DNA from: Halorubrum aethiopicum
Lineage (GTDB): Archaea > Halobacteriota > Halobacteria > Halobacteriales > Haloferacaceae
Direction: 5' to 3'
DNA: 64,000 bases
Assembly: GCF_001542905.1 (NCBI RefSeq)
Contig: NZ_LOAJ01000001.1
Span: forward strand, 930,001-994,000
Shown here: positions 1 through 64,000 of the stretch, piece by piece
How positions within the stretch are numbered: the stretch's first letter is position 1
Layout: the number at the start of each line of letters is the position of its first letter
The notes under the pieces: generated by a model
What the model saw: only the letters and a program-made list of their open reading frames with translations
The model's database searches: none
What the model was told of the DNA's origin: nothing
Translations under genes and position numbers: made by a program

Positions 1-1089
1 GTGGACGCCGGCCTCCCAGCCGGTGGCGATGCCGCCGGAGTACGTCTCGCCGCCGAAGGCGTGTCCGCCGACGTGCTGGAAGTTCGCACACGAGTTCGCA
101 CAGGCCGAACACCGGATACAGTACAGCGTCTCCCGCAGGTCGTCGTCCTCGCGCATCGCCATGCGGCCGTTGTCGATGAGCACGAGGTGGAACTCGCGGT
201 CGTCGCCCGGTTCGAGGTCGCGATCGCCGGGGGAGCCGGACTCGCCGCTCCCCCCGAACGTCGGCGAGTCGCCGGGCGGCGTGAGAAGCGAGACGTAGGA
301 GGTGAGGTCCTGTCCGGTCCCCGACCGGCCGATGAGTTCGACGAACGGCCGGAGGTCCTCGACGCTCGGAATCACCTTCTCGACGCCCGCGACCGCGACG
401 TGGGTGTCCGTGGCCTGGACGCACTTCCGGGCGTTGCCCTCGCTCGTGACGAGCGCGAGCGTGCCGGTGTCCGCCGCGACGAAGTTCGCGCCGGTCATGC
501 CCACCTCGGCGTCCAGGATCTCCTCGCCGAGGTACTCGCGGGCGAACCGCGTCAGCTCCTCGGCGGTCTCGAGGGGTTCCTCCGGGTCGAACACCTCGTT
601 GAACAGGTCCGCGATCTCCTCGCGGGACTTGTGGATGGCCGGCGCGACGATGTGTGAGGGGGCCTCGTCGGCGACCTGGAGGACGAACTCGGCGAGGTCG
701 GTCTCCCGGACGTCCGCGCCGCTCTCCTCGAGGGCGTCGTTCACGTCCATCTCCTCGCTCGTCATCGACTTCGATTTCACCACGTTCCGGCCGTCGACGA
801 CCTCGGTTATGTACCGGTTCGCGTCGGCGGCGTCGTCGGCGAGGTACACGCTGCCGCCGTTGGCCTCGACCGCCTCGGTGACCCGGTCGAGGAGTTCGGG
901 GAGCCGTTCGATCGCGTCCTCCTTGATCGCGCGGGCCTCGTCTTTGAGTTCCTCGTAGTCGTCGAGGTCCGCGGTCGATTCGTAGCGGCCCTCGTTGAAC
1001 ACCCGCGTGTTCTCGCGGACGCTGTCGCCCTCGGTCTCGAGGAGGTGGCGGATGCGCTCGGCCTTCCGCCGGCGGTCGTCGACGGCCAT
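1..1089 (-). CDS. lutB: LutB-like lactate utilisation iron-sulfur protein (3' end cut by window edge)
   Basis: The reading frame starts with ATG at 1089 and is still open at base 1, so only 363 N-terminal codons are present. The first 270 or so residues form an LUD domain. Near residues 320-331 a CIRCSACANSC motif gives the first [4Fe-4S] ligand set, followed by a conserved segment containing GGHAFGGETYSGG. In the LutABC system this subunit carries the iron-sulfur clusters used in oxidising L-lactate to pyruvate. It lies directly upstream of lutC's strand partner: its start codon is adjacent to the lutC stop at 1090-1092, and the minus-strand order is lutC then lutB. A LutA homologue would be expected beyond the left edge, but this is not visible. 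Confidence 0.88.
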   Translation of the reverse strand, partial: MAVDDRRRKAERIRHLLETEGDSVRENTRVFNEGRYESTADLDDYEELKDEARAIKEDAIERLPELLDRVTEAVEANGGSVYLADDAADANRYITEVVDGRNVVKSKSMTSEEMDVNDALEESGADVRETDLAEFVLQVADEAPSHIVAPAIHKSREEIADLFNEVFDPEEPLETAEELTRFAREYLGEEILDAEVGMTGANFVAADTGTLALVTSEGNARKCVQATDTHVAVAGVEKVIPSVEDLRPFVELIGRSGTGQDLTSYVSLLTPPGDSPTFGGSGESGSPGDRDLEPGDDREFHLVLIDNGRMAMREDDDLRETLYCIRCSACANSCANFQHVGGHAFGGETYSGGIATGWEAGVH

Positions 1090-1596
1090 CTACCGGTCCT
1101 CCAGGAGCACGACCGTGACCTCCATCGGACCGTGCGCGCCCTTCACGAGCGCGCCCATGTCCGCGGTGGCGCTCGGCCCCGTCGCGATGACGGCCCGTCC
1201 GGTTCCCTCGCGCACGTCCTCGGCGAGCCGGTCGAACGTCGCCTCCATGTCCGGGAGGACGTCGCTCGCGGCGACGACGGCCACGTGTTCGTCGGCGTAG
1301 AGGCTGACCGGCTCCTCGCCGGCGGGGCCGCCCCGGATCACCACGGAGCCGTAGTCGGCGACGCCGTACCCGGCGGCCGTGACGCCCGTCCTCGCGGCCT
1401 CGAGGTCCGCCACCGTCGGATCGGTCTCCACGGCGTCCGGCAGGGAGACGCCCGCGAACGGGAGCGGCGTGCCGACCGCGGGGGCGTCGAGACGCGGCGA
1501 GAGTGCCGACTCGAACCCCTCGGCCGTCGTTCGAACGAGTTCGATCCCGATCTCGGTGAGCGACGACTCGAAGGTCGCGAGCGGTTCGGTTGGCAT
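1090..1596 (-). CDS. lutC: LutC-like LUD domain protein
   Basis: This 168-residue protein is a single LUD domain, with the family segment GYGVADYGSVVIRGG in the middle and a C-terminal TGPSATADMGALVKGAHGP motif. LutC is the third subunit of the LutABC lactate oxidation complex, and its gene precedes lutB on the minus strand with no gap. A TATA-like CATTAGG lies about 26 bases before the ATG, which fits a leaderless transcript. The L-lactate permease is divergent on the other side. Uptake and oxidation of lactate therefore seem to be encoded back to back. Confidence 0.87.
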   Translation of the reverse strand: MPTEPLATFESSLTEIGIELVRTTAEGFESALSPRLDAPAVGTPLPFAGVSLPDAVETDPTVADLEAARTGVTAAGYGVADYGSVVIRGGPAGEEPVSLYADEHVAVVAASDVLPDMEATFDRLAEDVREGTGRAVIATGPSATADMGALVKGAHGPMEVTVVLLEDR

Positions 1597-1775
1597 GTGT
1601 TACCGGTTCAGGAAACTGCCTAATGGGCGTTTCCCTCCTCACCGATCCGCACGGGTGCTCGCGTCGGCGGCGCTCCAGTCTCACGCTCCGCAGCGATATC
1701 TCCACGACGAGAGAATCGAAGAAAACTACATATGTCTGGTTGCGGGACCACGGAACGGAACCGAGATCACCGACC

Positions 1776-3488
1776 ATGACCAACGTGCTCACGCTAGCGT
1801 TCGTCGGGGCCGTTCCGATCGGCGTCGCGTTCGTCCTGCTCGCCGGGCTCCGCTGGTCGGCGGCCCGCGCGATGGGCGTCGGGTGGCTGCTGGCGGGCGG
1901 CATCGGACTCTCGTACTGGCGGATGGAGCCCGACTGGCTGGTGGCGTCGGCCGTCTACGGCGCGCTTCAGGCCGTCGACATCATCCTCATCGTCTTCGGG
2001 GCCATCCTGCTCATGAACTACCTCGAGGGGAGCGGCGCGATCGCCACCATCAGGTGGTACTTCGGCCGGATCGAGGAGGACCGTCGCGTCCAGCTGTTGC
2101 TCATCGGTCTGGGGTTCATGACCGTCATCGAGGGCGCGGCCGGGTTCGGCACGCCGGGCGCGCTCGCCGCGCCGCTCTTCATCGGCCTCGGGTTCCCGCC
2201 GCTGGCCGCCGCGGTGTTCGGCCTCTTCTTCAACGCCCCGAACCCGCCGTTCGGCGCGGCCGGGACGCCCGTCATCGGCGGCACGGGTGCCGTCATCGAA
2301 CCGGCGCTGTCCGGGTCGATGGGGGTCGCCGAGTTCCTCTCGATGGTCTCCGCGTGGTCAGGCGTCGTCACGGGGGTCACGTACGTGTTCTGGGGGCTGC
2401 TCGGCGTCCTCTTCCTGACCTACTGGTTCGACGACGCCGACGGCGGGCGGAGCCTCGGAGACGCGGTGCGTAGCACCCTCCCGATCGCCCCGTTCGCGAT
2501 CCTCCTCGGAACCGTCACCGGAGGGACACAGCTGCTGATCGCGTGGTTCATCGGCCCCGCCCTTCCCGACATCGCCGCCGGGTTCGTCGTCCTCGCGGTC
2601 GGCCTCCTCCTCGCGAACAACGACGTGCTCGTCCCGGAACGGGAGTGGGAGTTCCCCGACGACTCGACGTGGAACGACGCGTGGCTCGGCGGCCTCGAGC
2701 TCGACGAGATCTCCCGAGACCGGCCGAAAAAGGAGATGTCCGTGCTGCTGGCGTGGACGCCGTACCTGCTCGTCGCGGTCGCGCTACTTCTCACGCGGTG
2801 GCCGGATCTCTCCGTCGCGGGCACCGACGTCCTCGCGTGGATCCAGAGCTTCTCCCTCTCCATCGAGTCCATCCTCGGAACGGAGCTCGGATACACGCTC
2901 CAGTACCTCTATCTCCCGGGAACGATGCCGTTCGTCCCCATCGCCGTCCTCACCGGCTTCCTCCACCGAATGGACGCCGACGAGATGGGCGCGGCGTGGC
3001 GGCGATCGGTCGAGCAGGTCGCTTCCGCAGCACTCACGCTCGTCATCGCCGTCTCGATGACGCAGGTCATGATCCAGTCACAGACCAACGCCGCCGGCCT
3101 GCTCGGGATGATGGAGGCGCTCAGCCGGGCGCTCGCGATGGGTGCCGGCGGGCTGTTGCCCGTGGTCTCCCCGTGGGTCGGCGCGATCGGCTCCTTCATG
3201 ACCGGGAGCAACACGTCCTCGAACATCCTCTTCAGCGTCCTCCAGTACGACGCCGCCGAGGCGGTCGGCCTCTCCCGCACGATCGTCGTCAGCCTCCAGA
3301 ACGTCGGCGGCGGCCTCGGGAACATGGTCTCGGTGTTGAACGTCGCCGCCATCTGCGGCGTCGTCGGGATCACCGGGCGCGAGGGCGACCTCCTGCGGAA
3401 GGCCGTCGTTCCGATGGCGATCTTCGCCCTCTTCGCCGGCCTGTTCGGGATGCTGCTGACGTACGTCCTGGTTCCCGGGCTGTTCTGA
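1776..3488 (+). CDS. lctP: L-lactate permease family transporter
   Basis: The product is about 570 residues if it starts at the ATG of MTNVLTLAFVGAVPIG. The frame is open further upstream, but that stretch lies in the divergent promoter region. The protein is highly hydrophobic, with 12 or more predicted membrane segments, and contains the family segment EGAAGFGTPGALAAP near residues 115-130 and TGSNTSSNILFS near residue 480. LctP/LldP proteins are proton symporters for L-lactate and glycolate. Its position divergent from lutC-lutB supports lactate as the substrate, although glycolate cannot be excluded. Confidence 0.87.
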   Translation: MTNVLTLAFVGAVPIGVAFVLLAGLRWSAARAMGVGWLLAGGIGLSYWRMEPDWLVASAVYGALQAVDIILIVFGAILLMNYLEGSGAIATIRWYFGRIEEDRRVQLLLIGLGFMTVIEGAAGFGTPGALAAPLFIGLGFPPLAAAVFGLFFNAPNPPFGAAGTPVIGGTGAVIEPALSGSMGVAEFLSMVSAWSGVVTGVTYVFWGLLGVLFLTYWFDDADGGRSLGDAVRSTLPIAPFAILLGTVTGGTQLLIAWFIGPALPDIAAGFVVLAVGLLLANNDVLVPEREWEFPDDSTWNDAWLGGLELDEISRDRPKKEMSVLLAWTPYLLVAVALLLTRWPDLSVAGTDVLAWIQSFSLSIESILGTELGYTLQYLYLPGTMPFVPIAVLTGFLHRMDADEMGAAWRRSVEQVASAALTLVIAVSMTQVMIQSQTNAAGLLGMMEALSRALAMGAGGLLPVVSPWVGAIGSFMTGSNTSSNILFSVLQYDAAEAVGLSRTIVVSLQNVGGGLGNMVSVLNVAAICGVVGITGREGDLLRKAVVPMAIFALFAGLFGMLLTYVLVPGLF

Positions 3489-3655
3489 ACTCCCGCCCGC
3501 GCCCTCCCTTCGCCGGCCTCGGCGACCGCTTCCCCGGTCGATCTGGTCCGCTCCGGCGGATCCGGTCCGTTCCGGTCGCGTCGGCACGGTCCGCCGGATC
3601 GAGTCACGCGGGGTGCCGCGCCCGTGAGCGCGCGCCGCGACGGATTCGGATCCCG

Positions 3656-5392
3656 TCAGCGCAGCGCGTCGAGGTCGAACTCGAAGGCGGCGACGGGCAC
3701 TTCCAGGTCGTGCTCGACGAGCACTTCGGGGTGGACCTCGCCGATCACGCCGACGGACTCGCCGTCGACGACGACGCTCGCGGTCCGGCCGTCGATGAAC
3801 GTCGGGTGCTCGGTTCGCGGGGTATCGAGGTCCGCACCGAAGTCGTCACACACCGCCTGAAGCCGGCCCTTCGCGGCCTCGTAGGAGGCATTCCGGCGCG
3901 CGACCGCGCCGGCGACGTGGCGGGACTCGGCCACGTTCGTGTTCTCCGACTCGTCGCGTTCCGCGACGAAGCCGATCTCGGCGACGTCCTGCGGGTAGGC
4001 GTTGTGGGTGTTGCCCTCGAGCAGGAGCAGCAGCGACGGGAGCGCCCACGTCCGCAGCTGGGTGTACTCCTCGCTGTACGGCTCCGTGATCTCGACGGGG
4101 TCGCCGCCGCCGAAGGCGTCGGTTCCCGGCTCCAGATTCATGCGGTCGTAGTTCTCGACCCCGCTCGTCATGTGGAAGTTCAGCAGGTCCTCGAAGCCGA
4201 GCCCGACGAGGCTCGTCCGGACCGCGTCCTCGAGCCGGGTGCGCTCGTGTCGGCCGCCGACCGTCCCCACGTCGGGGTAGCGCGGCTCCAGGCGGTCGAA
4301 GCCGTGCGCGCGACCCACGTCGTCGACCAGATCGAGGGGGTGGAGCACGTCCACGCGGTACGGCGGGATCTCCACGTCGTAGCTCACGTCCTCGCCGAGC
4401 GAGTACGTCGCGTCCAGCCCGGAGCGCTCGAAGCAGTCGACGACCTCCTCCGGCTCGAAGTCGACGCCGAGTAAGGTCTCTATCCGGCCGTGGGAGACCG
4501 ACTTCTCGTCGACCTCGAGGTTCGGGCGGACCAGGTCGGGGCCGTACTCCGCGGGGTGGGTCGCGCCGTCGGCGTACGCGACCTCGACCTCCTCGATCGT
4601 CGCGCCGCGCGCGGAGAGCGCGTAACAGACGATCGTACACATCTTGTCGATCGTCCACTGGTCCGTGCCGGTGAGCTCGACGAGCAGCTCGCGGGAGCCG
4701 GCGTCGACCTCGGTCCGCTTCCCGTTGATCACGGGCGGGAACGAGAACAGCCCGAGCTCGTCGTAGATCGCGGGATAGCGGTCGTACTCGCGCACGAGGT
4801 CGGCGTACGTCCGGCCGGTGTCGTGCTCCTCGAGCACCTCCGCAGGCGTCTGCTCGTCGGTCGCGTCGAGCGGGACGAACGTCTCGCCGTCCGGCTCGAT
4901 CCCGCGGTAGGTGATCGACCGCTCCGCGCCCTCCCGCAGCGGCGCGCCCTTGATCATGGCCAGGTCGTGGATCCCGATCGCGCCCTTCGCGCGGCCGCGA
5001 CCCATCGTGGCGTGGAGCTTCTCCTGGAGCTGGATGAGCGACTCGAGGGCGGACTCGTCGAGGTCGACGCCGCGGACCACCGCGCCCGTGACGTAGGGGC
5101 GCTCGTCGGGCACCGACTCGTCGACCTCGATCGTCCACTCGGCGTCGTTCGTGTCCGGGACGTACACCCCGCGGTCGTCGCCGTAGTGGTAGCGCAGCGA
5201 GCGGGCGACTCCCTCGACCGAGAGCCGGTCGAGCCGGTCGGGCGCGAACTCGAACTGGAGGTCGCCGTCGTCGGTCTCCCCCTCGAACTCCAAGCCGAGC
5301 CCGAAGAGGTCCTCCTTGAACTCCTCGTCCGTCTTCTCCGTACGGCCGGTGAGTCCGCGGAGCGCGTCGGGGTCGACGTCGACGACGGGCAT
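3656..5392 (-). CDS. pheT: Phenylalanyl-tRNA synthetase beta subunit
   Basis: PheT (578 residues, start MPVVDVDPDALRGL) is the beta subunit of the alpha2-beta2 enzyme that charges tRNA-Phe. The B3/B4 editing region and the B5 region (about residues 270-350, GRIETLLGVDFEPEEV) are recognisable, and the length matches the short archaeal form, which lacks the bacterial N-terminal and C-terminal extensions. The ATG shares one base with the pheS stop (TGATG), so translation is probably coupled. The frame runs further upstream but would invade pheS, so the internal ATG at 5392 is preferred. Confidence 0.93.
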   Translation of the reverse strand: MPVVDVDPDALRGLTGRTEKTDEEFKEDLFGLGLEFEGETDDGDLQFEFAPDRLDRLSVEGVARSLRYHYGDDRGVYVPDTNDAEWTIEVDESVPDERPYVTGAVVRGVDLDESALESLIQLQEKLHATMGRGRAKGAIGIHDLAMIKGAPLREGAERSITYRGIEPDGETFVPLDATDEQTPAEVLEEHDTGRTYADLVREYDRYPAIYDELGLFSFPPVINGKRTEVDAGSRELLVELTGTDQWTIDKMCTIVCYALSARGATIEEVEVAYADGATHPAEYGPDLVRPNLEVDEKSVSHGRIETLLGVDFEPEEVVDCFERSGLDATYSLGEDVSYDVEIPPYRVDVLHPLDLVDDVGRAHGFDRLEPRYPDVGTVGGRHERTRLEDAVRTSLVGLGFEDLLNFHMTSGVENYDRMNLEPGTDAFGGGDPVEITEPYSEEYTQLRTWALPSLLLLLEGNTHNAYPQDVAEIGFVAERDESENTNVAESRHVAGAVARRNASYEAAKGRLQAVCDDFGADLDTPRTEHPTFIDGRTASVVVDGESVGVIGEVHPEVLVEHDLEVPVAAFEFDLDALR

Positions 5393-6896
5393 CAGTAGCT
5401 CACCTCCGCGTTCCGCAGGAAGTCGATGTCCGCCAGGGTCCCGTGGAGGTCGCGGATGTCCTCCGCGCCGGTGGTGAGCATCGCGAGCCGTTCGAGGGCG
5501 AGCCCCCACGCCATCACGTCGCAGTCGACGCCGAGCGGCCCGGTCACCTCCTCGCGGAAGATGCCGGAGTTGCCGATCTCGATCTCCTCGCCGGTCTCGG
5601 GGTGGTCGCCGAACAGCTCGAAGGAGGGCTCGGTGTATGGGTTGTAGTGCGGTTTAAACCGGATGTCCGTGATCCCGAACTGGCGGTAGAACTCCTCGAA
5701 GGTGCCCATCAGGTCGCGCACCGAGAGGTCCTCGGCCATCACCCACCCCTCGATCTGGAAGAACTCGAGCAGGTGCGTCGGGTCGAGCGTGTCGTTGCGG
5801 TACACCTTCTCGACGGAGAAGTACCGCTGGGGCGGCTCCAGCTCCGCGCCGGCGTACCCGGAGAGGTACCGCATCGACAGCGAGGTGGTGTGGCCGCGCA
5901 GGGCCACCTCGCGCGCGAACTCCTCGGACCACGGGGAGTGGTAGCCGTCGCCGTCCTCGCCCCACCCGTCGCGGTGGGCGGTCTCGACGCGGTCGATCAG
6001 GGCGGGGGGATCTCCGCCATCGGCTCCACGTCGAGCGCGAACCGGTCCCAGTGGGTCCGCGCCGGGTGGTCCTGGGGCATGAACAGGCAGTCGTTGATCC
6101 AGAAGTCGCTGTCGGCGTGGGGGCCCTCCATCTCCTGGAATCCCATGCCGACGAGCACGTCCTTCACGCGGTCGGCGGTCCGGCGGAGCACGTGTTTCCG
6201 GCCGCCCTCGACCGCGGGGGCGTCCGCCTCGACGTTGTACTCGGCGAACTCGACGTCCGCCCACTCCCCGCTCGCGAGGAGCTCCGGCGTCACCTGGCCG
6301 ACCGTCTCGGCCGCCTCGACGCCCTCCATCAGCGCGTCGACGCCCGCGTCGCTGAGCGTGACCGCGCGGGTGGTGCGCTCCGCGAGGTCGACGAGCCCGC
6401 GCGAGGCGAGTCGATCGAGGACGCCCTCGTCGTCGACGCTCCCCCCGTCGGCGAGCGTCTCGAGCGCCGCCGCCTCGGGGTCCTCGTCGGGGGCGGCGTC
6501 CGGGTCGACGGCGAGCTCGCCCGAGTCGATCGTCCCGAACCCCTTCCGCGGGAGGTTCGCGAGCGCGATGTCGACCTCGGGGCCCGCCAGGTCGGCGCGG
6601 CCGATGACCTCGCCCATCGGGACGGGTCCGTCGGCCGCGCCGGCGTCGACCGCGGCCCGGTAGAGCCGCGTCTCGGGGAGTCCCTCGGCGACGTACTCGC
6701 GTCCCTCCTCGGTGAGTTCGGCGACCGCCGCCGTCGTCTCCGTCACGGCGAGTAATCCCTCGTCGCGCAGGTCGAAGGCCGCGCCGGTGACCGTCTCGGG
6801 TTTCAGGCCCGTCTCGGCCGCGATCTCGTCAATCGTCCGTTCGTCCGTCGCGCTCGCGGCCTCGAGGACCGCGAGCTGTCGTTCCGGGAGTCGCAT
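5392..6896 (-). CDS. pheS: Phenylalanyl-tRNA synthetase alpha subunit, interrupted by a one-base frameshift
   Basis: Residues 1-299 (start MRLPERQLAVLEAA, two N-terminal winged-helix-like domains, then KDVLVGMGFQEMEGP) are in one frame, which ends in EPMAEIPPP and a stop at 5997-5999. The rest, from ALIDRVETAHRDGW to NAEVSY, is in the next frame. Inserting one C into the six-C run (6004-6009 on the opposite strand) joins them into a normal archaeal PheS of about 501 residues, with class II motifs 2 and 3 (FFQIEGWVM, GLALERLAML) intact. PheS is essential, so a base-calling error in the homopolymer is the most likely cause. A true mutation or programmed slippage is less likely. Confidence 0.9.
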
Positions 6897-6968
6897 TCGG
6901 TTGTGTGGATACGTGTGTGCGTGGGTCCTAACGGTTCCGGCACGTCGCCGGCGCGGTACGCGGCGATC

Positions 6969-7021
6969 GAACCGCGCGGTTTCACCGCCCCGCCGCGGGG
7001 CGGCTCCGCCGCGCGCGGTTC
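6969..7021. repeat. GC-rich nested inverted repeat
   Basis: GAACCGCGCGG at 6969-6979 pairs with CCGCGCGCGGTTC at 7009-7021, and inside it CCGCCCC pairs with GGGGCGG. It lies between the pheS start and the 3' end of the M48-like gene, both on the minus strand. It could be a transcript-end hairpin for the upstream operon, but no clear U-tract follows it. Confidence 0.4.
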
Positions 7022-7119
7022 ACGCGAAAAACGGCCCGAACGCGCCGCCGTCGGTCGTCGGGACGATCCCGCCAGTGGCGTGTTCGGGTGCCATACGTCC
7101 GCGTGACCCGCGGAGCCGC

Positions 7120-7827
7120 TTAGGCGTTGCGGGTCGGTCCGGGATCGTCGTCCGCCTCCGCGGTCCCGGCGGCCTCCCGCTCCGCCCGCTCGCTCAGCGC
7201 CGCGATCCGGTCCCCGAGCGGGGGTTGGACCTCGAACCACGTCGACCAGTCGCCGGTCTCCGGCTCGATCCCGCGCCGTTCCGCGACGCGCTCGAAGGCG
7301 TCCGCGACCCTGGCGGCCCCCACCGCGTCGGCGGCGCGGTCGTCGGCGGCGTACTGGACGCGTCGCCCCGCCCAGAAGGCGGCGAGCCCGATCGCGACGA
7401 GGGCGAGAAAGCCGGCGTCGAAGGGGACGGTCGCGGTCACGATCCCGGCGAGGATCCCGACGACGACGGCGACCGCGGCGGCGCGGAACTCGGCGTAGTA
7501 CGTCCCGACGCGGCCCGCCTCGGCGGCGAGGAGGCCGACGGCGACGTCCTCCCCGAGGTCCCCGAGGACGGCCTCGGTGACGAAGAGCACCCGTCGGCGC
7601 GGCGGCCCCTCGACCGAGACGTCGATCGAGTCGCCCTCGTCGCCGCCCACGATCGCGACCCGGTCGACGCCGAGGCCGGCCTGGTGACGGAGCTCGTCGA
7701 GCGCGGCGCGCTCGGGCTCGGTCGGTTCCCGGAGCTCCCGAAACCGATCCGCCGCGTACAGCGGACCGACCGCGACGGCGAGGAACGCGAGGACGACGAC
7801 GCCGAGGAGGAGCGCGGCCGTGAGCAT
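7120..7827 (-). CDS. M48/HtpX-like membrane protein with lost catalytic residues
   Basis: This 235-residue protein starts at the ATG of MLTAALLLGVVVL. An upstream ATG in frame would overlap the MinD-like gene. It has one N-terminal and two central membrane segments. The order of features follows M48 peptidases: a region where HExxH should stand (VGLLAAEAGRVG), then two membrane spans, then VQYAADDRAADAVG at the ExxxD zinc-ligand helix, and finally VQPPLGDRIAALSE resembling the terminal HPPLxxRI motif. The zinc-binding histidines and the glutamate ligand are absent, so it is probably a pseudo-protease. It ends the MCM-MinD gene block. Confidence 0.6.
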   Translation of the reverse strand: MLTAALLLGVVVLAFLAVAVGPLYAADRFRELREPTEPERAALDELRHQAGLGVDRVAIVGGDEGDSIDVSVEGPPRRRVLFVTEAVLGDLGEDVAVGLLAAEAGRVGTYYAEFRAAAVAVVVGILAGIVTATVPFDAGFLALVAIGLAAFWAGRRVQYAADDRAADAVGAARVADAFERVAERRGIEPETGDWSTWFEVQPPLGDRIAALSERAEREAAGTAEADDDPGPTRNA

Positions 7828-7903
7828 CGGCCGATCGTCGAGCGCGCCGCGGCTAAAACCACGCGGTCTCGCCGGCCGCCGCCCCCCGCCGCGAGCCGTC
7901 CCG

Positions 7904-8554
7904 TCACCGGGGAACTCGACGCGCGATCTCGCGAACCGCGTCGGCGGCGGCGCTGTCGGGGGCGGCGTCGACGACGGGACGTTCCCCGACGACGGAGCGG
8001 CCGACACGAGGGTCGGCCGGGACGACCGCGGCCGGCGCGCCGAGCGCGTCCGCGATGGCGTCCGTCGGGGGCTCCTCGACGACCCGGTTGACCGCGCAGG
8101 CGACGAGCCCCGCGTCGAGCTCGCTCGCCAGCTCCCGCGTCCGGATCGCGTCGGCCAGCGCGAACGCCCGCGGGGAGACGACCGCGAGACAGGCGTCGGC
8201 GACCGCCAGCGGGACGCCCGCGTCGGCGCGCCGTCCCGCCGGACAGTCGATCACGACGGTGTCGTGGACCCGTTCGAGGTCGTCGACGGCGTCAGCGAGG
8301 CGGGTCAGGTCCGACGCCCGCGCGCCGGCGAGCGTTCGGCCGCAGGGGATCACGTCGACCGGACCGGGACGGAGCGTCTCCGCGACCGCCGCGCGCCCGG
8401 CGAGCACGTCGTGGAGGTCGGGGCCTCGACCGGCCGGGAGGTCCGCCATGCCGAGGTCGGCGTCGACGACGACCGCGTCCAGCGCGGCCGCGACGTTGTA
8501 CGCGAGCGTCGTCTTCCCCACCCCGCCCTTGCCGCCCGCGACGGCGAGTATCAC
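7904..8554 (-). CDS. MinD/ParA-type P-loop ATPase
   Basis: The 216-residue product begins at a GTG (MILAVAGGKGGVGKTT) and carries the deviant Walker A motif GGKGGVGKTT at residues 7-16. VVVDADLG follows at about residue 30, and VVIDCPAG at about residue 100 is the Walker B region. These are hallmarks of the MinD/ParA family of ATP-driven positioning proteins. I see no clear amphipathic C-terminal membrane-targeting helix, unlike classical MinD. The start overlaps the stop of the preceding gene by four bases (GTGA). The syntenic link to MCM may indicate a role tied to the chromosome or cell cycle, but that is inference. Confidence 0.83.
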   Translation of the reverse strand: MILAVAGGKGGVGKTTLAYNVAAALDAVVVDADLGMADLPAGRGPDLHDVLAGRAAVAETLRPGPVDVIPCGRTLAGARASDLTRLADAVDDLERVHDTVVIDCPAGRRADAGVPLAVADACLAVVSPRAFALADAIRTRELASELDAGLVACAVNRVVEEPPTDAIADALGAPAAVVPADPRVGRSVVGERPVVDAAPDSAAADAVREIARRVPR

Positions 8555-9516
8555 GCGAGCCGCTCCAGCGCGTCGGTCGGCACGTCCGTCTCCTCCGCGC
8601 GCGCAGCCAGCGACGCCGCGCGCTCGCTCAGTCGCCGGAGCGCCGTCGCGTCGTCCGCGACGCGCTCCTCGAGGATCGCGACCGCCTCCGCGCCGCCGAG
8701 GCGGTCGACCGCGTCGGTCGCCGTCGCGAGGTCGGCGTCGGTCAACCGCTCCGCTCGCTCGATCCGGTGCTCGATCCCCTCGAGGCGGCGTTCCGACCGC
8801 TCGAGCGGTTCGGCGAGCCCGTCCGCTTCCGGCGGAACGACGGGGGAGGCCTCGGGATCCGATCGAGGATCGCGAGGTTCCGTCTCGTGGTCAACGTCGT
8901 CCGCGTCATCAACGTCATCTACGTCGCCAGCGTCGTCGCCGGTCGATCCGGAAGGCGTACGATCGTCCGACCGAGTCGCATCGTCCTCGATCGACGGTGC
9001 CACATCGTCCTCAACCGACGGTGCCGCACCGTCCTCGCTCATCGATGCCACATCGTCCTCGGTCGACGGTGTCGCGTCGACGACGACCCCGTTCTCCCCG
9101 CGATCTTCGGCCGCGGCGAGCGGGTCCATCCGTCGGGGGTCGACGAGGACGTCACGGGGCGGACGGTGATCGCCGAGGGACCGGACCGCCGCGTCCGCCG
9201 TGACGGCGGGCCGGTCGGCGTCGTCGATCGGGTTGGCGTCCGCGATCTCGACCGGCGGGTCGGCGATCGATCCGTCCGCCGGCGCGACCGCGGCGAACCC
9301 GACGCCGCGGCGCTCGCCCGGCTCGAGACGGAGCGTCACGCCCGCGGCGTCCCAGCCCGCCTCCGGAACCCCCGACCGCCGCGGCGGGAGGACGGGTCCG
9401 TCGATCCGGCTCCGGACGCGCACGCGTCGGGGAACCGCGGCGGCGTTGTGGACGCGGCAGGCGACGAACCGAGCGCCGCCCTCTCGGTCGACGGTCCAGG
9501 AGAGATCCACGCTCAT
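8551..9516 (-). CDS. Conserved haloarchaeal protein with central acidic repeat linker
   Basis: The 321-residue protein has a beta-rich N-terminal domain (about 1-120, WTVDREGGARFVACRVHNAA), resembling haloarchaeal immunoglobulin-like folds that handle hydrophobic packing without membrane spans. A disordered acidic linker (about 140-225) consists of near-repeats of the type SVEDDVAPSIEDD. The C-terminal region (about 230-321) is probably a coiled coil (EPLERSERRLEGIEHRIERAE). The function is unknown. It is translationally coupled to the MinD-like gene (4-base overlap). The linker is encoded by short imperfect DNA repeats at about 8930-9100. Confidence 0.72.
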   Translation of the reverse strand: MSVDLSWTVDREGGARFVACRVHNAAAVPRRVRVRSRIDGPVLPPRRSGVPEAGWDAAGVTLRLEPGERRGVGFAAVAPADGSIADPPVEIADANPIDDADRPAVTADAAVRSLGDHRPPRDVLVDPRRMDPLAAAEDRGENGVVVDATPSTEDDVASMSEDGAAPSVEDDVAPSIEDDATRSDDRTPSGSTGDDAGDVDDVDDADDVDHETEPRDPRSDPEASPVVPPEADGLAEPLERSERRLEGIEHRIERAERLTDADLATATDAVDRLGGAEAVAILEERVADDATALRRLSERAASLAARAEETDVPTDALERLA

Positions 9517-9540
9517 GCGCCGGCTGGTGCCGCATCCTAT

Positions 9541-10311
9541 CTAAAGGTCCGGCCGAGTCACGGGAACGCCGAGGACCGTCTCGAGGTCCATCTCGTCCCG
9601 CGCGTCGAGGAACGAGGCGGCCGCCGGACGGAGGCTCACCGGCCCCTCGATCTCCGCGATCCGTATCGCCGCGAGCGAGGCGGCGAGGTCGGAGCCACCG
9701 TACTCGCTCGGGGTCGCGCCGGCGATCGCCGGATCGCCTCCCGGAACCGCCGACAACGCCTCGCGGAACGCGGGATACACCGCGAGCGCGAGTTCCGCCC
9801 GCGCGTCCCGCTCCCGGTTTCCCAGCCGATCGCGGAGGGCGAGCCGTCGCTCGCGTTCGTCGCGGGTCGCGGCCGCCCGTTCGCGCTCCCGTGTGAGGGT
9901 CTGTTCGGCGGCGATCCGGTCGGTCTGTGCCTCCGACAGCTCCGCCGCGGCCGACTCGAGGTCCGCGAGCGCCTCCGCGGGGTCGGCGTCGACCGCCCGA
10001 CGGGCCCGGACGTCGCCGCGGAGCGCCGCGACGCGCTCCTTCAGGCGACCCTCCTCGCCGGTGGCGTCGGCGAGCCGCCGTCGAGCGCTCTCGAGGTCGA
10101 CCTCCGGGACCTCGATCGCCGTCAGGTCCGCGTGGATCGCCGCGATCTCGTCGTCGACGGACGCGGTCCGGCCGCGAGAGCGGGCCGCGGCGGCGAGCTC
10201 CCGACGGAGGCTCGTCCCGGTCGGAACCCGACCGAGAACGGCCTCCGGGTTCGGGATCGGCGCGTCGTGGGAGCCGGCGTCCGGCCCGCCCTCGGTTCCG
10301 AGAGCGGTCAC
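9541..10311 (-). CDS. Conserved haloarchaeal coiled-coil protein
   Basis: The start chosen is the GTG at 10311, which overlaps the stop of the upstream gene by four bases (GTGA). The reading frame is open further upstream but would then overlap that gene completely. The product has 256 residues. The middle (about 45-170) is rich in heptad-like Leu/Ala with many Glu and Arg, typical of a long coiled coil. The C-terminal third (AELALAVYPAFREALSAVPG) is more globular. It is probably part of a haloarchaeal set encoded next to MCM. No catalytic motif is visible and the function is unknown. Confidence 0.7.
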   Translation of the reverse strand: MTALGTEGGPDAGSHDAPIPNPEAVLGRVPTGTSLRRELAAAARSRGRTASVDDEIAAIHADLTAIEVPEVDLESARRRLADATGEEGRLKERVAALRGDVRARRAVDADPAEALADLESAAAELSEAQTDRIAAEQTLTRERERAAATRDERERRLALRDRLGNRERDARAELALAVYPAFREALSAVPGGDPAIAGATPSEYGGSDLAASLAAIRIAEIEGPVSLRPAAASFLDARDEMDLETVLGVPVTRPDL

Positions 10312-10646
10312 AGCTCTCGGCGCTTCATCGCTTCGGGATCCGGGTGATCCGTGCCGGCGGCGAACGACGCGTACGGCGTCGACCTCGCGTCCCGGTCGGC
10401 GTAGGCGCTCGCGGCTTCCCTGACCGCGTCGTCGACGAGCGCGAACTCGTTGAACGGTTCGGTCCGCTCGATCTGGACGGCGTCGCCGTGGCTCTCGCGT
10501 AGCCGCAGCGCCAGGAACGCGCCGTACGCGGTCGCCTCGAGCAGCGCCGCGCGGCCGAACCGCCGGACCACCTGGTCGCCGTGGCGGCGGCACGCGTTGC
10601 GGAGCCCGGTCCGGGCCGCTTCCGAGTACGTCACGACCAGTAACAC
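10308..10646 (-). CDS. Conserved small haloarchaeal protein
   Basis: The 112-residue product starts at GTG (MLLVVTYSEAARTGLRN). Its core, ACRRHGDQVVRRFGRAALLEATAYGAFLALRLRE when read across residues 18-51, looks like a compact alpha-beta domain with well-conserved basic residues. Its stop overlaps the start of the coiled-coil gene. I recognise it only as a haloarchaeal family seen beside MCM. The function is unknown. Confidence 0.7.
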   Translation of the reverse strand: MLLVVTYSEAARTGLRNACRRHGDQVVRRFGRAALLEATAYGAFLALRLRESHGDAVQIERTEPFNEFALVDDAVREAASAYADRDARSTPYASFAAGTDHPDPEAMKRREL

Positions 10647-10730
10647 GACCGACGGTGCTCGGCTACGGGATAAAGCGGTTCCGAAGGCGGGCGGGCGACC
10701 GGCGTGGTCGATCGGTCGAGAGAACTCACG

Positions 10731-11039
10731 TTAGACGCGCTCGAGGTCGAACTCCGGGAGATCGGGATCGGATCCCGAGTCCGCATCCCGAGCGCGGTCG
10801 ATCCCGGCGGCCGCCAGCACCCGCTCCCGCGCCGCCGGCTCGGAGGGCGCGACGACGACGCGTCCGTCGACCGGCGGGTCGCCGACCGCGCGGAAGACGG
10901 CGTCCTCGCCGTCGAACTCCGTCGCGTACGTCCGGAGCACGGCCGCGACGCGCCGCTCCGTCCCCGAGAGGTCCTCCTCGCCGTTCTCGAACGCGCGGAG
11001 GGCGTCCTCGACGTTCCGCAGCGCGGAGATCCGGTCCAT
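10731..11039 (-). CDS. Conserved small haloarchaeal protein downstream of MCM
   Basis: The 102-residue protein begins MDRISALRNVEDALRAFENGE and contains an alpha-helical N-terminal half followed by RVVVAPSEPAARERVLAAAGI. Its ATG touches the mcm stop codon (11040-11042), so it is almost certainly translated from the mcm transcript. The conserved coupling suggests a role near the helicase, but no motif shows what it does. Confidence 0.72.
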   Translation of the reverse strand: MDRISALRNVEDALRAFENGEEDLSGTERRVAAVLRTYATEFDGEDAVFRAVGDPPVDGRVVVAPSEPAARERVLAAAGIDRARDADSGSDPDLPEFDLERV

Positions 11040-14000
11040 CTACGTCGTCCGCAGGTGACCCTGCTGTGGCTCGTACACTTCGCCTTTGGTCCGGAGCTTC
11101 TCGATCTCCTGTTCGGCCTTTCCGGGGTCCATACCGATCTCGCCCGCGCGGTCGAGGACCTCGTCGACGGGCGCGCCCTCCTCGTACTCCGTCTCGATGT
11201 CCGCGATGAGTCCCTTGATGTTCTTGATGCGGTCGCGCTGGCTCTTCGAGGTGCCCGTCTCGACGACGTCGGCGTCGAACTGGCCCGTCTCCGGGTCGAC
11301 CCCGATGTCCTGGAGACACGACTCGACGATGTCGGTCGCGCGGTCGGCGTCCTCGCGGTCGACCGTATCGGAGAGGCGAACCCGCGCGCTCGCCTCCGAG
11401 AGCCGGACGAGTGCCTCCAGCTTCCGAGCGGTGACCGGAACCGGCGCGTCCTCGTCGGCGCCCTTCGAGCGGAGGTCGACGTAGAACTCCTCGATGAGCT
11501 CCTTCGCCTCCTCCGTCATCGTCGGGTAACAGGAGCGTTTCGCGTGCGCGATGTACTTCCGAAGCAGTTCGGCGTCGATCGCCGGGGCGACCTCCTGGGT
11601 CACCTCCGCGACCTGATCCGAGGTGAACTCGGAGGTCGCCAGCTCCTCGCGTTGGGTGTTGAGCTCGCCGGCGTAGTTCGTCTTGATGATGTGTTTCGCC
11701 AGCCGGGAGTCGTGTTCGGGGTCCGGCTGGTCGGTCACCGTGAAGATCAGGTCGAACCGCGAGATGAGCGCGGGCTCCAAGTCGATCTGCTCCCCGATCG
11801 GCTCGTACTGGTCGAACCGCCCGTACTTCGGGTTCGCCGCGCCGAGCAGCGAACACCGCGCCTTCAGCGTCGCGTTGATCCCCGCCTTCGAGACGGAGAT
11901 CTTCTGCTGTTCGAGCCCCTCGTGCATCGCGGAGCGGTCGCTCGAATCCATCTTATCGAGTTCGTCGACTGCGGCGATCCCCTTGTCGGCTAAGACGAGC
12001 GCGCCGGCCTCGAGCGACCACTGCTGACCGTCGCCGAAGTCGTCGCGTACCGCGGCCGCGGTGAGCCCCGCCGCCGAGGAGCCCTTCCCGGAGGTGTAGA
12101 CCGATCGGGGCGCGATGTTTTCTACATACGAAATCATCTGAGAGTTATGTGAGACGACCCCGTTCGAGACGTAGTTGTGAGTCCCTTCGACCTCGAGGTC
12201 GTACACCCACTCGTCCTCGCTTTCAACTCGCTCGATGGACTCGATCCGATCCCAGCGGATATCGCTCTCCGCGAGTCGCCGGAGCGCGGCAATGTTGCGT
12301 GCGGTGGCCCCGCCGTCTGTTTTGGCGAGAACGTCGGTGTCGCCGTCGACGGGAGATCCACACGCGTCCTCGAACGCGTCGACAATTCGCTTAAGAGCCT
12401 GCCGACTTGGCTTCCGACTTTCGGCTTCGTAGTGTCGGTACGTACTCCGTGGGACACCGCACTCGTACTGTGTCAGTCCCAGTGACTCACGTAGTCGACG
12501 AAGCGTCGGACCAACGTTTGGAATCACGTCCACGTTCGTATTGCGATCCGTTTCGAGATGCTCCTCCGCTGCGGACTGTTTCCGTTCGGTGACGAACCCG
12601 ATCTCAGTAACGTAGCGGTCGAATTGTGCGCCGCTGATACGGAGCCGGTAGCTTCCGTTGTGCCGCTCGTGTAACTGGGATGTAATAGCGTGCTGAAGCA
12701 GGAGCGACCGGACTCCTTCGAGAAGCTCCTCGCTCATCGACGCAACCGTTATCTCGCGTTGCGACGCAGAGACGTGCCCTTCTCCTTCGATGAATCCTTC
12801 GACGAAAGCGGCGGTAATCTCGTCGGATGCGCCTGCGAGCCTCGGCGGGACGCGCTTTTCAGCGGAGCTCTTCAGTAGCGCTTCATCGATTTCGTTGAGG
12901 AAACTGACGAATTCGCCGGCGGAACACAGCAACTCCCGCGCGCTCTTGCCATCGTGTGGCTTCCTGGTGGTCGTTTCGAGGTTGAGGTCGTCGAGCGTGT
13001 TCCGCGCGTCTTCGAGGACCTCCTCGTCGTCGTTCGTGATGGAAACGAACCCCGAGTGGTCGTCGCGTTTCTCGACGTAGCCTTCAGCAACGATGTATCC
13101 AATTAGCCGGGAGAGCGCTGGCGTCCACCGCTCGGGCGCGTCGAGACGGACAGCATTGTACGACTGCGCCTTCCGGAAATCGACGTCGAGCGTGTCGTTG
13201 GCGTCCACGTCGAGCCGAGCAGGTGTCGCCACGAACTCACCTGCTTCCAGCTCCTCGGCACGGACCGGAGCGAACTGGCCGTCTCGCTGGACGAACAGCG
13301 GATGAGACGGCGTCACGTCAAGTTCACGGCCCGATGCCGTTTCGACCCGATACATCTCTTCTGGCGCCTCTCTCTTCCAGACTTTTGTGGCGCGGGACGC
13401 CCCGACGGCGCCGTCCTCCTGAAGCGCGGGAACTTCGAAATCGACACTGTCCCAGACGCCGTCGTCGACGGGCTTCAGGTCGTCGAGGTTTCGCTCAACC
13501 AGCTCGCGTATCGGAACCTCTCGCCCATCGTTGAGGAGCACATTCGTATCACCAGCAACACACTTTCCGGTACCTGGGTCGCCAATGAGGAGCATGTGGA
13601 GGTCGCCGCGGATCCGCGACCCGTCGGGGAGGTGTTTGGTGACCCCCGAAAAGAGCTGGAGGATCATCGCGAGCTTCTCCTCCTCGTAGCCGTAGATGGC
13701 GGGCGCGATGGAGTCGACCATCGCCTCGTAGATGTCGTCACGGTTGGAGAGCTCGATGATCTCGCGGCGGTCCTCGTCGGTGATGTCCATGTCCTCGAAC
13801 TCCTCGTCCTCGATGGCGATGGAGACGCCGTCCATGTACAGATCGAAGATGGCGGACTTCTCGTTGCCCTGCTCGACCTGCTCGATGTGGAGGACGCCGA
13901 CGCAGGTGACGTGGTCGCCGGGGCTCACCTTTCCGGTAACGTCGTCGACGATGTCGACGTCGAGCGACTGGGGCGTCTCGCCGCCGCGGAGCCCCTCGGG

Positions 14001-14561
14001 CGACTCCTGGATCCGGAGCTTCTGGGAGTCGATGAACTCCGACTGGTCGAAGTTGACGCGGAAGGGGCCCTGGCGTTCACACCCCTGACACTCGTGGGGC
14101 TCCTGGAAGCCGCCGTCGCTTTGGGGAATGTACGTCATCGTCCCGCAGCGCTGACACTCGAAGGCCGCCTCCGTCACCTTCGGGCGGACGTCGGTCGCCT
14201 TGCGGACGATCCCCTGGACGGAGACGAGCTTGCCGATGTGGTCGTCGTGGACGCGGATCCCGCGGATGTCGATGTTCTCGGGCAGGTTCCGGAGGCGGAC
14301 GTGGGCGCGCCCGAGGCTGACGTCGGCGGGGAGGTCGTAGAGCCGCAGCGCCTCCTCGGCGTACTCGCGCATCTGGTCCGGCTTCGTGAGGAAGTCCTCG
14401 GCGAGGTCGCGGTCGAACTGGAAGAGGTCGTCGTACTCGACGTACAGCGAGCGCTGCTCGTTGGGATACTTCTGTGCGAGGGTGCCTATCTCCTCGCGGT
14501 AGTAGTTGCGGTAGAACTGAATGAACCGCTCCGTGAGGTCCTGATTCCCGGCCTGAGCCAT
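11040..14561 (-). CDS. mcm: MCM replicative DNA helicase containing an intein
   Basis: The precursor has 1173 residues: 700 of extein plus a 473-residue intein. The extein has the MCM N-terminal domain with a zinc finger (CQRCGTM...CQGCERQ, about residues 135-165), the AAA+ core with Walker A split by the intein (GDPGTGK then S after splicing), Walker B VDELDKMD and arginine finger SRFDLIF, and a C-terminal winged helix. MCM unwinds DNA at the replication fork as a hexamer. The gene runs without gap into a small downstream gene and is followed by the MinD-like block. Without splicing the P-loop would be broken, so intein excision is required for function. Confidence 0.96.
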   Translation of the reverse strand: MAQAGNQDLTERFIQFYRNYYREEIGTLAQKYPNEQRSLYVEYDDLFQFDRDLAEDFLTKPDQMREYAEEALRLYDLPADVSLGRAHVRLRNLPENIDIRGIRVHDDHIGKLVSVQGIVRKATDVRPKVTEAAFECQRCGTMTYIPQSDGGFQEPHECQGCERQGPFRVNFDQSEFIDSQKLRIQESPEGLRGGETPQSLDVDIVDDVTGKVSPGDHVTCVGVLHIEQVEQGNEKSAIFDLYMDGVSIAIEDEEFEDMDITDEDRREIIELSNRDDIYEAMVDSIAPAIYGYEEEKLAMILQLFSGVTKHLPDGSRIRGDLHMLLIGDPGTGKCVAGDTNVLLNDGREVPIRELVERNLDDLKPVDDGVWDSVDFEVPALQEDGAVGASRATKVWKREAPEEMYRVETASGRELDVTPSHPLFVQRDGQFAPVRAEELEAGEFVATPARLDVDANDTLDVDFRKAQSYNAVRLDAPERWTPALSRLIGYIVAEGYVEKRDDHSGFVSITNDDEEVLEDARNTLDDLNLETTTRKPHDGKSARELLCSAGEFVSFLNEIDEALLKSSAEKRVPPRLAGASDEITAAFVEGFIEGEGHVSASQREITVASMSEELLEGVRSLLLQHAITSQLHERHNGSYRLRISGAQFDRYVTEIGFVTERKQSAAEEHLETDRNTNVDVIPNVGPTLRRLRESLGLTQYECGVPRSTYRHYEAESRKPSRQALKRIVDAFEDACGSPVDGDTDVLAKTDGGATARNIAALRRLAESDIRWDRIESIERVESEDEWVYDLEVEGTHNYVSNGVVSHNSQMISYVENIAPRSVYTSGKGSSAAGLTAAAVRDDFGDGQQWSLEAGALVLADKGIAAVDELDKMDSSDRSAMHEGLEQQKISVSKAGINATLKARCSLLGAANPKYGRFDQYEPIGEQIDLEPALISRFDLIFTVTDQPDPEHDSRLAKHIIKTNYAGELNTQREELATSEFTSDQVAEVTQEVAPAIDAELLRKYIAHAKRSCYPTMTEEAKELIEEFYVDLRSKGADEDAPVPVTARKLEALVRLSEASARVRLSDTVDREDADRATDIVESCLQDIGVDPETGQFDADVVETGTSKSQRDRIKNIKGLIADIETEYEEGAPVDEVLDRAGEIGMDPGKAEQEIEKLRTKGEVYEPQQGHLRTT
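12144..13562 (-). mobile_element. MCM intein with LAGLIDADG endonuclease and a helix-turn-helix segment
   Basis: The intein occupies residues 334-806 of the MCM precursor. It begins with Cys (CVAGDTNVLL) right after GDPGTGK of the P-loop and ends VVSHN before Ser, the +1 nucleophile. Splicing block B is TPSHPLF (intein residues 84-90). Two endonuclease dodecapeptides are seen, LIGYIVAEG (153-161, acidic residue E160) and FVEGFIEGEG (253-262, acidic residue E261), so the homing endonuclease may be active. Between the endonuclease and the C-terminal splicing blocks, residues about 350-400 resemble a Cro/XRE helix-turn-helix (RLRESLGLTQYECGVPRSTY). The DNA is less GC-rich than the flanks, in line with acquisition. 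Confidence 0.93.
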
Positions 14562-14647
14562 TACGCCACTCCTTCGTCGGCATCACGTATGAACCCCATG
14601 TTCGGAGCGGAAGTGACCCGCCTCGTCGCCCTCGTCCTTCGCCCCCC

Positions 14648-15010
14648 TCACGCCTTCGTCACGAACGTCGCGTCCGCGGAGGTCCGCCCCTCGTTGAACG
14701 AGAGCACCTTCGCCCGGATCACGTCGCCCTTCCCGATGCCGTCCGGAATGTCCTCCGTGAAGACGACGAACCCCTCGACCTTGCCGACCGCGACCTCGCT
14801 CCCGGAGTGGTGGTCCGTGAGCTCCGTCACGCCGAACTCGTACGTCTCGCCGATCTCGACGGGCGGCTCGCGCTCCCGTGCGGCCTCGTGAGCCCGTTTG
14901 GACTCGCGCGCCTCGGGTGAGGGACCGCGTACCCGGTTGACGACTCCGATGAGGACGAGCAGGACGACCGCGGCCGCGGCGGCGACCGTGACCGGAGAGG
15001 TCGGAATCAT
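14648..15010 (-). CDS. TRAM domain membrane-anchored protein
   Basis: The product is 120 residues from the ATG at 15010. An in-frame ATG at 15034 is rejected because a TATA box (15034-15040) overlaps it. An N-terminal membrane segment (about residues 6-25) is followed by a charged linker and a C-terminal TRAM domain (about 55-120, ETYEFGVTELTDHHSGSEVA and FVVFTEDIPDGIGKGDVI). TRAM domains are small beta-barrels that bind RNA and are common as stand-alone proteins in haloarchaea. The membrane anchor is less usual. It is divergent from the helicase gene. Confidence 0.82.
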   Translation of the reverse strand: MIPTSPVTVAAAAAVVLLVLIGVVNRVRGPSPEARESKRAHEAAREREPPVEIGETYEFGVTELTDHHSGSEVAVGKVEGFVVFTEDIPDGIGKGDVIRAKVLSFNEGRTSADATFVTKA

Positions 15011-15033
15011 ACCTCCTCGTCGACCCGTGGTCA

Positions 15034-15040
15034 CCTAAAC
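15034..15040 (-). promoter_or_regulatory. TATA box for the TRAM gene
   Basis: On the minus strand the sequence reads GTTTAGG, centred about 27 bases before the ATG at 15010. This is the spacing of a leaderless haloarchaeal transcript and settles the start choice. Confidence 0.5.
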
Positions 15041-15191
15041 GGTCGGGGTCCGGACCGACCCTCTGGACCCGGATCGACTCCCCGAGAGCGACCCGGCCGC
15101 ATGAGAAACGCCTTTGCCCTCGAAGCCCCCGTCTGGGAGTGATGCGAACCAGCCTCGGTCTCGGAGGGACTCCCCACGGGCGTGGTACCGA

Positions 15192-17534
15192 ATGAAGGTC
15201 GCGGACGCGGTGCCGGAGTTCGCCGACGCCTTCGGGTTCGAGGAGTTCAACCGGATGCAACGCGAGGCGCTGCCGGGGATCGTCGAGACCGACCACAACG
15301 TCGTCGCGTCCGCGCCGACCGCCTCGGGGAAGACGGCGCTCGCCGAGCTCGCGATCTGTCGGACCCTCGCCGCGGGGGGAACGGCGCTGTTCGTCGCGCC
15401 GCTCCGCGCGCTCACGAACGAGAAGGAGAGCGAGTGGGAGCGATTCGAGGAGCTCGGCTACTCCGTGTACGTCGTCTCCGGCGAGCGCGACCTCAACCCC
15501 CGGCGCGCCGAGCGCGCCGACGTGCTCGTCACGACGCCCGAGAAGGCCGACAGCGCGACCCGGAAACACGACTCCGCGCGCTACTCCTTCATCACCGATG
15601 TCGACTGCGTCGTCATCGACGAGGTCCACCTGCTCGACTCCGAGAAGCGCGGAGCCGTGTTGGAGGTCACCGTCTCGCGGCTCCGGCGGCTCCAGGACCC
15701 CCGCGTCGTCGCGCTCTCGGCGACGATGCCGAACGTCGACGACGTGGCCGAGTGGCTCGACGCGCCGCCCGAGACGACCTACTCGTTCGGCGAGGAGTAT
15801 CGCCCGGTCGACTTAGAGACCGGCGTCAAGACGTACAGTCACGGCTCGAACGCCTTCGCCGACAAGTACCGCCGGCTCTACCGGGCGATCGACTTGGCCG
15901 AGCCGCACGTCCGCGAGGACGGGCAGGCGCTCGTGTTCGTCTCCTCGCGACAGGACACGGTCCAGGCGGCGAAGAAGGCGCGCGACGAGATCACGGAACG
16001 GGACGTCCCGATCGACTCGCGGGGCGACTACGACTTCCACAACGACGCGAAGGAGCTCTCGAACGACACCCTGCGACAGTCCGTCCTCGACGGCGTCGGC
16101 TTCCACCACGCCGGGCTCTCGAAGGGGGACCGCGACCGCGTCGAGGCGTGGTTCAAGGAGGGGAAGATCAAGCTGCTCTTCTCGACGTCCACGCTCGCGT
16201 GGGGTGTGAACCTCCCCGCGCGCTGCGTCGTCATCCGCGACACGAAGTACCACGATCCCCTGGAGGGGGAGACCGACATCTCGCCGCTCGACGTGCTCCA
16301 GATGCTCGGGCGGGCGGGCCGTCCCGGCTACGACGACGTGGGGTACGGCTGGGTGGTGTGTGACCGCGCGGACGCCGACAAGTACCGAACCCTCCTCCGG
16401 GAGGGCAAGGAGATCGAGTCGCGGCTCGCGGCGGAGCTGGAGTCGCACCTCAACGCCGAGGTCGCGATGGGGACGATCCGCGGACTGGAGGACGTGATGG
16501 AGTGGCTGGAGACGACGTTCTACTACGTCCGCGCGCGCTCGGAGCCGGAGGCGTACGACTTCGCGACCCTCCGCGACCGCGTGCGCGACGCCCTCGACTC
16601 GCTCGTCGAGGAGGGATTCGTCGCGGCCGACGACGACCTCGCGGTCGAGCCGACGACGCTGGGGCGGCTCGCCTCGAAATACTACATGCGTCTCGAGACC
16701 GCCCGACAGTTCCGCGACCTCGCGGAGCGCGACCGGCTCACGGTCGATTCGGTGCTCGAGACGGTCGCCGCCGCCGGCGAGTTCGACTCGGTCTCGGCGC
16801 GCTCCGCCGAGTCGGACGCGGTCGACCGGATCCTCGACGGCCGCGACACCGACCTCAAGGACGGCCACCGGAAGGTGTTCGCCATCCTGCTCGCGGGGAT
16901 GGCCGACGCGACCCCCTCGGACCTCCGCTCGGACGCCTGGGTGATCCGCCAGAACGCCCTGCGGCTGCTCGCCGCCCTCTCGGAGTTCCTCGACCGCTTC
17001 TCGGGCCCGCGGGCGGCCAACCTCGCGTGCCGGATCGAGGCGCGGGTCGAACACGGCGTCTCCCGCGAGGCGGTCGCGCTCACCGCCATCGACGGCGTCG
17101 GCTCCGGGCGCGCCGAGCGGCTCGCCGACGCCGGACTGACCTCGCCGGCCGCGGTCGTCGACGCCGGGGCCGACGGGCTGTCGAACGCCGGGATGAGCGA
17201 CTCGGTGGCCGAGCGGATCGTCGAGGCCGCCCGCGAGTGCCCCCGGATCGACGTCGACTGGGGCGCGTTCCCCGAGACCATCGCCGTCGGCGAGAACGAG
17301 CTGTGCGAGGTCGGCGTCTCGACCGCGGGCGGCGGCGCGCGCGTCGGGATCCGCGTCACCGTCAACGACGTGGAGATGACCGAGACCGCGACGTACCTCG
17401 ACGGGGAGACGACGACGCCGGTCGGCGTGTTCGGCCCCCCGGACGCCGACGAACTCGAGTTCGTCGTCGAGGTGGTCTTCCCCGACCTGCCGCTGATGCC
17501 CGTGCGCGCGAGTCGAACCGTTCGCGTGGAGTAG
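15192..17534 (+). CDS. Ski2/Hel308-type ATP-dependent DNA helicase
   Basis: The product has 780 residues from the ATG of MKVADAVPEFADAF, the first codon of the conserved Q-motif region. Helicase motifs are intact: SAPTASGKT (I), DEVHLLD (II, DEVH box), ALSATMPN (III), HHAGLSKGDR (IV/V), STSTLAWGVNLPA and QMLGRAGRPGYD (VI). A winged helix and ratchet helices follow, then a helix-hairpin-helix (AIDGVGSGRAERLADAG, about residues 630-650) and a C-terminal beta-sandwich like the Sec63 domain. It is probably involved in stalled-fork repair or recombination. It could be Hel308 proper or the haloarchaeal paralogue. It is transcribed away from TRAM. Confidence 0.9.
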   Translation: MKVADAVPEFADAFGFEEFNRMQREALPGIVETDHNVVASAPTASGKTALAELAICRTLAAGGTALFVAPLRALTNEKESEWERFEELGYSVYVVSGERDLNPRRAERADVLVTTPEKADSATRKHDSARYSFITDVDCVVIDEVHLLDSEKRGAVLEVTVSRLRRLQDPRVVALSATMPNVDDVAEWLDAPPETTYSFGEEYRPVDLETGVKTYSHGSNAFADKYRRLYRAIDLAEPHVREDGQALVFVSSRQDTVQAAKKARDEITERDVPIDSRGDYDFHNDAKELSNDTLRQSVLDGVGFHHAGLSKGDRDRVEAWFKEGKIKLLFSTSTLAWGVNLPARCVVIRDTKYHDPLEGETDISPLDVLQMLGRAGRPGYDDVGYGWVVCDRADADKYRTLLREGKEIESRLAAELESHLNAEVAMGTIRGLEDVMEWLETTFYYVRARSEPEAYDFATLRDRVRDALDSLVEEGFVAADDDLAVEPTTLGRLASKYYMRLETARQFRDLAERDRLTVDSVLETVAAAGEFDSVSARSAESDAVDRILDGRDTDLKDGHRKVFAILLAGMADATPSDLRSDAWVIRQNALRLLAALSEFLDRFSGPRAANLACRIEARVEHGVSREAVALTAIDGVGSGRAERLADAGLTSPAAVVDAGADGLSNAGMSDSVAERIVEAARECPRIDVDWGAFPETIAVGENELCEVGVSTAGGGARVGIRVTVNDVEMTETATYLDGETTTPVGVFGPPDADELEFVVEVVFPDLPLMPVRASRTVRVE

Positions 17535-17548
17535 GGAACGAGCGTAGT

Positions 17549-17800
17549 GCGGTGGCGCGCCGGTGAGCGCCCGGAGGGCGCGAACCCGACCGCGAGGGAC
17601 GCGGCGACCGCAGGGAGCCGCGAGGCTGGGGAGGCGTGAGGTGCGGTGCTGTGCGGGGTGGGACTCAAAGGGGCAGTCGCGAGGACGGCGTAGGCGACGT
17701 AAGCACCGCAACGAGGAAGCGAACGAAGTGAGCGACCGAGTGAGGAGCGCAGGGAGCGTACGCCGTCCTCGGGGCTGGGGCTTTGGCGGCGTTCCCCGCG
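17549..17800 (+). repeat. Dispersed structured repeat, copy A
   Basis: This fills the stretch between the helicase and tRNA-Leu. Conserved blocks are GCGGTGGCGCGCC at the 5' end, GCTGGGGAGGCGTGAGGTGCG, GGTGGGACTCAAAGGGGC and GGGGCTTTGGCGG. Three hairpins can form. Hairpin 1 is GGT-GA-GCGCCC paired with GGGCGC-GA-ACC. Hairpin 2 is CGCGGC-GA-CC paired with GG-GA-GCCGCG. Hairpin 3 is GAGGACGGCGTA paired with TACGCCGTCCTC, without the tandem GA seen in the other copies. About 115 bases between its end and tRNA-Leu hold no recognisable feature. Confidence 0.85.
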
Positions 17801-17918
17801 GTAGTAACGGTTCAGTACCGAACTACCCGTGACTAGTGAATTCAGTGAAGTGAAGTTTTTGCGAGGGAAGAACGCTCCGAGAGCGCCCTTCCGCATCACG
17901 GGGGGTGGACCCCGGCGA

Positions 17919-18002
17919 TGCGAGGGGAGGGATTTGAACCCACGGACCTCTACAGGAGCGGATCTTGAGTCCGCCGCCGTTTCCGGGCTTGGCTACCCTC
18001 GC
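17919..18002 (-). tRNA. tRNA-Leu (anticodon CAA)
   Basis: Reverse complement folds as a class II tRNA: acceptor GCGAGGG paired with CCCTCGC, D arm with AGCC...GG, anticodon stem GCGGA/TCCGC around loop CTCAAGA (anticodon CAA), a long variable arm, and the T arm GGGTTCAAATCCC. The discriminator is A and CCA is not encoded. It reads UUG codons. No intron is seen. Confidence 0.96.
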
Positions 18003-18032
18003 ACGCGGTCGTGGATTCGACGCCGCAGCCCT

Positions 18033-19247
18033 TTATGCCGTCGGTTCCGCGCCGACCAGCCGCGCCTCGAACCCGCCCGCCCGCGACTCGCCGACCTCCA
18101 GCGTCCAGCCGTGAGCGGCCGCGACGCGCTCGACGATGGCGAGCCCGATCCCGGTTCCGCCGTCCTTGGAGACGCCGAACTCGGTCACCGCCTCCCGCTC
18201 CTCCTCGGGAAGGCCCGGACCGTCGTCGGCGACGTACACGCCGCGATCGTCGACGCCGACCCGAACCGTCGGAGCCTCCCCGGCGTGCTCGAAGGCGTTC
18301 GAGAGCAGGTTCCCGAGCGCCCGCCGGAGGAGGGTCGGATCCCCGTACACCGGTCCCCCGTTCTCCACGGCGAGCGTCGCCTCGGCCGGCTGCTCCCCGA
18401 AGTCGCCGGACTCCCGGCAGTCGCGCGCGAGGGCGCCGAGATCGACCGCGGTCTCGTCGACGTCTATCGCCGACGGGTCGCGCGCCAACACCAGCGCGTC
18501 GTCGATCAGCGCTCCGATCCGGTCGAGCGCCTCCTCGGCGGAGTCCAACCGCTCCACCTCGCCGGTCTCGCGGGTCAGGTCGACGTACCCCTGCGCGACC
18601 GAGAGCGGGTTCCGCAGGTCGTGTGAGAGGAACCCGGAGAGCCGCTCGAGCCGCTCGTTGAGCCGCTCGAGTTCGCGCTCGCGCTCGACGCGAGCCGTGA
18701 CGTCGCGGATGACCCCGACGACGCCGACGATCGGCGCGTCGGCTGTGTCCGGGTCCCGCGGGGCGTCTCCATCGATGGAGCCGTCTCTCTCGCCCGGGAC
18801 GTCTCCGTCGCCCGGGGCGTCTCCGTCGCCGGTCCGATCGAGATCGTCGGGTGTCAGCGGCGTGAGCCGCGTCTCCGTGGTCACCGACGACCCGTCGGCG
18901 AGCGTCGTCGTCAGCTGGATCCGCTCCTCACGGGAGTCGCCCGCGAGGACGCGTTCGACCGCGTCGCGGTGCCGGTCGCCCTCGTCTTCCGGCCAGTACC
19001 CCGCCTCGACGAGCCGCTCGGGGTGTTTCGCGAGGAGGAGGCCGTCGTCGAAGCCCGTCACCTCCCGGAGGCGGTCGTTGGCGAACACCCGGACGCGGTC
19101 GGCGTCGAGCACGTACGCCCCGTCGCGGATGGCGTCGACGACCGCGGCCGCGTACCGGGATCGCTCGTCGTCTCGGGCCCGGTCGTGCTCGCGAACTCGC
19201 TCGTCCGCCGAGACCCCCTCGTGCTCTGGGGTCCCCTCGTCGTCCAT
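18033..19247 (-). CDS. PAS-domain sensor histidine kinase
   Basis: This 404-residue kinase lacks membrane segments. A PAS domain (about 28-190, DAIRDGAYVLDADRVRVFAN) is interrupted by a low-complexity linker made of GDGDAPGDGDVPG-type repeats (about 132-160). HisKA follows with FLSHDLRNPLSVAQGY (His near residue 214), then HATPase_c with N-box NLLSNAFEHAG, G1 DDGPGLP and G2 GGTGIGLAIV. It probably senses a cytoplasmic cue. No receiver or response regulator is adjacent, so its partner is unknown. Confidence 0.9.
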   Translation of the reverse strand: MDDEGTPEHEGVSADERVREHDRARDDERSRYAAAVVDAIRDGAYVLDADRVRVFANDRLREVTGFDDGLLLAKHPERLVEAGYWPEDEGDRHRDAVERVLAGDSREERIQLTTTLADGSSVTTETRLTPLTPDDLDRTGDGDAPGDGDVPGERDGSIDGDAPRDPDTADAPIVGVVGVIRDVTARVERERELERLNERLERLSGFLSHDLRNPLSVAQGYVDLTRETGEVERLDSAEEALDRIGALIDDALVLARDPSAIDVDETAVDLGALARDCRESGDFGEQPAEATLAVENGGPVYGDPTLLRRALGNLLSNAFEHAGEAPTVRVGVDDRGVYVADDGPGLPEEEREAVTEFGVSKDGGTGIGLAIVERVAAAHGWTLEVGESRAGGFEARLVGAEPTA

Positions 19248-19327
19248 GGACCGAGCACGGAGCCGAACGGTAAGTGTACGGCGATATCCGCGAAACGGTT
19301 AGGTCGCTGGCGACGCGACGAACCCGC

Positions 19328-19822
19328 ATGGACGACCACACCCGGGACCCGGGCGTCGCGCCGCCCCTCTCGGGCGAGCCCGCCGGCTGGCGACGCGACC
19401 GGACCGCGTCGAACGGGTGGGAACACGGGACGCTCCGACGCGCGGTGGTCCACGGCGTCCGGCTGTACAACGACGGCGCGTACCACGAGTCACACGACTG
19501 CTTCGAGGACGAGTGGTACAACTACGGGCGCGGCACCACGGAGAGCGCCTTTCTTCATGGAATGGTCCAGGTCGCGGCGGGCGCGTACAAACGCGTCGAC
19601 TTCGGGAGCGACGCGGGCATGCGGAGCCTCTTCGAGACCGCCCTCCAGTACCTCCGCGGCGTCCCGGCCGACTACTACGGCGTCGACGTCGACGACGTGC
19701 GCGCCACGCTCGCGGCCGCGCTCGAAGAGCCGACCGCGATCGACGGCTGGCGGATCGAACTCGACGGCGACCGGCCGACCGCCGGTCCGGACAGCTACGC
19801 GTACGCCGAGGAACTCGACTGA
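19328..19822 (+). CDS. DUF309 family protein
   Basis: The 164-residue product, starting at MDDHTRDPG, has the DUF309 signature [19 protein letters not shown] at about residues 41-59 and [15 protein letters not shown] at about 68-82. These are short helical proteins with a conserved His/Glu pattern whose biochemical role is not established. An upstream ATG in the same frame adds 18 residues that do not look conserved. It is divergent from the histidine kinase. Confidence 0.82.
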
Positions 19823-19902
19823 CGGAGCGGCGACGGGGTCGGACGGGATCGCCCGTCCTGACGACCGGTTTATGTCGCCGGAGCGCCGAACCGGAGACAG
19901 CG

Positions 19903-20592
19903 ATGACGCGTCCCGGATCCGACCCCTGCTCCCGCCGTCGATACCTCCGCGCTATCGCCGGGCTCGGAGCCGTCTCCCTCGCCGGGTGTCTGAACCGAGA
20001 CGAGTCGATGGACCCGACCGGCGTCGACGCGGGCGAAGTCGATGTCGACGCGAGCGAAACCGAGGGAGAGAACGCGACCGGAAGCGAGGACGAGGAGACT
20101 GGCGCGGGTCCGGACGACGCCGACGCCGACGGCAACAACGAGAACGACGACGACTCCGACGGCTCCGCGGACGCGGAGAACGATCCGATCCACCCCGGAT
20201 ACGAGACTCGCGAAGTCACCGTGGAGACCCCCGACGGCGACGTTCTCGGCTCGGTGACCGCGGCGGTCGCGGACACACGAGATCTGCGATTTCTCGGCCT
20301 GAGCGACACGGAGTCGCTCCCCGAGGACCGCGGCATGCTGTTCGTCCACGCGTCGGTCCAAGAGCGGACCTACGTGATGCGTGAGATGGACTTCGGGATC
20401 GACATCGTGTTCGCGGACGCCGACGGCGTCATCACCGAGATCCACCACGCGCCTGAGCCTGGACCCGGAGAGGACGGCGAAAACCAAGGATACGAGGGCC
20501 GCGGGAAGTACGTCCTCGAGGTCACCTACCGCTGGACCGAGGAGCGCGGCGTGGGCACGGGCGACGTGCTCGTCTTCGATCCGGTCGAGTGA
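19903..20592 (+). CDS. DUF192 lipoprotein
   Basis: The product is 229 residues from the ATG of MTRPGSDPCSRRRYLRAI. The signal has a twin-arginine motif (RRRYLRA, residues 11-17) and a lipobox LAGC with Cys 29, so it is likely exported by Tat and lipid-anchored. An acidic, disordered linker (about 30-90) leads to a DUF192 domain (about 95-229) with RFLGLSDTESLPEDRGMLFV, YVMREMDFGIDIVF and the terminal VGTGDVLVFD. DUF192 proteins are small beta domains of unknown function. The frame is open further upstream, but that part overlaps the DUF309 gene and lacks a signal. Confidence 0.85.
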   Translation: MTRPGSDPCSRRRYLRAIAGLGAVSLAGCLNRDESMDPTGVDAGEVDVDASETEGENATGSEDEETGAGPDDADADGNNENDDDSDGSADAENDPIHPGYETREVTVETPDGDVLGSVTAAVADTRDLRFLGLSDTESLPEDRGMLFVHASVQERTYVMREMDFGIDIVFADADGVITEIHHAPEPGPGEDGENQGYEGRGKYVLEVTYRWTEERGVGTGDVLVFDPVE

Positions 20593-20693
20593 GCGGGTCC
20601 GAATCGACCGGGCGGCTTCGTTGAATTCTGTGAGAGGGAAGCGATCCCGATCCAGTTCGATCAATAGAGTCTAAGCAACGAACGATCGCCTGA

Positions 20694-20953
20694 GCGGTGG
20701 CGCGCCTCCGAGTGCCCCGCAGGGGCGCGAGGAGCCCGCGAGGGACGCCACGAGCGAAGCGAGTGGCGAGGCTGGGGAGGCGTGAGGTGCGAGGCGGTTG
20801 CGGTCGGGTGGGACTCAAAGGGGCAGTCGCGAGGGCGAAGACGCGCGAAGCAAGCACCGCAGGGAGCAAGTGAAACGAGCGACCGAGGAGCACAGCGAGC
20901 GCATCGAGTCCTCGCGACTGGGGCTTTGGCGGTGGTCACCGCGCCAGCAGCGA
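20694..20953 (+). repeat. Dispersed structured repeat, copy B
   Basis: Same order of blocks as the other copies. Hairpin 1 is CTCC-GA-GTGCCCC paired with GGGGCGC-GA-GGAG. Hairpin 2 is CGCCAC-GA-GC paired with GC-GA-GTGGCG. Hairpin 3 is CAGTCGCGAGGGC paired with GTCCTCGCGACTG, with a GA/GA step next to it. The 3' block TCACCGCGCCAGCAGCGA can pair with the 5' GCGGTG. A less conserved AT-richer tail, shared with copies C and F, continues to about 21025 and ends near CGGCCGTCTTA. The 100 bases before the repeat show nothing else. Confidence 0.87.
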
Positions 20954-21113
20954 TCGCGTTTCTATCAGAGTAAGATTACATGTAACACACGTTCCACTAG
21001 CACTCGAAATATAACGGCCGTCTTACACCGGAACCGTTCAAAGGGGTCCACTCCGACGAAACGGCCGAATCTCGATCCGAACGCGACTTACCCGCCGGCC
21101 GCCTGGATCGGGT

Positions 21114-21917
21114 ATGGACGTCTACGAGCTGGGCGAGGGCCCGGCGGAGGTCGCGGTCGTCGCGGCGATCCACGGCGACGAGCCCTGCGGAGTTCGCGCG
21201 GTCGAGCGGCTCGTCGCCGAGGAGCCCGACGTCGAGCGGACGGTGAAGCTGGTCGTCGCGAACGAGGAGGCGCTCGCGGAGGAGACTCGGTACCTCGAGG
21301 CCGACCTCAACCGGTCGTTTCCCGGCGACCCCGACGCCGACGCACACGAGGAGCGGCTCGCCCACCGGCTCCGATCGGAACTCGTCGGCTGTACCACCCT
21401 CGCGATCCACTCGACGCAGTCGTACGCGGAACCGTTCGCGGTCGTCGACTCGATGGATGAGGTCGCCCGCGCGGTCGCGCCGCATCTCCCGGTCGACGCG
21501 GTCATCCAGACCGACGCCTTCACCGAGGGCCGGCTGATCGAACACCCCCACACCATCGAGATCGAGGCGGGGCTCCAGGGGAGCGAGGACGCGGCCGACA
21601 ACGCCTACTGGGTCACCCGCGCGTTCCTCGCGGCGACCGGCGCGCTGCCCGCGCCCGGCTCCGACGACGTGATCGACGCCGGCGGCCGCGAGGACGTGCC
21701 CGTCTTCCGGCTCCGCGACCGGATCCCGAAGCCCGCCGCCGAGGAGTACGAGGTGTTCGCGCACAACTTCGAGCGCGTCGAGGCCGGCGACCGCTTCGCG
21801 ACCGCCGACGGGGAGCCGCTCCGCGCCGAGGAGCCCTTCTACCCCGTGTTGCTGTCGGCGTACGGCTACCGCGAGCAGTTCGGGTACGTCGCCGAGCGCG
21901 TCGGCGCGATCGAGTAG
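21114..21917 (+). CDS. Succinylglutamate desuccinylase/aspartoacylase family protein
   Basis: The 267-residue protein carries the M14-type zinc motif AAIHGDEPCG (residues 18-27, His and Glu ligands), LEADLNRSFPG at about 64-74 (Asn-Arg pair for substrate carboxylate), a third ligand in TLAIHSTQSY (about residue 100) and a likely catalytic Glu in HTIEIEAGLQG. The C-terminal half is a beta domain usual for the family. It should hydrolyse an N-acyl amino acid or remove a similar acyl group. The substrate cannot be told from the sequence, and the neighbours do not help. Confidence 0.85.
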   Translation: MDVYELGEGPAEVAVVAAIHGDEPCGVRAVERLVAEEPDVERTVKLVVANEEALAEETRYLEADLNRSFPGDPDADAHEERLAHRLRSELVGCTTLAIHSTQSYAEPFAVVDSMDEVARAVAPHLPVDAVIQTDAFTEGRLIEHPHTIEIEAGLQGSEDAADNAYWVTRAFLAATGALPAPGSDDVIDAGGREDVPVFRLRDRIPKPAAEEYEVFAHNFERVEAGDRFATADGEPLRAEEPFYPVLLSAYGYREQFGYVAERVGAIE

Positions 21918-21938
21918 TCCGGCCCTCTCCTCGGATCC

Positions 21939-22325
21939 CTACTCGACGAGTTCGATCGTGTCGTCGCCGTTCGGCACCGCACAGAGGAACGCGCCGGGCT
22001 CGTCGCCGTCGTTGCGGTACCAGTGTTCGACGCCCGCGGGGATGAGAAGCGAGTCGCCCGCCTCCACGGTGTACTCCTCCTCGCCGATGCCGACGACGTA
22101 CTCGCCCGCGAGGACGTGCTGTTCGTGTTCGACCGCGTTGGTGTGTCGCGGGACCTCGCTGCCGGCGGCGAGTTCGAACCGCCGGATCGCGAAGTTGGGC
22201 GCGCCGTCGGACTCGTCGAGGAGGACGCCCTTCCGGAGCCCTTCGGCCGCGTCGACGGGCTCGTAGGCTATCTCGCTCGCGCGCTTGACGACCGGTTCCG
22301 GGTCGGCGTGGGTCGATCCGCTCAT
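21939..22325 (-). CDS. Cupin domain protein
   Basis: The 128-residue protein starts at MSGSTHADPEPVV. It is a single cupin with motif 1 (GSEVPRHTNAVEHEQHVLAGE) and motif 2 (AGDSLLIPAGVEHWYRND) and histidine ligands for one metal. The frame extends upstream but the extra residues fall in the divergent promoter and the aminotransferase. It may be a regulator or a small-molecule enzyme. It is transcribed divergently from the aminotransferase, with start codons only 64 bases apart. Confidence 0.85.
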   Translation of the reverse strand: MSGSTHADPEPVVKRASEIAYEPVDAAEGLRKGVLLDESDGAPNFAIRRFELAAGSEVPRHTNAVEHEQHVLAGEYVVGIGEEEYTVEAGDSLLIPAGVEHWYRNDGDEPGAFLCAVPNGDDTIELVE

Positions 22326-22350
22326 GTCGTCCCGATCGTCGGGGGGCGGC

Positions 22351-22364
22351 ATAAATGGATTTAT
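22351..22364. promoter_or_regulatory. Palindromic divergent TATA element
   Basis: ATAAAT-GG-ATTTAT is a perfect inverted repeat whose centre lies exactly midway between the cupin ATG (22325) and the aminotransferase ATG (22390), about 32 bases from each. It offers a TATA-like sequence on either strand and no other candidate lies between the genes. Confidence 0.6.
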
Positions 22365-22389
22365 TGTGGTATAGCGGCCACTGAGTCGC

Positions 22390-23724
22390 ATGCAAGAGAA
22401 CGTACCACATGCCGACCGCGGCGAAACCGGCGGGGAGACGATCCCGCACTGGCACGACCCGGGAAGCGAGGCGATGACCGTCGTCGAGGGCGAGGGCGCG
22501 ACGGTGTATGACGACGAGGGGAACGCGTACCTCGATCTCATCTCGCAGCTCTACTGTACGAACGCGGGCCACAGCAACGAGGCGATAACGGACGCGATGA
22601 CCGCCCAGATGGAGCGGATCCCCTACGTCTCCTCCGCGAAGGGGAACGACGTCCGGGACGCGCTGGCGGCGGATCTGGCGGATATCGCGCCCGGCTCGCT
22701 CTCGGAGGTGTACTTCTCCGTCTCCGGAAGCGAGGCGAACGAGTCGGCCGCGCAGATCGCGCGGACGGTCCAGGACGCCCCGAAGGTGCTGACGCGCTGG
22801 CAGTCCTACCACGGTGGGACCGCCGGCGCGGGGTCGCTCACCGGCGACCCGAGCACGCGCTCGACGATGGGGCGGTACGCCGCGACGACCGGCTCCGGGA
22901 AGTTCCTGCCGCCCCTGCCGACGGCGTTCGACGCGGACTCGCCCGAGGACCTGGCCGAGCAGGCCGCCGACCACGTGGAGTTCGTGATTCAAAACGAGGG
23001 GGCGGACTCGGTCGCCGCGATCCTGATGGAGCCGATCGGGGGAACGAGCGGCGGCTACCCCGCGCCGCCGGGCTACTTCGAGCGGCTCCGCGAGATCTGT
23101 GACGAGTACGACGTGCTGTTGATCGCCGACGAGGTGATCACCGGCTTCGGCCGCTGCGGCGACTGGTTCGGCATCGACACCGAGGGCGTCGAACCCGACA
23201 TGATCACGTTCGCGAAGGGCGTCACGAGCGCGTACGCCCCGCTCGCCGGCGTGATCGCCGCCGACTGGATCGGCGAGACCGTCCGCGAGGAGGGGTACGA
23301 CCTGGGACAGACGTTCGCCGGACACCCCGTGGCCTGCGCGGCCGGCCGCGCCGCCATCGAGGAGTACGACTCGCACCTCATCGACGACGCGCGGGCGCTG
23401 ACGCCGGTGCTCGAGTCCCGCCTCGAGGAGCTGGCGAACGCACACGACGTGATCGAGACCGTGCGCGGCCGCGGCTTCCTCCGGAGCGTCGTCTTCGCCG
23501 ACCCCGAGACCGGCGATCCGTTCGTCCACCCGTGGGCCGGCGGCGACGACGAGGAGAACCCGGTCGCCGCGGTCCGGGAGGCGGCCGCAGACCGGGGGGC
23601 CCTCTTCGGCAACGGGCGGCCGGACGTACAGATCCTCATCGCGCCGCCGCTCTGTACCACCCGCGACGAACTCGAGCGCGGTGTCGACGCCCTCGACGCG
23701 GCCATCGGGGAAGTGTTCGAGTAG
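22390..23724 (+). CDS. Class III PLP-dependent aminotransferase
   Basis: The 444-residue enzyme has the class III fold signatures: SVSGSEANESAAQIAR (about 115-130) for cofactor phosphate, the YHGGT segment, MEPIGGTSGGYPAP, and LIADEVITGFGRCGDWFG with the PLP-ring Asp. The Schiff-base lysine is in MITFAKGVTSAYAPL at about residue 276. It is an omega-amino acid or 4-aminobutyrate-type transaminase by family. The exact amino donor is not evident. A divergent cupin gene shares its promoter region, so the two may be co-regulated. Confidence 0.9.
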   Translation: MQENVPHADRGETGGETIPHWHDPGSEAMTVVEGEGATVYDDEGNAYLDLISQLYCTNAGHSNEAITDAMTAQMERIPYVSSAKGNDVRDALAADLADIAPGSLSEVYFSVSGSEANESAAQIARTVQDAPKVLTRWQSYHGGTAGAGSLTGDPSTRSTMGRYAATTGSGKFLPPLPTAFDADSPEDLAEQAADHVEFVIQNEGADSVAAILMEPIGGTSGGYPAPPGYFERLREICDEYDVLLIADEVITGFGRCGDWFGIDTEGVEPDMITFAKGVTSAYAPLAGVIAADWIGETVREEGYDLGQTFAGHPVACAAGRAAIEEYDSHLIDDARALTPVLESRLEELANAHDVIETVRGRGFLRSVVFADPETGDPFVHPWAGGDDEENPVAAVREAAADRGALFGNGRPDVQILIAPPLCTTRDELERGVDALDAAIGEVFE

Positions 23725-23892
23725 CGCTCGCGCCGCCTGCTCCGCTCTCGCCGCAGTCCGCCGATTTCGGGGCGCTTTCGGGCGCTTTCGGGGCACTTTC
23801 GGAACGCCCCGGCGGTCGCGGCGGCCGATCGCTACGATCGTCGTTCGCCGCGACGGTCAACAGTTAAACGGCCGCCGGATCAACACGGAGGC

Positions 23893-25071
23893 ATGCGTGG
23901 ACTCCGGATCGGGACCGTCGTCGGCATCCCGGTCAGGCTCAACTGGACGTTCCTGATCGTGTTGCCGCTTTTCGCGTACCTCATCGGCTCGGAAGTGACG
24001 ACGATAGCCGGCGTGATGAACGAGACGCTGAACGCGGGCATCGACACGGCGGCGGTCGGCGCGGGGACGACCCCGTGGCTCCTCGGGCTCGCCGCCGTGG
24101 TCGGGCTGTTCGGCGGCGTCCTCCTCCACGAGTTCGGCCACTCGCTCGTCGCGATGCGGTACGGCTACGAGATCGAGTCGATCACGCTGTGGCTGCTCGG
24201 CGGGCTCGCGAACTTCGCGGAGTTCCCCGAGGACTGGAAACACGAGTTCTGGATCGCGGTCGCGGGGCCGATCGTCAGCCTCGGCGTCGGCGCGGTCTGT
24301 TACGGCGCGTTCGTCCTCGCGCCCGCGGGGGCGAACGCCCTGCTCTTCGTGTTCAGCTATCTCGCGGTGTTGAACGTCGTCCTCGCCGGGTTCAACATGC
24401 TCCCGGCGTTCCCGATGGACGGCGGCCGCGTCCTGCGAGCGCTGCTCGCGCGCAACCAACCGCACGCGCAGGCGACCCAGCGAGCGGCCGCGATCGGGAA
24501 GATATTCGCGTTCCTGATGGGCGTCTTCGGGCTGCTGACGTTCCAGCTGCTCCTCATCGTGCTCGCCTTCTTCATCTACATGGCGGCCTCCGGCGAGGCC
24601 CAGCAGACGACGCTGAAGGCGGTCTTCGAGGGCGTCACGGTCGCGGACGTGATGACCCCGCGCGAGGAGCTCCAGACCGTGACCGAGACCACCTCCGTTG
24701 CCGACCTGATGAGCCGGATGTTCGAGGAGCGACACACCGGCTACCCGGTGATGGACGGCGGGAACCTCGTCGGCATGGTCACGCTGGAGGACGCCCGTGA
24801 GGTGCGCGAGGTCGAGCGCGACGCCTACCGCGTCGAGGACGTGATGGAGACGGACGTCGCCTCCGTCACCGCGGGCACCGACGCGATGAGTGCCCTCCAG
24901 GTGATGCAGGAACACGGCGTGGGGCGGCTCCCCGTCCTCGACGCGAACGGGGAGCTGGTGGGGCTCATCTCGCGGTCCGACCTGATGACCGCGTTCAACA
25001 TCATCCAGACCGGCGGCACGCCGAGCGTGATCACCGGGCGGCGCGCCGAGGAGGACGGTCGGATCCTCTGA
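23893..25071 (+). CDS. Site-2-type M50 metalloprotease with two CBS domains
   Basis: The 392-residue membrane protein has HEFGH at residues 79-83 and the second metal motif in NMLPAFPMDGGRVLRAL (about 168-184). Membrane spans fill residues 15-235. A CBS pair follows (about 248-385) with VADVMTPREELQTV and VMETDVASVTAGTD. Such proteases cut within membrane helices, and the CBS pair usually senses adenosine nucleotides. It is probably a member of the archaeal S2P-CBS group. The substrate is unknown. Confidence 0.9.
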   Translation: MRGLRIGTVVGIPVRLNWTFLIVLPLFAYLIGSEVTTIAGVMNETLNAGIDTAAVGAGTTPWLLGLAAVVGLFGGVLLHEFGHSLVAMRYGYEIESITLWLLGGLANFAEFPEDWKHEFWIAVAGPIVSLGVGAVCYGAFVLAPAGANALLFVFSYLAVLNVVLAGFNMLPAFPMDGGRVLRALLARNQPHAQATQRAAAIGKIFAFLMGVFGLLTFQLLLIVLAFFIYMAASGEAQQTTLKAVFEGVTVADVMTPREELQTVTETTSVADLMSRMFEERHTGYPVMDGGNLVGMVTLEDAREVREVERDAYRVEDVMETDVASVTAGTDAMSALQVMQEHGVGRLPVLDANGELVGLISRSDLMTAFNIIQTGGTPSVITGRRAEEDGRIL

Positions 25072-25148
25072 AAGAGTCCCGTTGAAACCCGCACGGAAGA
25101 CACGTTCTGGTCCGTTTACCGTCGATACAAGTGAAGGAGCGATCGATT

Positions 25149-25433
25149 GCGGTGGCGCGCCTCCGAGCGAGCCATCGGCTCGCGAGGAGCCCGCGAGGGA
25201 CGCCACGAGCGCTTGAAAAGCGCGAGTGGCGAGGCTGGGGAGGTGTGAGGTGCGGTTGCGGGGCTGTGCGGGGTGGGACTCAAAGGCGCAGTCGCGAGGA
25301 CGAAGCCCGACGATGTAAGGACCGCAAGGAAGGAGTAGAGCGACTGACTGAGGACCGCAACGAGTCGCGCGAGCCGTTGCGACTGGGGCTTTGGACGTGT
25401 TTTCCGCAGTCGTGTTCACCGCGCCAGCAACGA
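25149..25433 (+). repeat. Dispersed structured repeat, copy C
   Basis: Hairpin 1 is CTCC-GA-GCGAGCC paired with GGCTCGC-GA-GGAG. Hairpin 2 is CGCCAC-GA-GCGCTT paired with AAGCGC-GA-GTGGCG. Both have arms different from other copies but still complementary. Hairpin 3 has decayed in part: CAGTCGC pairs with GCGACTG and a GA/GA step is kept further in. The end block TTCACCGCGCCAGCAACGA is intact, and a tail homologous to copies B and F runs on to about 25493, ending in AGCGACCGGCCGTTTC. The remaining 60 bases before the next gene show nothing. Confidence 0.87.
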
Positions 25434-25555
25434 CGATCCGTCCACTATCACACGATTCGTTCTACAAGCACTCCTCAGCGACCGGCCGTTTCTCTTCGTT
25501 TCACGTCCGAGCATGAGAGTTCAACGACGTCTCCGAAAGGAAGCTCGAACTCGGA

Positions 25556-27298
25556 TCAGTCGTCGGCGGATCCGACCGGCGTCGACGCCTCCGCTCCCTC
25601 GCCCTCGTCGCCTCCGAGTTCCGAGAGCCGGTCGAGCGCGTCGACCATCGCGACGACGCTCGCGCGCGTGATGTCGGCGTCGGACGCCGACACCGAGACG
25701 GAGCGGTCGCCGCGCGAGAGGTCGACCGCGACGGTGACGACGGCGTCCGTCCCGCCGGTGATCGCGTCGACGTGGTAGGAGTCGAGCTCGAAGGAGACGG
25801 CGTCGCTCCCGCTGCCCTCGTCGTCGAGCGCCGCGCGAACCGCCTCGAGGCCGGCGTCGACCGGTCCGGCACCGGTGCCGGAGGCGACCCGCTCCTCGTC
25901 GCCGACGCGGAGCCGCACCGAGGCGGTCGGCAGGTTGCCGCCGGAGGTCGCGGAGAGGTCGACCAACTCCACGTGGCGGTCGCGCTCGCGACCCTGGACG
26001 TCCTCGGTGATCGCCAAGAGATCCGCGTCGGTGACGCGTTTCCCGCGGTCGCCGAGCTCCTTGACCCGCGAGACGACCTCGCGGAGCTCGTCCTCGTCGA
26101 CGTCGACGCCGTGGTCGGCGAGCGCGGCCGCGACGCCCGCGCGCCCGGCGTGTTTGCCCAACACGAGCCGGCGCTCGCGGCCGACCGTCTCCGGCGGGTA
26201 CGGCTCGTACATCGTCCCGTCCTTCAGCGTGCCGTCGGTGTGGATCCCGGACTCGTGGGCGAACGCGTTCGCGCCGCACACCGCCTTGTTCGGGGGGATC
26301 GCGACGCCGGTCACCTCCGAGACGCGCCGGCAGAGTCGGTAGAGACGCTCGACCTCCACCGTGTCCACGTCGTAACAGCGGTCGAGCGCGATCGCGACCT
26401 CCTCTAAGGCCACGTTGCCGGCGCGCTCGCCGACGCCGAGGACGGTCCCGTGGACCGTGTCCGCGCCCGCCTTCAGCCCGGCGTGGACGTTCGCCAGCCC
26501 GAAGCCGAGATCGTCGTGGGTGTGGAGGCTCGTCGGGCCCAGATCCGCGAGCCGGGAGGCGACCTCGGCGGTCCGCTCCGGGCCGGCCGCGCCGACGGTG
26601 TCACAGTAGCAGACGCGGTCCGCGCCCGCGTCGAGGCCGGCACCCATGAGCTGCTCGAGGTACTCGAGGTCGGCCCGCGAGCCGTCCTCGCCGAGCACCT
26701 CGACCCAGAGGTCGTGCTCCTTGGCGTACTCGACCAGCTCGACGGTGGTCTCGACGACCTCCTCGCGGCTCGAGCCCACCTTCGTCTCGACGTGTTTGTC
26801 CGAGGCGGGCACGACGAGGTTGACGCCGTCGACGCCGCAGTCGAGCGCGCGGTCGATGTCGGCGCGAACGCCGCGCGCGAAACTCGTGACCGTGGCGTCG
26901 AGGCCCTCGCGGGCGACCCGGCGGATCCCCTCGCGTTCGCCCTCCGAGGTACACGCCGAGCCGGCCTCGATCACGTGGACGCCGGCGGCGTCGAGCTCGC
27001 GGGCGACGTCGAGTTTGTCCGCGGGCGTGAGCGAGACGCCCGGCATCTGCTCGCCGTCGCGAAGCGTCGTGTCCAGTAGCTGTACCTCCTCGAGGTCGGT
27101 GAGTGGGTTCGGGTTCAAAAGGATCTCCGTGGTCCGCGTGGGTGTCGTTCGGTCGGCTCCGCCGTCGGCAACGGGGCTCGACGGGTCGGCGTCGGACGCG
27201 TCGGCTGACGCGCCGTCGGCCGCGGCGTGATCGTTACTGTCGGCGAATTTCACGGCCAGCCGCCGCGAGGCGACTTGCTCTATCCTCCGAACGACCAC
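25556..27298 (-). CDS. cimA: Citramalate synthase / 2-isopropylmalate synthase family enzyme
   Basis: The protein is up to 580 residues from the GTG at 27298. A second candidate GTG at 27253 (VKFADSNDHAA) would remove 15 residues. The DRE-TIM catalytic domain starts at LLDTTLRDGEQMPG (about 74-87) and has the metal-binding HTHDDLGFG and the lid GTVLGVGERAGNVAL. The allosteric regulatory domain (about 460-570) is present. The segment VIEAGSACTSEGEREG resembles archaeal citramalate synthase, which makes 2-oxobutyrate for isoleucine, rather than leucine-pathway LeuA. The choice is by resemblance, and a LeuA role is not excluded. Confidence 0.82.
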   Translation of the reverse strand: MVVRRIEQVASRRLAVKFADSNDHAAADGASADASDADPSSPVADGGADRTTPTRTTEILLNPNPLTDLEEVQLLDTTLRDGEQMPGVSLTPADKLDVARELDAAGVHVIEAGSACTSEGEREGIRRVAREGLDATVTSFARGVRADIDRALDCGVDGVNLVVPASDKHVETKVGSSREEVVETTVELVEYAKEHDLWVEVLGEDGSRADLEYLEQLMGAGLDAGADRVCYCDTVGAAGPERTAEVASRLADLGPTSLHTHDDLGFGLANVHAGLKAGADTVHGTVLGVGERAGNVALEEVAIALDRCYDVDTVEVERLYRLCRRVSEVTGVAIPPNKAVCGANAFAHESGIHTDGTLKDGTMYEPYPPETVGRERRLVLGKHAGRAGVAAALADHGVDVDEDELREVVSRVKELGDRGKRVTDADLLAITEDVQGRERDRHVELVDLSATSGGNLPTASVRLRVGDEERVASGTGAGPVDAGLEAVRAALDDEGSGSDAVSFELDSYHVDAITGGTDAVVTVAVDLSRGDRSVSVSASDADITRASVVAMVDALDRLSELGGDEGEGAEASTPVGSADD

Positions 27299-27340
27299 GA
27301 GTGTCTCGTGTCATTCGTACCCGTGCGGACGGTCCTCAGG

Positions 27341-27350
27341 GTAATAAAAC
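27341..27350 (-). promoter_or_regulatory. TATA box upstream of the citramalate synthase gene
   Basis: On the minus strand GTTTTATTAC lies about 32 bases before an ATG at 27314, which opens a 26-codon reading frame, and about 48 before the GTG at 27298. The position suits a leaderless start at the short frame rather than at the enzyme's own GTG. Confidence 0.5.
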
Positions 27351-27422
27351 GGACGGTTCGCGTCCGAACTCGCCGACCGATCGTCGGCTGCCCCCGGTGG
27401 TTCGGTGATGATCCCTCACCGA

Positions 27423-28082
27423 TCACCCCAGAAGCGACCGGAGCGTTCGGCGGCGGGTCCCGCACTCCGCTCGGTACTCGCAGGACGTACACCGGCCGTC
27501 GTCGACGCGGGCCGGCGGGCCGTCGATCGCGCGCACGGCCCGAAGCGCACGGCGGTACGCCGCCTTCCGGCGGGTCGTGAGCCGGACCTCACGGACGACG
27601 CCGACGGCGGGATACTCGAGGATCGCTCGCGGGACGGGGCGTTCCCGCTCCCACGCGAGCGCCTTGGCGGCCGCGACCGCCCGGACCGACTGCGGCTCCC
27701 AGACGCCCGACTCGGGCGGCTCGCCGGGCGAACAGAGGACGGGGAGCGGCGGGCCGTCGTCGACGCCCGCCAGCAGCTTGTGGACGACCCCGTGACACTC
27801 CCGGCCCGAGAGGAACGCCCGCGTCTCGGCCGGGTCGACGAGCCCGTCGTACAGGTCTCGCTCGCGGAGCCGCGAGAGGTTCCGGCGGTACGCTGCCGGC
27901 TCGCGCCGGATCGGGAGCCGCCGGAGGACGGAGTCGGGGGCGTCGACCAGCTCCGGGTAGCGGTAGCCCAGATCGATCCGGTCGCGGACCTCCGCCGGGA
28001 GGCTGCGGTCGTCCTCGCGGCGGCGGTAGTAGAGTTGGCGGGGGCAGTACGCCGCGGCCGCGAGGTCGCTGAAGGGGGTCAC
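27423..28082 (-). CDS. Cas4/Dna2-like Fe-S nuclease homologue with degenerate active site
   Basis: The 219-residue protein begins at GTG (MTPFSDLAAAAYCPRQLYY). The N-terminal AYCPRQLYYRRR motif and the C-terminal CTSCEYRAEC provide the four cysteines that hold a [4Fe-4S] cluster in Cas4-type nucleases. In the middle, ILEYPAVGVVREVRL stands where the PD-(D/E)xK motif is expected, but the lysine of ExK is missing. The family resemblance is clear. The nuclease activity is doubtful. No CRISPR array or cas gene is nearby, so it is a stand-alone protein. Confidence 0.75.
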   Translation of the reverse strand: MTPFSDLAAAAYCPRQLYYRRREDDRSLPAEVRDRIDLGYRYPELVDAPDSVLRRLPIRREPAAYRRNLSRLRERDLYDGLVDPAETRAFLSGRECHGVVHKLLAGVDDGPPLPVLCSPGEPPESGVWEPQSVRAVAAAKALAWERERPVPRAILEYPAVGVVREVRLTTRRKAAYRRALRAVRAIDGPPARVDDGRCTSCEYRAECGTRRRTLRSLLG

Positions 28083-28177
28083 GGGAGGGATCGCCGCGAT
28101 ATCGTGTATAAGGAGTCGGTGGATCCGGATAGATCCGGAGAGTGGAGTTCATCGAGGGCCATACGCTATCATCGATA

Positions 28178-28460
28178 GCGGTGGCGCGCCTCCGAGTGCC
28201 CCTTCGGGGCACGAGGAGCCCGCGAGGGATGCTGCGAGCGCGTGGAACGTGCGAGCAGCGAGGCTGGGGAGGCGTGAGGTGCGGGGCGGTCGCGGTCGGG
28301 TGGGACTCAAAGGGGCAGTCGCGAGGACGAAGACGCGTGACGTAAGCACCGCAACGAAGGAGCGATAGCGACTGAGTGAGGAGCGCAACGAGCGCATCGA
28401 GTCCTCGCGACTGGGGCTTTGGAGGTGGTTTTCCAGTCGCGTTCACCGCGCCAGCAACGA
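28178..28460 (+). repeat. Dispersed structured repeat, copy D
   Basis: This is the best-preserved copy. Hairpin 1 (28190-28218) is CTCC-GA-GTGCCCC paired with GGGGCAC-GA-GGAG. Hairpin 2 is TGCTGC-GA-GCGCGT paired with ACGTGC-GA-GCAGCG. Hairpin 3 has a 13-base arm CAGTCGCGAGGAC (28316-28328) pairing perfectly with GTCCTCGCGACTG (28401-28413), enclosed by CAAAG/CTTTG. The end block TTCACCGCGCCAGCAACGA is intact. A stray partial 3' segment, GCGACTGGGGCTTCG, follows at about 28472-28486. The rest of the gap up to 28557 shows nothing. Confidence 0.88.
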
Positions 28461-28557
28461 CGTACGTCCGAGCGACTGGGGCTTCGAAACCGATCCTCGC
28501 TTCGCTGTCGGGTCAACGAATCGGACGCGACACGTGAGGTCGGATCCGAACCGCGAC

Positions 28558-29175
28558 TTATAGCGACACGTCGGTCTCGATGTCCTCGGTCGCCTCCCGG
28601 AGCCCGTCCTCGCGGGCGGTCGCGGCGTGGGCGTCCTCGATGTCGGCGTCGGTGAGCAGCGCGCGGAACTCGTCGCGGAAGCGGTCGTTCACGCGCGTGG
28701 ACGCGAGGTCGGCGCGGGCGACGGGGACGAACTCGCGAACCGTCTCGGCGTCGGCGTCCAACTCCGCCGCGGCCACCTCGACCGAGCGGTCGGCCGCGAG
28801 CAGGCGCTTCAGCGCCGCGTACTCGAAGGGGGCGTCGCGGTCCGCGTCGGCGACGAGGTGGAGATCGAGGCGGGCGTCGCGAACCGCGCGGGCGTCGACC
28901 GCCGATCCGGAGCCGCCGACGGCGTCGGCGATCGCCGCGTCGTCCTCGCCGTCGAAGAAGCCGGCGACGACGCGTTCGTAGTCGGCGTCGTCGAGGTCGG
29001 AATCGAACCCGTACCGCTCGCGCATCGTCGCGACGAGCGCCGCGACTCGGCCGGCGACCGCGTCGTCGTCGCGGTCGACCAGGCTTCCGGGCGACTCCGC
29101 CTGCCGCTCGGTCACCGTCTCGGAGCCGGTGGCGTCGACGAAGAGGTCCCGGAGCTCCTCGGTCTTCTCGTCCAT
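28558..29175 (-). CDS. Conserved haloarchaeal protein (possibly conditioned-medium-induced protein 4)
   Basis: The 205-residue product starts at MDEKTEELRDLFVDATG. A longer in-frame start exists but its extra residues have no conserved look. It is acidic and mostly helical. Residues 15-60 hold a conserved block (ETVTERQAESPGSLV), and 60-180 has an HTH-like repeat of Ala/Asp-rich helices. I associate the opening segment with a haloarchaeal protein named conditioned-medium-induced protein 4, but this is recollection and the molecular function is unknown. Confidence 0.65.
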   Translation of the reverse strand: MDEKTEELRDLFVDATGSETVTERQAESPGSLVDRDDDAVAGRVAALVATMRERYGFDSDLDDADYERVVAGFFDGEDDAAIADAVGGSGSAVDARAVRDARLDLHLVADADRDAPFEYAALKRLLAADRSVEVAAAELDADAETVREFVPVARADLASTRVNDRFRDEFRALLTDADIEDAHAATAREDGLREATEDIETDVSL

Positions 29176-29269
29176 GTCCCCGGAAGGAGGCGGCGAGACG
29201 GAAAAAGCGTGTCGGCGGGATCCGCGGCTCGGACGGGGAAGCCGGCGCGGAGGCGGCGCCGACCCGCGT

Positions 29270-29301
29270 TCGTAAACCAGTACGCTCAAATAGGTTTACG
29301 A
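29270..29301 (+). promoter_or_regulatory. BirA-type biotin operator over the bioY promoter
   Basis: TCGTAAACC (29270-29278) and GGTTTACGA (29293-29301) form a perfect 9-base inverted repeat with a 14-base spacer. This matches the known bacterial and archaeal BirA site, consensus TTGTAAACC-N14/15-GGTTTACAA, closely. The spacer holds a TATA-like TCAAATAG (29285-29292), about 27 bases before the bioY ATG. Bound BirA would therefore block TBP and repress when biotin is plentiful. Confidence 0.85.
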
Positions 29302-29314
29302 GAGAGCACGGCGC

Positions 29315-29896
29315 ATGTCGACCCGAACCGAGTCAGTCGATCTCGTCGGCGACGAGGCGGCGGTCAACCTCGCGCGCGCAGCGCTGTTCGCCGCGCTCGT
29401 CGGCGCGTTCGCGTACGTCACCTTCCCGAACCCCGTCTCGCCCGTCTCCGTGACGCTCCAGGTGCTCGGCGTCTTCCTCGCGGGGATCTACCTCGGTCCG
29501 GCGTGGGGGCCGGCCGCGCTCGTGTGCTACCTGGCCGCGGGCGCGCTCGGCGCGCCGGTGTTCGAGGGCGGCTCCGCGGGCGTCGGCGTCCTCCTCGGCC
29601 AGTCGGCCGGCTACCTCTGGTCGTACCCGCTGGCGGCGGGCGTCGTGGGCGCGGTCGTCCACCGCGGCACCGCCCTCCGCGATCCCGCGTCCGCCGGGAT
29701 CGCGACGCTGATCGCCGCGATGGTCCTCGGGACCGTGGTTATCTACGCGCTCGGGGTCGCCGGCCTCGCGCTCGTCCTCTCGCTCGGCCCTGTCGAGGCG
29801 GTGGCGGTCGGGGCCGTCGCGTTCCTCCCCGCGGAGGCGCTGAAGGTCGCCGCCGCGGTCGGGATCGTCCGCTCGGACGCGATCGCGGCCGCCTGA
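29315..29896 (+). CDS. bioY: Biotin transporter substrate-binding subunit BioY
   Basis: The 193-residue membrane protein has six predicted spans and the BioY signature around TFPNPVSPVSVTLQVLGVFLAG (residues 41-62). BioY is the S component that captures biotin for an ECF-type importer. Its gene heads a tight operon with bioM (4 bases on) and bioN, and is preceded by a BirA-type operator. The whole arrangement makes biotin as substrate very likely. Confidence 0.94.
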   Translation: MSTRTESVDLVGDEAAVNLARAALFAALVGAFAYVTFPNPVSPVSVTLQVLGVFLAGIYLGPAWGPAALVCYLAAGALGAPVFEGGSAGVGVLLGQSAGYLWSYPLAAGVVGAVVHRGTALRDPASAGIATLIAAMVLGTVVIYALGVAGLALVLSLGPVEAVAVGAVAFLPAEALKVAAAVGIVRSDAIAAA

Positions 29897-29899
29897 ACG

Positions 29900-30700
29900 G
29901 TGATCGCCCTCGAGAACGTCACGTGTCGGTACGAGGGTCGCAACCGCGGCGACGACGAGAGCGAAGCCGACGAGCACGGGGCCGATGGCGGGATCGTCGC
30001 CGTCGACGACGTCACCCTCTCGATCCCCGACGGCGAGTTCCTCGTCGTCGCCGGCGCGAACGGGTCGGGCAAGACGACGCTCGTCCGCACGTTCAACGGG
30101 CTCGTGCGGCCGGAGTCGGGGACCGTCTCGGTGAACGGGGTCCCCGTCGAGGAGGACCTCGTCGCCGCGCGCGCCGCGATCGGGATGGTGTTTCAGGACC
30201 CCCGCGACCAGTTGGTGGCCGCCACCGTCGGCGGCGACGTCGCGTTCGGTCCGGAGAACCTCGGGCTGTCTCACGCCGAGATCGACCGGCGAGTCGCGGC
30301 CGCGCTCGACGCGGTGGACATGGCCGGCCGCGAGGGCGACCGGATCGCGACGCTGTCGGGCGGCGAGCGCGAGCGCGTCGCGATCGCCGGCGCGCTCGCG
30401 ATGGAGCCCGACCACCTCGTCTGTGACGAGCCGTTCGCCGGGCTCGACGAGCCCGCGCGCGAGTCGGTCCTCGCCCGCCTGCGCGACCTCCACACGGCGG
30501 GGACCGGCGTCGTCGTCGTCACTCACGACCTCCGGGACGTGCTGGAGTCCGCCGACCGCGTCGTCGGCCTCGCGGACGGGCGGGTCGTCGTCGACGGACC
30601 GCCGGACGCGGCCGTCCCGGACCTCGCCGGACTCGGCGTGCGGATTCCCGAGACGTTCGATGCCCCCGCCGGCGACGCGGGAGGAGCGACCGACCCGTGA
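29900..30700 (+). CDS. bioM: Biotin ECF transporter ATPase BioM
   Basis: The 266-residue ABC ATPase starts at GTG. Walker A GANGSGKTT is at about residues 52-60, the signature LSGGERERV at about 154, Walker B HLVCDEPFAGLD at about 174, and the switch His in VVVTHDLRD. An acidic insertion (about 13-30) sits after the first strand. The ATPase powers BioY-dependent uptake through BioN. Its stop overlaps the bioN start (GTGA), indicating coupled translation. Confidence 0.93.
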   Translation: MIALENVTCRYEGRNRGDDESEADEHGADGGIVAVDDVTLSIPDGEFLVVAGANGSGKTTLVRTFNGLVRPESGTVSVNGVPVEEDLVAARAAIGMVFQDPRDQLVAATVGGDVAFGPENLGLSHAEIDRRVAAALDAVDMAGREGDRIATLSGGERERVAIAGALAMEPDHLVCDEPFAGLDEPARESVLARLRDLHTAGTGVVVVTHDLRDVLESADRVVGLADGRVVVDGPPDAAVPDLAGLGVRIPETFDAPAGDAGGATDP

Positions 30701-31410
30701 CGCTCGCGTACGTTCCGGGCGACTCGCTCGCCCACCGGCTCGACCCCCGGACGAAGCTGCTCGTCCAGGTCGGGTTCGCCGCGGCCGCCTACGCCCACGC
30801 GACCCCGCGAGGGTTGGCGGCGCTCACGCTCCTCGCCGGCGGCTGTCTGTGGGCCGCCGACGGCGACGTCGCCGACCTGTGGACCTACCGGGTCGCATTC
30901 CCCGTCCTCCTCTTCGCCCCCCTCGTCGCCGGCGCGACGCTCGGGTCGCCGTGGTTCCGTCCCGCCCGCGCCGCGACGACGGCGCTCGCGAGCTATCGCG
31001 TCCTCCTCCTGCTCGTCGTCGCCGCGGCCTACGTGCGATCGACGCCGGTTCGCGACTCGCGGGCGGCGATCCAGCGGACCGTGCCGGGGCGGGCCGGCGC
31101 GTTCCTCGGGGCCGGCGTCGCGCTCGTGTTCCGCTTCCTCCCGCTGCTCCGGCGCGACCTGGCGGCCGCGCGCGAGGCGGTTCGCGCCCGCGGCGGCGAC
31201 CGACTCCCCGTCCGCGAGCGGATACGACTGGTCGCGGTCGCCGGGACGAACCGGGCGTTCGGCCGGGCCGACCGGCTGGGGACCGCGCTGGCCGCGCGGT
31301 GTTTCGCGTGGAACCCGACGCTCCCGCGGCTGGCGCTCGGGCCGGCGGACTACCCCGCGCTCGCGCTCGGCGTCGGGCTGCTCGCGGTCGCGGCGTCGGC
31401 CGCGATCTGA
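30697..31410 (+). CDS. bioN: Biotin ECF transporter transmembrane subunit BioN
   Basis: The 237-residue protein has the EcfT/CbiQ fold, with about five membrane spans. The N-terminal HRLDPRTKLLVQVGF is typical, as is the coupling-helix Arg-rich segment EAVRARGGDRLPVRER (about 162-178) that contacts the ATPase. It starts at GTG overlapping bioM. The 137 bases after it have only a short partial repeat of GATCGCGATCCGA and the promoter of the next gene. Confidence 0.92.
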   Translation: MTLAYVPGDSLAHRLDPRTKLLVQVGFAAAAYAHATPRGLAALTLLAGGCLWAADGDVADLWTYRVAFPVLLFAPLVAGATLGSPWFRPARAATTALASYRVLLLLVVAAAYVRSTPVRDSRAAIQRTVPGRAGAFLGAGVALVFRFLPLLRRDLAAAREAVRARGGDRLPVRERIRLVAVAGTNRAFGRADRLGTALAARCFAWNPTLPRLALGPADYPALALGVGLLAVAASAAI

Positions 31411-31516
31411 CGCGCGGGCGATCGCGATCCGACCGCGGGGGTGATCGCGATCCGATCCCCGGTGGCCACCGCGACCCGACCCGGACGGCGGCCCGGTCCC
31501 GCCCTCGCGTGGCAAG

Positions 31517-31522
31517 TTTTAA
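31517..31522 (+). promoter_or_regulatory. TATA box for the membrane Fe-S reductase gene
   Basis: TTTTAA is centred about 28 bases before the ATG at 31548 and is the only AT-rich hexamer in the intergenic stretch. It fits a leaderless transcript. Confidence 0.5.
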
Positions 31523-31547
31523 CCCGACCGTATGCCCGTGATAGATC

Positions 31548-33734
31548 ATGACCGCGCTGCAGGCGGCCACCCGCGAGACGTTCTGGACCATCGGTCCGGT
31601 CGGGAAGGCCGCGTTCTACTGGCTCGCCGCGGTGGCGATCCTCGCGTTCGGCTACGGCGTCTACGCCCGGTTCGCGGCGTACGCGCGCGGGAGCGAGGAC
31701 CCCCGTGACCGGCTCTCGAATCTCCCCCGCCGCGTCGTCTCGGCGACGCGGACGGTCCTCTCGAACGAGAACCAGTTCGACGGGGACCTGTACACCGGCG
31801 TGATGCACACGTTCGTGCTCTGGGGGTTCCTCGTCCTGCTCGTCGCCACGACGATCCTCGGGATCGACATCGACCTCTACCGCCCGCTCGCCGGCGAGTC
31901 CTTCTGGGTCGGCGACTTCTACCTCGTGTACCAGTTCGCCGTCGACGCGTTCGGCCTGCTGTTCGTCGTCGGCGTCGGGATGGCGATGTTCCGGCGCTAC
32001 CGCGAGCGCGACGGACGGCTGTGGGGCAAACACACCTCGCTCGAGGACGACGCGTTCGTCTGGACGCTGTTCCTCCTCGGCGTCGGCGGCTTCGTGCTCG
32101 AGGCCATCGGCATCGTCGGCCAGCCGGCGCGCGCGGACGAGGCGGTGAGCTTCGTCGGCATGGCGATGGCCGCCGGCTTCGAGGCGGCGGGGCTGACGAC
32201 CGGGGGCGCGGAGGCGGTCTACGGCGTCGTCTGGTGGAGCCACTCGCTTCTCGCCTTCGCCTTCATCGCGTGGATCCCCTACGCGAAGCCGTTCCACATG
32301 ATCTCCTCGTTCGCGAACGTCGTCGTCCGCGACGAGACGGCCGGCGCGCGGCTCCCGAACGTCCCCGCCGACCTCGATCACACGAACGCGGAGTCGCTCG
32401 ACGACTTCACCTGGAAGGAGCTGCTGGACGGCGACGCCTGTACCAAGTGCGGCCGGTGTACCGACGCCTGCCCGGCCGACACGGTCGGACGGAACCTGGA
32501 CCCCCGCGACGTGATCCTGGACCTGAAGGCGTACCGCGAGTCCGTGGTCGACGACCCGGTGGCGGGGAGACGCGACGACGGGACCGTCGCGACCGACGGC
32601 GGCGTGGCGAGCGCCGCCGCCGGCGACGGCGGCACCGTCCCCATCGTCGCCGACGAGGGCGGCGTCATCGCGAGCGAGTCGATGGAGTCGTGTATGTCGT
32701 GTATGGCGTGTATGGACGCCTGTCCCGTCGACATCGAGCACCTCACCTCCTTCACCCGCATGAACCGCCAGCTGGTCGACGAGGGCGCGGTCGACTCGAA
32801 CCTCCAGGACGTCTTCCAGGACGTGATGACGAAGGGGAACACCTTCGGCGAGTCGCAGTCGACGCGGGGCGACTGGGCCGACGACCTCGAGTTCACGGTC
32901 GACGACGCCCGCGAGACCGAGGTGGAGTACCTCTGGTACGTGGGCGACTACCCAAGCTTCGACGACCGGAACAGGAAGGTCGCCCGCGCGCTCGCCCGGC
33001 TGTTCGAGGAGGCCGGCGTCGAGTTCGGCATCCTCTTCGACGACGAGAGGAACGACGGCAACGACGTCAGACGGATCGGCGAGGAGTTCCTCTACCTCGA
33101 ACTCGCCGGCCACCACGTGGAGACGTTCGCGGACTGCGAGTTCGAGAAGATCGTCTGCACGGACCCGCACTCGTACAACACGATGAAAAACGAGTACCCC
33201 GAGGTCGACTTCGCGGAGTTCGCCGACGACCCGATGATGCCGTTCGACCGCGAGGAGCCGTGGAACGCCGACGGCGAGATCGACGTGCTCCACTGGACGC
33301 AGGTCGTCGAGGACCTCGTGAACGACGGCCGGCTCGACCTCTCGGGCGACGAGCTCGACTACACCGTCACCTACCACGACCCCTGTCACCTCGGGCGGTA
33401 CAACGACGAGTACGAGGCCCCCCGCGAGCTGATCCGTGCGACCGGCGCGGAGCTGTACGAGATGCCCCGCTCGCGGTCGGACTCCTTCTGTTGTGGCGGC
33501 GGCGGCGGCGGCCTCTGGACCGAACACGACGAGGAGGTCAAACCGAGCGAGGAGCGCCTCCGCGAGGCGCTCGAGGACACCGACGCGGGCGACGGAATCG
33601 AGAAGTTCGTCGTCGCCTGCCCGATGTGTACGACCATGTTCGAGGACGGCCGGAAGACGGGGGGCTTCGAGGACGACGTCGAGATCGTCGACGTGGCGGA
33701 GCTGCTGATCGAGGCGGTGGAGACGGCGAGCTGA
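31548..33734 (+). CDS. Membrane-bound heterodisulfide-reductase-like Fe-S protein
   Basis: The 728-residue protein has a membrane domain with about five or six spans (residues 1-265), similar to the cytochrome b-type gamma subunit of nitrate reductase and HdrE. It then has two [4Fe-4S] motifs, CTKCGRCTDACP at about 298-309 and CMSCMACMDACP at about 382-393. Two CCG-type domains follow, with HDPCHLG near 609, CCGGGGGG near 647 and CPMCTTMF near 690. It is probably a quinone-linked reductase for an electron donor such as a flavoprotein dehydrogenase. It stands alone, so the donor is unknown. Confidence 0.87.
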   Translation: MTALQAATRETFWTIGPVGKAAFYWLAAVAILAFGYGVYARFAAYARGSEDPRDRLSNLPRRVVSATRTVLSNENQFDGDLYTGVMHTFVLWGFLVLLVATTILGIDIDLYRPLAGESFWVGDFYLVYQFAVDAFGLLFVVGVGMAMFRRYRERDGRLWGKHTSLEDDAFVWTLFLLGVGGFVLEAIGIVGQPARADEAVSFVGMAMAAGFEAAGLTTGGAEAVYGVVWWSHSLLAFAFIAWIPYAKPFHMISSFANVVVRDETAGARLPNVPADLDHTNAESLDDFTWKELLDGDACTKCGRCTDACPADTVGRNLDPRDVILDLKAYRESVVDDPVAGRRDDGTVATDGGVASAAAGDGGTVPIVADEGGVIASESMESCMSCMACMDACPVDIEHLTSFTRMNRQLVDEGAVDSNLQDVFQDVMTKGNTFGESQSTRGDWADDLEFTVDDARETEVEYLWYVGDYPSFDDRNRKVARALARLFEEAGVEFGILFDDERNDGNDVRRIGEEFLYLELAGHHVETFADCEFEKIVCTDPHSYNTMKNEYPEVDFAEFADDPMMPFDREEPWNADGEIDVLHWTQVVEDLVNDGRLDLSGDELDYTVTYHDPCHLGRYNDEYEAPRELIRATGAELYEMPRSRSDSFCCGGGGGGLWTEHDEEVKPSEERLREALEDTDAGDGIEKFVVACPMCTTMFEDGRKTGGFEDDVEIVDVAELLIEAVETAS

Positions 33735-33762
33735 CGGGGAGCTGCGGTCGGGGGTCGGCGCG

Positions 33763-34065
33763 TCAGGCGCGACGCGGGGTCGAATCGACGGCGTCGTCGG
33801 TCCGGCGGAGCAGCGCCCGGCCGGGAGCGCGGTCGCGGACGGGCGCGTCGCCGAGGTAGTCGACGAGGGCGTCCCGGAGCAGCGCGGTTCCGTTCGCGTC
33901 GAGTTCGTCCCCGCGCTCGATGCGGGCGATGGGCCGGCGGTACGGGGAGGCGTCCCCGCCGGCGTCGACGGCGCGCTCGCAGGCGTCGAGCAGCGCCGCG
34001 TGCGCGACCCACGCCTCCTCGCGGGAGAGCGTCAGGTCGACCGTGTCGGTTCTCCGAGAGGGCAT
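33763..34065 (-). CDS. Small haloarchaeal protein of unknown function
   Basis: The 100-residue protein starts at MPSRRTDTVDLTLSREEAW. The central part is helical (WVAHAALLDACERAV), then ERGDELDANGTALLRDALVDYL. No motif gives a function. It is divergent from the winged-helix gene and has its own TATA-like element (CTTAAAA type on the minus strand) about 30 bases before the start. Confidence 0.65.
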   Translation of the reverse strand: MPSRRTDTVDLTLSREEAWVAHAALLDACERAVDAGGDASPYRRPIARIERGDELDANGTALLRDALVDYLGDAPVRDRAPGRALLRRTDDAVDSTPRRA

Positions 34066-34091
34066 TCACCTGGGTTCTCCAGAGGGAGGGT

Positions 34092-34123
34092 CTTAAAAGT
34101 ATGCCCGAGTTGGATGGTTTAAG
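34092..34123. promoter_or_regulatory. Two back-to-back TATA boxes
   Basis: CTTAAAA at 34092-34098 (read on the minus strand) is about 30 bases before the ATG at 34065, and TTTAAG at 34118-34123 is about 27 before the ATG at 34148. Both spacings suit leaderless transcripts. Confidence 0.5.
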
Positions 34124-34147
34124 AGTCGGCGCACGAAAGCGCCCGGT

Positions 34148-34531
34148 ATGGTGCGGGATCCGTCGCGCGAGGAGGACCCACCCGACCCCGCGGAGGTGCT
34201 CGACGCGCTGGCCGACGAGGCGGCCCGGCGGATCGTCGCGGCGCTCTCGGAGCCCAAGACGGCGAGCGAGCTCTCCGAGGAGTGTGACGTCCCGCTCTCG
34301 ACGACGTACCGGAAACTGGAGAAGCTCACCGACGCGTCCCTGTTGAACGAGTCGACCGACATCCGACGCGACGGCCAGCACACGACGCGGTACAGCGTCG
34401 CGTTCGAGGAGGTCGTCGTCTCGATAGACGAGGCGGACGGGCGCGAACTGACCGTCGAGTTCGAGCGGCCGGAACCGACGCGCGACGAACGGCTGGCCGA
34501 CCTGTGGTCGGAGCTCCGTGAGGAAACATGA
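34148..34531 (+). CDS. ArsR-type winged-helix transcriptional regulator
   Basis: The 127-residue protein has a winged helix at about residues 20-95: ALADEAARRIVAALSEPKTASELSEECDVP, then STTYRKLEKLTDASLL as recognition helix, and a wing with RYSVAFEEVVVSI. It lacks metal-binding cysteines. Its stop overlaps the start of the small membrane protein (ATGA), so the two form an operon. This HTH-membrane pair is common in haloarchaea, which suggests a sensor-regulator unit, though the signal is unknown. Confidence 0.83.
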   Translation: MVRDPSREEDPPDPAEVLDALADEAARRIVAALSEPKTASELSEECDVPLSTTYRKLEKLTDASLLNESTDIRRDGQHTTRYSVAFEEVVVSIDEADGRELTVEFERPEPTRDERLADLWSELREET

Positions 34532-34806
34532 CAACGCACATCGACCTGACGATAATCGTGGCAAAGACCGCCATCCTCGTGTTGGGTGGCTCGATCACCT
34601 ACTACGCGCTCCGGGCGTTCGAGCGCACCGGCGACCCCTCGCTGCGGGCGCTCGGGATCGGCTTCGGCGTGGTCACCGTCGGCGCGCTGGTCGGCGGGGT
34701 CTCCCACCAGATCATCGGCGCGGATCTCGCGGTGGGGATCGCGATCGACAGCCTGCTGACGGCCGCCGGCTTCGCGGTGATCGTCTACTCGCTGTACGTG
34801 GAGTGA
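34528..34806 (+). CDS. Small membrane protein, likely DUF7521 family
   Basis: The 92-residue product has three hydrophobic helices (about 8-27, 38-60 and 66-89) and no catalytic motif. The SITYYALRAFERTGDPSLRALGIGF segment matches a haloarchaeal family that I recall as DUF7521. It is translationally coupled to the upstream winged-helix regulator. Confidence 0.72.
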   Translation: MTTHIDLTIIVAKTAILVLGGSITYYALRAFERTGDPSLRALGIGFGVVTVGALVGGVSHQIIGADLAVGIAIDSLLTAAGFAVIVYSLYVE

Positions 34807-34882
34807 CCGGCCGGTCGCGGGTCCCGACCGAACCCGCGGACGAACGGTAGCCTTTTGCGGGGCTCACGCGTGGGATCGGACG

Positions 34883-35587
34883 ATGAGCGAGGCCGCACGC
34901 GAGGAGCTCTCCCGCCGGATCGCCGGCGAGATCACGCTCAGCGACGACCCGGGAGCGACCCTCCGGAAGTGGCGGACCGACTTCGACGTCTCACAGACGG
35001 AGCTGGCCGACCAGCTCGGCGTGTCCTCGTCCGTGATATCCGACTACGAGAGCGGCCGGCGCGAGAGCCCGGGAATCGGCGTCGTCCGCCGAACCGTGGA
35101 GGGGCTCCTCGACATCGACGAGCGGCGCGGCGGCGGCCGGCTCCGCCAGTACGCCCGCGTCCTCTCGGCGGGGTTCGAGAGCGACATCGTCCACGACCTC
35201 CGGGAGTACGCGACCGCGGTGCCGCTCGAGGACTTCTACGAGGCGATGGGCGCGACGGAGGTCGTCCGCGGCGACCGCGACCGCGTCAACGGCCACACCG
35301 TGATCGACTCCATCCAAGCGATCACGCGGCTGTCGAGCGAGGAGTTCTACCGGCTGTACGGCCAGTCGACCAACCGCGCGCTCGTGTTCACGCGGGTCAC
35401 CCGCGGGGAGTCGCCGCTCGTCGCGATGCGCGTCGTCAGCCCGACCCCGAACGCGGTCGTACTCCACGGGATCGACGCCGACGACCTGTGGGAGCACGCC
35501 GGCGATCTCGCCCGCGTCGACGGCTTCTCGCTCGCGACCTCCACGCGCGACCTGGAGGCGTGTCTGGCGGACCTGCGGGAGCTTTGA
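34883..35587 (+). CDS. XRE-family transcriptional regulator
   Basis: The 234-residue protein has an N-terminal Cro/XRE helix-turn-helix (about 27-85: DFDVSQTELADQLGVSSSVISDYESGRR) followed by a long C-terminal domain (about 95-234) with VPLEDFYEAMGATEVV and LYGQSTNRALVFTRVTRGE. The layout is that of a conserved archaeal regulator whose C-terminal domain may sense a ligand. Its target is unknown. The gap to the next gene is only 63 bases. Confidence 0.84.
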   Translation: MSEAAREELSRRIAGEITLSDDPGATLRKWRTDFDVSQTELADQLGVSSSVISDYESGRRESPGIGVVRRTVEGLLDIDERRGGGRLRQYARVLSAGFESDIVHDLREYATAVPLEDFYEAMGATEVVRGDRDRVNGHTVIDSIQAITRLSSEEFYRLYGQSTNRALVFTRVTRGESPLVAMRVVSPTPNAVVLHGIDADDLWEHAGDLARVDGFSLATSTRDLEACLADLREL

Positions 35588-35650
35588 CCGGGCGGGACGC
35601 GGAGCGACGCGACCGCGACCCTGAAACCGCTGGCCCGTCTCGGTCCGCCC

Positions 35651-36199
35651 ATGAGCGACCAGGCGTACGCCGACCGGCTCGCCGCCAACCGCGAGGAGAA
35701 GGACGAGTTCTTCGCCGAACACCCGCAGTCGCCGATCCCGCCGGAGCACCGCGAGGGGTTCGACGGGCTCGAGTACTTCCCGCCGGATCCCGACTACCGC
35801 GTCGAGGCGACCGTGACCGTCCACGACGAGCCCGAGCCCGTCGAGATGGAGACGACCGCGAGCAACCCGGTCCGCTACCTCCGGGTCGTGACGTTCGCCT
35901 TCGAGATCGACGGTGAGGAACACGAGCTCGCCGGCTATCGTCAGGAGGGCGAGGACGGCGAGATATTCGTCCCGTTCCGCGACAAGACCACGGGCCAGCA
36001 GACGTACTACCAGGGACGGTACATGGAGCTGGACCCGGCCGAGGAACTCGAGGACGGCGACGCCGTCGTGATCGACTTCAACCTCGCGTACAGCCCCTTC
36101 TGTGCGTACAGCGAGACGTTCGCGTGCCCGCTCCCGCCCGAGGAGAACTGGCTGGAGATCGTGGTCCCCGCCGGCGAGAAGGCACCCGATCTGGAATAG
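35651..36199 (+). CDS. DUF1684 family protein
   Basis: The 182-residue protein shows the family motif ANREEKDEFFAEHPQSPI near the N-terminus and the C-terminal YYQGRYMELDP, NLAYSPFCAYSETFACPLPP and NWLEIVVPAGE. Family members are beta-rich with two conserved cysteine-containing motifs near the end. Their function is not known. Confidence 0.86.
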   Translation: MSDQAYADRLAANREEKDEFFAEHPQSPIPPEHREGFDGLEYFPPDPDYRVEATVTVHDEPEPVEMETTASNPVRYLRVVTFAFEIDGEEHELAGYRQEGEDGEIFVPFRDKTTGQQTYYQGRYMELDPAEELEDGDAVVIDFNLAYSPFCAYSETFACPLPPEENWLEIVVPAGEKAPDLE

Positions 36200-36228
36200 C
36201 CCGGTCGGTTTCGGAGCCTCCCGAACCC

Positions 36229-36372
36229 CGGCGCGCGCCTCCGAGCGCCCACCAGGGCGCGAGGAGTCCGCGCGAGGGAGGCCGAGGAGACCCGCCGGCG
36301 GGTCCGGCGGGTCACCGAGGCCGAGGCTGGGGAGGCGTGAGGCGCGGGGCGGTCGCGGTTCACCGCGCCCGA
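36229..36372 (+). repeat. Dispersed structured repeat, copy E (hairpin 3 deleted)
   Basis: Hairpin 1 is CTCC-GA-GCGCCC paired with GGGCGC-GA-GGAG. Hairpin 2 is lengthened: GGCC-GA-GG-A-GACCCGCC paired with GGCGGGTC-A-CC-GA-GGCC. After GAGGCTGGGGAGGCGTGAGGCG the sequence jumps straight to TTCACCGCGCC, so the third hairpin has been lost and only the ends remain. The 83 bases between this copy and the aldolase gene hold nothing recognisable. Confidence 0.8.
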
Positions 36373-36455
36373 CGCCTCGCGATCCGCACGGGAGCCGACG
36401 GGATGAATCGCTTCCGACGGCCGAGACGGATCGAGCCGAGAGTCCTGGAGGAACC

Positions 36456-37316
36456 CTACAACTGCCCTTCGTACCGCTCGATCGCCCGGTCGGCCCCCAC
36501 GGAGAGGAACCCGATGTCCGTTCCGGCGATCAGGTAGTCGTAGCCCGCCTCCACCCAGCGGTCGATCAGCTCATCGCTCGTCGCCAGCGTCCCGACCGGC
36601 ACCCCTTCGTCGTTCGCGGCCGCGATCGTCTCCTCGACCACGTCCACGAACGCGGGATGGTCGTACTCGCCGAACCGTCCCAGCGACGCCGAGAGGTCGG
36701 CGGGCCCGACGAACAGCGCGTCGATCCCGGGGACCGCCGCGATCTCGCCGGCCGCCTCGACCGCCCGCGGGGTCTCGATCTGGGCGATCACCGCGATGTC
36801 GTCGGCCCCGGATCGGAGATAGCCGTCGAGCCGTCGCCCGAAGTCCGAGGCCCGGCTGCCGGCCACGCCGCGTCGACCGCGGTAGCCGTCGGCGTCGACG
36901 CGCTCTCCCGGGTCGGTCGAGTCCGCCGGGTCGCCCGGACCTGCCGGGTCGTCTCCGCTCCCGTTCTCGCTCGCGGCCTGCGGCGGGTATCGACACAGTT
37001 CGACGAGTTCTCGCGCCGCCGCCGGCGAGTCGATCTGCGGGGCCATGATCGCCGACGGCCCGGCGTCGAGCACGCGCTTGATCCGGGCCGGCTCGACGTC
37101 GGCGACGCGCACCAGCGCCTCCGCGTCGCCGGGGGCCGCCTCGATCGCCCGCAGCATGTTCTCGACGGATTCGGCCGTGGCCGCGGAGTGTTCGGTGTCG
37201 ACGGTCACGAAGTCGAAGTCGGCCGTCGCCAGCGCCTCCGCGACGCCCGGCGAGGGCACCGCACACCAGCCGCCGACCGGACGGTCCCCCTCCACGAGCT
37301 TGCGTTTCAGGTCCAT
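36456..37316 (-). CDS. HpcH/HpaI family aldolase
   Basis: The 286-residue protein starts at MDLKRKLVEGDRPVGGW. A longer in-frame start has no support, as a TATA-like TTTTTGTG lies 28 bases before this ATG. It has the class II aldolase features: DFDFVTVDTEHS (catalytic His near residue 45), AQIETPRAVEAAGEIAAVPGIDALFVGPADLSASLG with the metal-binding Glu and Asp. A low-complexity acidic insertion (about 130-160, with DPAGPGDPADSTDPGE) is unusual. It probably cleaves 4-hydroxy-2-oxo acids to pyruvate and an aldehyde. Confidence 0.86.
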   Translation of the reverse strand: MDLKRKLVEGDRPVGGWCAVPSPGVAEALATADFDFVTVDTEHSAATAESVENMLRAIEAAPGDAEALVRVADVEPARIKRVLDAGPSAIMAPQIDSPAAARELVELCRYPPQAASENGSGDDPAGPGDPADSTDPGERVDADGYRGRRGVAGSRASDFGRRLDGYLRSGADDIAVIAQIETPRAVEAAGEIAAVPGIDALFVGPADLSASLGRFGEYDHPAFVDVVEETIAAANDEGVPVGTLATSDELIDRWVEAGYDYLIAGTDIGFLSVGADRAIERYEGQL

Positions 37317-37491
37317 ACGCCACGTTCGCGGACGGGACACAAAAACGCCGGTGCGACGGCCATCTCCGGGGGGTTCGAGGACGCCTCCTCGGTCGAACAC
37401 GGCACGCGCTCGTGACGTGAACGCGAACGCGTGAGAAACCGAGAAACTGAGACGGGAAGCCGCGAACCGTGAAAAGCGCGGGTCGACCGAC

Positions 37492-37758
37492 CTACAGCCG
37501 GCCGACGTTCTCGACGGCGACGGACTCGACGTCCTCGACCGCCGCGAACGCCTCCTCGACGGCCTCGGTGCCGCCCGCGTCGTCGGGGACGATCACGGTC
37601 GGGAGGAGCGCGACGAGGCCGAACGCGACGTCGTCGCGCTCGAAGCCGCGGATGCGCGCGCCCTGCGGGAGCGCGGCCTCGAGGTCGTCTTGAAGCTCGT
37701 CGAGGTCGACCTCGGGGCTGTTCGGCATGACCTTGATCTTGGCGGCGACGTCTCCCAT
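37492..37758 (-). CDS. ef1b: Archaeal elongation factor 1 beta
   Basis: The 88-residue protein, starting at [18 protein letters not shown], is the nucleotide exchange factor for EF-1 alpha in archaea. It has the conserved [15 protein letters not shown] and the C-terminal [12 protein letters not shown]. Its length is normal for archaeal EF-1 beta. Its start directly follows the stop of the zinc-finger microprotein gene, so the two are almost certainly cotranscribed. Confidence 0.94.
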
Positions 37759-37759
37759 C

Positions 37760-37939
37760 TCAGGGCCCCCGGAAGCCGCAGTCGTGGCACTCGTAGAGGT
37801 TGCTCTGCTTCCGGCACTTCGCACACCGGTGGATCGTCGCGCCACAGTCCGGGCAGGAGAACCGCGCGGCGTTCATCCCGGACACCTGGATGCCACAGGA
37901 GACACACTGCTTCGTGCCCCGGCTTTCGGTATCGCTCAT
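37760..37939 (-). CDS. Two-zinc-finger microprotein (HVO_2753-like)
   Basis: The 59-residue product, [20 protein letters not shown], has four CxxC-type pairs (CVSC, CPDC, CAKC, CHDC) that can hold two zinc ions. The length and layout match the haloarchaeal HVO_2753 family, a structured microprotein studied in Haloferax. Partnering with EF-1 beta in one transcript suggests a link with translation, though the function is not fixed. The remaining upstream frame is not conserved. Confidence 0.86.
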
Positions 37940-38046
37940 ACCAGTTCTCACCGGCGCGTGACGTTTAACCGTTGTTCTTTGGGCTCGCGGCGACGGAGAC
38001 CGCGCCCCGCGGCCGACGTTCACTCCGTCGGACCGGCACCCTGCGT

Positions 38047-39282
38047 TCACCCCAACATCAGCGGCCCGATCAGGACGCCCATCAGATGGACGCGCCGCGC
38101 GCCGAGCCGCGGCGGAACGAGACCGAGGACCGCGGCGACGAGGAAGACGCCGACGCCGAACGAGCCCGCGAACGCGTAGGAGACGCAGCCGAGCAGACAG
38201 AGGACGCCGATCGAGAGCCGAGTGTAGTCGGCGTTCCCGACCACCCGGAGGTACGCGTCGCCGACGAGGAGGAGGAGCGTGAACCCGCATGCCGCCGCGG
38301 TGGCGCAGGCGACGAGGAGGATCGGCAGCGCGAGCGGCACCTCGGCGCGGTCGACGGCGACCGTGACCCCGGTCCGCGGCGTACCGAGGGCGGCGAGCGC
38401 GAACAGCGCGAACACGGTGTTGGCCGTGTTGGCCCCGCTCGTGGCGACGATGAACCCGCGGTCCGCCTCGCTCTCCGGGACCGCGGGTAGCGCCGCGACG
38501 CTCGCGATGGCCGCCGAGATCCCCGGTACGTAACCGACGACCGCGCCGGCGAGCGAGCCCGCGGTCGCGCTGACGCCGAGGTCGCGTCTCCCCATCGTGA
38601 TCCGGGCGTCCGACTGCGGGGGGACGCCGTCGCCGCCGAGCGCGTCGACGAGCACGGGCGCGCCGAACAGGCCGGCGAAGAGCGGCGCGAGCACCCCGCC
38701 CGCGTCCAGCGGTGCCGACGGGTCGACGTCAAGGGTGGCGACGCCGAGCGCGGCGCTCGCGAGGAAGGCGACCAACCCGCCGACCGCGGCCCGCTTCGAG
38801 GACTCGGTGACGACGAGGAAGGCGACGACCGCCCCGAGCAGGAGGGGAAGATGCGCCCGGACGGTCGGGTAGCCCCGCGCCATGATCCAGGTGATCGGGA
38901 CCGCGAAGGGCACCGCCAGCGCGACCGCGAGCCCGGACCCGACCGCGGAGAGACGGAGGGCCTCCCGACCGCGACCCGCGATGACGAGCCGGTGGCCGGG
39001 CAGCGCGGCGACCGCGGTCGCGGCGTCGGGCACGCCGAGCGCGAGCGCGGGGACGATGTCGAGAAAGGAGTGGACGACTCCCGCGCCGAGCATGGCGACG
39101 CCGACGAGCAGCGGGTCGGCGGGGATCGAGGGCGCGAGCCCCGCGAGCAGCAGCGCGAAGTTGTTCGCGTGGAGTCCGGGGACGAGCCCGCTCACGGTGC
39201 CGAGGGCCGCCCCGCAGAACAGGAAGGCGAGCGCGGCTCCGGCGAAGGTCGGGTCCAGAACCGGCCGGACGAGCGCGTCCAT
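38047..39282 (-). CDS. TctA-like tripartite tricarboxylate transporter permease family protein
   Basis: The 411-residue membrane protein has some 10 to 12 spans and two internal halves, each with a Gly-rich loop: SGLVPGLHANNFA (about 33-45) and VGYVPGISAAIASVAALP (about 235-252). The archaeal family is related to TctA of tripartite tricarboxylate transporters but has no binding-protein genes beside it. The substrate is unknown. Confidence 0.84.
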   Translation of the reverse strand: MDALVRPVLDPTFAGAALAFLFCGAALGTVSGLVPGLHANNFALLLAGLAPSIPADPLLVGVAMLGAGVVHSFLDIVPALALGVPDAATAVAALPGHRLVIAGRGREALRLSAVGSGLAVALAVPFAVPITWIMARGYPTVRAHLPLLLGAVVAFLVVTESSKRAAVGGLVAFLASAALGVATLDVDPSAPLDAGGVLAPLFAGLFGAPVLVDALGGDGVPPQSDARITMGRRDLGVSATAGSLAGAVVGYVPGISAAIASVAALPAVPESEADRGFIVATSGANTANTVFALFALAALGTPRTGVTVAVDRAEVPLALPILLVACATAAACGFTLLLLVGDAYLRVVGNADYTRLSIGVLCLLGCVSYAFAGSFGVGVFLVAAVLGLVPPRLGARRVHLMGVLIGPLMLG

Positions 39283-39362
39283 CCCGGCGAGGTGGCCGCG
39301 GCTTCGGGGATAAACGTGCGCCGACGCGTCGGGCTATCGGAACGGACGACGAGATCCGAGAA

Positions 39363-39557
39363 TCAGGCCGAAGCGGCCGCCTGCGACTTCTTCTGAGTGA
39401 TGTAGCCGGCGATACGGTTGCGGACGCCCTTGGACTCGACGGTCGTCAGCGCGGAGACGCTCTCCTTGTTCGTCTCGAAGTCGGTGTTGAACGACTCCGG
39501 ATACTGCTCCAAGAGGACGTTCGCGAGCTGTTTGATGTACTTGGGCTTGATGGCCAT
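39363..39557 (-). CDS. rps17e: Ribosomal protein S17e
   Basis: The 64-residue protein, MAIKPKYIKQLANVLLEQYP, is the archaeal S17e. It has FNTDFETNKESVSALTTV and the C-terminal basic helix VRNRIAGYITQKKSQ. It follows the DUF447 gene on the minus strand but has its own promoter. Confidence 0.94.
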   Translation of the reverse strand: MAIKPKYIKQLANVLLEQYPESFNTDFETNKESVSALTTVESKGVRNRIAGYITQKKSQAAASA

Positions 39558-39580
39558 ACCGAGCGATACCGGCGGACCGA

Positions 39581-39590
39581 ACTAAAAGGG
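39581..39590 (-). promoter_or_regulatory. TATA box for rps17e
   Basis: On the minus strand CCCTTTTAGT is centred 28 bases before the ATG at 39557. This fits a leaderless ribosomal-protein transcript independent of the cofD operon. Confidence 0.5.
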
Positions 39591-39652
39591 TTCGTTCCCG
39601 CACGAGCGGCTGTACGGGGGAACGACGCCCCCCGTAGCCCCCCGGCGACGAC

Positions 39653-40342
39653 TCACGGCGAGTCGTCCGAGTCGTTTGAATCATCCGAGTCGTCCGAACC
39701 GACCGAGTCGTCGTCGTCCGCGACCCCGTCCGCGTCGAGTCCGCGTTCCGCCGCGATCGCCCGCCAGCCGGTCGCCCCGTCGATCCGCGCGAACGCCTCG
39801 CGCTCCGCCGGTCCGCCGCACCGATCGACGACGTCGGCGAAGTATCGCAGGCGGTCGAGCAGCTCCGCCGTGTCGTACGCGGGGACGTCGAGCCGCGAGG
39901 CCGCCACGGTCGCGTCGACGACCGCGCCGAACCCCCGGTTGATCGTGGGCACTCGCTCGGAGAGGACCGCGCTCTCGACGGGGTCGAGTGCCCAGGTCCG
40001 CACGGTGACGTCCCCTCGGGTCTCGGCGTCGATCTCCCTCGCGTCGACCTCGACCCAGGCGTCTGCGTCCGGGAGGACGGGATCGGCCTCCTCGCGGACG
40101 GTGAGCGCCGCGTCGACGAACTCGCGCGGGTCGGCGGTGAACTGGACCACGCCGCCGCCGCGCTCGGTGAAGTTCCGCCGGGTCCGGGTCCGGCCGTACG
40201 TCCGGGCGGTGACGGATTCACCGGGTTCGTCGGGCGCGTGGAGCCCGAGCGCGGCGACGTTCCACAGGTCGTTCGGACCGAGAGTGGCGACGACGGACTC
40301 CGTGACTCCCCGGAGATCGACCGGCCAACCGTCGGGGCTCAC
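39653..40342 (-). CDS. DUF447 family protein
   Basis: The 229-residue protein starts at a GTG (VSPDGWPVDLRGVTESVV) that overlaps the upstream stop. The family has a flavin-reductase-like fold, here with TLGPNDLWNVAALGLH and YGRTRTRRNFTERGGGVVQFT, which would suit binding of a flavin-type cofactor. It ends in a short acidic Asp/Ser tail (DDSDDSNDSDDSP). It is the last gene of the cofD-Dus-CitG operon, which suggests a role in cofactor metabolism. Confidence 0.8.
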   Translation of the reverse strand: MSPDGWPVDLRGVTESVVATLGPNDLWNVAALGLHAPDEPGESVTARTYGRTRTRRNFTERGGGVVQFTADPREFVDAALTVREEADPVLPDADAWVEVDAREIDAETRGDVTVRTWALDPVESAVLSERVPTINRGFGAVVDATVAASRLDVPAYDTAELLDRLRYFADVVDRCGGPAEREAFARIDGATGWRAIAAERGLDADGVADDDDSVGSDDSDDSNDSDDSP

Positions 40343-41340
40343 GGCTCCGCCTCGCTCCCGTTTCTCGACGCTCCCGCTTCGCTCGTCTCCGCCCCGCGAC
40401 GAAGCGCGACGTACAGCGCCGCGCAGGTGAGATCCGCCGTCGTCCCGGGATTGATCCCCCGCTCGAGGAACGACGCCGCGAGCGACTCGGCCGCGTCGAG
40501 GTCGATCCCATGGACCGCGTCGGCGTCGGGCGGGGTGCCGTCGGACGGGGTGCCGTCGGGGGGAGTCGTCGGGTCCGCGTCCGTCGTCGGATCCGCGCCC
40601 GAGACGACCGCGCGCGCCTCCGCGCTCGCCTCGCGCGCGGCCGCCGGCCCGTGCGCCGTCGCGACCAGCGTGTCCGGCTCGGTCCCGAGCAGGCCGAGGA
40701 AGGCCCTGGCGGCCCGGTCCGTCAACGGCCCCTCGTCGGCGAGGATCCACTCGGCGGCGCGGAACGTCCGCGGGAACCCCTCGACCCACTCCTGTGCGTT
40801 GCGGTCGGGGACCCGGTCGAGACCGTCACCGGCGCTCGCCGACGTCGCCATCACGTCACGGAGGGTGAGCCCACGCTCCCGGAGGACCGGCTCGGTGTCG
40901 GCCCCCCGGCGCACGTCGAGCGCGGTCGCGTCCTCAGGGGGATCCCCGACCGCGACGTCGACGCGATCGAACGCCCGGTAGAACGCGACCGCGTCGTCGA
41001 CGGTCGTGGCACGGGTCACGCGGTCGAGGCCGTCCGGCGAGAGGTCGCCGGTCCGGGTCGCACGGAGGAGCGGGACGAGAAGCAACAGACAGCCGAACTG
41101 CGTGTTCGTCCCCGCCCGGTCGGCCATCCCGGCGACCGCGCGCTCGAACGCGTGGCCGACCGCCGCGCCGCGGGCCGCGCGCTCGAGTCCCTCGCGGGCC
41201 CCGACCGCACCGGCGAGGAACGACTCGAACCGGAGGTCCGCGAGGTCGCGGTGGCGGTCGACGTTCCCGGGCTTCGGCGTCCCCGCGACCTCGAGCAGCA
41301 GCGCGAGGGCGGCGTCGTCCGCGGGAGATCCTCCCGTCAC
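40339..41340 (-). CDS. CitG-like triphosphoribosyl-dephospho-CoA synthase family protein
   Basis: The start chosen is a GTG at 41340 ([18 protein letters not shown]) that overlaps the upstream stop (GTGA). A GTG at 41346 is also possible. The 333-residue protein has the family motifs TPKPGNVDRHRDLADLRFE and GTNTQFGCLLLLVPL, in which the acidic and Asn residues bind metal-ATP. A Thr/Pro/Asp-rich insertion (about 240-265, encoded by imperfect GTCGGACGGGGTGCC repeats) lies before the C-terminal GINPGTTADLTCAALYVAL. No citrate lyase genes are near, so the product is probably another nucleotide-linked cofactor. Confidence 0.84.
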   Translation of the reverse strand: MTGGSPADDAALALLLEVAGTPKPGNVDRHRDLADLRFESFLAGAVGAREGLERAARGAAVGHAFERAVAGMADRAGTNTQFGCLLLLVPLLRATRTGDLSPDGLDRVTRATTVDDAVAFYRAFDRVDVAVGDPPEDATALDVRRGADTEPVLRERGLTLRDVMATSASAGDGLDRVPDRNAQEWVEGFPRTFRAAEWILADEGPLTDRAARAFLGLLGTEPDTLVATAHGPAAAREASAEARAVVSGADPTTDADPTTPPDGTPSDGTPPDADAVHGIDLDAAESLAASFLERGINPGTTADLTCAALYVALRRGAETSEAGASRNGSEAEP

Positions 41341-42215
41341 CGCGACACCTCCCGCCCCGGCTCGTCGGACCGCTCGATCAGGTCCCCGTCGCGCCACGCG
41401 GCGACCGCGTCCGCGACCCGCGAGAGGACCCGCGGGTCGTCGCTCGGCCGGCCGACGCTCACCGCGTCGGCCCCGTACGCCGCGTACTCGCGAACCGTCT
41501 CGCGACCCCTGACGCCGTTGTTGGCGACGACCGTCGGGGGGGCGGGAGAGTCGGTGTCGACGGGCACGGACGCGCCGGCGACCGCCGAGCGCGCCGCCGC
41601 CGCGACCTCGGCGACGACCGCCTCCGAGTCCATCGCGTCGACGTGGATCCAGTCCCCGCCCGCCTCGGCGACCGCGCGCGCGACCGCGACGAGGTCGACG
41701 CCCTCGACCTCCGTGCGGACCTTCACGCTCGTGGTCGCGCCGGTTCCGGCCGCGGCCGCGACGTAGTCGGCGAGGCGGTCGCGGTCCGCGAGCAGCGTCT
41801 CCCCGCAGCCGGCCGCGCGGAGCTCCGGCTGCCGGCAGTGGGCGTTGATCTCACACACCGCTCCGTGATCGGCACAGACCGCGGCCGCCTCGCGGACGGG
41901 CTCGAGGGTCGCGCTCCGGACGTTGACCCCGGGTCGGACCGGCGCGTCGGCGAGCGATCCCAACTGCCGGTCGATCCACGCGATCGGGTCCTCGGGGAGG
42001 AACTCGGAACGCCCGCGGGCGACGAGGTCGCGGGCGGCTTCGCGGCTCGCCGGGTCGAGCGCGATCCCGCCCAGGACCGCGCAGTCGACGTGCTCGGCGG
42101 CCGCCCGCGCCCACGCCGCGTCCGACTCGCCGCTGAGGCTCGCGGCGACGAGGAACGGGTCGGCGGCCGCGGGGGCCGCCGGCGGAGACGACGGCGTCGG
42201 CGACGGGGCGGTCAC
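41337..42215 (-). CDS. tRNA-dihydrouridine-synthase-like TIM-barrel flavoprotein
   Basis: The start is a GTG at 42215 that overlaps the cofD stop. The 292-residue protein has Dus-type motifs: [10 protein letters not shown] (Cys as general acid in Dus enzymes), TSVKVRTEV (strand with Lys), WIHVDAMD and [16 protein letters not shown] (phosphate binding of FMN). It is probably a flavoprotein of the dihydrouridine synthase or dihydroorotate dehydrogenase superfamily. Its tie to cofD makes a cofactor role possible rather than tRNA modification. Confidence 0.78.
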
Positions 42216-43216
42216 GACGCCGCCTCCAGCGCCTCCAGCGCCCGGTCGCACGCGAGCGCGACCCGCTCGGCGTCGTCCGCGTCGTCGATCCGGGTGTCGG
42301 TTCGCTCGACGTGGCGGTCGGGCTCGGTCGGGTCGGCGTCGTCGAGGACGAACGCGTCCGCGAACGGGTAGGCATCGACGACCCCCGCGGTCGAGGGCTC
42401 GAGCCCGACGCCCGCCATCAGCTCCGCCGCGGGCCCGGAGAACACCCGGTTGCCGACGAACGGCGAGACCGCGACGACGGGCGTCGCCTCGAGCGCCGCC
42501 TCGATCCCGGGCACCGCGAGCATCGGGCCGATGCTCGTCACGGGGTTCGACGGCCCGATCACGACGGGGTCGGCGAGGGCGGCGCGGACCGCGTCGGTCG
42601 GCTCGGCCGCCTCCGCGCCGCGGAACTCCACGTCGGCGACGGCCGGCTCGCCGCGCCGGGCGACCCAGTACTCCTGGAAGTGGAGCGTCTCGTCGGCCGT
42701 CGTGTGGACCAGCGTCGCGACGGGATCGTCGGACATGGGGAGCAGGTCGACCGCGAGGCCGAAGGCGTCCGACAGGGTTCGAACGGCCTCGGTGAGCGTG
42801 TGGCCCTCGTCGAGGAGGCCGGTCCGCGTGAGGTGGACCGCGCGGTCGCGGTCGCCGATCTCCATGAACTCCGCGACGCCCGAGAAGCGCCGCCAGCGGG
42901 CGATCCGCCTGCCCGCGGTCTGGGCGGCGTCGTCGAGGTAGCGCGGCCCGGACGCGAGCCCCGCCGCCTCCGCGAGCCGGGCCAGCTCGTCGTGGGTCTC
43001 CGTGGTGTCGCCGGCGATCCCCCACCAGCGCTCGCGGTCGAGGACGTCGCCGCCGGCGAACAGCACGGTGTCGACGTCCGGGCAGACGAGGTGGCCGGCG
43101 AGCTCGACGTCGTCGCCCGTGTTGGCGACGACCGTCACGTCGTCGAGGTCCCAGCGGGCGCTCGCGCCCTCGAGCAGCTTCGGCGTTCCCGTGCCGCCCG
43201 CGAGGAACGTGACCAT
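42212..43216 (-). CDS. cofD: 2-phospho-L-lactate transferase (F420 biosynthesis)
   Basis: The 334-residue protein starts at [17 protein letters not shown]. CofD joins the activated phospholactate or phosphoenolpyruvate unit to the deazaflavin Fo. The family motifs are GGTGTPKL at 7-14, VVANTGDD at about 28-35, and [19 protein letters not shown] at about 225-243. The gene leads a minus-strand operon of four with 4-base overlaps (cofD, Dus-like, CitG-like, DUF447). The presence of CofD implies coenzyme F420 in this organism. Confidence 0.93.
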
Positions 43217-43314
43217 ACGCCCGCAAGGCGGGGGGCGGATTTGTATCCTCGGCTCCGCGGTCGAGGTCGTCGCCGACCAAACAACTAATCGGGTGGGGAC
43301 GCTCGTCAACGACG

Positions 43315-44820
43315 ATGAGTGCCGGCGACCGCGCGCCAGCGGCCGAGCTCGGCCTGTTGGACGCGACGATGATCGGGATGGGGGCGATGATCGGTGCCGG
43401 CATCTTCGTGTTGACGGGGTTGGCGGCGGACATCGCCGGTCCGGCGGCGATCCTCGTGTTCATGTTCAACGGGGTCGTGACCGCCTTCACCGGACTGTCG
43501 TACGCCGAGCTGGCCGCCTCGATCCCGAAGTCCGGCGGCGGGTACGCCTTCGTCCGCGAGACGTTCGACGACCTCCCCTCGTTTCTGATGGGATGGATGC
43601 TCTGGTTCGCCTACATGATCGCGGGCGGGCTGTACGCGCTCGGGTTCGCCCCGAACTTCCTGGAGCTGTTACACGTCTACGGGCTCACCGCCGCGCCCGG
43701 CGAGGTCGGGGCCGTCGCGGTCCCGGTGGTTCCGGTGTCGATCCCGGCCTCCGTCGGGCTCGCGCTCGCCGCCGTGGGGCTGCTCGTGACGGTCAACGCC
43801 GTCTCGACGGCCGCAAGCGGCAGCGCGGAGACGCTGTTTACCGCCGTCAAGGTCGCCATCCTCGTCGTCTTCGTCGCCTTCGGGTTCCTCTCGGCGGGCG
43901 GAGGCGGCGAGACGAGCTTCACCTTCCAGCAGTTCGACCCGCTCTTTCCCGAGGGGACCTCGGCGTTCTCGATCCTGCCGGCGATGGGGCTGACCTTCAT
44001 CGCCTTCGAGGGGTACGACCTCATCACGACCGTCACCGAGGAGGTCGAGAACCCCCGCGAGAACATTCCCAGAGCGATCTTCTACAGCCTGGGCGCCACG
44101 GTGGTCGTCTACGCGCTGGTCGTCGTCGTCGCCATCGGCACGCTCGGGGCCGAGGGGCTCGCGGCCGCCGGCGAGGCGGGCATCGCCGAGGCGGCCACCT
44201 CGTTCATGCCGACGGGGCTCCCGATCATCCGAAACGGCGGCGCGCTCATCGTGTTCGGGGCGGTGTTCTCGACGCTGACGGCCCTGAACGCCGTCGTCAT
44301 CGCCTCCTCGCGGGTCGCCTTCTCGATGGGGCGCGAGGGACAGCTCCTCCCGCGGATCGGCCGCATCCACCACCGGTACGGCACCCCGTTCCTCGCCATC
44401 CTCCTCAGCGCGGTCGTGATGCTCGGGTCGGTCGTCCTGCCGACGGAGAGCGCGGGCAACGTCTCCAGCCTCTTTTTCCTCCTCTCGTTCGTCGTCGTCA
44501 ACGCCGCCGTGATCAAGCTCCGGCGGGAGCGACCGGACATGCGGCGGCCGTACGAGATGCCGTACTACCCGATACCGGCCGTGTTGGGGATCGCGTTGAA
44601 CCTCCTCCTCACCGGCGTCCTCGTGGTCTATCTGGTCCGAACCGACCCGCTGGCACTGGCGTTGAGCGTCGGCTGGATCCTCGCGGGCGCCCTTGCGTAC
44701 TACGCCCTGCGCGCTCGCGGCGAGGGATCGACCCCGGAACGGCGAGGCGCTTCCGACGCGGAGCCTTCCGGCGCGGACGCTCCGACGGACACTTCTAATG
44801 CGGAGGGTGGCGTCGACTGA
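43315..44820 (+). CDS. APC family amino acid permease
   Basis: The 501-residue protein has 12 membrane spans and the APC signature [17 protein letters not shown] (about 20-36) plus [20 protein letters not shown] (about 226-245). The final 35 residues are charged. The next gene, three bases on, encodes a TrkA-type nucleotide-binding protein that probably controls the permease. The amino acid transported is not clear from the sequence. A TATA-like AACTAATC lies about 29 bases upstream of the start. Confidence 0.9.
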
Positions 44821-44823
44821 CGC

Positions 44824-45474
44824 ATGGACGGGAACTTCCGGATCGTCATCGCCGGCGGCGGTCGCGTGGGGAACCGCGTCGCCCACATCCTCGACGACAG
44901 GGGCCACGACGTGACCGTCATCGAGCAGGACCCCGACAGGGCGGAGGCGCTCAGCGACGACTACGTCGCCACGGTCATCGAGGGCGACGCCACGCGGCCG
45001 GGCGTCCTCGAACAGGCGGACTTGGAGCGGGCCGACGTGGTCGCCGCGCTGACGAGCCTGACGGGGACGAACCTCGCGGTCTGCCTGCTCGTCCGGGAGC
45101 TGGCTCCGGACACGCAGACCGTCGTTCGGACCGAGCGCGAGCCGGGAGAGGAGTTCGACCGCTTCGTCGACGAGGTCATCTTCCCCGAGCGCGCCGGCGC
45201 GCGCGCCGCGGTCAACGCCATCGAGCCCGACGTGAGCGCGCTCGAGGACGTCACCGGGACGCTCGACATCCTCGAGGTCCACGTCGCGGAGGGAGCGCCC
45301 GTCGCCGGGCGCTCGCTCGAGGAGGTGTCGCTGCCGCACGGGAGCCTCGTCGTCTCCGACGCCGCCGGCGACACCCTCGCCGGTCCGGAGACGGTGCTTC
45401 ACCCCGGCGAGTCGTACCTCGTCGCCGTCGAGCCCTCGGTGGTCGACGAGGTGTTGAACCTCTTCCGCGGCTAG
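44824..45474 (+). CDS. TrkA-type NAD-binding regulatory protein
   Basis: The 216-residue protein has an N-terminal RCK Rossmann domain with IVIAGGGRVGNRVA (residues 7-20) and the acidic end of strand 2 (VIEQDPD), and a C-terminal TrkA_C domain (about 145-216, LEEVSLPHGSLVVSD). Such proteins gate cation or amino acid transporters according to NAD(H) or nucleotide levels. As it follows an APC permease closely, it is probably its regulator. Confidence 0.88.
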   Translation: MDGNFRIVIAGGGRVGNRVAHILDDRGHDVTVIEQDPDRAEALSDDYVATVIEGDATRPGVLEQADLERADVVAALTSLTGTNLAVCLLVRELAPDTQTVVRTEREPGEEFDRFVDEVIFPERAGARAAVNAIEPDVSALEDVTGTLDILEVHVAEGAPVAGRSLEEVSLPHGSLVVSDAAGDTLAGPETVLHPGESYLVAVEPSVVDEVLNLFRG

Positions 45475-45495
45475 CTCGAGTCCGGCCGCCGTCGC

Positions 45496-46461
45496 TCACT
45501 CGCTCGAGGCGACGCTCGTCTGCATCCCGGCGGAGTTGAACGCGCTGCCGACCTCCTCGTCGCCGAGGACGATCACGCCCGCCTCCGCGCCGGTCACGTC
45601 GTCGAACTCCGCGATCGCCCGCTCCGCGGCGGCCTCGGCGCCGACGCCCTCCTCCAGTAAGTCGACCGCCCGGCGCGTCAGCGTGACGCGCGTGATGTCC
45701 TCGCCCGCCCCGGTCGCGCTCGCGCCGCCCGCCTCGGTACAGAAGAAGCCCGACCCGACCTGCGGGACGTCGCCGACGCGGCCCGCGAGCGCGAACGAGC
45801 GTCCGCCGGTCGAGGTCGCCGCCGCGAACGTCTCGCCGTCGGACGCGACCGCGCCGACGGTGTCGTGGTCGGGCGCGCCGCGTTTCGACTTCCCGTCGCC
45901 GTCCGCTCCCGCCCCTCCGCCGTCCGTGCTCGTCCCCGCACCGGCCGCCCCGTCCCCCGACCCGCCCACCTGGTCCGCGCCCGAGGCGAACCGGCTCTCC
46001 AGCCAGTCGAGGTGCTCGCTCGGGGAGCCGTCCGGCGGGGACTCGGCCTCGTACCGCTCGCGCGTCTCGTCGGTGAGGAGGTCGACGCCGGTCTCGACGC
46101 CGAACTCCGCGGCGAGCTCGACCGCGTGGTCGCCCGACACGAGGACGTGCGGGGTTTCCTCCATGACGACGCGGGCGGCCGAGACCGCGTGCTCGACGCC
46201 CGGCATCGAGCAGACCGCGCCGACGGCGCGGTCCGAGGTCATGAGGCCCGCGTCCGTGCGGACGACGCCGTCGGACTGGACCGCGCCGCCGACGCCCGCG
46301 TTGAACCGGGGGCTCGACTCGAGGACCCTGACCCCCGCCTCGACCGCGTCGAGGGGCGTGGACGCGGCCGCGCCCGCCTCGGCCGCCTCGTCGAGGACCG
46401 CCTGTCTGGGTTCCGGTTCGTCGGGGACGCCGCCCGCGCCGCCGTGGAGTATCACGCGCAT
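45496..46461 (-). CDS. Isoaspartyl peptidase / plant-type L-asparaginase
   Basis: The 321-residue precursor begins at MRVILHGGAGGVPDEP. The Ntn-hydrolase nucleophile is the Thr of DTVGAVASDG (about residue 205), preceded by the Asp where autocleavage occurs. GRVGDVPQVGSGFF follows it. A Gly/Ala/Asp-rich insert (about 170-200) precedes the cleavage site and is longer than usual. The enzyme hydrolyses isoaspartyl dipeptides and L-asparagine. Confidence 0.9.
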   Translation of the reverse strand: MRVILHGGAGGVPDEPEPRQAVLDEAAEAGAAASTPLDAVEAGVRVLESSPRFNAGVGGAVQSDGVVRTDAGLMTSDRAVGAVCSMPGVEHAVSAARVVMEETPHVLVSGDHAVELAAEFGVETGVDLLTDETRERYEAESPPDGSPSEHLDWLESRFASGADQVGGSGDGAAGAGTSTDGGGAGADGDGKSKRGAPDHDTVGAVASDGETFAAATSTGGRSFALAGRVGDVPQVGSGFFCTEAGGASATGAGEDITRVTLTRRAVDLLEEGVGAEAAAERAIAEFDDVTGAEAGVIVLGDEEVGSAFNSAGMQTSVASSE

Positions 46462-46647
46462 GGTCGACCCTCCGCGGGCGAGCCCATAAGGCTCCGGAAA
46501 GCGGCGGGGTCGGCGGTCGCGCGCGGAGCCGCGCTCGCGCGCCGGAGACCGGGACACGCGACCGGGCGCTCGCGGCCTCGCTCCGGGCTCACACTACTGG
46601 CCGAAAGCGGCAGGCACTTTACGGCGGTGTGAGAAGCTCCGACCGTT

Positions 46648-47910
46648 ATGAGCTACGACAAGGTCGACGTACCCGAAGACGGCGAGCCGATCACCCTCGC
46701 AGACGAGGAGACCGGCGAGCTGGACGTTCCCGAGAACCCGATCGTCCCGATCCTCCACGGGGACGGCATCGGAACCGACGTCGGTCCGGCCGCCCAGCAG
46801 GTGCTCGACGCCGCCGCGGAGGCGACCGGTCGATCCATCGCGTGGATGCGCGTGTACGGCGGCGAGAGCGCCCGCCAGAAGTACGACGAGAACCTCCCCG
46901 ACGACACCGTGAACGCGATCCGCGAGTTCCGCGTCGCGATCAAGGGCCCGATGACGACGCCGGTCGGCTCCGGCTTCCGCTCGCTGAACGTCGCGCTCCG
47001 GCAGACGCTCGACCTGTACGCGAACGTCCGCCCGACCTACCACCTCGAGGGCGTCCCGTCGCCCGTGAAGAACCCCGAGGCGATGGACATGGTCACCTTC
47101 CGGGAGAACACCGAGGACGTCTACGCCGGCGTCGAGTGGGAGGCCGGCACCGACGAGGTCGAGCAGGTCCGCGACTTCCTCGAGGAGGACATGGGCGTCG
47201 AGGGCGTGCTCCACGACGGTCCCATCGGGATCGGCGTCAAGCCCATCTCCGAGTTCGCCTCCAAGCGGCTCATCCGCGAGGCGCTCGACTACGCGCTCGC
47301 GAACGACCGCGACTCCGTCACCCTCGTCCACAAGGGGAACATCATGAAGTTCACCGAGGCGCAGTTCCGCGACTGGGGCTACGAGGTCGTCGAGGAGGAG
47401 TACGGCGACGAGTTCATCACCGAGGACGAGCTGTGGGAGGAGTACGACGGCGAGCAGCCCGAGGACGCGATCGTCGTCAAGGACCGCATCGCGGACAACA
47501 TGCTCCAGCAGCTTCTCACCCGGACGGGCGACTACTCCGTCATCGCGACGATGAACCTCAACGGCGACTACATGTCCGACGCCGCCGGCGCGCAGATCGG
47601 CGGGCTGGGGATCGCGCCCGGCGTCAACTACGGCCACGGCCGCGCGCTCGCCGAGCCCGTCCACGGCTCCGCGCCCAAGTACGCCGGCGAGGACAAGGTG
47701 AACCCCACCGCGATGATCCTCTCGGGCCGCGAGATGCTCGATTACCTCGGCTGGTCGGACGCCGCCGACCTCGTGCGCGACGCCGTCGAGGAGACCATCT
47801 CCTCCGGGAAGGTCACCTACGACCTCCACCGCCAGATCGAGGGCGGCGAGAAGCTCGCGACGAGCGAGTTCGCCGACGCGGTCGTCGAGAATATAGAAAA
47901 GCTGTCATAG
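46648..47910 (+). CDS. icd: NADP-type isocitrate dehydrogenase
   Basis: The 420-residue enzyme of the TCA cycle has HGDGIG (about 33-38), GPMTTPVGSGFRSLNVALRQ (about 97-116) for substrate binding, and the NAD(P) segment GSAPKYAGEDKVNPTAMIL with Lys and Tyr typical for NADP. The stop lies in a hairpin (GAAAAGCTGTC-ATA-GACAGCTTCTC), and a second in-frame-like copy of the last 10 codons occurs 20 bases further on. The start is set by a TATA-like element about 28 bases upstream. Confidence 0.95.
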   Translation: MSYDKVDVPEDGEPITLADEETGELDVPENPIVPILHGDGIGTDVGPAAQQVLDAAAEATGRSIAWMRVYGGESARQKYDENLPDDTVNAIREFRVAIKGPMTTPVGSGFRSLNVALRQTLDLYANVRPTYHLEGVPSPVKNPEAMDMVTFRENTEDVYAGVEWEAGTDEVEQVRDFLEEDMGVEGVLHDGPIGIGVKPISEFASKRLIREALDYALANDRDSVTLVHKGNIMKFTEAQFRDWGYEVVEEEYGDEFITEDELWEEYDGEQPEDAIVVKDRIADNMLQQLLTRTGDYSVIATMNLNGDYMSDAAGAQIGGLGIAPGVNYGHGRALAEPVHGSAPKYAGEDKVNPTAMILSGREMLDYLGWSDAADLVRDAVEETISSGKVTYDLHRQIEGGEKLATSEFADAVVENIEKLS

Positions 47911-47962
47911 ACAGCTTCTCTGGCCGTCGGCTGTCGCCGACGACATCGAAAAGCTCGCCTAG
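47878..47962 (+). repeat. Duplicated icd 3' end
   Basis: The last codons of icd (47878-47910, encoding AVVENIEKLS and TAG) are followed at 47930-47962 by a diverged copy that would encode AVADDIEKLA and TAG. The spacer is 19 bases. It looks like a scar of a target-site duplication or of replacement of the gene's 3' end. Confidence 0.65.
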
Positions 47963-47974
47963 GCGAGCTTTTCG
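47947..47974. repeat. 28-base perfect palindrome after icd
   Basis: CGAAAAGCTCGCCT and its reverse complement AGGCGAGCTTTTCG run together with no loop base (centre between 47960 and 47961). It lies over the second copy of the icd stop. In RNA it would form a hairpin with a short loop and might end the icd transcript, or it may be an excision scar. Confidence 0.6.
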
Positions 47975-48035
47975 AGCGCCCGGAGATCGGCGACCCTCGG
48001 AACCCGAGTATCACCGAGGAGAATCGATCACCGTG

Positions 48036-48044
48036 TTTTAAATA
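48036..48044 (+). promoter_or_regulatory. TATA box for the 44-residue zinc microprotein
   Basis: TTTTAAATA is centred 27 bases before the ATG at 48067. The start would be near 48064-48067, so the transcript is leaderless or nearly so, even though GGAG precedes the ATG by three bases. Confidence 0.65.
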
Positions 48045-48066
48045 CGGATAGCGTCTAGCTGGAGTA

Positions 48067-48201
48067 ATGAAAGTCCAGTTCGAGTGCTCGTGTTCCGAGG
48101 AGATCTCCGAGTTCACTCGAGGACAGACGAGCCGGGGGGTTCACGTCGAGTGCGGCAACTGCGGGGCGGTGTACGCGGTCACGATCACCGAACTCGAGTG
48201 A
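48067..48201 (+). CDS. 44-residue zinc-ribbon-like microprotein
   Basis: The short open frame encodes MKVQFECSCSEEISEFTRGQ, then TSRGVHVECGNC and GAVYAVTITELE. A CxC pair (residues 7 and 9) and a CxxC pair (residues 29 and 32) could hold one zinc ion. It has a strong TATA box at the right distance and an acidic composition. Zinc microproteins of this type are numerous in haloarchaea and mostly of unknown role. It runs head-on to the histidine kinase gene, whose stop is only 13 bases away. Confidence 0.72.
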   Translation: MKVQFECSCSEEISEFTRGQTSRGVHVECGNCGAVYAVTITELE

Positions 48202-48213
48202 CGCGGGTCGGGG

Positions 48214-49125
48214 TTATCCGTCCGGGGATCTCTCCGCCGACCGAAACCGAAGCATGACCGTGGTGCCGTCGTCGGTGGCGTCGAACCGCACGGTTCCGCC
48301 CTGTAGCTCGCACATCCACTTGACGAGCCACAGCCCGATGCTGCTGGCGTGTGAAAGCGGCGTCTCCTCTTCGGCCCGCAACACCGCCCGCTCGTCCTCG
48401 GGGATCCCCGGCCCGTTGTCGTCGACCTCCAGCCGGGTCGTCGTCCCGCTCGTCTCGACGCGCGCGCGGACCCGCCGACCGGGGTCGTGGTTGTGGGCGA
48501 TCGCGTTCTCGAACACCTCCCGGACCGGGTAGCTCACGGACTCGTCCGCGCGTATCCACGCGTGCTCGGGGAGATCGAGCGAGACCTCCGCGTCCGTCCG
48601 CTCGTCGTCCAGCCCCTCGACCGCCTCGCGGACGACCGTCGTGAGGTCGACGCGGTCCTCCACGGGGCCGGGCGAGGCGTCCTCGATGACCCGGAGCTTC
48701 TCGCTTATCTCGACCATGTCCTCCGTGGTCTCGCGGATAGTCGCCAGACACTCGCGGCTGCGCTCGTCGTCCAGGCGACGCTCGAGCAGGTCGGCGTACC
48801 CCTGGACGACGTTGAGGTCGTTCCGGACGTTGTGTCTGAACACCCGGCTCAACACCTGAAGCTGCTGGTTCGAGGTCTCCAGCTCCTCGCGAGCGGCGGC
48901 GGCACGACGGGAGTGGTGACGCACCGCGGCGTAGACGAACAGCGAGGAGGCCCCGACGAGCGCCAGACCGCCCGCGATCCGGGCGGGCGAGAACGGGACT
49001 GCGGAGCCGGAGATCGCCCCGATCGCGACGTCGATCGCGACCACACACGCCGCGCCACAGAGGAGGTACAGACCCGCGACGGCGCGCGGTGACCGGTCGA
49101 AGAGCGGATCCGGATCTGATTTCAT
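48214..49125 (-). CDS. Membrane sensor histidine kinase
   Basis: The 303-residue kinase has two N-terminal membrane spans (about 15-35 and 45-67), a short coiled coil and a HisKA-type motif VFRHNVRNDLNVVQGYAD (His near 95). The HATPase_c domain has the N box VFENAIAHNHDPGRRV, G1 DDNGPGIP and SSIGLWLVKWMCELQGG. It belongs to the haloarchaeal group with the H-N-RN-DL variant of the phosphorylation site. No separate sensor domain or adjacent regulator is present. Confidence 0.9.
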   Translation of the reverse strand: MKSDPDPLFDRSPRAVAGLYLLCGAACVVAIDVAIGAISGSAVPFSPARIAGGLALVGASSLFVYAAVRHHSRRAAAAREELETSNQQLQVLSRVFRHNVRNDLNVVQGYADLLERRLDDERSRECLATIRETTEDMVEISEKLRVIEDASPGPVEDRVDLTTVVREAVEGLDDERTDAEVSLDLPEHAWIRADESVSYPVREVFENAIAHNHDPGRRVRARVETSGTTTRLEVDDNGPGIPEDERAVLRAEEETPLSHASSIGLWLVKWMCELQGGTVRFDATDDGTTVMLRFRSAERSPDG

Positions 49126-49283
49126 TTATATATCACTTAACCCCAGCGTAGATCGTCCGTAACTAACGGGTCGATCCGACGTGTATTAAGTGTTCACCGT
49201 GGCGGAACGAGGCGGCAAACCGAGGGACCGAACGCCCGCCCATCACGTCACGGTATCGAGTCGCGGATCGCTATCGAGACCGG

Positions 49284-49559
49284 TTACCACTCCGCACAGT
49301 CGGCACAGACGAAGCCGTCGTCGTCGCGCCAGCGCCGTTCGACCGTCGCGCCGCAGCGGTCGCAGTCGGCCCCGTCCGCCGACCACGTCGACGTCGACTC
49401 GGCCGGCTCGATCTCTGCGGGATCGTGCCCGTTCGAGCCGTCCTCGCCGGGGCCATCCTCGACTTCCGGGTCGTCCCCGCCGGACCCATCCTCGACTTCC
49501 GGATCGTCCTCGCCGCTTCCGGCGGGCGCGAACTCGTCGAGCGAGCGGTCCTCGGGCAT
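49284..49559 (-). CDS. Small zinc-binding protein with acidic repeat
   Basis: The 91-residue protein has an acidic N-terminal half with tandem repeats of GGDDPEVEDG type (residues about 16-38) and a C-terminal zinc motif CDRCGATVERRW...FVCADCAEW with four Cys. Its ATG touches the lysS stop codon, so it is the third gene of pyrH-lysS-this. The 158 bases between it and the kinase start hold no gene. Confidence 0.77.
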   Translation of the reverse strand: MPEDRSLDEFAPAGSGEDDPEVEDGSGGDDPEVEDGPGEDGSNGHDPAEIEPAESTSTWSADGADCDRCGATVERRWRDDDGFVCADCAEW

Positions 49560-51338
49560 TCACGCCTCCCGCCGCAGCCTGGCGACGACGAACTCGCGTT
49601 CCAGTTCGCCGAGGAACTCGCCGAGACGGGGGCCCTGCGGCTGGTCGAAGAAGAGCCGGTAGCCCGCCTCGAAGAAGTCGGCGACCTCGACGCCGTGGTC
49701 GCGGGCGGTCTCGTACATCTCGGCCTGGATCGCCTCCCCGTCGTGGCCCGCGGCGACGAAGTCGGCGAGGTCGTCGAGCGCCGCGGCCACGTCGTCGTCG
49801 AACTCGACGGCCGGGAGATCGGTCTGGAGCCGGTAGTTGTACTCGTTGTCGGTGCGCTCGGCCCACGTCCGCGCGCGCTCGACGCGGGCGAGCGCCTCCC
49901 GGACCGCCCACTCCGGGGTGTCGCCGTCGACGTGGCCCTCGTCGCGCGCGAGCCGCTCGCGCAGGTCCTCGTCCTCGACCATGCCGAGGACCGCGGCGAA
50001 GGTGTACGGGAACCGGACGCGGTCGGCGGGGTCGGCGTCCGCGGGACGGTCGGAGATCGCCCGACCGTCGCCGGACCGACCGTCGGGCGACTCGCCGCCC
50101 CATCCCATCACGAACGGGTACGCGCGCTCGGCGAACCGGGTCAGCTCCTCGTCGTCGACCTCGCCGAAGTACGCCCGCTCGAAGCGGTCGAAGCGGTCGA
50201 CGAGGAGGTCGATCCGCTCGAGGTCGAGATCGCGCGCCTTCTTCGGGTGGAGCGCGAAGAAGTAGCGGACCACCTCGGGCTCGAGTATCTCGAGCAGCTC
50301 GGGCACCGTGACCACGTTGCCCGCCGACGAGGAGAGCGCCTCCCCGCCGAGCGTGAACCACTCGTACACCATCGGCACGGGCGGCTCGATGCCGAAGACG
50401 GTCCGCGCGAGGTCGACGCCGGAGGGCCACGACCCCTCGGCGTGATCCTTGCCGAACGGCTCGAAGTCGACGTCGAGCACGTCCCACTGGGCGGGCCACT
50501 CGAGCCGCCACGGCAGCTTCCCCTCCCGGAACGTGGCGGTGCCCTCGTGGCCGCAGCCATCGATGATGTCGTCGCCGACCTCGAGGTCGGTACAGACGTA
50601 CTCGACCGTCTCCGCCTCGAGATCGACCGCCGTCACCGTCTCCGTGACCTTCCCGCACTCCGCACAGACCGGGTTGAAGGGGACGTACTCGTCGTCGACC
50701 TTGTCCTGGTACGTCCCGAGCGTCCCGCGGACCGTCTCGAGGTCCGCGAGCACGGTTCGGACCGCGTCGTCGAAGCGGCCGTCGGCGTACAGCTCCGTGT
50801 TCGAGACCATCTCGACGGGGACGCCGAGGCGGTCGGCGTCGGCGGAGAGCAGCGCCGCGAAGTGGGCCGCGTACGACTCGCGCTCGCCGAACGGGTCCGG
50901 AATGGACGTGTACGGCTTCCCCAGGTTGCGGCCGAGCGCGCCCGCGTCCACGTCGCCGAGGCCGACGATCTCGCCGTCGGCGTTCGCCAGTTTCCGGGGA
51001 AGCTTCCGGAGCGGGTCCTTGTCGTCGGAGGTGAACAGCTGGCGGACCTCGTGGCCGCGCTCGCGGAGCACCTCGGCGACGAAGTAGCCGCGCATGACCT
51101 CGTTGACGTTGCCGACGTGCGCGACGCCGGAGGGCGAGACGCCGCCCTTGATCACGATCGGCTCGTCGGGGTCGCGCGCCTCGATCTCGTCGGCGACGAC
51201 GTCCGCCCAGAAGGCGTGGAACTCGCCGTCCCCCGAGAGCCCGCTCCCGGAGTCCGCCTGCTCCGAGAGGATGTGCGGGGAGTCGGCGTTCGTCGAGTCG
51301 TCGTCCGCTGAGCCGTCGTCCGCCGAGTCGCCGGTCAT
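49560..51338 (-). CDS. lysS: Class I lysyl-tRNA synthetase
   Basis: The 592-residue enzyme is the archaeal class I LysRS, unrelated to the class II enzyme. Its HIGH-type motif is PSGVAHVGN (about 72-80) and its KMSKS counterpart SSSAGN (about 335). A zinc motif CAECGKV...CGHEG follows the catalytic insertion. The first 40 residues are a disordered acidic tail. The start overlaps pyrH's stop (ATGA). The open frame runs on through pyrH in the same direction but is only a shadow there. Confidence 0.95.
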   Translation of the reverse strand: MTGDSADDGSADDDSTNADSPHILSEQADSGSGLSGDGEFHAFWADVVADEIEARDPDEPIVIKGGVSPSGVAHVGNVNEVMRGYFVAEVLRERGHEVRQLFTSDDKDPLRKLPRKLANADGEIVGLGDVDAGALGRNLGKPYTSIPDPFGERESYAAHFAALLSADADRLGVPVEMVSNTELYADGRFDDAVRTVLADLETVRGTLGTYQDKVDDEYVPFNPVCAECGKVTETVTAVDLEAETVEYVCTDLEVGDDIIDGCGHEGTATFREGKLPWRLEWPAQWDVLDVDFEPFGKDHAEGSWPSGVDLARTVFGIEPPVPMVYEWFTLGGEALSSSAGNVVTVPELLEILEPEVVRYFFALHPKKARDLDLERIDLLVDRFDRFERAYFGEVDDEELTRFAERAYPFVMGWGGESPDGRSGDGRAISDRPADADPADRVRFPYTFAAVLGMVEDEDLRERLARDEGHVDGDTPEWAVREALARVERARTWAERTDNEYNYRLQTDLPAVEFDDDVAAALDDLADFVAAGHDGEAIQAEMYETARDHGVEVADFFEAGYRLFFDQPQGPRLGEFLGELEREFVVARLRREA

Positions 51339-52054
51339 CGCCCCCTCGCCCACGCCGCCGGTTCCGTGCTTCCCTCGGGGATCACGTTCGTTCCCGTGTG
51401 CTCGCCGCGGAGGACGGCGTCGACGACCGCCTCGGGGTCGGTGCCGTCGAGGACGACGGAGCGGACCCCGGCGCGGTCGATCAGCTTCGCCGCGAGCAGG
51501 TCGACGGGGGCGGAGGAGCCGGCGTTCCGGCTCATCGGGAGCACCACGTCGACGAGTTCGGCCGGCGACAGCGACTCGAACCGCGTGGCGTCGTCGTGGC
51601 TGTTGGGATCGACATCGTAGACGCCGTCGGCGCTCGTCGCGAACACGAGCAGGTCGGCGTCGACGGACTCCGCGAGCGCGACCGCGACCGCGTCGGTCGT
51701 CTGGCCGGGCGTTATCCCGCCCATCACGGGCACCTCCCCCCGGCGGAACGCGGCGGCCGCCTCGTCGTACCCCGTCGCCGGCGCGGGCGCGGCCGCGTCG
51801 CCGAGCGCCGCGATCAGCAGGCGAGCGTTGAGCCGCGTGGTGCCGATCCCCAGCTCGTCGAGCTCGACCTCGTTGCCGCCGAGCTCGCGGGCGGTCGTGA
51901 TGTACTCGCGAGCGACGCCGCCGCCGCCGACGACGGCCGCGACCGAACACTCCTCCGCCGTCAGCCGCTCGACCGCGTCGGCGTAGGCGGCGACACGTTC
52001 GGGATCGAGCTCCGGCGCGAGCACGCTCCCGCCGATGGAAACGACGACTCTCAT
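51335..52054 (-). CDS. pyrH: Uridylate kinase
   Basis: The 239-residue UMP kinase of archaeal type phosphorylates UMP to UDP. It has VSIGGSVLAP (residues 5-14), AVVGGGGVAREYI (about 39-51), VMGGITPGQTTDAVA (about 125-139) and ATSADGVYDVDP (about 150-161). It is translationally coupled to lysS. The upstream gap to the carboxylase gene (divergent) is 118 bases. Confidence 0.94.
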   Translation of the reverse strand: MRVVVSIGGSVLAPELDPERVAAYADAVERLTAEECSVAAVVGGGGVAREYITTARELGGNEVELDELGIGTTRLNARLLIAALGDAAAPAPATGYDEAAAAFRRGEVPVMGGITPGQTTDAVAVALAESVDADLLVFATSADGVYDVDPNSHDDATRFESLSPAELVDVVLPMSRNAGSSAPVDLLAAKLIDRAGVRSVVLDGTDPEAVVDAVLRGEHTGTNVIPEGSTEPAAWARGR

Positions 52055-52172
52055 TGCGGCGAGGTAGCCGTGTCGCCGGCTTAAGGATTGTCAAGCGGGG
52101 ACGGCGACGGAGCCTCCGGCGGGCGCGTTTCCCATGGAAAACAGTTTAGGACCGTCCGGGAGTCCCCCCGGC

Positions 52173-54025
52173 ATGAAGATCCACGTCGGGTCGGCGGCGA
52201 CGGCCGAGGAGGCCGAGGCGATCGCCCGGTCGCTCGCGGCGCACCTCGGCGTCGGCGTCGACGTCCACGTCGGGGAGAGCGAGGAGCCCGCGGCGAGCGC
52301 CGACCCCCGGAGACGGCCTATCCCCTCGAGGACGATCTGGGCCCCACCGACCGCGAGCGAGACCTCCGGGCGGAGATCGCGGACATCCGGGAGGGCGGTC
52401 CCGCGAAGTACCGCGAGCGACTGGAGGAGCAGGGGAAGCTGTTCGTCCGCGACCGCCTCGACCTCTGGTTCGGCGGCGAGGGGGGAACGCGCGGCGCGGG
52501 CGACGCGGACGCGGGCGACGACGGCCCGGCGGGGGTGCGCTTCGAGGACGGGACGTTCGCCGCCTTCGACGACTGGCACCCGAACGCGCACGGACGGGAC
52601 GGCGGGAGCGCCGGCGACGACGCGGACGGCGAGAGCGATGACGCGGAGGCGTTCGACGGCGACGACGGCGACCGCCTCCCGGCCGACGGCCTCCTGACGG
52701 GCGGTGCCGAGTTCGAGGGGCGCGACGTCCACTTCATGGCCAACGACTTCACGGTGAAGGCCGGGTCGATGGCGGCGAAGGGCGTCGAGAAGTTCCTCCG
52801 CATGCAACGACGCGCGCTGAAGACGGGCAACCCGGTCCTCTACCTGATGGACTCCTCGGGCGGGCGGATCGACCGGCAGTCCGGCTTCTTCGCCAACCGC
52901 GAGGGGATCGGGAAGTACTACTACAACCACTCGATGCTGTCGGGGGCGGTCCCGCAGATCTGCGTGCTCTACGGCCCCTGTATCGCCGGGGCGGCGTACA
53001 CGCCCGTCTTCGCCGACTTCACCGTGATGGTCGAGGACGTCTCCGCGATGGCGATCGCCTCCCCGCGGATGGTCGAGATGGTCACCGGCGAGGAGATCGA
53101 TCTACAGGAACTGGGCGGTCCGCGGATCCACGCTGAGGAGTCCGGCTCCGCGGATCTCGTCGCCCGCGACGAGGAACACGCCCGCGAACTCGTCGCCGAC
53201 CTGATCGGCTACCTCCCGGACCGGGCCGGCGAGAAACCCCCACGATCCGAGCCGAGGCCGCCGAAGTTCTCGCCCGAGGGGATAGACGAGCTGATCCCCG
53301 AGTCGCCGACCCGCCCGTACGACGTTCGCGACCTCCTCGACCGGATCGCGGACGCGGAGTCCGTCTTCGAGCTGAAATCTGGGTACGGATCCGAGATACT
53401 CACCGCGTTCTGCCGGATCGACGGGCGGCCCGTCGGCGTCGTCGCCAACCAGCCGACGGAGCGCTCGGGCGCGATCTTCCCCGACGCCGCCGAGAAGGCC
53501 GCGGAGTTCGTCTGGACGTGTGACGCCTACGAGATCCCCCTCTTATACCTCTGTGACACCCCCGGCTTCATGGCGGGGAGTCAGGTGGAGAGAGACGGGA
53601 TCTTGGAGAAGGGGAAGAAACTGATCTACGCCACGTCGTCCGCGACGGTCCCGAAACAGACCGTCGTGGTCCGGAAGGCGTACGGCGCGGGGATCTACGC
53701 CATGGGCGGGCCCGCCTACGACCCCGAGAGCACCATCGGGCTCCCCTCCGGCGAGATCGCGATCATGGGGCCGGAGGCCGCGATCAACGCGGTCTACGCC
53801 CGAAAGCTCGCCGAGATCGACGATCCGGAGGAGCGCGCGGCCGAGGAGGAGCGGCTCCGCGAGGAGTACCGCGAAGAGATAGACGTACATCGAATGGCGA
53901 GCGAGGTCGTCATCGACGAGATCGTCCCGCCCTCGGACCTCCGCGCCCAGCTCGCCGCCCGCTTCGACTTCTACGAGGACGTGAAGAAGGACCTCCCCGA
54001 GAAGAAACACGGGACGATCTTGTGA
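52173..54025 (+). CDS. Acyl-CoA carboxylase carboxyltransferase subunit, interrupted by a one-base frameshift
   Basis: The N-terminus MKIHVGSAATAEEAEAIARS lies in one frame up to about residue 45, and the rest, from PPETAYPLEDDLGPT, lies in another. Adding one C to the five-C run at 52304-52308 joins them as ADPPETAYPLEDD and gives about 617 residues. The carboxyltransferase core has DSSGGRIDRQSGFFANREGIGKYYYNHSMLSG when read across about residues 229-260, GPCIAGAAYTPVFADF, and LCDTPGFMAG. The acidic insertion near 130-160 is typical of haloarchaeal homologues. It should act with a biotin carrier to carboxylate an acyl-CoA. The frameshift is probably a sequencing error. Confidence 0.88.
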
Positions 54026-54066
54026 CTCGCTAACTCTTTTGAGATCTCGATCCCTTATGGATCTAC

Positions 54067-54693
54067 ATGAACGGAGCAGAGATCGGTGATGACGGCGGTG
54101 AGTGGAGCGACGACCTCCGGGAGGAGTACCGAAAGGCGTTCGTCGAGGCGTCGACGGAAGACATCGAGAAACTGAGGAAAGTTATCACAAACGATGAGTC
54201 GTTGGAGGGGAGTGAACTCGTCGAACGGTACCCGGTCTCGGGAGACGACGAGGAAGACGGTCATTCGAGAGAGGAGTTGGAACACCGGACGAATATGGAA
54301 CTGGAAGAATACCACGGCCTCAGTCGGGATCGGATCGAAGAACGCGAAGATCAGTTCGTCCGATCACTCGATCTCCTCGAACAGGGATTTGAGGAGGTGA
54401 ATGGGTCGAACGGCGGCGACGAGGCCGTATCCATCCGAGAGGCTGCCTACGCGACGCAGTTGTGTTCCCAGCGGCTCACGATGTTGCGCTCGTCCGTCGC
54501 CGCTAGTGTGGGGACTAGGCTCAAGAACCTGTTCGGGTGGCTCAAAAACGTCGTCTCGTCGATATCGTCGAAACTGTGGAACCTGGTCTCCTCACACACC
54601 AGTCTCCAGGAGTGGAGCGTCACCGGCGGGGCCGGCGTCTCGATGTTCGGCCTCCAGGGCAACGCCGACGTGTCGTTGACGTTCGGTCCCTGA
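54067..54693 (+). CDS. Hypothetical protein, less GC-rich than its neighbours
   Basis: I do not recognise this 208-residue protein. The N-terminal 125 residues are acidic and helical (EEYRKAFVEASTEDIEKLRK). A region of amphipathic helices follows (TRLKNLFGWLKNVVSSISSK, about 150-170). The end, GGAGVSMFGLQGNADVSLTFGP, looks like a Gly-rich beta segment. The base composition is lower in GC, and codon use differs from the flanking carboxylase and peroxiredoxin-like genes, which suggests acquisition. No partner gene is seen. Confidence 0.6.
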   Translation: MNGAEIGDDGGEWSDDLREEYRKAFVEASTEDIEKLRKVITNDESLEGSELVERYPVSGDDEEDGHSREELEHRTNMELEEYHGLSRDRIEEREDQFVRSLDLLEQGFEEVNGSNGGDEAVSIREAAYATQLCSQRLTMLRSSVAASVGTRLKNLFGWLKNVVSSISSKLWNLVSSHTSLQEWSVTGGAGVSMFGLQGNADVSLTFGP

Positions 54694-54737
54694 TCGGCTC
54701 CGGATCGGTCCGATCCCCGGAACCCCGCGGATGGTGA

Positions 54738-54746
54738 TTTTATATG
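54738..54746 (+). promoter_or_regulatory. TATA box for the peroxiredoxin-like gene
   Basis: TTTTATATG is centred about 30 bases before the ATG at 54772, in an otherwise GC-rich gap. Confidence 0.6.
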
Positions 54747-54771
54747 CGACGCACGCGACCGTGAGCGAACG

Positions 54772-55299
54772 ATGATCGAGACCGGCGTCAAAGCCCCCGA
54801 CTTCGCCGCGCCGGCGGTCGCCGACGGGCGGGCGACCGAGCTCGCGCTCTACCGGCTCGTGGAGTCATACCGCGCGGTCGTCCTCGCGTTCGCGCCGGCG
54901 ACGTTCGTCCCGACGACCACGGCGGCGTTCGCGGCGGTCCGGGACGCCGGATGGCACGACCGAGAGGACCTGGCCGTGGTCGCGCTGACCGGCGACTCGC
55001 TGTACGCCGGGTTCGCGTACGTCGACCGCTTCGATCTCCCGTTCCCGGTCGTCTCGGACTTCCACGGCGGGATCGCCGACTCCTACGACCTGCTGGCCGA
55101 CTCGTGGGAGGGGCACGCCGACGTCCCGCGCCGCGCGACCGTCGTGATCGACGGCGACTGGCGGGTCCGGTTCGCCGAGGCGGCGACCGACGCGCTCGAC
55201 CGCCCCGCGCCCGCGCCGGTCGAGAACGCGACCGCGACGCTGCGGGAGTTGGGCGTCGACGTCGACCGCCCGCGCGTGAACTACGACGGGCCGTGGTGA
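54772..55299 (+). CDS. Peroxiredoxin-like protein lacking the peroxidatic cysteine
   Basis: The 175-residue protein has a thioredoxin-like AhpC/TSA fold: GVKAPDFAAPAVADGR at the start, VVLAFAPATFVPTTTAAFAAV where peroxiredoxins have FxPxxFTPxCT, and DLPFPVVSDFHGGIADSYDLL later. The peroxidatic Cys is replaced by Thr and no other Cys is present. It therefore cannot be a normal peroxidase. It might bind a partner or ligand, or be a relic kept for another use. Confidence 0.8.
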   Translation: MIETGVKAPDFAAPAVADGRATELALYRLVESYRAVVLAFAPATFVPTTTAAFAAVRDAGWHDREDLAVVALTGDSLYAGFAYVDRFDLPFPVVSDFHGGIADSYDLLADSWEGHADVPRRATVVIDGDWRVRFAEAATDALDRPAPAPVENATATLRELGVDVDRPRVNYDGPW

Positions 55300-55376
55300 G
55301 ACCGCCGCGTCGTCTCACCGACCTCGGAGCGGAGTCGAACTATCGTTATTTGTGTCTCGAGGGAGACACGGGGACC

Positions 55377-55676
55377 ATGCCCTCCGTCCTCTCCGACCTC
55401 GTGTTCAGCGAGCCGTCCGGTCGGTCCGACGCGCTCGTCCAGTTCGCGGGTGCGGTCGCGTTCCTGGGGCTGTATGGTTACTCCAGGATCGTCGGCAACA
55501 TCGACTCGAGCGACTGGCTGCTCGTCATGGCTCTCGGGGCCACGCTGGCCGGGATCGCCGAGTCCCTTCCGCACGACCGGCGTCTCGCGGCCGGCACGCT
55601 TCGACTGGCGGCGATCTCCGTGCTGTCGTGTCTGATCGTCGCCATCGTCCTCGATCCGGGGGTCGTCGTCGGCTGA
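55377..55676 (+). CDS. Small membrane protein of unknown function
   Basis: The 99-residue product begins MPSVLSDLVFSEPSGRSDAL. Three hydrophobic helices follow (about 22-37, 47-62 and 75-97), with GYSRIVGNIDSSDWLLVMALG in between. No signature is known to me. An open frame in the same phase extends upstream, but it overlaps the peroxiredoxin-like gene and is a shadow there. No partner is seen. Confidence 0.6.
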   Translation: MPSVLSDLVFSEPSGRSDALVQFAGAVAFLGLYGYSRIVGNIDSSDWLLVMALGATLAGIAESLPHDRRLAAGTLRLAAISVLSCLIVAIVLDPGVVVG

Positions 55677-55797
55677 CGGTGGGCGGGTTCGGCTCCGCTG
55701 AACTCCATCAGACACGATTTGGACTGAAACAGCCGGTCGCTCTAGAGTGTTAATCGAGTGGGTGTTTCGATAGAGATTGAGGTGAGTAGAACAGGAT

Positions 55798-56021
55798 CGT
55801 TGCTGGGGCGGTGAACACTTCCAAAGCCCCAGCCGGCTCCGGTCGAGGGCCTCGCTGCGCTCCTCGCTCACTTCGTTCGCTGCGGTGCTTGCGTCGGCCG
55901 TCTTCCCGGAGCCGGCTGCCCCTTTGAGTCCCACCCAACCGCAACCGCCCCGCACCTCACGCCTCCCCAGCCTCGCGGGCTCCTCGTGCCCCGTCGGGGC
56001 ACTCGGAGGCGCGCCGCCGCT
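55798..56021 (-). repeat. Dispersed structured repeat, copy F (hairpin 2 deleted)
   Basis: It reads on the minus strand. Hairpin 1 is CTCC-GA-GTGCCCC paired with GGGGCAC-GA-GGAG. Hairpin 2 is absent, deleted between short GCGAG repeats. Hairpin 3 has arms unlike the other copies, CAGCCGGCTCCGG (55906-55918) and CCGGAGCCGGCTG (55830-55842), which still pair over 13 bases and keep GA/GA and the bulged A inside. A tail shared with B and C extends down to about 55727. The stretch 56022-56185 shows nothing. Confidence 0.87.
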
Positions 56022-56185
56022 CGGGCGATCGTTCACTCCTTCGCCTGTACTGACCACAGTCGGAGTACGACATGTCCTCTACGGAGGATCTCAACAGAGC
56101 CGCGAGTTTCGTATCCGTACCGCCGATCGAAAGCGGTCGATAGCGTCGAACCTCTCGGTGATTTCGATCACTTGGTTCACGGAAA

Positions 56186-56235
56186 GCACCGGCCGAGACT
56201 CCCGCGAGCAACGCGAGCGGGAGTCAGGCCGGTGC
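56186..56235. repeat. Long hairpin at the tRNA-Gly 3' side, repeating the tRNA end
   Basis: GCACCGGCC and GACTCCCGC at 56186-56205 pair with GCGGGAGTC and GGCCGGTGC (to 56235) around an 11-base loop, with a small internal mismatch. Its left arm GCACCGGCCGAGA is identical over 13 bases to the end of tRNA-Gly at 56251-56263. It could be a terminator or a relic of an attachment site. Confidence 0.6.
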
Positions 56236-56249
56236 ACGACCGAAGGGAG

Positions 56250-56320
56250 TGCACCGGCCGAGATTTGAACTCGGGTTGCAACCATGGCAAGGTTGCGTGA
56301 TACCACTACACTACCGGTGC
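56250..56320 (-). tRNA. tRNA-Gly (anticodon GCC)
   Basis: Reverse complement folds as a tRNA: acceptor GCACCGG paired with CCGGTGC, D arm with TAGTGTAGTGGTATCA, anticodon stem CAACC/GGTTG around TTGCCAT (anticodon GCC), and T arm CGAGTTCAAATCTCG. Discriminator A, no CCA encoded, no intron. Confidence 0.96.
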
Positions 56321-56363
56321 GTGCTTCGCGATCGATGCTCCGCCGGTGAGACACTTAAACCTA

Positions 56364-56705
56364 TCACATTCCCGGCTCCGTGAGATCGATCGTCACCGAC
56401 TCGGCCGACAGGTCGTAGAGGTTCATCTCGCGTCCCTTCGTCGAGTACCGCACTCCGACGGGCGTGATGAGGTCGACGCGCTGGAGCCGGCGCAGGTGGT
56501 AGGTGACCGCCTGAAGCGAGACGTCGAGCTCGTCGGCGATCTCGGAGGGCGTCGACGGCGACTCGCGGACGACGGCGATCACCTCGCGGGCGGTCGCCGA
56601 CGCGAGGACCTCGAGGAGCCCGTCGGACTCCTCGAGCGAGGCGGTTCGGCGGTCCCGGTCGGAGTCGGACTCCGTCGGCGTCGGGGAGAGCTGTTCGAGC
56701 GTCAT
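56364..56705 (-). CDS. ArsR-type winged-helix regulator
   Basis: The 113-residue protein starts at MTLEQLSPTPTESDSD. The winged helix spans residues 30-100, with LASATAREVIAVVRESPSTP, SEIADELDVSLQAVTYHLRRLQ as the helix-turn-helix, and VRYSTKGREMNLYDLS as the wing. No metal-binding Cys is present. It is divergent from the DUF6293-like gene, with 246 bases between them, and may control it. Longer in-frame starts would overlap that gap and are not supported. Confidence 0.82.
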   Translation of the reverse strand: MTLEQLSPTPTESDSDRDRRTASLEESDGLLEVLASATAREVIAVVRESPSTPSEIADELDVSLQAVTYHLRRLQRVDLITPVGVRYSTKGREMNLYDLSAESVTIDLTEPGM

Positions 56706-56951
56706 CGTCGGGGATCCGTGACGGTCGACCGGCGAGACGGGACGTGTCCGTCGACGACGGACGCGTCGGCGGCGGAGGAGGGGCTTCGGTCGGCGGGGGA
56801 GTACTCGATCGTCCGATCGTTCACTCTCGTTGAAACGAGCATCGGCTCTCTGAAGCGATGGGGTGCGGTCGGATAGGTATTGTGTCGTCACAAACGTCAC
56901 TATCGACTGTATCGCCACAACAATCAATGTCCGCGCCCCGTATCTCCGAAC

Positions 56952-57710
56952 ATGGCTGAACTGGACGCGCCGAGGCGGGTTCACGTCGTCCCGCTCGGGT
57001 ACGAGAAGGACCGCATCGTGGAGCCGGTCGTCGACGCCGACGCCGACGAGGCGCTCTTTTTGGAGCCGAACCCCGACGACGAGGGGGTCGACCGGCCGTC
57101 CTACCACGAGGAGGTCAGAGAGCGGATCCGGGACGCCGGGATCCGGACGGAGACGATCGAGTGCGACATCTTCGATCTGTACAGCTCGCTGGGGACGATC
57201 GCGGAGGTGGCCAATCGCTTCCGCGAACACAGCGTCTACGTCAACCTCGCGTCCGGCTCGAAGGTGACCGCGATCGGCGGGATGATCGCGTGTATGGCGA
57301 CCGGAGCAGTCCCGTACTACGTGCGCGCGGAGACGTACGCGGGCGGCGAGGAACGGCCGGTCGCCTCGGGCGCGAGGCCGCCGGAGACGCTCCCGAAGTA
57401 CCACATCGAGGAGCCGAAACGCGAACACGTCGCGGTCCTCGACCACGTCGACCGCGAGGGGTCCGTCACGAAGCGGGAGCTCATCGAGTACGGCCGCCGC
57501 GAGGGGCTCCCGTTCGTGGAGCGGTACGACGCGGAGGGCGTCCAGAACCCCGACCGGGGCTACTACCGGCGGCTCAACGCGCGGATCGTCGATCCCCTCG
57601 AAAGCCGCGGGTTCATCGAGATCGAGGAACACTCCAAGTACCAGTACGTCTCGGTCACGGAGAGCGGCGAGAACCACCTCCAGGCGTTCCGATACCTGCT
57701 CGAGGAGTGA
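56952..57710 (+). CDS. DUF6293-like regulator with probable CARF-type sensor and winged helix
   Basis: The 252-residue protein begins MAELDAPRRVHVVPLGYEKD. The N-terminal half (about 1-140) has a Rossmann-like layout with VNLASGSKVTAIGGMIACMA (about 95-115), which resembles the ligand loop of CARF sensor domains. The C-terminal part (about 150-252) is a winged helix (EGSVTKRELIEYGRREGLPF). The family is recorded as HFX_2341/DUF6293. No CRISPR system is near. A ligand of cyclic oligoadenylate type is possible but not shown. Confidence 0.74.
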   Translation: MAELDAPRRVHVVPLGYEKDRIVEPVVDADADEALFLEPNPDDEGVDRPSYHEEVRERIRDAGIRTETIECDIFDLYSSLGTIAEVANRFREHSVYVNLASGSKVTAIGGMIACMATGAVPYYVRAETYAGGEERPVASGARPPETLPKYHIEEPKREHVAVLDHVDREGSVTKRELIEYGRREGLPFVERYDAEGVQNPDRGYYRRLNARIVDPLESRGFIEIEEHSKYQYVSVTESGENHLQAFRYLLEE

Positions 57711-57763
57711 GCGCGACGGGGACCGGGACCCGGAGTCCCGCGGTCCGCGCCCCCGTCAGCCCT

Positions 57764-58936
57764 ATGTCGCTCTCGTACCGAGGGGATCCCATGGGGGTTC
57801 GTGGTACGCTCTCGAGGGCCCTCGACCGCCTCGAGCCGCCGCCGCGGATCGTCGACTGGTCCCTCCTCGCCGTCGTGCTCGCGGAGACGGTCACCGGACT
57901 GGTCTCCTTTACCGTCGGGACGCCCGCCGGCTGGCCGGTCTTCTGGCTCCACCGCGCGCTCGGACTCGCGATCGTCGTCCTCCTCGGCTGGAAGCTCGCC
58001 CGGGTTCGTCACCGCCTGACCGACCGGACGCTGTGGCGGCGGTCCACCGCCCTCTCGGTCCTCACCCTCGTCGCCGCGGTCGGGACGGTCTCGACGGGGG
58101 TCGTCTGGGTGTTCGGCCTCGACGTCCGGCTCTCCTACTGGACGCTGCTGTCCGTCCACGTCGGCTTCGGGCTGGCGCTCGTCCCCCTCGTCGTCGCCCA
58201 CGCCTCGACCCGGTTCCGGCCGCCGAGACGGGTCGACTTCGAGGGGCGGCGGACCGCGATCCGGTACGGAGTCCTGTTGATCGCGGGCGCGATCGTCTAC
58301 CGGCTCCAGCAGGGCGCGAACCGGCTGCTCTCGACGCCCGGCGCGGACCGGCGGTTCACCGGGTCACAGCCGCGCGAGGGGGACGGGAACGGCGCGTTCC
58401 CGGTCACCTCCTGGGTCGCCGACGACCCGGACCCGATCGACCGGTCGAGCTACCGGCTCTCGGTGACCGGGCTCGTCGCGGAGCCGCGGGAGTTCGCCGC
58501 TGACGACCTCGAGCGCGTCGGCGGCGACGAGACCTCGGCCCTGCTCGACTGTACGAGCGGCTGGTACACGGTTCAGGAGTGGGGCGGCGTGCGGGTCGGC
58601 GACCTGATCGAGGCGGCCGGCGGGGCGGACGGGAGCGGCCGGGCGCAGGGAGGCGACGGGACGGAGAGCGGCGAGGCGAAACCCGACGAGAGATACGTCC
58701 GGTTCGTCTCCGTCACGGGGTACCGGTGGACCCTCCCGCTCTCGGAGGCCGAGGACGCGCTGCTCGCGACCCGCGTCGGCGGCGACCCGCTCTCGCACGG
58801 CCACGGCGCGCCCGCACGTCTCGTCGCGCCCGGCCGCCGGGGGTTCCAGTGGGTGAAGTGGGTGACCCGCGTCGAGGTGCGCGCGGAACGCGACCCCGCG
58901 CAGTGGGTCGTCACGCTGGTGAGCGGGTTCGACTAG
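57764..58936 (+). CDS. Molybdopterin (YedY-like) oxidoreductase fused to membrane cytochrome domain
   Basis: The product is up to 390 residues from the ATG at 57764, or 381 from that at 57791. The N-terminal part (about 25-185) has four or five membrane spans with paired His (FWLHRALG, SVHVGFGLALVPLVVAHAS) that could hold heme b. The C-terminal part (about 210-390) is a sulfite-oxidase-fold molybdopterin domain with LDCTSGWYTVQEWGGV (Cys as molybdenum ligand) and KWVTRVEV. In E. coli the two are separate subunits (MsrQ, MsrP), so a fused methionine-sulfoxide-type reductase is a fair guess. The substrate is not known. Confidence 0.82.
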   Translation: MSLSYRGDPMGVRGTLSRALDRLEPPPRIVDWSLLAVVLAETVTGLVSFTVGTPAGWPVFWLHRALGLAIVVLLGWKLARVRHRLTDRTLWRRSTALSVLTLVAAVGTVSTGVVWVFGLDVRLSYWTLLSVHVGFGLALVPLVVAHASTRFRPPRRVDFEGRRTAIRYGVLLIAGAIVYRLQQGANRLLSTPGADRRFTGSQPREGDGNGAFPVTSWVADDPDPIDRSSYRLSVTGLVAEPREFAADDLERVGGDETSALLDCTSGWYTVQEWGGVRVGDLIEAAGGADGSGRAQGGDGTESGEAKPDERYVRFVSVTGYRWTLPLSEAEDALLATRVGGDPLSHGHGAPARLVAPGRRGFQWVKWVTRVEVRAERDPAQWVVTLVSGFD

Positions 58937-59053
58937 ACCGGCGGCCGATCCCGAAACACCCGGATAGACCCGTGTGAACGCTCCACAGTCCGGAAACCGG
59001 ACCGCTATCCTTTTAGTCCGTCGTCCGGAATCACGGGGTACAGTCTCGCTACG

Positions 59054-59920
59054 ATGCGCACCGAGGACGGACTCACGATCTGTGTCCCGTCCTCGGTCGT
59101 CCGGGAAGCCGAGGACGACCGCGAGGCGACTCGCAAACTCGGCTACGTCGCCCGTGCGGCGGCGGTGTTCCGGGCGGACCGGCTCGTCGTCTTCCCCGAC
59201 GGGGAGGGCGAACGGGACCGGGGCGGGGAGTACGTCCGCGCCGTGCTGGGGTACGCTGCGACGCCCCCGGAGCTCCGAAAGGACCTCTGGGGCGAACGCG
59301 ACGAGCTCCGGTACGTCGGCGTGCTGCCGCCGCTTCGCGTGCCGTGGCGGACCGGCTCGGCCCCGAACGGGGACGAGTCGACAACACAGGGACTCGTGAC
59401 CGAGGTCGGACCTGAAGGCCGCGTCCGGGTCAATTCCCCGCTGGGGGAACACCCGATCTCCCTGCTCGTCCCCTCCGGAATGGAGGTCGAGCGGGGGGAG
59501 CGCGTCACCATCAGGGTCTCTTCGAGAGAACCGGTCCGCGCCCGCATCACCGGGAAGCCGGAGGTCGGCTTCCAGGTCGTGGGCGCGGACCTGTCGGAAG
59601 CGCTCGCCGGCGACGACGTCGCCGTCGCCACGTCGCGACACGGGGAGGAGCTCTCCGTCTCGCGGCTCGGCGACCTCGTCGTCGACGCGCGGGAGGCCGG
59701 CGGCTACACCGTCGCCTTCGGCGCGCCGGAACGGGGGCTTCCGGAGATGCTCGGGCTCTCGCCCGACGACGTCCGGGCGGCCGTCGCCGACGGCCGCCGA
59801 GTCGAACCCGATCCGGGGTTCGACCTCTGGCTGAACACGATCCCGGCACAGGGCAGCGGGGTAGTCCGAACGGAGGAGGCTCTGTTCGCGACCCTCGGCT
59901 CGCTCACACTCACGGAGTAA
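59054..59920 (+). CDS. SPOUT-type putative RNA methyltransferase
   Basis: The 288-residue protein has a trefoil-knot SPOUT fold with an inserted OB-like domain (about 110-175). The C-terminal knot contains GYTVAFGAPERGLPEMLG (about 217-234), the likely AdoMet-binding loop, and GFDLWLNTIPAQGSGVVRTEEA. It belongs to the family annotated as putative RNA uridine-N3 methyltransferase. It lies four bases upstream of rpl3, which is the typical archaeal position and suggests ribosome-related modification. TATA-like CTTTTAG precedes by about 45 bases. Confidence 0.87.
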   Translation: MRTEDGLTICVPSSVVREAEDDREATRKLGYVARAAAVFRADRLVVFPDGEGERDRGGEYVRAVLGYAATPPELRKDLWGERDELRYVGVLPPLRVPWRTGSAPNGDESTTQGLVTEVGPEGRVRVNSPLGEHPISLLVPSGMEVERGERVTIRVSSREPVRARITGKPEVGFQVVGADLSEALAGDDVAVATSRHGEELSVSRLGDLVVDAREAGGYTVAFGAPERGLPEMLGLSPDDVRAAVADGRRVEPDPGFDLWLNTIPAQGSGVVRTEEALFATLGSLTLTE

Positions 59921-59924
59921 ACAC

Positions 59925-60941
59925 ATGCCACAACCAAGCCGACCACGAAAAGGCTCGCTGGGCTACGGCCCACGCACCCGCGCGGACAGCGAGGTACCGC
60001 GCATCCGCTCGTGGCCAGACGACGACGGTGCGCCCGCACTGCAGGGCTTCGCCGGCTACAAGGCCGGGATGACCCACGTCATGATGGTCAACGACGAGGC
60101 GGACTCGCCGCGTGAGGGGATGGAGGAGTCCGTCCCCGTCACGGTGGTGGAGACGCCGCCGATGCACGCCGTCGCCGTGCGAGCCTACGAGGAGACGCCG
60201 TACGGACAGAAGCCGGTTGCCGAGGTCTGGGCGACCGAGTTCCACGAGGAGCTCGACCGCGCGCTCGACCTGCCGGCCGAAGACACCTTCGAGGAGGACC
60301 GAACGGAGCTCGAGGCGCTGCTCGAGGAGGACGTGGTCGATGACCTCCGCGTCATCACCCACACGACCCCCTCGGAGCTCGCGAACGTGCCGAAGAAGAA
60401 ACCCGACGTGATGGAGACGCGCGTCGGCGGCGGCTCCCTCGAGGAGCGCGCCGACTTCGCGCTCGAGCTCGTCGAGGCGGGCGGTGCCCACGAGTTCGGC
60501 GACGTCTTCCGCGCCGGACAGTACACCGACGTCTCCGGCGTCACGAAGGGGAAGGGGACGCAGGGTCCCGTCAAGCGCTGGGGCGTACAGAAGCGGAAGG
60601 GCAAACACGCCCGCCAGGGATGGCGGCGTCGGATCGGCAACCTCGGTCCGTGGAACCCCTCCCGCGTGCGCTCCACCGTCCCCCAGCAGGGCCAGACCGG
60701 CTACCACCAGCGCACCGAGCTCAACAAGCGCCTCATCGACTTCGGCGAGGGCGACGACGCCTCCGTCGACGGCGGCTTCGTCAACTACGGCGAGGTCGAC
60801 GGCGAGTACGCGCTCATCAAGGGCTCGCTGCCGGGGCCGGACAAGCGCCTGCTGCGCTTCCGCCCGGCCATCCGGCCGAACGACCAGCCGCGCCTCGACC
60901 CCGAGGTCCGGTACGTATCCACCGCATCCAACCAGGGATAA
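59925..60941 (+). CDS. rpl3: Ribosomal protein L3
   Basis: The 338-residue uL3 starts MPQPSRPRKGSLGYGPRTRA. GYKAGMTHVMMV at about 45, the loop GVTKGKGTQGPVKRWG (about 205-220) and GNLGPWNPSRVRSTVPQQGQ (about 242-261) reach the peptidyl transferase region. First ribosomal gene of the cluster; four bases separate it from the SPOUT gene. Confidence 0.97.
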   Translation: MPQPSRPRKGSLGYGPRTRADSEVPRIRSWPDDDGAPALQGFAGYKAGMTHVMMVNDEADSPREGMEESVPVTVVETPPMHAVAVRAYEETPYGQKPVAEVWATEFHEELDRALDLPAEDTFEEDRTELEALLEEDVVDDLRVITHTTPSELANVPKKKPDVMETRVGGGSLEERADFALELVEAGGAHEFGDVFRAGQYTDVSGVTKGKGTQGPVKRWGVQKRKGKHARQGWRRRIGNLGPWNPSRVRSTVPQQGQTGYHQRTELNKRLIDFGEGDDASVDGGFVNYGEVDGEYALIKGSLPGPDKRLLRFRPAIRPNDQPRLDPEVRYVSTASNQG

Positions 60942-60944
60942 TCC

Positions 60945-61691
60945 ATGAACACGACAGTACACGACCTGGACGGCGGGGACGCGGGCAGCATCGAGCTGCC
61001 GGCGATCTTCGAGACCGCGTTCCGACCGGACCTCATCGGTCGGGCGGTCAGCGCCGCACAGGCTAACCGGAAACAGGCCTACGGGGCCGACGAGTTCGCC
61101 GGACTGCGAACCCCCGCGGAGTCGTTCGGCTCCGGGCGCGGGCTCGCGCACGTCCCGCGCTCCGAGAACGTCGCCCGCCGCGTCCCGCACGCGGTGTCGG
61201 GCCGCGCCGCGCACCCGCCGAAGGCCGAGAAGGACCAGACGAAGAAACTGAACGACAAGGAGCGCCAGCTCGCCGTTCGGTCGGCGATCGCGGCCACCGC
61301 CGACGCCGAGCTCGTCGCCGAGCGCGGCCACGCGTTCGACGAGGACCTCGAGCTCCCGCTCGTCGTGAGCGACGAGTTCGAGGATCTCGAGAAGACCCAG
61401 GAGGCCCTGGGCGTCCTCGAGGCCGTCGGCGTCGACGCCGACGTCGAGCGGGCCGACGAGGGCCGCTCGGTGCGCTCCGGCCGCGGGAAGACCCGCGGTC
61501 GCAAGTACAGCCAGCCGAAGTCCGTCCTGGTCGTCACGAGCGAGGAGCCGTCGCGGGCCGCCCGCAACCTCGCGGGCGTCGACGTCGCGACCGCCGGCGA
61601 GGTCAACGCGGAGGACCTCGCGCCCGGCACGCACCCGGGTCGGCTCACGCTGTGGACCGAGTCGGCGATCGAGGAGGTGGCCGACCGATGA
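60945..61691 (+). CDS. rpl4: Ribosomal protein L4
   Basis: The 248-residue uL4 has the conserved long tunnel loop with GRGLAHVPRSENVARRVPHA (about 64-83) and SGRGKTRGRKYSQPKSVLVV (about 175-195). The stop overlaps the L23 start (ATGA). Confidence 0.97.
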   Translation: MNTTVHDLDGGDAGSIELPAIFETAFRPDLIGRAVSAAQANRKQAYGADEFAGLRTPAESFGSGRGLAHVPRSENVARRVPHAVSGRAAHPPKAEKDQTKKLNDKERQLAVRSAIAATADAELVAERGHAFDEDLELPLVVSDEFEDLEKTQEALGVLEAVGVDADVERADEGRSVRSGRGKTRGRKYSQPKSVLVVTSEEPSRAARNLAGVDVATAGEVNAEDLAPGTHPGRLTLWTESAIEEVADR

Positions 61692-61942
61692 GCTCGCTCA
61701 TCGAGCACCCGCTCGTGACCGAGCAGGCGATGAACGAGATGGACTTCAAGAACAAGCTGCTGTTCCTCGTCGACATCGACGCGACGAAGCCGGAGATCCG
61801 CGACGAGGTCGCGGAGCGATACGACGTCACCGTCACCGACGTGAACACGCAGGTGACGTCGAAGGGCAAGAAGAAGGCGACGGTCACGCTCTCCGAGGAG
61901 GACGACGCGACCGACGTCGCCTCCCGGATCGGGGTGTTCTGA
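61688..61942 (+). CDS. rpl23: Ribosomal protein L23
   Basis: The 84-residue uL23, MSSLIEHPLVTEQAMNEMDF, has the usual TVTDVNTQVTSKGKKKATVT segment. It lies near the exit tunnel and docks SRP. The start overlaps rpl4 by four bases. A longer in-frame ATG at 61652 is inside rpl4 and is not used. Confidence 0.96.
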   Translation: MSSLIEHPLVTEQAMNEMDFKNKLLFLVDIDATKPEIRDEVAERYDVTVTDVNTQVTSKGKKKATVTLSEEDDATDVASRIGVF

Positions 61943-61944
61943 CG

Positions 61945-62667
61945 ATGGGACGACGAATCCAAGGACAGCGGCGAGGACGCGGCGGCCCGACGTTCCGGGC
62001 CCCCTCCCACCGCTACAAGGCGGAACTGTCGCACAAGACGCTCGAGGACACCGACCTCGTCACCGGCGAGATCGTCGGGATCGAACACGACCCGGCGCGT
62101 TCCGCGCCGCTCGCGGAGGTCGAGTTCGACGACGACGACCGGCGGCTCGTGCTCGCGCCGGAGGGCGTGCGCGTGGGCGAGACGATCCAGGTCGGCGTCT
62201 CGGCGGAGATCAAGCCCGGGAACACGCTCCCGCTCGCGGAGATCCCCGAGGGGGTCCCCGTGTGTAACGTCGAGAGCAACCGGGGCGACGGCGGGAAGTT
62301 CGCCCGCGCCTCGGGCGTCTCGGCGACGCTTCTCACGCACGACCGCGACGTCGCGGTCGTCCAGCTTCCGAGCGGGGAAGTGAAGCGGCTCGACCCGCAG
62401 TGTCGCGCCACGATCGGCGTGGTCGCGGGCGGCGGTCGGACGGAGAAACCCTTCGTCAAGGCCGGCAACAAACACCACAAGATGAAGGCGCGCGGGACCA
62501 AATACCCGCGCGTGCGCGGCGTCGCGATGAACGCCGTCGACCACCCCTTCGGCGGGGGCGGTCGCCAACACCCCGGCCAGCCGAAGTCCGTCTCGCGGGA
62601 CGCCCCGCCGGGACGCAAGGTCGGTGACATCGCATCCAAACGGACCGGACGAGGTAGCAACAAATGA
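61945..62667 (+). CDS. rpl2: Ribosomal protein L2
   Basis: The 240-residue uL2, [20 protein letters not shown], contains [19 protein letters not shown] and the C-terminal [20 protein letters not shown] with the conserved His for peptidyl transfer. The stop overlaps the rps19 ATG by four bases. Confidence 0.97.
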
Positions 62668-63089
62668 GTTCCGAATACCGCATCGGCCGCGAGGGCGAGG
62701 AGTTCGCCTACCGCGGTCACTCGCTCGACGAGCTGCAGGAGATGGACGTAGAGGAGGTCGCGGAACTGCTCCCCGCACGACAGCGGCGAAGTATCACTCG
62801 AGGGCTGAGCGTCGAGAAGGAGAAGCTTCTCGAGAAGGCTCGAAGCCGCGACAAGGAGACGACCGCCGACGACCCGATCCGGACGCATCTGCGCGACATG
62901 CCGATCCTTCCGGAGTTCGTCGGCATCACCTTCTCCGTGTACAACGGTCACAGCTTCGAGCGCGTCCAGGTCGAACCCGAGATGATCGGCCACTATCTGG
63001 GCGAGTTCCACCAGACTCGAAGCACCGTCGAACACGGTCAGGCCGGCATCGGCGCGACCCGGTCCTCGAAGTTCGTGCCCCTCAAGTAA
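62664..63089 (+). CDS. rps19: Ribosomal protein S19
   Basis: The 141-residue uS19 has the archaeal N-terminal extension [20 protein letters not shown] and the conserved [25 protein letters not shown] when read across about 92-116. It binds the head of the small subunit. rpl22 follows by three bases. Confidence 0.96.
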
Positions 63090-63092
63090 CCC

Positions 63093-63557
63093 ATGGGAAT
63101 CAACTACAGCGTCGAGGCCGACCCGGAGACCACCGCCAAGGGGATGCTCCGCGACCGGCCCATCAGCGTGAAGGACAGCAAGGAGATCTCCAGGGAGATC
63201 AAAGGCGAGACGGTCGCCGACGCCGAGGCGTACCTCCAGGAGGTCATCGACGAGGAGACCTCGGTGCCGATGCGCCAGCACAACGCCGGCGCGGGCCACC
63301 GCTCCGACATCGACGGCTGGGACGCGGGGCGCTACCCCGAGAAGGCCGCCAAGGACTTCCTCAAGCTCCTGGAGAACGTCAAGCACAACGCCGACGAGCA
63401 GGGCTTCGACGGCGACGAGATGGTGATCAAACACGTCGCTCCCCACAAGGTGGGCGAGCGGCCGGGACGGAACCCGCGTGCGGCGGGGGCGACCCAGTGG
63501 AACACCACGCTCGCGGACGTCGAACTGATCATCGAGGAGCCGGAGGCTGAGAACTAA
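63093..63557 (+). CDS. rpl22: Ribosomal protein L22
   Basis: The 154-residue uL22, [20 protein letters not shown], has the tunnel loop [20 protein letters not shown] (about 121-140). The stop TAA shares a base with the rps3 ATG (TAATG). Confidence 0.96.
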
Positions 63558-64000
63558 TGGCTGACGAACACCAATTCATCGAGGACGGCCTTCGCCGTTC
63601 ACAGATCAACGAGTTCTTCGCGGACGAGCTCGGCCGAGCCGGCTACGGCGGCATGGACGTCGCCAAGACGCCGATGGGCACGCAGATCGTCCTGAAGGCC
63701 GAGAAGCCCGGCATGGTGATCGGGAAGGGCGGGAAGAACATCCGCAAGATCACCACCGAGCTCGAGGACCGCTTCGACATGGACGACCCGCAGATCGACG
63801 TTCAGGAGGTCGACGAGCCCGACCTGAACGCCCAGATCGTCGCGGACCGGCTCGCGAACGCCTTAGAGCGCGGCTGGTACTTCCGGAAGGCGGGCCACAC
63901 CACGATCGACCGGATCATGGACGCCGGAGCGCTCGGCGCGGAGATCGTCCTCTCCGGGAAGGTCACCGGGGCGCGCTCGCGCGTCGAGAAGTTCAACCGC
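63557..64000 (+). CDS. rps3: Ribosomal protein S3 (3' end cut by window edge)
   Basis: The first 148 codons are present: [20 protein letters not shown] then a KH domain with [20 protein letters not shown] (GxxG loop at about 56-59). uS3 lies at the mRNA entry. The frame is open at the right edge, and further S10-cluster genes are expected there. Confidence 0.95.

Follow-up and report, generated by a model that had tools for sequence, protein, structure and literature searches.

The closest described counterpart of the locus analyzed here is the BirA biotin regulon. Known BirA proteins act as repressors, and a 2002 study by Rodionov, Mironov, and Gelfand reportedly found, to go by its title, that the BirA regulon and its signal are conserved in Archaea. 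BirA control with a similar signal in archaea is thus a proposal dating from 2002, and what we add is the detailed placement of the signal and its wide conservation among haloarchaea. A literature search with most subscription papers outside its reach returned none on BirA control, the site itself, the promoter geometry, or the bioB arrangement in haloarchaea. The BirA consensus, TTGTAAACC-[N14/15]-GGTTTACAA, and the dual role of BirA are quoted in PMC545781, and archaeal BirA genes occur both with and without the regulatory domain, Halobacterium included (PMC3199775). The bioY-bioM-bioN trio is known in the haloarchaeon Natrialba magadii (PMC3403918). For archaeal core promoters, a review describes LrpA of P. 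furiosus and MDR1 of A. fulgidus as blocking recruitment of RNA polymerase and Lrs14 as occluding TBP and TFB (PMC2995911). Promoters in haloarchaea have proposed elements of their own, a TATA consensus of TTWT and the element CGAAA, and in Haloferax volcanii 72% of transcripts lack a leader (PMC4983044).

Against this background, we analyzed a stretch of 64,000 nucleotides from Halorubrum aethiopicum, here called the window, in which an inverted repeat precedes a set of biotin transport genes. The likeness to the BirA biotin regulon extends to a protein that combines a winged helix with a ligase domain, a nearly identical palindrome, the same spacing, and bioY and bioB as targets. The differences are the haloarchaeal arm, TCGTAAACC instead of TTGTAAACC, and a promoter of the TBP/TFB type, with the TATA element in the spacer at bioY and the start codon in the right arm at bioB. 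Like LrpA, MDR1, and Lrs14, the regulator of this locus would be of bacterial type and would sterically obstruct an archaeal core promoter; the layout at bioB resembles that of LrpA, and the layout at bioY that of Lrs14. However, those proteins belong to other families and have other ligands, and in the present case both layouts would serve a single regulator. We consider it very likely, from the sequence comparisons described below, that the repeat is the operator of this genome's BirA and represses bioYMN by covering the core promoter. If this is true, it provides a class-wide picture of a DNA signal shared with bacteria and fitted to the archaeal TBP/TFB promoter. Haloarchaeal genetics would also gain a compact biotin switch open to experiment, and there would be a naturally occurring example of an operator lost along with the DNA-binding domain.

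A predicted BirA operator at the head of bioYMN

The site reads TCGTAAACC AGTACGCTCAAATA GGTTTACGA in full and lies immediately upstream of the bioY start codon, heading bioY-bioM-bioN (Table 1). An earlier note on this DNA had described a perfect 9-base inverted repeat with a 14-base spacer, and both its sequence and its coordinates are exact. The statement in the same note that the repeat matches the BirA consensus was slightly generous: it holds for 16 of 18 positions and for the spacing of 14 but does not amount to a full match. Compared with TTGTAAACC-N14/15-GGTTTACAA, the two mismatches form a symmetric T-to-C/A-to-G change, which is the haloarchaeal norm among 122 aligned sites.

Table 1. 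Features of the bioYMN locus, with positions counted in the window
Feature	Position	Strand	Description
BirA-type operator, predicted	29270..29301		TCGTAAACC-N14-GGTTTACGA; arms 29270-29278 and 29293-29301; exact match, class-wide conservation before bioY
TATA-like TCAAATA in operator spacer	29286..29292	+	About 26 bases upstream of the bioY ATG
bioY, ECF biotin transporter substrate-binding membrane protein	29315..29896	+	Pfam BioY, E=6e-34
bioM, ECF transporter ATPase	29900..30700	+	Pfam ABC_tran; best NCBIfam TIGR04520/TIGR04521 (ECF ATPase), under curated cut-offs
bioN, ECF transporter transmembrane (CbiQ-type) protein	30697..31410	+	Pfam CbiQ, E=2e-11

The palindrome by itself proves little, because the window is GC-rich and contains many perfect inverted repeats of 9 bases: there are 88 with spacers of 4 to 30 bases, four of them with a spacer of 14. 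What sets the operator apart is its match to the BirA consensus, its A+T-rich arm, and its conservation. The full operator pattern, with up to three mismatches allowed, has a single match in the window versus 0 in 100 shuffles, and the exact 7-base cores at spacings of 12 to 17 have a single match in the whole genome (3.33 Mb), with 0 for the control. A relaxed search of the same genome (spacing 14, 3 mismatches) gave no convincing second target; the other places found were one with 2 mismatches and 26 with 3, compared to 13 for the reversed-pattern control. That the repeat arose by chance and has no function is a reading for which the 88 repeats in the window might speak, but the consensus match, the genome-wide uniqueness, and the class-wide conservation at a constant position speak against it. 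The last of these already contradicts it, and we assign it a negligible probability.

The genes downstream conform to the ECF biotin transporter BioYMN, with identical gene content and order and no notable difference. The first 4 bases of bioN are shared with the end of bioM, and the BioY protein is 96% identical to that of Halorubrum halodurans. The genome contains one biotin carboxylase match, and none of its genes passes the curated cut-off for bioB; it therefore very probably relies on biotin uptake. On the opposite side of the operator, a divergent reading frame of 205 amino acids without a Pfam match occupies positions 28558-29175 of the minus strand. Its start is ~95 bases from the operator, which may have an effect on it.

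Conservation of the site across haloarchaea

The earlier note suggested a search for the same site before other biotin genes and regarded a lack of conservation in related bioY promoters as evidence against its reading. The site proves to be conserved before bioY across haloarchaea, and it stands before bioB as well in those haloarchaea that make biotin. The exact form GTAAACC-N12-17-GGTTTAC occurs at 60 sites in 56 of 195 haloarchaeal genomes, and the reversed pattern in 3 genomes. All 57 exact sites with a spacing of 14 lie before biotin genes (51 at bioY and 6 at bioB), compared to none of the three with a spacing of 12 or 17.

Where no exact bioY site was present, the site was usually recognizable in a less strict form. 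We compared 80 further bioY promoters, comprising those of genomes without an exact bioY site and one second bioY from a genome whose first copy has the site. In 72 of them there is a site with a spacing of 14 that matches at 11 or more of 14 positions, versus 0.9% of shuffled promoters; of the eight others, three (L079, L121, and L125) have one with a spacing of 13. Among publicly named genomes, 68 of 72 bioY loci carry the site at 11/14 or better.

The exact sites with other spacings were rejected as BirA sites. In G079 and G092 the spacing is 12, and the sites fall within a large, related reading frame. The G052 site, with a spacing of 17, belongs to an extended inverted repeat, GTTGAATAGTAAACC ... 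GGTTTACTATTCAAC, located between two genes (L154:2941-2987), and has neither the spacing nor the context of a BirA site. In a sample of 296 genomes from the phylum, a few exact sites occur outside the class, at spacings of 13 to 16 (L254, L255, and L266-L272).

BirA and its co-occurrence with the site

A BirA with an N-terminal winged helix, which the earlier note proposed to look for and whose absence, with that of any other biotin regulator, it would have counted against its reading, is indeed encoded in this genome, with HTH_11 and the ligase domain in one protein. The gene is the only birA of the genome and lies outside the window (G000:C1:1878679-1879650). Its 323-amino-acid product has Pfam matches to HTH_11 at residues 4-48 (E=4e-10, over the cut-off), BPL_LplA_LipB at 83-215, and BPL_C at 271-316, the ligase and C-terminal domains scoring E=2e-17 (PF03099) and E=5e-16 (PF02237), respectively. 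Among NCBIfam models, TIGR00121 (birA_ligase) matches over its cut-off with E=2e-50, and TIGR00122 (birA_repr_reg) matches with E=1e-11 and 44 bits, under its cut-off of 70 bits. In the PDB, the solved bifunctional BirA structures from E. coli and S. aureus align from residue 7-14 to ~304-311, winged helix included. Judged by these matches, the protein is a group II biotin protein ligase, with a predicted winged helix, ligase domain, and C-terminal domain. The second PF03099 match of the genome appears to be a separate, lipoate-ligase-like protein. The recognition-helix core SRAAVWK, or a close form of it, is present in all 33 haloarchaeal BirA sequences compared, a set picked by a loose form of the same motif, which did not pick up 4 of 37 loci.

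Of the 195 haloarchaeal genomes, 185 have a BirA match and 183 a BioY match; the same ten genomes lack both, and none of these ten has an exact spacing-14 site. In genus g17, represented by two genomes (G124 and G174), the BirA match begins only at residue 59 or 35, no winged helix was seen in the frames upstream of the match, and no operator was found within 2.2 kb around bioY. This joint loss, affecting the winged helix of BirA and the operator of bioY, fits what is predicted if BirA reads the site, although it counts as one evolutionary event, because both genomes belong to one genus. A counterexample is G136, which has a full-length BirA yet no site within 2.4 kb around bioY; at bioB, the same genome retains an intact site that matches at 13 of 14 positions. 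Within the genus of the window genome, G108 also speaks against the reading, with a full-length BirA, no BioY, and no exact operator that we could find, which may be due either to another uptake route or to a gap in its 70-contig assembly. As a separate observation, the g17 biotin ligases without a winged helix are encoded at loci L169 and L170, and that of G174 has an acidic, repetitive stretch, EGEPTADEATDGEPTADEATD, at the N terminus, where the winged helix would be.

Recognition of the operator DNA by BirA is a prediction here, and HTH_11-type domains also occur in other metabolite repressors, including NiaR, which scored best in the PDB against the isolated domain. Another winged-helix regulator might therefore read the palindrome and sense biotin or a related metabolite. 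Several observations make this improbable. The arms agree with the BirA consensus from the literature (PMC545781), BirA, BioY, and the sites are jointly absent in ten genomes, and the bioB sites add a second biotin locus as a target. In addition, the only lineage found to have a BirA without the winged helix also lacks the bioY site, in a check that covered the listed BirA matches from part of the genomes. On present comparisons, the operator very probably belongs to the BirA regulon, as a near-consensus palindrome at a biotin-gene promoter in a genome with a winged-helix BirA, a domain whose loss in genus g17 goes together with loss of the site, with the bioY of G136 as an exception.

Promoter geometry at bioY

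The operator occupies a fixed position relative to the bioY gene. In 108 of 122 aligned bioY sites the start codon comes 14 to 16 bases after the 7-base right core, and the other 14 therefore indicate that leadered transcripts or misassigned starts exist. Across the 122 sites, the spacer follows the pattern (G/A)AA-NNN-TTNAA, with the A's at spacer positions 2-3, about -34 relative to the start codon, and TTNAA at positions 7-11, or -30 to -26. Spacer position 8 is T in 87% and position 10 is A in 86% of sites, and A or T reaches 95% at both. These elements should correspond to the expected BRE and TATA place of a leaderless haloarchaeal gene. The spacer in the window does hold such an element, as the earlier note stated: the A/T-rich TCAAATA is present, its A's 25 to 27 bases upstream of the ATG, but the window's own copy, CTCAAATA, is weak, with CTCAA in place of the family's TTNAA and no clear BRE. 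Our reading of the bioY promoter accordingly draws on the 122 orthologous sites and not on the window's own TATA.

An inverted repeat directly before a gene could also act as RNA, forming a hairpin that serves as an attenuator, a riboswitch, or a control of translation, and a 71-base strand does fold with both arms paired. However, the fold is not clearly better than that of shuffled sequences (z, -1.4), changes in the arms are not always compensated, and the spacing is locked at 14. There is no Rfam match at gathering score, the best relevant one being a sub-threshold cobalamin riboswitch (E=0.24), and on the Rfam and folding results we rejected a riboswitch or RNA attenuator. Moreover, the repeat would stay untranscribed, because the TATA element lies in the spacer and haloarchaeal transcripts are mostly leaderless (PMC4983044). 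We therefore regard a role as RNA hairpin as very improbable.

Control by BirA at the level of DNA, which the earlier note had read as a repression switch and which the sequence comparisons support, suggests the following model. With biotin plentiful and the carboxylase acceptor already biotinylated, BirA would retain biotinyl-AMP, its likely co-repressor by analogy with known BirA proteins, and dimerize, placing one winged helix on each arm of the operator. As the arms flank the TATA element, and the 14-base spacer would be the core promoter, the bound dimer should keep TBP and TFB away and thereby turn bioYMN off. When biotin is scarce, BirA would be busy biotinylating the acceptor and would leave the DNA, allowing uptake to resume.

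The predicted operator at bioB

All 49 bioB promoters examined carry the operator at one fixed place, overlapping the start codon, with the right core beginning at the last base of that codon. The TATA-like TTTAT, at -30 to -26, and an AA at -34/-33 all lie upstream of the operator. In biotin-making haloarchaea, the same BirA would also control bioB from this operator just downstream of the TATA element. If bioB transcripts are leaderless, as those of bioY probably are, the operator covers the expected transcription start together with the start codon, and the bound protein would probably obstruct RNA polymerase rather than TBP. A single repressor may thus act at two different steps determined only by operator position, excluding TBP and TFB at bioY and blocking RNA polymerase at bioB, an idea that we favor by a small measure.

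The same geometry bears on whether BirA might instead be an activator or a bifunctional regulator on this site rather than a plain repressor. Known BirA proteins are repressors, and at bioB the operator covers the expected start. Archaeal regulators close to the BRE can recruit TBP, which lends the idea some substance, but the activators described bind upstream of the BRE, while here both arms flank the TATA element (PMC2995911). Activation is in our estimate slightly less probable still than recognition by another winged-helix protein, and we retain repression by BirA as the preferred reading.

The position of the operator at bioB extends into the coding sequence. BioB typically begins with VVYETGN or MVYETGN, because the start codon lies in the right arm of the operator, and the first residues of haloarchaeal BioB thus appear to be constrained by operator DNA. 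The start codon is inside the right arm at loci L143, L144, L146, L147, L148, and L150, as well as at L184-L213 and L238-L253.

The gene that follows bioB at one of these loci (L146:4712-5791) is BioU-like by family search, matching BioU, (S)-8-amino-7-oxononanoate synthase, with E=1e-100 and 336 bits against a curated cut-off of 600 bits. The next gene after bioB in L143, L144, L147, and L150 has an N-terminal sequence similar to that of the L146 gene, and these haloarchaeal genes probably encode a divergent BioU-like enzyme.
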